Virus record (IMG/VR): IMGVR_UViG_3300027759_000505
Coordinates: 1-21,086 of that record
Source of the DNA: a virus
Length of the DNA: 21,086 nt
Strand: one strand, 5' to 3'
Shown here: positions 1 through 21,086 of the stretch, one piece after another
Numbering within the stretch: the stretch's first letter is position 1
How the letters are laid out: every line of letters begins with the position of its first letter
Translations under genes and position numbers: made by a program
Notes under the pieces: generated by a model
Database searches by the model: none
The model's input: the letters and a program-made list of their open reading frames with translations, nothing else
What the model was told of the DNA's origin: nothing

Positions 1-19
1 ACTTGAAGGCATAGATCAT
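1..19 (-). CDS. start of an unidentified gene running off the left edge
   Basis: The stop codon of the preceding gene overlaps an ATG in an ATGA arrangement, the same junction used repeatedly in this operon. Only six codons (MIYAFK) are in the window, so nothing can be said of the function. The call rests only on the junction pattern. Confidence 0.4.
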
Positions 20-399
20 AGCTTTACCGCCTCTTCAACGCTTAAATACCCTACCAACTTATCTACCTTGGACTTGTTAGCAAACTCTGAGGTGGCAGGC
101 ATACGATGAGTAACCCACTCAGGCTCAGGTATATCCATCAGATCAAAAGAGTAGATACCAAGCGGAGTGGAGTTAATATAGAAGGGGATCAGGTCACGCT
201 CAGCAGACTGAGTGATGAGCTTGCGATACTTCATCTCTTCAATGAGCAGTGTGGGGTAATGAGTATAGCGACACTTGAGTTCGATGTAGTGTCCGGCCTT
301 GGCGCTGATGCAGTCAAAGGAATCATAGATACCAGGGCTACGCTCTAGGTCAGGGTACATACTCTCTTTGAGATGATCGAATAGTTCTTGCTCTTTCAT
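16..399 (-). CDS. PD-(D/E)XK nuclease-like protein
   Basis: This is a 127-residue protein. Residues D29 and E40-L-K42, with E12 upstream, are arranged like the D...(D/E)XK core of restriction-endonuclease-fold enzymes (for example phage resolvases and recombination nucleases). It has no signal peptide or membrane segment, so it should act in the cytoplasm on DNA. The ATG at 399 is preferred because it forms an ATGA overlap with the stop of the sigma-like gene. A TTG two codons upstream (405) also lies behind a GGGGAG Shine-Dalgarno (SD) sequence and cannot be excluded. Its place at the end of the replication genes fits a DNA-processing role, but the motif is short and the family was not recognised with certainty. 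Confidence 0.6.
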   Translation of the reverse strand: MKEQELFDHLKESMYPDLERSPGIYDSFDCISAKAGHYIELKCRYTHYPTLLIEEMKYRKLITQSAERDLIPFYINSTPLGIYSFDLMDIPEPEWVTHRMPATSEFANKSKVDKLVGYLSVEEAVKL

Positions 400-1028
400 C
401 GCCAAGGTGTCTCCCCGCCTAGCTCATCTTGTAATCTACGCAATGAGTTACTACACCTACGATCAGCAGTAGATACTGCACACTCTAGGAAGGTTGCGAT
501 CTGTTGCAGCGTAGCGTTCTCGTAGTGGCGCATACGCAGTACTGCCTGATCCTTCTCGTCTAGTTTAAGATAACACTTCTTAATATCTATCAGGCTAGCA
601 AGCAGGTTGCCACCTTCTGATGGGCTAGATGATCCGCGTGGTTGACCATCGTTAATCATCTCCTGCATCTGCTCTAGCACTGTGCCATCTATGATGGATG
701 AGATAACAAAGGGTAGTAGCTGACCAAGGGTAAAGGTCTGGTAATAAACTTCATCGTTGATCTGATAGCCAGACTTGTTAGCCTTCTCCCTGCGTGCATA
801 GCGTTCGACTGCACGCTTCATCTGCCAAGCGATACGGCTTTGGTTATGTTCTAATTGTTTAGGATCTTCAACGCTCATCTGCTCAGTGATGTAAGCGTTA
901 CGCGTAACACCCCAGGCAATACACTCCTGAGTAACATCTTCTCGCTCTACCCAATGCTTGTAGCGCCGGTGTACTGCGTAAGCAACAGACGGCGCTAACT
1001 CATAGATAATCGGATGCAGCTCAGTCAC
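396..1028 (-). CDS. sigma-70-like transcription factor
   Basis: This 210-residue protein ends in a segment resembling sigma region 4 (about residues 154-203), an LDEKDQAVLRMR helix followed by a helix-turn-helix around ATLQQIATFLECAVSTADRR. Near the N terminus WVEREDVTQEC (about 26-36) resembles sigma region 2. The protein probably binds promoter DNA with host RNA polymerase, for instance to switch the phage to late transcription; that role is inferred. The reading frame is open to an ATG at 1061, but that start has no SD and overlaps the upstream gene by 41 bases. The GTG at 1028 overlaps by only 8 and is chosen. The promoter-recognition residues are too divergent to predict a target sequence. 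Confidence 0.72.
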   Translation of the reverse strand: MTELHPIIYELAPSVAYAVHRRYKHWVEREDVTQECIAWGVTRNAYITEQMSVEDPKQLEHNQSRIAWQMKRAVERYARREKANKSGYQINDEVYYQTFTLGQLLPFVISSIIDGTVLEQMQEMINDGQPRGSSSPSEGGNLLASLIDIKKCYLKLDEKDQAVLRMRHYENATLQQIATFLECAVSTADRRCSNSLRRLQDELGGETPWR

Positions 1029-1422
1029 AATCAGTAACTTCAACCTCTGGCCATACGCCATCTAAGACCATCATCGCAATAGCAGAGTAGTTCAATAGAT
1101 CGAGGAATGAATCACGCAAGGACTCATTGCTAGGTTGCACATCTGAATCAACCAAGTTGTTGATGCGAGCTATCTTATCCCACATACGTACACGCAGACC
1201 ATTAAGTGGTCCACCTGGTGAGTGAGCAATATTCTTTGGGCCGTAGTCGTGATGCTTACGGATAAGTAAGTTACCTGCTGCATCCATAATACGCCAGACA
1301 TCTGAAGCAAACTCAGGGTTTACCTTGTCGGTGTAGGGCGCAGTAGAACTGTCTCTGTTTCCGTATTGATCTCTAGGATCTGGAAGCCCATATGCTGCAA
1401 AATCTGTATCATCTGTAGCCAT
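1021..1422 (-). CDS. DUF1599-like (nucleotide-modification-associated) protein
   Basis: This 133-residue, mainly helical protein has the features I associate with DUF1599: HHDYGPKNIA (about 57-66), RVRMWDKIARINNLV (about 77-91) and SFLDLLNYSAIAMMVLDG (about 105-122). The family is all-alpha, somewhat MazG-like, and often found in phages. It has been linked by gene context to nucleotide or base modification, but no reaction can be assigned here. The first 35 residues look disordered. It sits between the primase core gene (6-base gap) and the sigma-like gene (8-base overlap), so it is expressed with the replication set. Confidence 0.65.
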   Translation of the reverse strand: MATDDTDFAAYGLPDPRDQYGNRDSSTAPYTDKVNPEFASDVWRIMDAAGNLLIRKHHDYGPKNIAHSPGGPLNGLRVRMWDKIARINNLVDSDVQPSNESLRDSFLDLLNYSAIAMMVLDGVWPEVEVTDCD

Positions 1423-1428
1423 TCGTCT

Positions 1429-2082
1429 CTACTCACCCTTCGGTTCACCCACTAGCAAAGCACGCGTAGCCTCAACTCCGTGTGCTAGGTAGTAGTCATT
1501 GATGTCCATACCTGGTGGTAGTGTAACAATAGTTGAGTTCAATATCTCATTTGCGACACGCTTAGCAAAGTCTGCACCTGGGTTACTGCCATCTTCTTTG
1601 ATGTCGTTATCGCCTACAACAAAGACTGTTTCGTATCCTGTAAATAACTTAGGAAAGTGTGGCTTCCAAGACTGTACACCTGGGACACCCACTGCTGGTA
1701 TACCTAGCATCCCGCTAGTAACTACTGCATCTAGCTCACCTTCGCAGATAACTATGTAAGGCGATAGCGGTAGCACATCTGAGACATTGTAAAGGTGTGC
1801 CTTCTGCCCAGTAGGTGAACCATACTTAGGCTTGCCATCATCTATGCGCCTGAACTTAAAGCCTACGCAACTACCACCGGCGGTGATGTAAGGGATAGAG
1901 ATCCATCCTTCATACATCTCGTGACCATTCATCGGATCAGTCACTGTGCCTAGTTGAAACTTAGCTGCTACAACTTCAGAGATCCCACGTTCGTCTAGTG
2001 CGACTAGGGTTTCCGGACTTACCTCTTGGGCGTATCGCTGCGCCGCTTCCAGTAGCAATTTCGACTGCGCGTTTGAGGCCAT
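1429..2082 (-). CDS. DNA primase catalytic (TOPRIM) subunit
   Basis: This is a 217-residue protein. Residues 1-45 resemble the helical DnaG core start (LLEAAQRYAQEVSPETL, then DERGIS). A TOPRIM domain follows at about 108-190, with the acidic glutamate in ICEGELDAV (E114, D118) and the VVGDND pair (D158, D160) that coordinate Mg2+. It should polymerise RNA primers at the phage replication fork. The Zn-finger part found at the N terminus of complete primases is encoded by the preceding overlapping gene. The start at 2082 has its own SD (GGAG, 7 nt spacing), so it is probably translated as a separate polypeptide. A helicase-like gene is encoded in the same operon. Confidence 0.85.
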   Translation of the reverse strand: MASNAQSKLLLEAAQRYAQEVSPETLVALDERGISEVVAAKFQLGTVTDPMNGHEMYEGWISIPYITAGGSCVGFKFRRIDDGKPKYGSPTGQKAHLYNVSDVLPLSPYIVICEGELDAVVTSGMLGIPAVGVPGVQSWKPHFPKLFTGYETVFVVGDNDIKEDGSNPGADFAKRVANEILNSTIVTLPPGMDINDYYLAHGVEATRALLVGEPKGE

Positions 2083-2353
2083 CCTTAAACTCCAAGTTCT
2101 CTATGATGCAGACTATGTTCACTGCGTTGCCACCCTTACCGCAGGTGTGGCAAAAGTATAAGTTCTTATACGTGTTGATTACCGCAGACCTACGGGTGTC
2201 ACTATGCAAGCAACACTTGACCGATACATCTTGTCCTTCTCGTACTTCCCCACCAAAGTAGGTAACGATTGGACCTATGGGGATTGAGTTTGCATCAGTG
2301 GAACTGGAACTCCCTCGACCCTTACCCAACCTGGACCAGTCTTGTGCTGGCAT
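1976..2353 (-). CDS. DNA primase zinc-finger (CHC2) subunit
   Basis: This 125-residue protein carries a CHC2-type zinc ribbon, C47-x2-H50 and C68-x2-C71 (KCCLHSD, then YFCHTCGKGG), the template-recognition module of DnaG primases. It lacks a TOPRIM domain; that is on the next gene, which begins inside this one in another frame with a 107-base overlap. The 3' tail is basic and low in complexity (RPRGKSGNPSRTRRTW), as expected for coding forced by the overlap. The frame opens at an ATG at 2359, but the ATG at 2353 has better SD spacing (GAAGG, 6 nt). Residues 1-24 may be unstructured or the true start may lie further in. Confidence 0.78.
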   Translation of the reverse strand: MPAQDWSRLGKGRGSSSSTDANSIPIGPIVTYFGGEVREGQDVSVKCCLHSDTRRSAVINTYKNLYFCHTCGKGGNAVNIVCIIENLEFKDGLKRAVEIATGSGAAIRPRGKSGNPSRTRRTWDL

Positions 2354-2448
2354 ACGCATCCTTCACACTTCTCGTGCCAATGTGTGGCACGCTTGAGATG
2401 GTTGAGTGAGTTCTCCTCACCTGCCTTGATGCAGTTATCGCAGATCAT
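2275..2448 (-). CDS. small Cys/His zinc-finger protein
   Basis: This 57-residue protein was found by reading the gap. It has C3-x2-C6 at the N terminus and a second cluster, H23, H25, C28, C31, C33 and H35 (HWHEKCEGCVCQH), enough ligands for one or two zinc ions. Similar short proteins are frequent in actinophage replication regions. Its start forms an ATGA overlap with the preceding stop, and its 3' end overlaps the primase Zn-finger gene by 79 bases. The function is unknown; nucleic-acid binding is the likely role. A perfect 6-bp inverted repeat (2374-2379 with 2385-2390) lies within it. Confidence 0.7.
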   Translation of the reverse strand: MICDNCIKAGEENSLNHLKRATHWHEKCEGCVCQHKTGPGWVRVEGVPVPLMQTQSP

Positions 2449-2639
2449 CTGGTCCTCATTCTGCTCTGCATTTCCTTTATAGTATCTACTTCAACTCCAG
2501 AAAATAGCAATTCAGCGTGTGCTAAGCCCCAGTTGTAAGCGTTATCTTGCGGGTCAGGGTTCTCTGAATCAGGTGATTCAACCATAACGTCTGCTATTTT
2601 TCTAGCAAACTCGTTACGAGTTATTGCTTTACTTGTCAT
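2445..2639 (-). CDS. small hypothetical protein
   Basis: This is a 64-residue acidic protein beginning MTSKAITRNEFARK. The start at 2639 is preferred over an in-frame ATG at 2675 because a GGAG SD lies 7 nt before it and the overlap with the upstream gene falls to 11 bases. It is predicted soluble, with a helix at each end and a Pro/Asp/Asn-rich centre (about 22-34). I do not recognise a family. The ATGA junction with the next gene indicates coupled translation. Confidence 0.6.
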   Translation of the reverse strand: MTSKAITRNEFARKIADVMVESPDSENPDPQDNAYNWGLAHAELLFSGVEVDTIKEMQSRMRTR

Positions 2640-2853
2640 CTTCAATCTCCAATTCTTCTGCTCCCACTTCAGCATCAGCTGCAGCGATTGCTTCTTCTAA
2701 TACTTCTGGTACAAGTATCTCTGATGTGGTGATTGCTCCATTTGGTACTGCCATTGTTGTTACTACCTTTCCCCATCTCTGGGATTTTTTTATCGGTTTA
2801 CCGCGTTGTGCGGTACGCCGTCTATGACGAAGAGGTCTGATGGTTGCTGCCAT
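2629..2853 (-). CDS. small hypothetical protein, basic head and acidic tail
   Basis: This 74-residue protein is strongly polar: residues 1-30 are rich in Arg/Lys (PLRHRRRTAQRGKPIKK) and residues 45-74 are Glu/Asp/Ala-rich. The start at 2853 follows a clear SD (AAGGAG, 7 nt), although it overlaps the resolvase gene by 32 bases. The basic segment could bind nucleic acid and the acidic tail could form a helix; neither is demonstrated. No family was recognised. Confidence 0.6.
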   Translation of the reverse strand: MAATIRPLRHRRRTAQRGKPIKKSQRWGKVVTTMAVPNGAITTSEILVPEVLEEAIAAADAEVGAEELEIEDDK

Positions 2854-3208
2854 CTGACTTCTCCTTCAACCATTGTGTTAAATCCTGGATGACCCAGGCT
2901 TTATCTATACCAGAGTTGCGACGCTTAACTACAACATAATGCAGTGGCACTTCCCCAATACCACGAGCCTTAGCGTAGTTAAGCGCCTCAACTTCTGCTT
3001 GCCTCCAGAACTCCGGCAAGTTTAATCTCGCCGTGTTCTTGAGTTCTAGTATGTAGGTCTGTCCCGCGACAACACATACTAAATCTCCTTCGTCATCTTT
3101 ACCCGCTAGACGTAAGCGGTCAGCTACTTGACCCATAGATCGTAGCCACTTCATAACATCTATCTCAAAGGCAGCACCCTTAGCCTTATTGTACTTCGGG
3201 TTGCTCAT
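2822..3208 (-). CDS. Hjc-like Holliday junction resolvase
   Basis: This 128-residue protein has the active-site layout of the archaeal/phage Hjc type of PD-(D/E)XK nuclease: E15 in KGAAFE, D42 in DDEGDL, then E55-L-K57 in YILELKNT. The length is normal for the family. It would cut four-way junctions during phage recombination and before packaging. It begins inside the preceding 70-residue gene (23-base overlap). The C-terminal dozen residues are low in complexity and overlap the next start. Confidence 0.78.
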   Translation of the reverse strand: MSNPKYNKAKGAAFEIDVMKWLRSMGQVADRLRLAGKDDEGDLVCVVAGQTYILELKNTARLNLPEFWRQAEVEALNYAKARGIGEVPLHYVVVKRRNSGIDKAWVIQDLTQWLKEKSDGSNHQTSSS

Positions 3209-3398
3209 CTACCAGTACTACCTTGTTGATCTTGTAGACCACATCGCCTGCTTCATCCTTAACCAACTCGACGATACCAGATTGCAGCAGAGCACCAACG
3301 AAGTTGGTCAGGTCTACCTTGATTGCATCAACGTCTGTACGAAGTGCCTCGATCTTAATATTCTCTCGGTACTTATTCGATAAACTTTCTTCAGCCAT
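3186..3398 (-). CDS. small hypothetical protein
   Basis: This 70-residue protein has a helical first half (IKIEALRTDVDAIKVD, possibly a short coiled coil) and a second half with alternating beta-type residues (VELVKDEAGDVVYKINKVVL). An AGGGA SD lies 5 nt before the ATG. It is placed between the DnaB-like ATPase and the resolvase, so it may be a replication accessory protein, but no family is recognised. Confidence 0.6.
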   Translation of the reverse strand: MAEESLSNKYRENIKIEALRTDVDAIKVDLTNFVGALLQSGIVELVKDEAGDVVYKINKVVLVDEQPEVQ

Positions 3399-3410
3399 TT
3401 AATTCCCTAT

Positions 3411-4265
3411 CTATTGTTGGACTATATAGTCGCCTTGATATCCACTTACTGCATCGTTTCTTAGCATAACACCCCACGCATTTTTATCCGATATCTGACA
3501 AGCAGCGTAGTTAACAAACAGTGTTACGTAATCCTTGCCATCTGCAGCGTGTGGCCCAAAGCGGTTCTTTACCGCAGCTACCTTGAGTTCACCATTGGAT
3601 GGGTCATAGCCCAGCGTTAGGATCAGCGCTGGTAGTTGACTCACCTTGCCGTGAATGGCACGTCTAGCAGGTGGATTAGATGGTGATCCGTACTCACTCT
3701 GCTCAGATACGTGGTGTAGCACAAGTACGCAGGCTTCAGTCTTACGTGCCATATCGTGCAGCTCCATCATTATCGCACGCAAGCCAGCCCACTCATTGTC
3801 AGTCTCTGCTGCTACGTTCATTAAGTTGTCTATAACAATTAACTCTGGAGCCTTGCCATAAAGTTCTACATATGCCCTGATCTCTAACTCGATATCGTCC
3901 AGTGATGGCGATGAATCAAAGACCCATTTAATATGTTCTAGTTTTCCAAAGTGCTTATCGTAGTAGTTCTTATCCTTAGATAAGTTTAGCTCCACCGATA
4001 CCTGCGAGTGACCAGAGGCAACAGATGCTGCTCTCATCATCACAGTTGTAGTATCGGTATCTGCTGAGAAGAAGAGCGTTGATACATTTGCTTTCATCGC
4101 ATAGACAAGAGCAAACATAGACTTACCAGCGTTAGGGGCCGCAGCTACCATACATACTTGTCCTCGCCGGAACTTAATATGCTTTAGCGATAGCCCCTGC
4201 CACACGTCAGGTAGTGGTGTTGCCTTGGTAAGCACCCCACTCCAAGCACGTGATAAGTCAAGCAA
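3411..4265 (-). CDS. DnaB/RecA-fold ATPase, probable replicative helicase
   Basis: This 284-residue protein is a RecA-core ATPase. Its Walker A is AAPNAGKS (residues 42-49; the usual first Gly is Ala), and Walker B is in ELIVIDNL with D146. A sensor-like VLVLHHVSEQ segment and a DnaB-like C-terminal motif AAVKNRFGP follow. It matches the C-terminal domain of DnaB-type helicases but lacks an N-terminal primase-binding domain. It is therefore either a minimal helicase or a related RepA/Rad55-like ATPase. It starts with TTG at 4265, 6 nt after a GGGGG SD and overlapping the WhiB stop. The split primase genes downstream support a replication role. Confidence 0.78.
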   Translation of the reverse strand: MLDLSRAWSGVLTKATPLPDVWQGLSLKHIKFRRGQVCMVAAAPNAGKSMFALVYAMKANVSTLFFSADTDTTTVMMRAASVASGHSQVSVELNLSKDKNYYDKHFGKLEHIKWVFDSSPSLDDIELEIRAYVELYGKAPELIVIDNLMNVAAETDNEWAGLRAIMMELHDMARKTEACVLVLHHVSEQSEYGSPSNPPARRAIHGKVSQLPALILTLGYDPSNGELKVAAVKNRFGPHAADGKDYVTLFVNYAACQISDKNAWGVMLRNDAVSGYQGDYIVQQ

Positions 4266-4524
4266 CGCCTTCCCCCTTTAATGTTATACGTCGTTTACGT
4301 CGAACTAATCTGCGTTGACCTTCATTCAGGCCACCCCATATGCCAAAGGTTTCATTCTGTATCCCCCACTCAGCACACTCTGCTTTATGTGGACATCTTC
4401 TACAGATAGATCTGGCCATAGCAACTTCAGCTGTGTTGTTATTTGCAGTTTCATTTTTAGGAAACCAGAAGTCACCACCGACTGAAGCGCAAGCAGGGTT
4501 CTCATAGAACCTTGGCTCGCGCAC
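4258..4524 (-). CDS. WhiB-family Fe-S regulator
   Basis: This 88-residue protein has the four WhiB cysteines (C12, C41, C44, C50; the last three as C-x2-C-x5-C), the GIWGG turn (61-65) and a basic tail (RRLVRRKRR) for DNA contact. WhiB proteins hold a 4Fe-4S cluster, bind the principal sigma factor and modulate promoter choice. A phage copy may redirect host transcription or affect superinfection. It begins with GTG, 3 bases after the preceding stop and without a good SD, so it probably depends on coupling. This is the strongest single marker of an actinobacterial host. Confidence 0.92.
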   Translation of the reverse strand: MREPRFYENPACASVGGDFWFPKNETANNNTAEVAMARSICRRCPHKAECAEWGIQNETFGIWGGLNEGQRRLVRRKRRITLKGEGVA

Positions 4525-4527
4525 CGA

Positions 4528-4902
4528 TCATCGGACCCAGATAGTGTCGCACTTGTCTGTTGCACCCTTTGGTGCAGCACACATATAGCCCTTCCAAGGT
4601 CCCTTGCTTGATGTTCCTTCACGAAATGCCATCACGCCGTGACGACAGGTTTGTGCTGCATCTAATGCAGGAGCAGCAGCAACTGGTGTTGCATTGAACT
4701 GCGCTGCTACTGATGCAACTGTTGGTGCTGGTGCTGCTGTGCTAGCACCTAGTTCGACACCGGTTGCCTTGATGTTGAGTGCGTTCATAGCAAGATCTGC
4801 TAGTCCAGCTTCTAGTTCTGTAACTGTTGCAGCATAAAGATTGATAAGTGTTCCATCAGATAACTTGTAGTTAACCTGGAACTTTGTTCCTTCTGTAGCC
4901 AT
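4528..4902 (-). CDS. conserved phage protein with C-terminal Cys motif
   Basis: This 124-residue protein has an N-terminal beta-rich domain (about 1-50), an Ala/Pro/Thr linker (about 52-80) and a C-terminal segment CRHGVMAFREGTSSKGPW... ending in Cys-Asp-x-Ile-Trp-x-Arg, with cysteines at C85, C107 and C118 and one His that could bind zinc. I recall similar C-terminal modules (GTSSKGPWKGYMC) in actinophage proteins next to RecB-like nucleases. Its role is not known; ssDNA binding or partnering the adjacent nuclease is possible. A strong SD, GGAGG, lies 7 nt before the start, which abuts the upstream stop. Confidence 0.65.
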   Translation of the reverse strand: MATEGTKFQVNYKLSDGTLINLYAATVTELEAGLADLAMNALNIKATGVELGASTAAPAPTVASVAAQFNATPVAAAPALDAAQTCRHGVMAFREGTSSKGPWKGYMCAAPKGATDKCDTIWVR

Positions 4903-5859
4903 TTATTTTCCTCCGCTAGGTTTGATGTTTAGTCTTGCAGTTTCCTCACCTACACTTACTGGGACAAAACCAATAAGTTCTTTTACTTTTTCTTTGTCAA
5001 CTGTCTCACGACCCTTAACCTTTGTCCAACTGATTTCAATACCACTAGCAGTAACGCCAATGGTTCCCTCGAAAGAAGACTTGATTGAATCTCTTTCAGT
5101 TTCCAGATCTTTTATCTTACGATCTAATTGTAGAAAGTGCAGAGCGTTCTTGTCAATCTGCTCGTCCTCAATGATTACTTCACTCAGGACGATACGTTCT
5201 TTTTTTAAGCCAACACAACCCATCATTCCTGATGCGTCGTAGTACTGGCAGTAGTGCTTACAGAATGACTCATCCTTCTCAGGTTCTGGAGCTGACTCCA
5301 TACCCTTGATCTCAGTCAACCATTCCATAGCCTCTAGTGCAATATCTTCATCGTAAGGTTCTGAGTGAACCTTGACATCCTTCTCGGCACCATCACGAGC
5401 TATAGCGACTAGGTTGACAGTGTTGACTGTGTGACCATTCTGCGATAGCAGATAGCCATAGATCTGCACCTGCCAACGCTGCTGCTTTGATGGGAAGTAA
5501 GATAGGTTCTTTACCTTGCTTGTCTTCCAGTCAATGACTGCGCCGGTGCTAGGTATAAATAGATCCACGTGTGCTTTCATATCACCGTGTGCTACTGCAG
5601 TTTCAACTAAGTAATCTTTACCATCTGGATCTAGGTGACCGATAGCCTCTTCGATTGCAGCGTGGATAGCAGTACCCATAATTGCAGCCAGCTTTGATTG
5701 GTTATCGTTAGTCTCAGGCTGTGCATTTAATCGGTACCACACCTTACGACGGCAGCCACCTATCTCTGATGGACCTACTTGTGTCTGAGTACTACGATCA
5801 CGAGAGGCATCCTTTGCGTGGAGTACCGATAGCAGTAGTTCTTTCGGGTCTGTAATCAT
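4903..5859 (-). CDS. Cas4/RecB-like PD-(D/E)XK exonuclease
   Basis: This 318-residue protein has the RecB-nuclease motifs in order: GPSEIGGCRRKVWY (29-42), GTAIHAAIE (62-70, His66), D99 in AHVDLF, D110-W-K112, and the QVQIYGY helix (130-136). C36 together with C200, C204 and C215 matches the Cas4/AddB layout for an Fe-S cluster. The C-terminal 100 residues form a helical extension (coiled coil at about 235-260) and a small beta region. It probably resects DNA ends for recombination or degrades host DNA. No Cas1, Cas2 or CRISPR repeats are nearby, so adaptation is unlikely. Confidence 0.82.
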   Translation of the reverse strand: MITDPKELLLSVLHAKDASRDRSTQTQVGPSEIGGCRRKVWYRLNAQPETNDNQSKLAAIMGTAIHAAIEEAIGHLDPDGKDYLVETAVAHGDMKAHVDLFIPSTGAVIDWKTSKVKNLSYFPSKQQRWQVQIYGYLLSQNGHTVNTVNLVAIARDGAEKDVKVHSEPYDEDIALEAMEWLTEIKGMESAPEPEKDESFCKHYCQYYDASGMMGCVGLKKERIVLSEVIIEDEQIDKNALHFLQLDRKIKDLETERDSIKSSFEGTIGVTASGIEISWTKVKGRETVDKEKVKELIGFVPVSVGEETARLNIKPSGGK

Positions 5860-6017
5860 TGCGGGTTCCTTACGATAAATGCAGCACCTGGATAGTTGGC
5901 TGCTTCTAACTGTTGTGCAATCTGCTCACGCAGTTCTATCTCCATAAACACTGGTGCTGCTGATCTTCGACCAGAAGCTATTGCTTCTTCTAGTGCATAC
6001 TGCAGTGTCTTTTCCAT
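5856..6017 (-). CDS. small hypothetical protein
   Basis: This 53-residue protein is helical for most of its length (EKTLQYALEEAIAS, then MEIELREQIAQQLEAA) and ends in NYPGAAFIVRNPQ. It is joined to its neighbours by TAATG (upstream) and ATGA (downstream) overlaps, which supports its being translated. No family was recognised. Confidence 0.6.
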   Translation of the reverse strand: MEKTLQYALEEAIASGRRSAAPVFMEIELREQIAQQLEAANYPGAAFIVRNPQ

Positions 6018-6103
6018 TATCGCTTATCCGTATACTGTAGAAACGCATCGAAGGCGTAAGCGCAGACGAAGCCAAGCAGTAATCCAAATAAAAATTCAAG
6101 CAT
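6017..6103 (-). CDS. tiny single-pass membrane protein
   Basis: This 28-residue protein is mostly one hydrophobic segment (LEFLFGLLLGFVCAYAF, residues 2-18) followed by a charged end (YTDKR). A GAAAGGA SD lies 8 nt before the ATG, 4 bases after the protease-like gene, and its stop overlaps the next start (TAATG). It might alter the host membrane early in infection, but so short a protein gives no family evidence. Confidence 0.55.
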   Translation of the reverse strand: MLEFLFGLLLGFVCAYAFDAFLQYTDKR

Positions 6104-6107
6104 TTGT

Positions 6108-6662
6108 TTATCCTTTCTCTTGAGTAACTAATTGAATCGGAGGACAGGTATTGACGTCAAGCACCGACGCGATCTTTATTGCGCGTTCTGCTACCACCTT
6201 AGACATCAGCAGAGACTTATACGATCCTGGCTTGAGCGAGTAGAGATAACCCAAGGCAAATGCTCCACCGCTACCGGCTGCAAAGAGTCCACGCTCACTA
6301 GCGTTGAATGATAGATCTGATCCGATAGAAAATAACATCCCATCAAAGGCGATGAGGTAGGCAAAGCTGGCTTCCTTATCGGTTGGATCGTATCCATTAT
6401 CCTTAAAGGCAGTGTAGATACTTGGCAGTATCTTCTTGCCCATCCACTCGACAGGGTCGTAACCCTTATACGTTGGTGGTTTCCAATTAAAGGCGAGGAT
6501 ATCTCCAGGTCGTGAGTCGCCCGTGATACCTATCAGGTAGCTCCCAACGTGAACGATCTTCGGAGTCTGCGTAGATATGATGCGCTGATCGTTATCGGTG
6601 ATCTGACTATCGGAGGCTAGCACTACAAAATCAGGTCCTTGGATACCTATCAGAGTTGTCAT
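6108..6662 (-). CDS. HslV/proteasome-beta-like Ntn hydrolase
   Basis: This 184-residue protein begins MTTLIGIQ. Counting Thr2 as mature Thr1, the catalytic set of T1 peptidases is present: Thr1, D17 in LASDSQ, a lysine at 34 (TPKIV), the GSGG loop (130-133 with Met counted), and D168 near the C terminus. Removal of Met would expose the nucleophilic threonine directly, as in HslV; there is no propeptide. The length is close to HslV and shorter than actinobacterial PrcB. The frame is open further upstream, but the ATG at 6662 is chosen because it gives the exposed threonine and lies 7 nt from an extended -10. It may degrade host or phage proteins, or it may be a non-proteolytic relative. No unfoldase gene is seen nearby. 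Confidence 0.8.
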   Translation of the reverse strand: MTTLIGIQGPDFVVLASDSQITDNDQRIISTQTPKIVHVGSYLIGITGDSRPGDILAFNWKPPTYKGYDPVEWMGKKILPSIYTAFKDNGYDPTDKEASFAYLIAFDGMLFSIGSDLSFNASERGLFAAGSGGAFALGYLYSLKPGSYKSLLMSKVVAERAIKIASVLDVNTCPPIQLVTQEKG

Positions 6663-6669
6663 ATGGCAG

Positions 6670-6698
6670 ATCATACCACTGCGTGTCGCAAGACACAC
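6670..6698 (-). promoter_or_regulatory. extended -10 promoter of the early minus-strand operon
   Basis: Read on the minus strand, TGGTATGAT (6678 to 6670) is a good extended -10 (TGn plus TATGAT), without a recognisable -35 at about 6693-6698. Only 7 nt separate it from the ATG at 6662, so the mRNA should start at or just before the A of ATG. No SD is present. Confidence 0.6.
6683..6696. promoter_or_regulatory. inverted repeat between divergent promoters (operator candidate)
   Basis: GTGTC-GCAA-GACAC is a perfect 5-bp inverted repeat with a 4-base centre. It overlaps the -35 positions of both the minus-strand promoter and the candidate plus-strand promoter. A dimeric regulator bound here could control both. 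The arms are short, so chance is possible. Confidence 0.4.
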
Positions 6699-6720
6699 TC
6701 TTATCGGGCGTGTGTACAAT
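6692..6720 (+). promoter_or_regulatory. candidate promoter of the plus-strand gene
   Basis: TACAAT (6715-6720) is a fair -10; the -35 at the right distance (GACACA, 6692-6697) is poor. It would give a leader of about 60 nt before the ATG at 6786. Some promoter is needed here because this gene faces away from all others. Confidence 0.4.
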
Positions 6721-6746
6721 ATGAGCCGTAGGCGAATAACGGCAGG

Positions 6747-6780
6747 CGGCCCTCATCGGGCCGAGAAGTAGGGAGGCCCG
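6747..6780 (+). promoter_or_regulatory. leader with two alternative hairpins over the RBS
   Basis: CGGCCC (6747-6752) can pair with GGGCCG (6758-6763). Alternatively CGGGCC (6757-6762) can pair with GGCCCG (6775-6780), which would take part of the AGGGAGG SD (6770-6776) into a loop and stem. The two structures share bases and exclude each other, so translation of the plus-strand gene could be switched. Confidence 0.4.
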
Positions 6781-6785
6781 AGACT

Positions 6786-7040
6786 ATGTTGCTCCGTCTA
6801 CTCTCCCTGCAGAAATTCATAGGCAGGAACAAGACCTACAATGGCCTTCCTAAGCCCTTTGGAGCCGATCTCAGGGGTTTAGGACCCGTCCACGCGTGTA
6901 CCTGTGGATGCACTGTCTTCAACATTATGGCAGCCTTTGAGGACTACGACATAGCTTGGTGGCATCTCGACGGAACCTGCGCTAACTGCGGAAACTTGGT
7001 AACAATTCCCTGCCCTGTAGACAATCCAGAAGGACTCTGA
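6786..7040 (+). CDS. zinc-ribbon protein, the only plus-strand gene
   Basis: This 84-residue protein has cysteines C38, C40 and C42 (HACTCGCTVF) and a second set C65-x2-C68 and C76 (GTCANCGNLVTIPCP), spaced like a zinc ribbon, with an aromatic beta-hairpin between them (EDYDIAWWHLDG). I recall similar short proteins in actinophages, of unknown role. The SD AGGGAGG sits 9 nt before the ATG. Its isolated position and opposite strand suggest a separate expression time from both minus-strand operons, perhaps a regulator; that is inference. Confidence 0.75.
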   Translation: MLLRLLSLQKFIGRNKTYNGLPKPFGADLRGLGPVHACTCGCTVFNIMAAFEDYDIAWWHLDGTCANCGNLVTIPCPVDNPEGL

Positions 7041-7078
7041 TATCTTTTAATTGCTTGAATAAACCACAAGCTCCTAGC

Positions 7079-7112
7079 AAAGCCCCTGTAGACGACTACC
7101 TACGGGGGCTTT
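7079..7112 (+). terminator. probable terminator of the plus-strand gene
   Basis: AAAGCCCCTGTAG (7079-7091) pairs with CTACGGGGGCTTT (7100-7112), 13 bp with one G-T wobble and an 8-base loop, 38 bases after the stop at 7040. The T run after it is only three bases, so termination may be weak. It is also a hairpin when read on the minus strand. Confidence 0.5.
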
Positions 7113-7123
7113 GCGCTTGCTAC

Positions 7124-7172
7124 AAATAAAAAAAGAAGCCCCCCACCCAGGATTTCTCCTGAGCAGGGGGCC
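7124..7172 (-). terminator. rho-independent terminator of the structural-lysis operon
   Basis: Read on the minus strand, GCCCCC and GGGGGC close a hairpin whose inner stem (TCAGGA with TCCTGG) carries a GAAA tetraloop; CTTCTTTTTTTATTT follows directly. It begins about 24 bases after the stop codon of the holin gene and so ends the minus-strand late transcript. Confidence 0.85.
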
Positions 7173-7195
7173 ATTGCCTCGCGCTTATGGGCTAA

Positions 7196-7390
7196 TTACT
7201 TAGACCCACGACCAAACTCTGTTGCCTTTGGATCAAGCCACTTGAGGACTGGACCTGCTACAGCAGCGATAGCTGCCATTGATAACTTCTTTGGATCGGT
7301 TTCTCCTGCAAGGTAAAGAGCAATCACTGATGCGATTCCTGCACGGAGGTATGTTGCGAGTACTGCTTGTGTCTTTGCGCTGATTTTCAT
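7196..7390 (-). CDS. holin-like membrane protein
   Basis: This 64-residue protein has two hydrophobic segments (about 9-28, AVLATYLRAGIASVIALYLA, and about 36-52, LSMAAIAAVAGPVLKWL), a short charged turn between them and a hydrophilic end (DPKATEFGRGSK). Two short helices in a protein of this size immediately after an endolysin gene are typical of class II holins, which open the membrane for the lytic enzyme. The ATGA overlap with the endolysin and an AAGGA SD support the start. The evidence is topology and position. Confidence 0.72.
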   Translation of the reverse strand: MKISAKTQAVLATYLRAGIASVIALYLAGETDPKKLSMAAIAAVAGPVLKWLDPKATEFGRGSK

Positions 7391-7839
7391 TTGTTTTCCT
7401 TCTTCTTGGGTAGAGGCTTAACTGCTGCCTTTACTTTGTTGATGGCCTTTGGCTGGGGCAGCCAAGGGAACCAAGGCGAAGTGTCGTTACCGCACTCTTC
7501 CTTGATCGAAATATGTAGGTGGTGATTGTGTTTGTTCGGACCGGTGTAATCACGTTCACCCTTTTCTTCAGACCAGATCTTTCCCTTAAATATCAGGTAC
7601 TTAACTCGTGGATCCTTTTGTAATTCTAAGTAGATCACTGCACAACTAACGCCGTGTCCTGGATCAGTAGTTAGATCTACTGCAAAGCCAGAGTTATGAT
7701 CTGAGTTAGGGTTCTGATGAACGTGTGCTGCGCTAGGCAGCAATCCATCTGATGCCTTGTTGCGCTTAGGCCAGTGTGCAGTTGCTTGACGTAGTACTGC
7801 GATAGCAGCAGGGGTAGCCTTCTTTGCTAATGGGATCAT
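7387..7839 (-). CDS. endolysin, M15-type peptidase
   Basis: This 150-residue protein has the zinc-binding pattern of M15 (VanY/L-Ala-D-Glu peptidase type) enzymes: H48 and D55 in SDHNSGFAVDL, and H109 in NHHLHIS. It should cleave peptide cross-links or stems of host peptidoglycan. There is no signal peptide, so export depends on the holin. The C terminus (131-150, lysine-rich, KVKAAVKPLPKKKENK) may bind the anionic cell wall; no separate wall-binding domain exists. It is the first of a pair with the holin and follows another membrane protein. Confidence 0.83.
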   Translation of the reverse strand: MIPLAKKATPAAIAVLRQATAHWPKRNKASDGLLPSAAHVHQNPNSDHNSGFAVDLTTDPGHGVSCAVIYLELQKDPRVKYLIFKGKIWSEEKGERDYTGPNKHNHHLHISIKEECGNDTSPWFPWLPQPKAINKVKAAVKPLPKKKENK

Positions 7840-8034
7840 CTATCTCTCCGCTATCAGTTTGTATAGATCGTCAATACGATCCTCTAGTCTTTGGACGGAA
7901 TCCTTTATCGAGCTGCCACCATTTGGCTTAAGTTCGTTGAGATAGTGCTTGACCATCCATCGAATAGCGGCTGCAAAGCCACCAAATATAGTCATTACAG
8001 CAACGATCAATGTTGCATAGTCTTGTGCTTGCAT
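7840..8034 (-). CDS. membrane protein, possible second holin
   Basis: This 64-residue protein has one membrane segment (about 6-25, YATLIVAVMTIFGGFAAAIR), then a linker and a coiled-coil-like helix (SVQRLEDRIDDLYKLIAER, 46-64). This shape, one helix followed by a cytoplasmic coil, is common in phage lysis cassettes and resembles class III holins or holin partners. Its ATG overlaps the preceding stop (TAATG), and the endolysin follows at once. Confidence 0.62.
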   Translation of the reverse strand: MQAQDYATLIVAVMTIFGGFAAAIRWMVKHYLNELKPNGGSSIKDSVQRLEDRIDDLYKLIAER

Positions 8035-9941
8035 TAGATTGTCCGTATCGTGATGAGTAGTGTGCCGCCGAAACCAGAGAACCTTTTATCCTCTGGTGTT
8101 TTATTCATAAAGTCCATCTCTTCAATGATGCCAAGGTATGACTCACCGGTTCTAAAGTCTTGAACGCGGATGGTATCGCCAACATTTTCTACAGATTCAA
8201 GCTGAGACAAACGAGCATAGGCAGATCCTTCATAGCCCACTTCGTTGCTGAACTTGTCGCTCTCGTGGTCATAACAGAAGACTGGATATTGGATCAGGCG
8301 CTGACGTGGAACTGCTGGCAGTGACTTCAACTGGTAGCCAGTAAACAGTGGTCCTTTACTGACATCAGTACTTGATCGAAGCAAAGTAAACTTAAATCCT
8401 AGATACTCTTGTGCAGTAGTTGGATAGTTGACGTTGATCTCTGGAACAACTGTTCCTTGTGAGAAGGTACCAATATTGTATTCATTATCTTTTGAATCAA
8501 TAGAATTAAGGTTGATCCCACCATTGGTTGTATCAATACGAGCCTGCAGTAGTTTGTAGATCTTAGTTTCAAGGGTGTTGTAACGGATGTAACCGGTACG
8601 TAGGTAGCCACTTGCTACCACGCTGGTTGTAGATTCAGCATAGATAGTATTACCTGTGGCAAATGCTGCTCGATCTGAGTTACCAAAGAAAGCAACCTGA
8701 GATGCGGTTGTGCCAGCACCAGAGGCAATAAGATCCCAAGCCCAAGGAAAATACAGAGCGTTAGCGATGACAGTTGTAGACAAGTCAGTGCGTACTAGAC
8801 CTGCTTCACCATCTACAAGGGTTGCAAGATAGGCATAACTATCTTTGAAGGCAATAGCAGTACAGGCAGCATCTCTAAAGAGAAGAGGTCCATACTGGAT
8901 ATCTCCAGTTGCATCAGAGACTCCGACTCTAAAGCCAGCACTGGTTGCAAGGACTGCATAAGTACCAAGGTAAACATCAAAGTCGTTGATGCGTTCACCG
9001 TTTGGCATATCAATAATAACGGTTGGTGTTAATAAGTCTGGAAAACCTAGAGCGTTAGCATTTGCAGTATCAAGGCTAATCTTAAAGACAGATGATGAAG
9101 TTCCATTTGGATCATAGCCTGAGATATAAATAGCCTGTGGTCCTTCTGAGATACTTGACCATACCCAAGATGAGTTAGGATGGGTAAACAAATCAGTAGG
9201 TAAAGCACCGCCACCGTGATTAGGATTTAATTCATAGATAGCAGGACCGATAGCAGCAATAAGACGCTGCTTTACATAGCGGATAGTGGCACGAGTAGTA
9301 CCAGTTGCGTTATAGATTTCAGTATCGCTAGTAGTACCAGCAATGTTGCCTCGATGGACGTGTGAACCATTAACAAAGAAGTACTGCTTACCGTTAGTAG
9401 TAACACTGTAGATTGTAGATGCTGTACCGGTCTGTGTGTAAGTACTTGATGTACCACCAGTTGTAATCTTTTTGAGCGCTGTTCCATCGCTGACAATAAT
9501 GCAGTCGTTGGTGCCATCATTAACACCGATCATCTGAGCAGGGGCAGCACCTGAATAGAAGCTGGCTGTATCATTAAGCAGAGTTGCTTGCCCTCTAGTC
9601 CAGATATCTACACCTTTAGATTCTGTGTACTGAAAGCGTAGTGACTCTTCTTGGATAGGCTCAAAGTACTTAATGCCTGCCCCAAGGTGGAATGATGATT
9701 GAGATCTAACCCACCAGCCGGTGAGCGTCTGCTCACCAGGTTCACGTGTTTGGTCAATCTGTTGCTTGCGATACTGCGCTGTAACTCGACGATAAGGTTG
9801 CTCATCGGATGCTGCAAGAAAGAATGGAAGCGCAGCAAAGGCTACATCGTAGGCTGGCCCAGTTGGAGTATAGGTAGTAGATCCTGCAGGGTTGGAAAGT
9901 ACATAGGGCAAGCCCTCGGTGATGTCGTCGCCGTATGGCAC
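8034..9941 (-). CDS. large beta-rich tail protein
   Basis: At 635 residues this is the largest complete gene in the window. Residues 50-95 carry YRRVTAQYRKQQIDQTREPG and SQSSFHLGAGIKYFEP, a motif I associate with minor tail proteins of actinophages. Residues about 100-440 consist of repeated short beta segments with G-T/D turns, suggesting a beta-propeller, followed by a C-terminal beta domain (about 450-635). In a podovirus-like layout it could be the nozzle or tail-tube B equivalent; a receptor-binding role is also possible. It starts with GTG (9941) 5 nt after AAGGAG. The lysis genes follow directly. No enzymatic motif is seen. Confidence 0.7.
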   Translation of the reverse strand: MPYGDDITEGLPYVLSNPAGSTTYTPTGPAYDVAFAALPFFLAASDEQPYRRVTAQYRKQQIDQTREPGEQTLTGWWVRSQSSFHLGAGIKYFEPIQEESLRFQYTESKGVDIWTRGQATLLNDTASFYSGAAPAQMIGVNDGTNDCIIVSDGTALKKITTGGTSSTYTQTGTASTIYSVTTNGKQYFFVNGSHVHRGNIAGTTSDTEIYNATGTTRATIRYVKQRLIAAIGPAIYELNPNHGGGALPTDLFTHPNSSWVWSSISEGPQAIYISGYDPNGTSSSVFKISLDTANANALGFPDLLTPTVIIDMPNGERINDFDVYLGTYAVLATSAGFRVGVSDATGDIQYGPLLFRDAACTAIAFKDSYAYLATLVDGEAGLVRTDLSTTVIANALYFPWAWDLIASGAGTTASQVAFFGNSDRAAFATGNTIYAESTTSVVASGYLRTGYIRYNTLETKIYKLLQARIDTTNGGINLNSIDSKDNEYNIGTFSQGTVVPEINVNYPTTAQEYLGFKFTLLRSSTDVSKGPLFTGYQLKSLPAVPRQRLIQYPVFCYDHESDKFSNEVGYEGSAYARLSQLESVENVGDTIRVQDFRTGESYLGIIEEMDFMNKTPEDKRFSGFGGTLLITIRTI

Positions 9942-9950
9942 TGTGACTCC

Positions 9951-10181
9951 TTAGTTGTTTGTTATTGCTGCAATCTCTTCACCTGATAATCCAAGTGCTG
10001 CTAGTTTTGCTTGTGCTGTGAGCTTGGCATCAGCCTTAGCAGCATCTGCTGCATCACGTTCTGCCTTCTCAATGGCTGCAGCCTGTGCATCTACTGCTCT
10101 CTGCTCGATCTCCTCTGGGGTAAGGTCAATGTATGACTGTGTTCCCTTTGCTACATCTACTACAAGTTTCTTATCAGCCAT
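9951..10181 (-). CDS. small Ala-rich helical protein
   Basis: This 76-residue protein begins with beta-type residues (KKLVVDVAKGTQSYIDL) and continues as a long Ala/Lys/Glu helix (EEIEQRAVDAQAAAIEKAER...) ending in LAALGLSGEEIAAITNN. It may be a tail assembly or scaffold-type protein, judged only from composition and position. A strong SD (GGAGG) precedes the start, which overlaps the upstream stop by 8 bases. Confidence 0.65.
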   Translation of the reverse strand: MADKKLVVDVAKGTQSYIDLTPEEIEQRAVDAQAAAIEKAERDAADAAKADAKLTAQAKLAALGLSGEEIAAITNN

Positions 10182-10482
10182 TTGTTTCCTCCATAATGAT
10201 TACGTGCGTAGCATCTGGACAAGACCAAGTGCAGGTATCTTCATCAAAGACAACCTTGTCTGGGTGACACTCTGGCTTAGGTGCAATGAAAGCATCACGG
10301 GTTGCATCGTATGAGTAACCGATACCTGCGTAGTTCTTTCTGATGTTCCCGTTGTAACTGGTCTTAACCCAGGTACCACCGAGTGAGTTCATAAAGGCTT
10401 CGCCTTCATCTGGCTCGCTGTTATCGCCTACGAGTACACGTAGTACAATGTTGTTCTCATCTATCTCTGCAAAATGCGACAT
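10174..10482 (-). CDS. conserved small tail-region phage protein
   Basis: This 102-residue protein starts MSHFAEIDENNIVLRVLVGD and contains KTSYNGNIRKNYAGIGYSYD (about 40-59), followed by a Trp/Cys-containing end. I recall this pattern from many aquatic phages, next to tail-fibre genes, with no established function. It is probably a virion or fibre-assembly protein. The SD AAGGAG is well placed. Confidence 0.68.
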   Translation of the reverse strand: MSHFAEIDENNIVLRVLVGDNSEPDEGEAFMNSLGGTWVKTSYNGNIRKNYAGIGYSYDATRDAFIAPKPECHPDKVVFDEDTCTWSCPDATHVIIMEETNG

Positions 10483-10502
10483 TCTGTTTTCTCCTTAGTT
10501 TC

Positions 10503-11831
10503 TTATGCTGCTGGGTATCTAATGATAACTACACCTGAACCGCCATTGCCACCTGCTGCTGTTGTACGGTTAATACCACCGCCACCACCACCAAGATTTG
10601 CAGTTGCTGCCGTTGGAGCAGTATTAAATGTTGCTGTTCCTCCACCACCAGTTCCACCAGAACCTTGCGTTCCGTTATAGGTAGAACCTCCACCACCGCC
10701 AGCGTAAGTAACAGATGTGCCAGTGATTGATACAGCAACACCAGCACCGCCATTACCACCGCCACCAGAAGTTGCATTTACTCCGACTGCTGAGGCACCG
10801 CCACCGCCACCGCCTGCGTAAGCCGGATCTCCAAAGCCTGAACCACCAGCACGACCTTGATTGGTTGTACCGCTAGCACCAGCGCCAGGATGCCCACCAC
10901 CGCCAGAACCGCCAGTTGTTGCACCCTGTCCACCGCTATTACCTGCACCACCACCGCCACCTGTAGATGTAATGGTAGAAAATATTGAGTTAGCACCAGA
11001 TGATCCTCGTGCATCGTTACCACCTGCACCACCAGCTCCAACTGTAATTGCGTAAGCAGTATTAGATGTCACCGCTATAGCAGATTCAAGCGAGCCACCA
11101 CCACCTGTAGCAGTTACTGTTGAACGAAGTCCACCAGCACCACCGCCACCTGCGTTGTGTCCACCACCACCGCCGCCACCAGCAACTACCAAGTAGTCAC
11201 AAGTAAGTCCAGTCTGCGGTGTAAAGGTTCCTGATGTTAGGAATGTATGAATCCAGTAAGTGCCATCATAGTCAATGATGTTGCCACCGTCAGCCTTTGG
11301 CGCAATGGCAGGTGTAGTGCCTACTGCTGCTATGCCATAGAGTGAGAAGGTTGAGTATTGCACAAACGAGCCACCAGGTAACTCAAATACAATATCTGTT
11401 ATTGCTCCAGTCCCAGACCAAAGGCTGGCACCTAACATTGTAAGAGCAGAGGTGGCATTATTTTCTGTTACAGAATCAAATGAAAAAGATTTATTATTAG
11501 ACCCTGTATAGTTTGGAATATAAACTTCAAAATTTCCAAAGGTGTTAGCAGTTGTACTTGATCCTGTTGCGTGTCCAGCATAACCTGCTGAATAACCGCC
11601 AGTGTTACTTGCTGTTGCTGATCCAGTACCATATACATATCTTTGTGTATAACCAGTAGTGGATGAATTAAATTTAGCTGTAACATCATTCCAAGCACCA
11701 CCAACAGTGCCTCTTGCGCTTACAACAATCTTGAGATCGGTGTAACCAGATTGTGGGATGTTGGCAAATGTGACTGAAGCGGTTGTGTCGTTGAGTTCGG
11801 TGCGTTCTAAGAGGACATAATTCTCTGGCAT
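10503..11831 (-). CDS. fibre protein: beta-sandwich fused to Gly-rich domain
   Basis: This 442-residue protein has two parts. Residues 1-170 form a beta domain like those of the two genes upstream (YTDLKIVVSARG; YTQRYVYGTGSA; FSLYGI at about 162-167). Residues 180-442 begin DGGNIIDYDGTYWIHTF and then run into a Gly-rich region (about 217-430) ending SGVVIIRYPAA, matching the upstream Gly-rich protein. Such Gly-rich regions form polyglycine-II bundles in some phage adhesins, where loops contact the receptor. It is thus a fusion of two modules that exist separately in the same cassette. The SD GGGAG is 7 nt before ATG. Confidence 0.75.
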   Translation of the reverse strand: MPENYVLLERTELNDTTASVTFANIPQSGYTDLKIVVSARGTVGGAWNDVTAKFNSSTTGYTQRYVYGTGSATASNTGGYSAGYAGHATGSSTTANTFGNFEVYIPNYTGSNNKSFSFDSVTENNATSALTMLGASLWSGTGAITDIVFELPGGSFVQYSTFSLYGIAAVGTTPAIAPKADGGNIIDYDGTYWIHTFLTSGTFTPQTGLTCDYLVVAGGGGGGGHNAGGGGAGGLRSTVTATGGGGSLESAIAVTSNTAYAITVGAGGAGGNDARGSSGANSIFSTITSTGGGGGAGNSGGQGATTGGSGGGGHPGAGASGTTNQGRAGGSGFGDPAYAGGGGGGASAVGVNATSGGGGNGGAGVAVSITGTSVTYAGGGGGSTYNGTQGSGGTGGGGTATFNTAPTAATANLGGGGGGINRTTAAGGNGGSGVVIIRYPAA

Positions 11832-11865
11832 TAGATCTCCCTCGTGTCTTTAATAATTGTCATAA

Positions 11866-12369
11866 TTAAGCCGCCAATATCCCGTAGAGAGTGAATGTGG
11901 AGCCAGTATTAAGATTGCCTGACGCTGCAAATAAAGTAAGAGAAGTGATGGCAGCGGTGCTACTCCATAGTCCTACTGTCGCCCCTAGATAGCCTTTAGA
12001 GTTAGCAGTACGATTTAGAAAAGTTTTGTATGTAGTGGAGTTAGAATAATTTTGTAAGTTTGTAATAACTGGAGTGAATACTCCTGCATTGACAGACTCC
12101 GCTGAGATTGAAGGTACTGCGAATCGGTTAGAGTTTCCAGTACGTCCTGATAAAGCAGATGTACCATTTCCTAAAACATACGTACGAGAATAGATGTTAG
12201 AAGTATCGCCGTTTACCTGCATACAGAAATCTGTATCATTATTGCTAACTGTCTGCACCGAGGCAATTAAAACTAAATCAGTGTAGCTTGCAGAGATTGA
12301 ACTAAAAGTAACTGAAGATGCAGCAGTGGCAAGTGTCTGAGTAGCAAGTTCCGTATATGTATTTGGCAT
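11866..12369 (-). CDS. beta-sandwich virion/fibre protein, paralogue
   Basis: This 167-residue protein is one long beta domain: YTDLVLIASVQT (about 29-40), YSRTYVLGNGTSALSGRTGN (about 59-78) and the terminal FTLYGILAA. These landmarks match the 194-residue protein encoded at 12753..13337 and the first domain of the protein at 10503..11831, so the three are paralogues. It has no catalytic motif and probably decorates the tail or fibre tip. Its start overlaps the stop of the HNH gene by one base (TAATG). Confidence 0.7.
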   Translation of the reverse strand: MPNTYTELATQTLATAASSVTFSSISASYTDLVLIASVQTVSNNDTDFCMQVNGDTSNIYSRTYVLGNGTSALSGRTGNSNRFAVPSISAESVNAGVFTPVITNLQNYSNSTTYKTFLNRTANSKGYLGATVGLWSSTAAITSLTLFAASGNLNTGSTFTLYGILAA

Positions 12370-12749
12370 TATGCGTTAGTCTTCTTTCTAGCGTAGACAG
12401 CTCTAGCACGCACTCGGTTGCACTCAGCACACTCGCGCCAACCATTCTTGCGGATCATAATGTTCTTCTCAATAAAGGGATGGCCCTGTTTGCAATGGCT
12501 ACGATTATCAATAGATCGTTCGCCTCTTAAATAATTTTCAGATTGAGTAACAAGTTCAAGATGTTCTATGTTAATGCAAGCACGATTTCTACATAGGTGA
12601 TCTACAACTAAACCTTCAGGTATTTCACCATTAGCCTTAATCCATTCAACCCTATGTGTTCCTCGTGTTTTACCTTTGTATGCGGTATAGGTGTAACCAG
12701 TAGATTGAATCTTTTTGTCTGGGATGATGCAATCAGTTTTCATTGTCAT
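12369..12749 (-). CDS. free-standing HNH endonuclease
   Basis: This 126-residue protein has an HNH core with H32, then LVVDHLCRNRACINIEHL (D50-H51, N60, H63) and cysteines C53 and C58. A C-terminal zinc-ribbon-like pair follows (C86-x2-GH, then C107-x2-C110) with a basic end. It would cut DNA as a homing endonuclease. It lies between two paralogous beta-sandwich genes, a typical site for such an intruder, and is not part of an intron as far as can be seen. The start has an AGGA-type SD; its TAA overlaps the next ATG. Confidence 0.85.
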   Translation of the reverse strand: MTMKTDCIIPDKKIQSTGYTYTAYKGKTRGTHRVEWIKANGEIPEGLVVDHLCRNRACINIEHLELVTQSENYLRGERSIDNRSHCKQGHPFIEKNIMIRKNGWRECAECNRVRARAVYARKKTNA

Positions 12750-12752
12750 ATC

Positions 12753-13337
12753 CTAACGCACCCCATATAGTGAGAATTGGCTGTACTCTGTAAAGTTTGA
12801 ACCAGTTCCAGAAGTAAAAGTAATTGAGTTGATTGCCGGAGTTGATAGAAGCATACCTGATCCTAATGTTACTCTTGAGTTTGTAGTGCCAGAGTTATCT
12901 TCTAAACCGTTAAAATTTCTAATAACTTTATTTTTACTGATATCTGTGTAATCTAATATATCTATAATTGAAACACCAAAAACTCCAGATGTTTGACTTG
13001 CTGCAGCTAATCTTTCAATATAGATTCCAGTAAATGTTCCATCTGCTCCTGCTACGGCACTTGTTCCATTTCCATAAAGATAATGTTGAGAATAGTAAGA
13101 TGCTGTTGTAGATATACCGTTAAAACGCATTACAGCATAGTCACCGTTGCTTGATGCTCTGCTAGTTCTGACAAGCATACGCAGTTGCAAATGCTTGTAT
13201 GTGTTTGGAATACCTGCAAACTCAATACTTGCAACAGCAGTTGCACCAACAGTTACAGTAGCCAAGGAGTCATAGGCACCGTCAGGTTGCCAGAGTTTGC
13301 CACTTATCTGTGAGGCCATAATTCCTAGAATTGGCAT
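12753..13337 (-). CDS. beta-sandwich virion/fibre protein, paralogue
   Basis: This 194-residue protein begins MPILGIMASQISGKLW, a short leader related to that of the Gly-rich protein before it (MPILGTRAGAS). The beta domain has YKHLQLRMLVRTS (about 47-59), YYSQHYLYGNGTSAVAGADG (about 80-99) and ends FSLYGVR. It is a paralogue of the protein at 11866..12369 and of the first domain of the protein at 10503..11831. It is probably part of a tail fibre or tip. It starts by a TAATG overlap. Confidence 0.7.
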   Translation of the reverse strand: MPILGIMASQISGKLWQPDGAYDSLATVTVGATAVASIEFAGIPNTYKHLQLRMLVRTSRASSNGDYAVMRFNGISTTASYYSQHYLYGNGTSAVAGADGTFTGIYIERLAAASQTSGVFGVSIIDILDYTDISKNKVIRNFNGLEDNSGTTNSRVTLGSGMLLSTPAINSITFTSGTGSNFTEYSQFSLYGVR

Positions 13338-14167
13338 TAAGCTACCGCCGACTTCAAATAACGGACAATGACAATACCGTTGGCACCGGCGCCACCGTTG
13401 CTAGAGTTATCTCCTGAGTATCTTGCTGTAGTGATAGTACCGCCTGCTCCACCATCTCCAGTGTTGCCGCCTCGATTACCGCCACCAAGTCCATAAGTGG
13501 TTCCAATACTAAATATGTTTACGCCAGAGTTACCAGCAGTTCCAGGTGTGGTACCGCTACCACCACCTGCTCCTGGGTATCCACCAGTTCCGTTACCACC
13601 TTGTGATCCAATACCGCCAGAATTGGTTGCAGATCCTGCACCACCAGGACCGTATTGGTTATTCCACTGTCCACCAGAACCGCCGCCAGAACCACCATTG
13701 CCACCAGCAGTGCCACCGTCATAATTACTACCAACTCCACCACCTGTTGCACTTAAACTAAAACCAGTTGTTGCAGTTCCAGCAGTTGGGTTTGAGCCAC
13801 CATAGACTCCGGCAGTTCCACCGCCACCGATTGTAATGTTGTAAGAGCCAGAAAGGGTTTGAGAGTTAGCATTTTGGTAACCACCAGCTCCACCGTTACC
13901 ACCTTGAAATGCTTGGCCATAGCCAGATCCATTACCAAAATCAACATAAACACTTGCATACCCACCGCCACCACCAGCGATAAGAGCATAGTCGGCTACA
14001 ACGCTTCCATTAGTTATAGACAATGTTCCACCAGCAGTAAAAGTGCGATAAAAATAAGTTGCGTCAGAGGTAAGGGTGCCACCAGTTACGATGGCAGTTG
14101 GAAATGCTTTTCCAAACATACCGTAACCGTTGACAGAGGCTCCTGCCCTAGTTCCAAGAATAGGCAT
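13337..14167 (-). CDS. Gly-rich tail adhesin-like protein
   Basis: This 276-residue protein has an N-terminal leader MPILGTRAGAS, a beta segment (ATYFYRTFTAGGTLSITNG, about 36-54), VADYALIAGGGGG (57-69), and then a Gly-rich body with GGNGG- and GGGSGG-type runs to about residue 260, closing with GIVIVRYLKSAVA. The pattern matches phage Gly-rich receptor-binding or fibre-tip domains. AAGGAG lies 4 nt before ATG. The extreme composition produces long spurious frames on both strands, which are ignored. Confidence 0.75.
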   Translation of the reverse strand: MPILGTRAGASVNGYGMFGKAFPTAIVTGGTLTSDATYFYRTFTAGGTLSITNGSVVADYALIAGGGGGYASVYVDFGNGSGYGQAFQGGNGGAGGYQNANSQTLSGSYNITIGGGGTAGVYGGSNPTAGTATTGFSLSATGGGVGSNYDGGTAGGNGGSGGGSGGQWNNQYGPGGAGSATNSGGIGSQGGNGTGGYPGAGGGSGTTPGTAGNSGVNIFSIGTTYGLGGGNRGGNTGDGGAGGTITTARYSGDNSSNGGAGANGIVIVRYLKSAVA

Positions 14168-14175
14168 TGTGCTCC

Positions 14176-15141
14176 TTATGCGAATTTAGATTGAGATGCA
14201 ATGACCGTGTAAGTTGGTGTTGATGCTGTCTTAATGATTGTGTATGTGTAAGCGTCAATAGAGTTAGTGCTACCAGTTGACGGTGCTGCACCATTCTGCC
14301 ACTTAGGAGTAACGGAAGTTCCGTCAATCTGTACTGCGCTGTTGTAGTAAGCAGTTGAACCTTGTGTGACTAGATGTGTTACTGTGATGGCATCGCCTGT
14401 AGCAAGGATCGAACTAAGAGTTGTGCTTGAGTTGCCACGAATATTAAGTGTCCAGTTGGCACTAGCATTGCTTGTGTAATATAGAACGCTCTGAGTAATA
14501 GCATCAAAGGCAACTGTGCCAGTTGCTGCTGTAGCAGATACTGTTGTGCGTTCCTCTGGCGATACAAGCACAGCGCCTGTATTTGTGCCACCGCTAATTG
14601 TTGGAGTGGCTATAGTTGCTGTATTGATTGTTGGGCTAGTTAAAATCTTATTAGTTAAAGTATCGCTAGTTGCCTTACCTACCAAGGTATCATTGCTTGT
14701 AGCAGGTAGAGTCAGCGTATTAGTACCAGCTACTGCAGTTGCCTGCACTGTGGTAGTTCCAGATGTAGATCCGCTAAATGCAAAGGATGCTACAGGAGAT
14801 GCGTTGTTACGGAAGAAGATTAAGTCAGATGAGGTAAGTACGTGCTTGACTGATGCTCCAGCAGTATGAGCAATACCAGATACTCCAGCAGTTCCAGTTC
14901 CAGCCTGGCCTCGACTGATGGTAAGTGTGTCACCAGATACGTTAGTTACATAGACAATCTCTTCGTTGACTGTGTCTACATCTAGTGCAACGGTGAAGAT
15001 GTCTACGTTACCACTGGCTAATGTGATACCACCCATTAGGGCTGTAGCAGTACCAGTTGCCACTGTTAGAGTAGTAGCAGTTGTATTGATGCCACTGGCA
15101 AGCGTTGTCTCAACGCTAATAGAAGAATACTGTCTGGTCAT
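14176..15141 (-). CDS. beta-rich tail-fibre-like protein
   Basis: This 321-residue, Thr/Ser/Ala-rich protein starts with a domain ending in VNEEIVYVTNVSGDTLTISR and GQAGTG (about 58-84), common at the N terminus of phage fibre and baseplate proteins. A shaft-like stretch follows (TSDTLTNKILTSPTINTATI, about 157-177) of the kind that repeats in fibres, and then a C-terminal beta domain (about 195-321). It is likely a trimeric fibre or its attachment. An AAGG SD lies before the ATG. Confidence 0.68.
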   Translation of the reverse strand: MTRQYSSISVETTLASGINTTATTLTVATGTATALMGGITLASGNVDIFTVALDVDTVNEEIVYVTNVSGDTLTISRGQAGTGTAGVSGIAHTAGASVKHVLTSSDLIFFRNNASPVASFAFSGSTSGTTTVQATAVAGTNTLTLPATSNDTLVGKATSDTLTNKILTSPTINTATIATPTISGGTNTGAVLVSPEERTTVSATAATGTVAFDAITQSVLYYTSNASANWTLNIRGNSSTTLSSILATGDAITVTHLVTQGSTAYYNSAVQIDGTSVTPKWQNGAAPSTGSTNSIDAYTYTIIKTASTPTYTVIASQSKFA

Positions 15142-15150
15142 TTATCTGCC

Positions 15151-16047
15151 TTACTTTGTGTAGTGGATACGGATTGGATACAGATCTTGCAGTTTGAGCG
15201 CTTCGTCAGTGAGTCTTTGTTGGTATAGAGCATAGATATAACGAGATGAAGCAACGCCTGCTGTGCTTGGAATCTTGGTATCATTTAAGTCAGCTTCTGC
15301 TGAACTCAAGTTGATACGACCAGCATCTACATAAGATAGTAATTTGTAGCAGGCACCGAGTGTTATGACTTCAACTGAAGAAGCAGGTAATCCTGTTACA
15401 TCTGCAAAGTCATCTGTTGGGTTATCTAAAGTATTAGGAGTAGTTGTGTACCACACCTGTACTGTTCGTCCAGGTTGGATATTTTCATAAAGGTTAATAG
15501 TTTTCTGTGTGTTAAAAGTTGCAACGTTTGCCATTAGGTCAACACGCCAACGGTTGATAGGCAGCCACTCAAGGCTTGAACCTGTTGTTTGCCAAGACAT
15601 ATAAAGCACTGATTGCACATCATCAGGTAGCGGATATGTAGTCTGGCTAGCATTGAATGTAAAGGTATATGAGGCAACAGACCAAAGTTTAGGATAGACG
15701 CTATTGATTACATCGTTGATAGCCTTCTTAATTGTTACCTTTGGAAAAGTTGGACTAAGGGTTACTTGGGCATACTGTGCGTGTGGTGAGGCGTTAGTGT
15801 TCTGGTAGCCTCGACCAAATCCTGGAGCTGCATTAAGTGTGCTGCTTGTTTGGCTAAAGTTATCAATCCAGATAAGTTCATCATCAATTTCAATGATGCC
15901 CTTGGCTAGGTTGGCACTTGAGCCAATAGTCATAGCGGTAGCAGTAGATGTTATAGCACTATTTAAGTAGGTTATTCTATCTTGGCGCAGGGTATAACCT
16001 GCTAGAGATGAGCGAACCTCATCTATCATATCGCTAAGTGTTGGCAT
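15151..16047 (-). CDS. tail adaptor/connector-like structural protein
   Basis: This 298-residue protein has an N-terminal helix (LSDMIDEVRSSLAG), a beta insert ELIWIDNFSQ then PGFGRGYQNT (about 57-82), and VTIKKAINDVINSVYPKLW (about 103-121), followed by a beta-rich half. The C-terminal half is helical (ALYQQRLTDEALKLQDLYP). The arrangement resembles adaptor proteins (T7 gp11-type) that join portal and tail, but with an added beta domain. That identity is tentative; a virion role is firmer. The SD AGAGG precedes the start, which overlaps the glycosyltransferase stop by one base. Confidence 0.6.
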   Translation of the reverse strand: MPTLSDMIDEVRSSLAGYTLRQDRITYLNSAITSTATAMTIGSSANLAKGIIEIDDELIWIDNFSQTSSTLNAAPGFGRGYQNTNASPHAQYAQVTLSPTFPKVTIKKAINDVINSVYPKLWSVASYTFTFNASQTTYPLPDDVQSVLYMSWQTTGSSLEWLPINRWRVDLMANVATFNTQKTINLYENIQPGRTVQVWYTTTPNTLDNPTDDFADVTGLPASSVEVITLGACYKLLSYVDAGRINLSSAEADLNDTKIPSTAGVASSRYIYALYQQRLTDEALKLQDLYPIRIHYTK

Positions 16048-17108
16048 TATTTCCTCTCATACCAGCCATCTCCCCATAGAGTCAGCAGTCTTGCAAAGTA
16101 TTGCTCGTATTGTGGTGCAATAGCATCTAATGAATACAACGCTACTGCTCTCTTATGTATTGCTACTGGGTCTAAGTCCTTGACCCATTCTGTTGCTACT
16201 GCAAATTCCATTGCATTTCTGCAACGGTATCCAGTAACTCCATTTGGGTTAGTCTCTGTGAAGGCTCCCCAGTCTGTGGTAATTGTTGGAGTTCCGCAGG
16301 CTTGCGCCTCAATCACCACATTACCAAAAGGTTCGATATAAAGTGTTGGAGCAAATAGAGCAATAGCACCGCCCATTAACTTTGCTCGTTGCTCTGGTCC
16401 TACTGGTCCTACCCATTCACCATATTCAATCTTTGGGTTATTACCAGGACCTGCCATAATCAGCTTTAGACCAAGTTCTTTACAGACGTGCTGTGCTACA
16501 ACCAAACCTTTGCGATCTACCATACGACCTACGTAGAGGTAGTAGTCTTCCTTCTTCTCTTGTAGCGGGAACATCTCTGGTTCTAAGTAACCAGGTATTA
16601 CCGCATCATAGAAGTTACCATCTACCATTGTCGGATCTTTATACATCGCATAGATGCTGTGCATCCAAGCGTAGGACTCAAAGACTTTGTACTTGCTAAA
16701 GACTCCACCATAGCCAACACCGAACTCGACGCTCATATAATCTGGATAAGCATCTGCGATAGGCTTTTGTGAAGCCCCACCGATAAGGCAGATAAAGTCT
16801 TTCTTCTGCAGACGCTTGCCTAGTTGAACTATGGCGTTCTGATTAAAGATCTGCCAATGCGGTAGCGTATTATCAAATGCAGCTTCGGTGTAATGCTTAC
16901 CATCTAGTGCTTCATCCTGCTGTTCTTTAGTAATGCAGGTGATGAGTTCATCAACCGGCGCTTCATTCTGATCTCCAGCATAGAGATAGACCGTGTGACC
17001 TAGACTCTTCATCATTATACAAAAGCGTCTTACCTTTTCGGTATAGGCGCAGTTGACGTAATCTTTAGTTGTCTGTGTATGTGGCAGGCTTATTACGTGG
17101 AATCTCAT
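16047..17108 (-). CDS. GT4-family glycosyltransferase
   Basis: This 353-residue protein has the two-domain GT-B layout. The N-terminal acceptor half (1-185) includes YVNCAYTEKVRRFC near the start, as in glycogen-synthase-like enzymes. The donor half has YVGRMVDRKG (192-201, with R195 and K200 as phosphate contacts) and the EX7E motif EPFGNVVIE (E259, E267), then CGTPTITTDWGAFTE. It transfers a sugar from an NDP-sugar; the acceptor is unknown. Its neighbour is the Thr-rich collagen-like protein, a plausible acceptor. It has no SD; instead a perfect TATAAT lies 8 nt before the ATG. Confidence 0.85.
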   Translation of the reverse strand: MRFHVISLPHTQTTKDYVNCAYTEKVRRFCIMMKSLGHTVYLYAGDQNEAPVDELITCITKEQQDEALDGKHYTEAAFDNTLPHWQIFNQNAIVQLGKRLQKKDFICLIGGASQKPIADAYPDYMSVEFGVGYGGVFSKYKVFESYAWMHSIYAMYKDPTMVDGNFYDAVIPGYLEPEMFPLQEKKEDYYLYVGRMVDRKGLVVAQHVCKELGLKLIMAGPGNNPKIEYGEWVGPVGPEQRAKLMGGAIALFAPTLYIEPFGNVVIEAQACGTPTITTDWGAFTETNPNGVTGYRCRNAMEFAVATEWVKDLDPVAIHKRAVALYSLDAIAPQYEQYFARLLTLWGDGWYERK

Positions 17109-17117
17109 AGTGCGAAA

Positions 17118-18187
<1,070 letters not shown>

Positions 18188-18191
<4 letters not shown>

Positions 18192-18529
18192 AGCGTTACA
18201 GCCCCCGTTACGATAAATAAACCTTCAAGGAATCTAGTGACAGTAGATCCGCTATCTAGTACTAAGTCATATGAATAGCGACCAGGAACGATTGGCTCTG
18301 TAAGAGCTGCAGAAAGTGTCACGGTCACAGTGCCAGTAGCACCAGTAATTACCATACGACCATTGGTTGTAGTGGCAGTTATGGTGGTAGTGCTAGACCC
18401 AACGAATGGGCGCACTGTCATAGTTCCGGTATAACCAGTAAGGTTGATCGGAACAGCATCGTTGTTGACTGAGAATTGAAAATTAAATGTGGTTGCTTGT
18501 TCGCATATTAGATTAAATTTAGCACTCAA
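18188..18529 (-). CDS. small Ig-like virion protein
   Basis: This 113-residue beta protein has [49 protein letters not shown] and [14 protein letters not shown], the pattern of baseplate/fibre upper-protein N-terminal domains that bind neighbours in the tail. It starts with TTG overlapping the preceding stop (TTGA). Its position directly before the collagen-like fibre gene suggests a fibre-anchoring role (inference). Confidence 0.65.
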
Positions 18530-18810
18530 GATGATATTCCTCTGAGAGCCTGCGTTGCAGGTAGTTGAGAAGTACCAGCGAGAGCGTTACATACGCCGTT
18601 AAAATCAAGACGATTGGTGCTAACCGTGCCTTGAATTGCATTTAATACTCCCACTGTGTCTGTTAAGTTTGTTGTTACTGATCTTAGAACTGCCCACTGA
18701 CGGGCAGCCAAGGCTTGCCCTACCATCGCCCCTGGTGCTCGATAGGTGCCACCATTAGCCAGACGATTGAGTTCATCTCTTAGCGTTGTTCCTGCTACTC
18801 CTAGTGCCAC
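18526..18810 (-). CDS. conserved small phage protein
   Basis: This 94-residue, mostly helical protein begins ALGVAGTTLRDELNRLANGG, a pattern I recall from aquatic phage virion regions; the rest is helical (GAMVGQALAARQWAVLRSV) with a Cys near residue 74. The function is unknown. It starts with GTG, 6 nt after AAGGAG. Its TTGA junction with the next gene suggests coupled production. Confidence 0.65.
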   Translation of the reverse strand: MALGVAGTTLRDELNRLANGGTYRAPGAMVGQALAARQWAVLRSVTTNLTDTVGVLNAIQGTVSTNRLDFNGVCNALAGTSQLPATQALRGISS

Positions 18811-18820
18811 CTATATCTCC

Positions 18821-18982
18821 TTACTTCTTTTTGCGAGCTGCTGCTGCGTTGTCTATTAAGTTTGGATAAGGTCGTCCTGCTGCCTTAGCCTTTGCCTTTG
18901 CTGACGCCTTTTGTGCAGGCGTTAGCGCCTTTGATGTTTTCTTAGGATTCTTTGTATCCCAAAATGCTACTTTCTTTTTCAC
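18821..18982 (-). CDS. small lysine-rich protein with RPYPNLIDN motif
   Basis: This 53-residue protein starts VKKKVAFWDTKNPKKTSKAL, continues with an Ala/Lys helix (TPAQKASAKAKAKAAG) and ends RPYPNLIDNAAAARKKK. The motif GRPYPNLIDN is familiar from actinophage proteins of unknown role. The GTG start at 18982 is chosen because it overlaps the preceding stop as GTGA; a longer reading from 19021 would run through the Cys-rich gene. The strong positive charge suggests nucleic-acid or capsid-interior contact. Confidence 0.7.
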   Translation of the reverse strand: MKKKVAFWDTKNPKKTSKALTPAQKASAKAKAKAAGRPYPNLIDNAAAARKKK

Positions 18983-19077
18983 TTTTTTTTCCTTGCGTTC
19001 TTGCAGGTAGCACAGGTGCATTTACAACCTTTTTGAGGATTGCCTGCTTTGCATTTACAACCACATTTAGCACACAT
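18979..19077 (-). CDS. tiny cysteine-rich metallothionein-like protein
   Basis: This 32-residue protein has eight cysteines (C2, C5, C7, C9, C18, C20, C22, C25), with CxC and CxxC spacing like metallothioneins, and a KNARKKK tail. It could bind two or more Zn(II)/Cu(I) ions. It was found by reading the gap. It is bracketed by TAATG and GTGA overlaps with its neighbours, which supports its being translated. Sequestering metal or nucleating a virion site are possible roles; neither is shown. Confidence 0.7.
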   Translation of the reverse strand: MCAKCGCKCKAGNPQKGCKCTCATCKNARKKK

Positions 19078-19379
19078 TATTTCTTACCTTTATTTCTTTT
19101 AGATATTGCTGCAGCCTTAGATCTAGCATCTGCTTTAGATGATGCACCCCAGGCTTGTAGCGATAAAAGTAATCTAGTTGGTTCTCCATTAGGCTTACGT
19201 TCAGGTCCTGGATTACCAGCAGCACGAGCAAGATAACTTGCTCTGCGTGGATTGTCTCCAGATTTAACAGGAGCCTTTATATTTTGACCTGCAGCTTTTA
19301 ACGAAGCACGACCTTTAGCATTGAGGCCACCCTTGGGATTCTTACCTTCTTTGCGTTGCCACGCTGGAGACTTTGCCAT
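19077..19379 (-). CDS. DUF6321-like basic protein
   Basis: This 100-residue, Arg/Lys-rich protein has PAWQRKEGKNPKGGLNAKGR (5-24), GDNPRRASYLARAAG (about 41-55), GPERKPNGEPTRLLLSLQAW (about 58-77) and an Ala/Lys end (KADARSKAAAISKRNKGKK). This matches my memory of DUF6321, found in many phages and sometimes annotated histone-like or structural. The reaction is unknown; DNA or virion binding is likely from charge. The start directly follows the stop of the preceding gene. Confidence 0.75.
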   Translation of the reverse strand: MAKSPAWQRKEGKNPKGGLNAKGRASLKAAGQNIKAPVKSGDNPRRASYLARAAGNPGPERKPNGEPTRLLLSLQAWGASSKADARSKAAAISKRNKGKK

Positions 19380-19553
19380 TTACTTCTTCTTACCCATTTT
19401 CTTGTTAGACATCTTTGCTTGTGATAGCGCAATAGCAATCGCTTGCTTCTTGCCTTTAACAATAGGTCCTTTACTAGAACCAGAGTTTAGCGTTCCCGCC
19501 TTAAACTCTTTCATTACCTTAGAGATCTTTGCTTTCTTGGCTGCATTGTTCAT
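19380..19553 (-). CDS. DUF6496-like small basic protein
   Basis: This 57-residue protein was found by reading the gap. It has ISKVMKEFKAGTLNSGSSKG (10-29) then KGKKQAIAIALSQAKMS (33-49), the KQAIAIALSEA core of DUF6496, and a lysine end (NKKMGKKK). Members occur in phages and bacteria, with no set function. The start overlaps the preceding stop (TAATG). Like its neighbours it is rich in lysine. Confidence 0.75.
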   Translation of the reverse strand: MNNAAKKAKISKVMKEFKAGTLNSGSSKGPIVKGKKQAIAIALSQAKMSNKKMGKKK

Positions 19554-19690
19554 TACTTAGCAGCCTTGCCCATTGCACCTGTCTGTAGTTCTTCATAAGT
19601 TTCGTACTTAAGGTTGCTTGGATATTGCTTATCTGCTGGTGGGTAAACAAGATTATTTATGTCTGTTGTTAATTCTGTTTTGTTATTCAT
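19553..19690 (-). CDS. tiny hypothetical protein
   Basis: This 45-residue protein starts MNNKTELTTDINNLVYPP and ends LQTGAMGKAAK, with a Tyr-rich middle (KQYPSNLKYETYEELQ). An AAAGG SD precedes the ATG, and its TAA overlaps the next ATG, so it is probably translated. No family was recognised; it is less basic than its neighbours. Confidence 0.6.
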   Translation of the reverse strand: MNNKTELTTDINNLVYPPADKQYPSNLKYETYEELQTGAMGKAAK

Positions 19691-19692
19691 TA

Positions 19693-19884
19693 TTACTTAC
19701 CTTTCTTCATAGCGGAGTTTTTCATCATTTTACCATTAGGCATCTTGTGCATACCTTGTTTTACTTCTTTGGCTTTTTGCGCCTTAGTTTCGCCCTTTTT
19801 AAGTTCTTTCTTTTTCATTGCTTTTGGTTCTGTTTTTTCGTAGGCTGAATAAGCCTTCATCATCTTAGGTGACATCTTTGCCAT
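19693..19884 (-). CDS. very lysine/methionine-rich small protein
   Basis: This 63-residue protein is about one third lysine (20 Lys against 5 acidic residues) with about ten Met, largely low complexity: KAMKKKELKKGETKAQKAK (about 21-39) and a KMPNGKMMKNSAMKKGK tail. It would be unfolded or helical on DNA. AAGGAG precedes the ATG. It may package with the genome or neutralise its charge; that is inference. Confidence 0.68.
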   Translation of the reverse strand: MAKMSPKMMKAYSAYEKTEPKAMKKKELKKGETKAQKAKEVKQGMHKMPNGKMMKNSAMKKGK

Positions 19885-19886
19885 TA

Positions 19887-20153
19887 TTACTCCTTAAAGG
19901 TCATTTGGATTCCATCAAAAGCCTTACCAGCCTCGTTGGAAAGTTTAACTGCTGCATCTATATCTTTAGATTTTGTAGAACGTGGTTCTATTCCTTGACG
20001 CGTTGCATCATAATAAGACTGTAGTTCCTTATCGTGTTGCTTAGCAGTAGGAATACCATTGGTTCTTAAAGAGACTTCATTAACTTGTAGTCCTAGAACC
20101 TTGCATCCAAAGCAACTGGTTACTGGTTCAGGATGATCTTCCCAGTGCTTCAT
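19887..20153 (-). CDS. conserved small phage protein with CFGCK motif
   Basis: This 88-residue protein has VTSCFGCKVLGLQVN (11-25), a CxxC pair that may bind metal, then a helical region (KQHDKELQSYYDATRQGIEP; AAVKLSNEAGKAF). I recall similar proteins next to capsid genes in actinophages, without known function. It starts by an ATGA overlap with the preceding stop. Confidence 0.68.
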   Translation of the reverse strand: MKHWEDHPEPVTSCFGCKVLGLQVNEVSLRTNGIPTAKQHDKELQSYYDATRQGIEPRSTKSKDIDAAVKLSNEAGKAFDGIQMTFKE

Positions 20154-20476
20154 ACTATCGGTGTCACATAATCGCCGTAGCCAGCGTTGATAAGAACAGT
20201 GGCTTGGGTATCACTAATAGTATATTCGTGACCGCCAAGGAAGTAATAACTAGCTGCTGCTAGATCATCTTGGTTAGGAGTCAATGTCTCAGTAACAGTA
20301 GTTCCGTTAACAATAAGTGTTTGACCACGTGCTACATCTGTAAGGCTGATTGGAATAGCACCGTCAATAGTGCCACCGTTGAACCGGCGACCAGCAAGGC
20401 GTGAGTACTTGGTGTGTTCACCAGCACCAGCGCCCCAGGTTTGCCATTGGTAGGGTGTTACTAACTTATATGCCAT
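20150..20476 (-). CDS. putative capsid-associated or head-completion protein
   Basis: This 108-residue, beta-rich protein (GGTIDGAIPISLTDVARGQT; TLIVNGTTVTETLT; YYFLGGHEYTISDTQATVLI) follows the major capsid gene, where head decoration and head-completion genes are usual. It has no trans-membrane or catalytic motif. The SD AAAGG lies 6 nt before ATG. The role is from position only. Confidence 0.55.
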   Translation of the reverse strand: MAYKLVTPYQWQTWGAGAGEHTKYSRLAGRRFNGGTIDGAIPISLTDVARGQTLIVNGTTVTETLTPNQDDLAAASYYFLGGHEYTISDTQATVLINAGYGDYVTPIV

Positions 20477-20500
20477 ATCTAACCTTTCCTAAGTGACAGA

Positions 20501-20518
20501 GGTGGGTTTGACCCCACC
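20501..20518 (-). other. hairpin in the gap after the capsid gene
   Basis: GGTGGG pairs with CCCACC around a 6-base loop, in the 64-base gap between the capsid stop and the next gene. There is no T run after it on the minus strand, so it is more likely an mRNA-stabilising or attenuating structure than a full terminator. Confidence 0.45.
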
Positions 20519-20540
20519 CCTGCCGTTGCACGTAGCGGAA

Positions 20541-21086
20541 TTATCCGTTTGTTGCTGCAGACTCAATGCGATAGAGCGCTGCTTCACGAAGGCGTGCAAA
20601 GCCTCCGAAGTAGTACCAACCGATTGTGCGGAAACGACGGAGTGCATCAATCTCTGGACCGATAACGGTTGAGATGTCTGCAGCCTGTGCTTCAGCCAAT
20701 GCTTCACGACCTGCGACGATTGCGCGGTAGTTGTTGGTAAATGTAACAGTACCTGTGTCAGCAACTGATGTGATGTTAGATGCTGTAAGAGCGTAGGTAA
20801 ATGTTGTTGTTGTAGGAACAGATGCAATGGTGTATGTACCATTGATACCTGTGTTAGTTGTAGCAGCAACTGTTACAATCTGGTTTACACCAAGACCGTG
20901 AGCAACTGCTGTTGTAACTGTTACAACGTTTGATGTCAACGCAACGTTGGTGATAGTAGTGCTTGTAGCAATACCAGTAGCCAACTTTAGACCATTGAGA
21001 ACACGTGGTGTCTCAACGATGAAAGCGCCTTCGATAACTCCTACTGCACCAGCAACGAACGGTGTACGTTCTACGTACTTTGTTAG
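20541..21086 (-). CDS. major capsid protein (N4-gp56-like), C-terminal part
   Basis: 181 codons are in the window and the frame is open to the right edge, so the N terminus is missing. The in-frame TTG at 20984 is a leucine inside the gene, not its start. GAFIVETPRVLNGL is followed by a beta domain (about 20736..20951) that interrupts the fold. The capsid core then resumes with NNYRAIVAGREALAEAQA and ends with RFRTIGWYYFGGFARLREAA, the closing pattern I associate with N4-gp56-type capsid proteins. The inserted module (VVTVTTAVAHGL...GTYTIASVPTTTTFTYAL) resembles beta domains common in phage tail proteins and probably lies on the outer capsid surface. Confidence 0.82.
   Translation of the reverse strand, partial: LTKYVERTPFVAGAVGVIEGAFIVETPRVLNGLKLATGIATSTTITNVALTSNVVTVTTAVAHGLGVNQIVTVAATTNTGINGTYTIASVPTTTTFTYALTASNITSVADTGTVTFTNNYRAIVAGREALAEAQAADISTVIGPEIDALRRFRTIGWYYFGGFARLREAALYRIESAATNG

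Follow-up and report, generated by a model that had tools for sequence, protein, structure and literature searches.

The window, a 21,086-nucleotide stretch of viral DNA covering IMG/VR record IMGVR_UViG_3300027759_000505 from position 1, encodes a 184-residue proteasome-like protein on its minus strand, from an ATG at 6662 to a stop at 6108 (Table 1). The initial annotation had placed the gene at the same coordinates and given no strand; we assign it to the minus strand. A gene on the plus strand was ruled out because that strand is full of stops there. The start was set at ATG 6662 and not at TTG 6719 because Thr-Thr comes immediately after the start codon in 157 relatives. At least 570 viral stretches in IMG/VR, mostly from syntenic freshwater actinophages, encode a relative. 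This and the invariance of residues T1, D17, K33, G47 and D166 in 127 of 127 distinct homologues put the ORF far beyond chance. An artefact or chance ORF is ruled out by the invariant catalytic residues, the dN/dS ratio and the conserved gene order.

Table 1 Features of the protease locus (positions in the window)
Feature	Position	Strand	Remarks
Proteasome-like (T1 family) Ntn hydrolase gene, mature N-terminal Thr predicted after Met removal	6108..6662	-	ATG start; Pfam, PHROG, profile, structure model
Thr1 codon (nucleophile), immediately 3' of start codon	6657..6659	-	Thr-Thr after start in 157/157 relatives
-10 box TATGAT, 7 nt before ATG; TGG just upstream (extended -10)	6670..6675	-	TANNNT conserved in relatives
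Palindrome GTGTC-N4-GACAC, overlapping the -35 region	6683..6696		single copy in window
Divergent gene for 84-aa Cys-rich (zinc-ribbon-like) protein, sharing the intergenic region with the protease gene	6786..7040	+	adjacent in nearly all relatives
53-aa ORF, next in operon	5856..6017	-	in some relatives only
Cas4-like/PD-(D/E)XK exonuclease gene, conserved downstream operon partner	4903..5859	-	Pfam, PHROG, synteny
WhiB-like transcription factor gene, actinobacterial host marker, same operon	4258..4524	-	
DnaB-like helicase gene, downstream in operon, followed by RusA-like, primase and sigma-factor genes	3411..4265	-	

Gene order, promoter and palindrome

Starting from the lysis genes, the order at the locus is divergent 84-aa gene, protease gene, 53-aa ORF (where present), Cas4-like exonuclease, gp49-like, WhiB, DnaB-like helicase, RusA-like and primase genes. 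Nearly all of about 150 IMG/VR loci share this order; in L131 and L139 the protease gene lies instead between those for helicase and primase. The divergent 84-aa protein contains CxC and CxxC pairs and has no Pfam or PHROG match. The gene had been described initially as first in the early operon. Both synteny and a conserved promoter argue for this leading position, while its early timing is something we infer from operon position and promoter. Several distant phage relatives lie near ThyX/TS, RNR, PhoH or deformylase genes, neighbourhoods typical of early or middle modules. In Vibrio phages (L168 4283-5528; L211 2498-4531) a peptide deformylase gene is located two or three genes before the Ntn hydrolase gene; removal of the formyl group is required before Thr1 can be exposed. 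In Aeromonas phage 2L372X, two neighbouring genes are annotated as 'peptidase HslV family' (L170 4959-5510 and the next gene).

A TANNNT box, mostly as TGA-TATGAT, stands 6-7 nt before the ATG in 83 of 110 distinct genes that start with this codon, against a background of 5.7%. A -10 box at this distance implies that the protease mRNA is expected to be leaderless. Upstream of the box, a GTGTC-N(0-14)-GACAC palindrome, most commonly with N4, was found within 150 bp of the gene in 89 of 125 loci, compared with 8 copies elsewhere in 936 kb. Seven of these outside copies were listed individually, and three of them (L043, L044 and L098) correspond to the protease-gene site itself, which an inserted gene has moved 460-500 bp further upstream. 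The palindrome is probably an operator. What is new here is the position of the protease gene, first in the replication operon, and its upstream signals: a conserved -10 box, with a predicted leaderless mRNA, and a gene-specific palindrome.

The inserted gene encodes an Endonuclease VII-like protein (PF02945, E 8e-22) and lies between the predicted leaderless promoter and the protease start in L043 (742-1212) and L078 (4567-5013). The same insertion occurs in L044, L045 and L098, and probably in L028/L091. As a consequence of its position, the promoter would now drive the endonuclease gene. The protease start codon in the insertion loci reads ATA or ATC and follows a Shine-Dalgarno-like sequence. 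The insertion has the appearance of a mobile endonuclease gene directed at the start of the protease gene.

Family, fold and catalytic residues

The protein matches the Pfam family Proteasome (PF00227, E 1e-6) and, over residues 1-182 and hence its full length, the phrog_1040 family 'peptidase HslV family' (E 9.5e-22). A profile made from 11 homologues and compared with PDB sequences retrieved HslV (5e-8) and the beta-proteobacterial proteasome homologue BPH (9e-7). Matches to HslV and archaeal beta models in NCBIfam were all sub-threshold. A true HslV was ruled out, since the HslV equivalog scores of 24.4 bits (TIGR03692) and 25.5 (NF003964) are under the curated cut-offs of 157.75 and 137. 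The AlphaFold2 model (pLDDT 87.6, pTM 0.84) gave BPH, HslV and 20S beta as top Foldseek matches, the best being BPH (PDB 5ovs, 5ovu; E 6e-11, TM 0.77). With VIA-align, the model superposed on known chains with Z 19.7-21.1 over 165-172 residues; here a 20S beta chain was best (Z 21.1, rmsd 2.4, 168 aligned) and BPH reached Z 19.7-19.8. The modelled protein thus has the proteasome-beta fold of T1 peptidases. Support for the active-site geometry that the initial annotation had named as a test (Thr2, Asp18 and Lys35 not lying apart) comes from the alignment of model residues 2-184 onto chain residues 1-181. Helices are modelled at 50-58 and 70-88, and a Pro-Pro loop between the first two helices is conserved. 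No match to PADLOC defence families was obtained for the protease. Taken together, Pfam, PHROGs, profile search and AlphaFold2/Foldseek identify the protein as a genuine T1-type (proteasome/HslV-like) Ntn hydrolase. This agrees with the initial annotation, which had called it HslV/proteasome-beta-like and suggested structure prediction and profile comparison as a check; both lead to a T1-type Ntn fold.

The catalytic set of T1 peptidases (Thr1, Asp17, Lys33, Gly47 and distal Ser129/Asp166) is complete in the family. Position 129, the one that varies, is Ser in 119 and Thr in 8 of the 127 distinct sequences. In mature numbering the window protein has Thr1, Asp17, Lys34 (equivalent to Lys33), Gly47, a G-S-G-G loop and the distal Asp, and all these positions align with HslV, BPH and 20S beta. 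The residues singled out initially (Thr1, Asp17, Lys34, the GSGG loop and the distal Asp) were therefore correctly recognised, as was the Met directly before the Thr, a place taken by the start codon in all 157 relatives. Start codons vary among relatives (ATG, GTG, TTG and apparently ATC and ATA) and Thr follows every time, a pattern that points to selection for an unblocked N-terminal Thr, produced by deformylation and Met removal from a protein without propeptide. The median dN/dS was 0.096 over 220 pairs, indicating purifying selection. Given the invariant residues, the start directly before Thr-Thr and this low ratio, loss of the Met alone very probably suffices to give an active enzyme, as judged from sequence.

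Distribution, host and related systems

As far as sequence tells, the active site is always complete in the clade to which the window protein belongs, and among freshwater viral contigs members of the clade are very frequent. In the tree, the window protein falls into a freshwater phage clade (support 99/97), apart from the homologue of Planktophila phages E7/F5 and from the Vibrio/Aeromonas 'MTC' type; resolution is weak at the deep branchings between phage lineages. The E7/F5 homologue (27% identity) is encoded directly after the portal gene (L165 7500-8036) and forms its own lineage. About 20 window proteins have homologues in E7/F5, among them the helicase (44%), the primase (41%) and an M15-like lysis protein (66%). 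Phages that are related in other respects carry different lineages of the gene at different sites, which points to independent acquisition or to replacement. The WhiB, glycosyltransferase and sigma-factor genes of the window fit the description of E7/F5 (PMC10202952). Because of these three genes and the approximately 20 shared with E7/F5, the host is probably 'Ca. Nanopelagicales' or near kin, freshwater Actinobacteria that are abundant in lakes. We estimate the phage genome at roughly 40 kb and found no near-identical phage record. The glycosyltransferase gene (PF00534; 16047-17108) is located amid structural genes, as described for freshwater G2/G3 actinophages. Near the portal gene, both E7 and a relative of the window encode a giant protein of 1600-1760 aa without Pfam or PHROG match (L165 8727-14021; L162 11518-16365), possibly an internal virion protein.

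The initial annotation considered such a protease unusual for a phage. This view does not hold: the protein is a member of phrog_1040, which is also matched by proteins of DSL-LC01, E7, Pumpernickel, Vibrio and D'Alembert; relatives occur in Vibrio, Aeromonas, Microbacterium and Planktophila phages, and phage homologues were described in 2021 (PMC8665760). In that study, Fuchs, Alva and Lupas reported the phage-borne group I homologues PPH and AAH (OC.661151), for which they gave neither an AAA+ partner nor a function, and found no Actinobacteria-specific phages with AAH (PMC8665760). Both PPH and AAH share the catalytic set of the window protein and have no AAA+ partner. However, PPH is about 140 aa long and lacks helix H2, whereas the window protein has 184 aa with two helices modelled there, so it is not of the PPH type. 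BPH, for which a double ring of heptamers is characteristic, resembles the window protein in having no propeptide and no known partner unfoldase (PMC8665760), although identity is only about 21-23% and BPH-like bacterial sequences lie outside the phage branch of the tree. HslV (ClpQ) has the same fold and catalytic set but forms its own clade (100/99), and no HslU was found in long relatives of the window. A protein of Citromicrobium phage RXM is annotated as BPH (PMC8953757), and an HslV without HslU has been noted in a Salmonella jumbo phage (PMC7823757). Phage proteasome homologues are thus a known, catalogued family; the new elements are an abundant freshwater phage group within it and the promoter anatomy. 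The idea of a host or bacterial gene was rejected, as two scans of genome contigs returned a single relative, from a gammaproteobacterial MAG (30% identity).

The observation that the window encodes no unfoldase was confirmed, and relatives yielded none either: among 12 that are 34-42 kb long none had an AAA domain scoring over the cut-off, and none of 14 had such an AAA_2 domain, although these contigs may be incomplete. Each of the 12 long relatives has exactly one copy of the proteasome-like gene, and consequently no alpha-type partner was seen.

Possible roles in infection

We found no tested phage proteasome homologue in the literature beyond annotations, and no candidate substrate. We give about even chances to an early, self-sufficient, BPH-like T1 peptidase of the phrog_1040 branch that degrades unfolded or host proteins. 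The protease would be made early, from the first gene of the replication operon; host deformylase and Met-aminopeptidase would expose Thr1, and the subunits would come together by themselves in a BPH/HslV-like compartment. Proteins of the host (or phage) that are unfolded or accessible would then be broken down without a dedicated unfoldase, which may help takeover of the cell or remove interfering host factors.

Other roles are conceivable. The initial annotation proposed that the protease might mature phage proteins, and cleavage of scaffold or capsid proteins during head assembly would be one form of this. The E7/F5 homologue does lie in the usual place of a prohead protease, in the head module directly after portal, and the head proteins of a near-complete relative of the window include no other recognisable protease. 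However, the E7/F5 gene is of a different lineage, and in the window lineage the protease heads the replication operon, away from portal and capsid genes, with several distant relatives in nucleotide-metabolism modules. In addition, the capsid protein (PF13252 / phrog_1357) aligns with its family over almost its entire length and has no long extension at the N-terminus; a small scaffold-like protein is encoded by a gene of its own. Head maturation is therefore disfavoured, and we regard it as quite improbable. Cooperation with a host AAA+ ATPase, or co-assembly with host 20S/PrcB that diverts host proteolysis, would fit phages without a recognised AAA or AAA_2 unfoldase and a catalytic fold that, as modelled, resembles HslV and 20S beta. 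We consider it unlikely, as Fuchs et al. saw no AAA+ partner that accompanies such homologues and suggested unfoldase-free action for BPH (PMC8665760), and phage genomes contain one proteasome-like match each. Our literature search returned nothing on the proteasome content of the host.

Some proteasome homologues are not proteases at all: connectase is a specific, monomeric peptide ligase (PMC8665760). A highly specific processing protease or connectase-like ligase, perhaps monomeric and with one or few host or phage targets, might accordingly be envisaged, and the conserved Pro-Pro loop would be in line with such a role. Yet connectase lacks the first helix pair (PMC8665760), which the window protein has in its model, and there is little likelihood of this role either. 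The self-sufficient early peptidase is the reading we retain. In its most specific form, a self-assembling, unfoldase-free viral proteasome would be among the first products of a widespread group of freshwater actinophages, made from a leaderless, operator-controlled mRNA, and would clear host regulators or defence proteins. The separate E7/F5 lineage at another site would then mean that this function was acquired more than once; we advance this version only tentatively and think it rather doubtful.

Phage proteasome homologues have been catalogued without an assigned function. A relative of the clade occurs in a cultured pair, Planktophila LanE-43 and phages E7/F5, which opens the question to experiment. 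Should the protein serve early takeover, it would represent a compartmental protease of viral origin at work in a bacterial cell.
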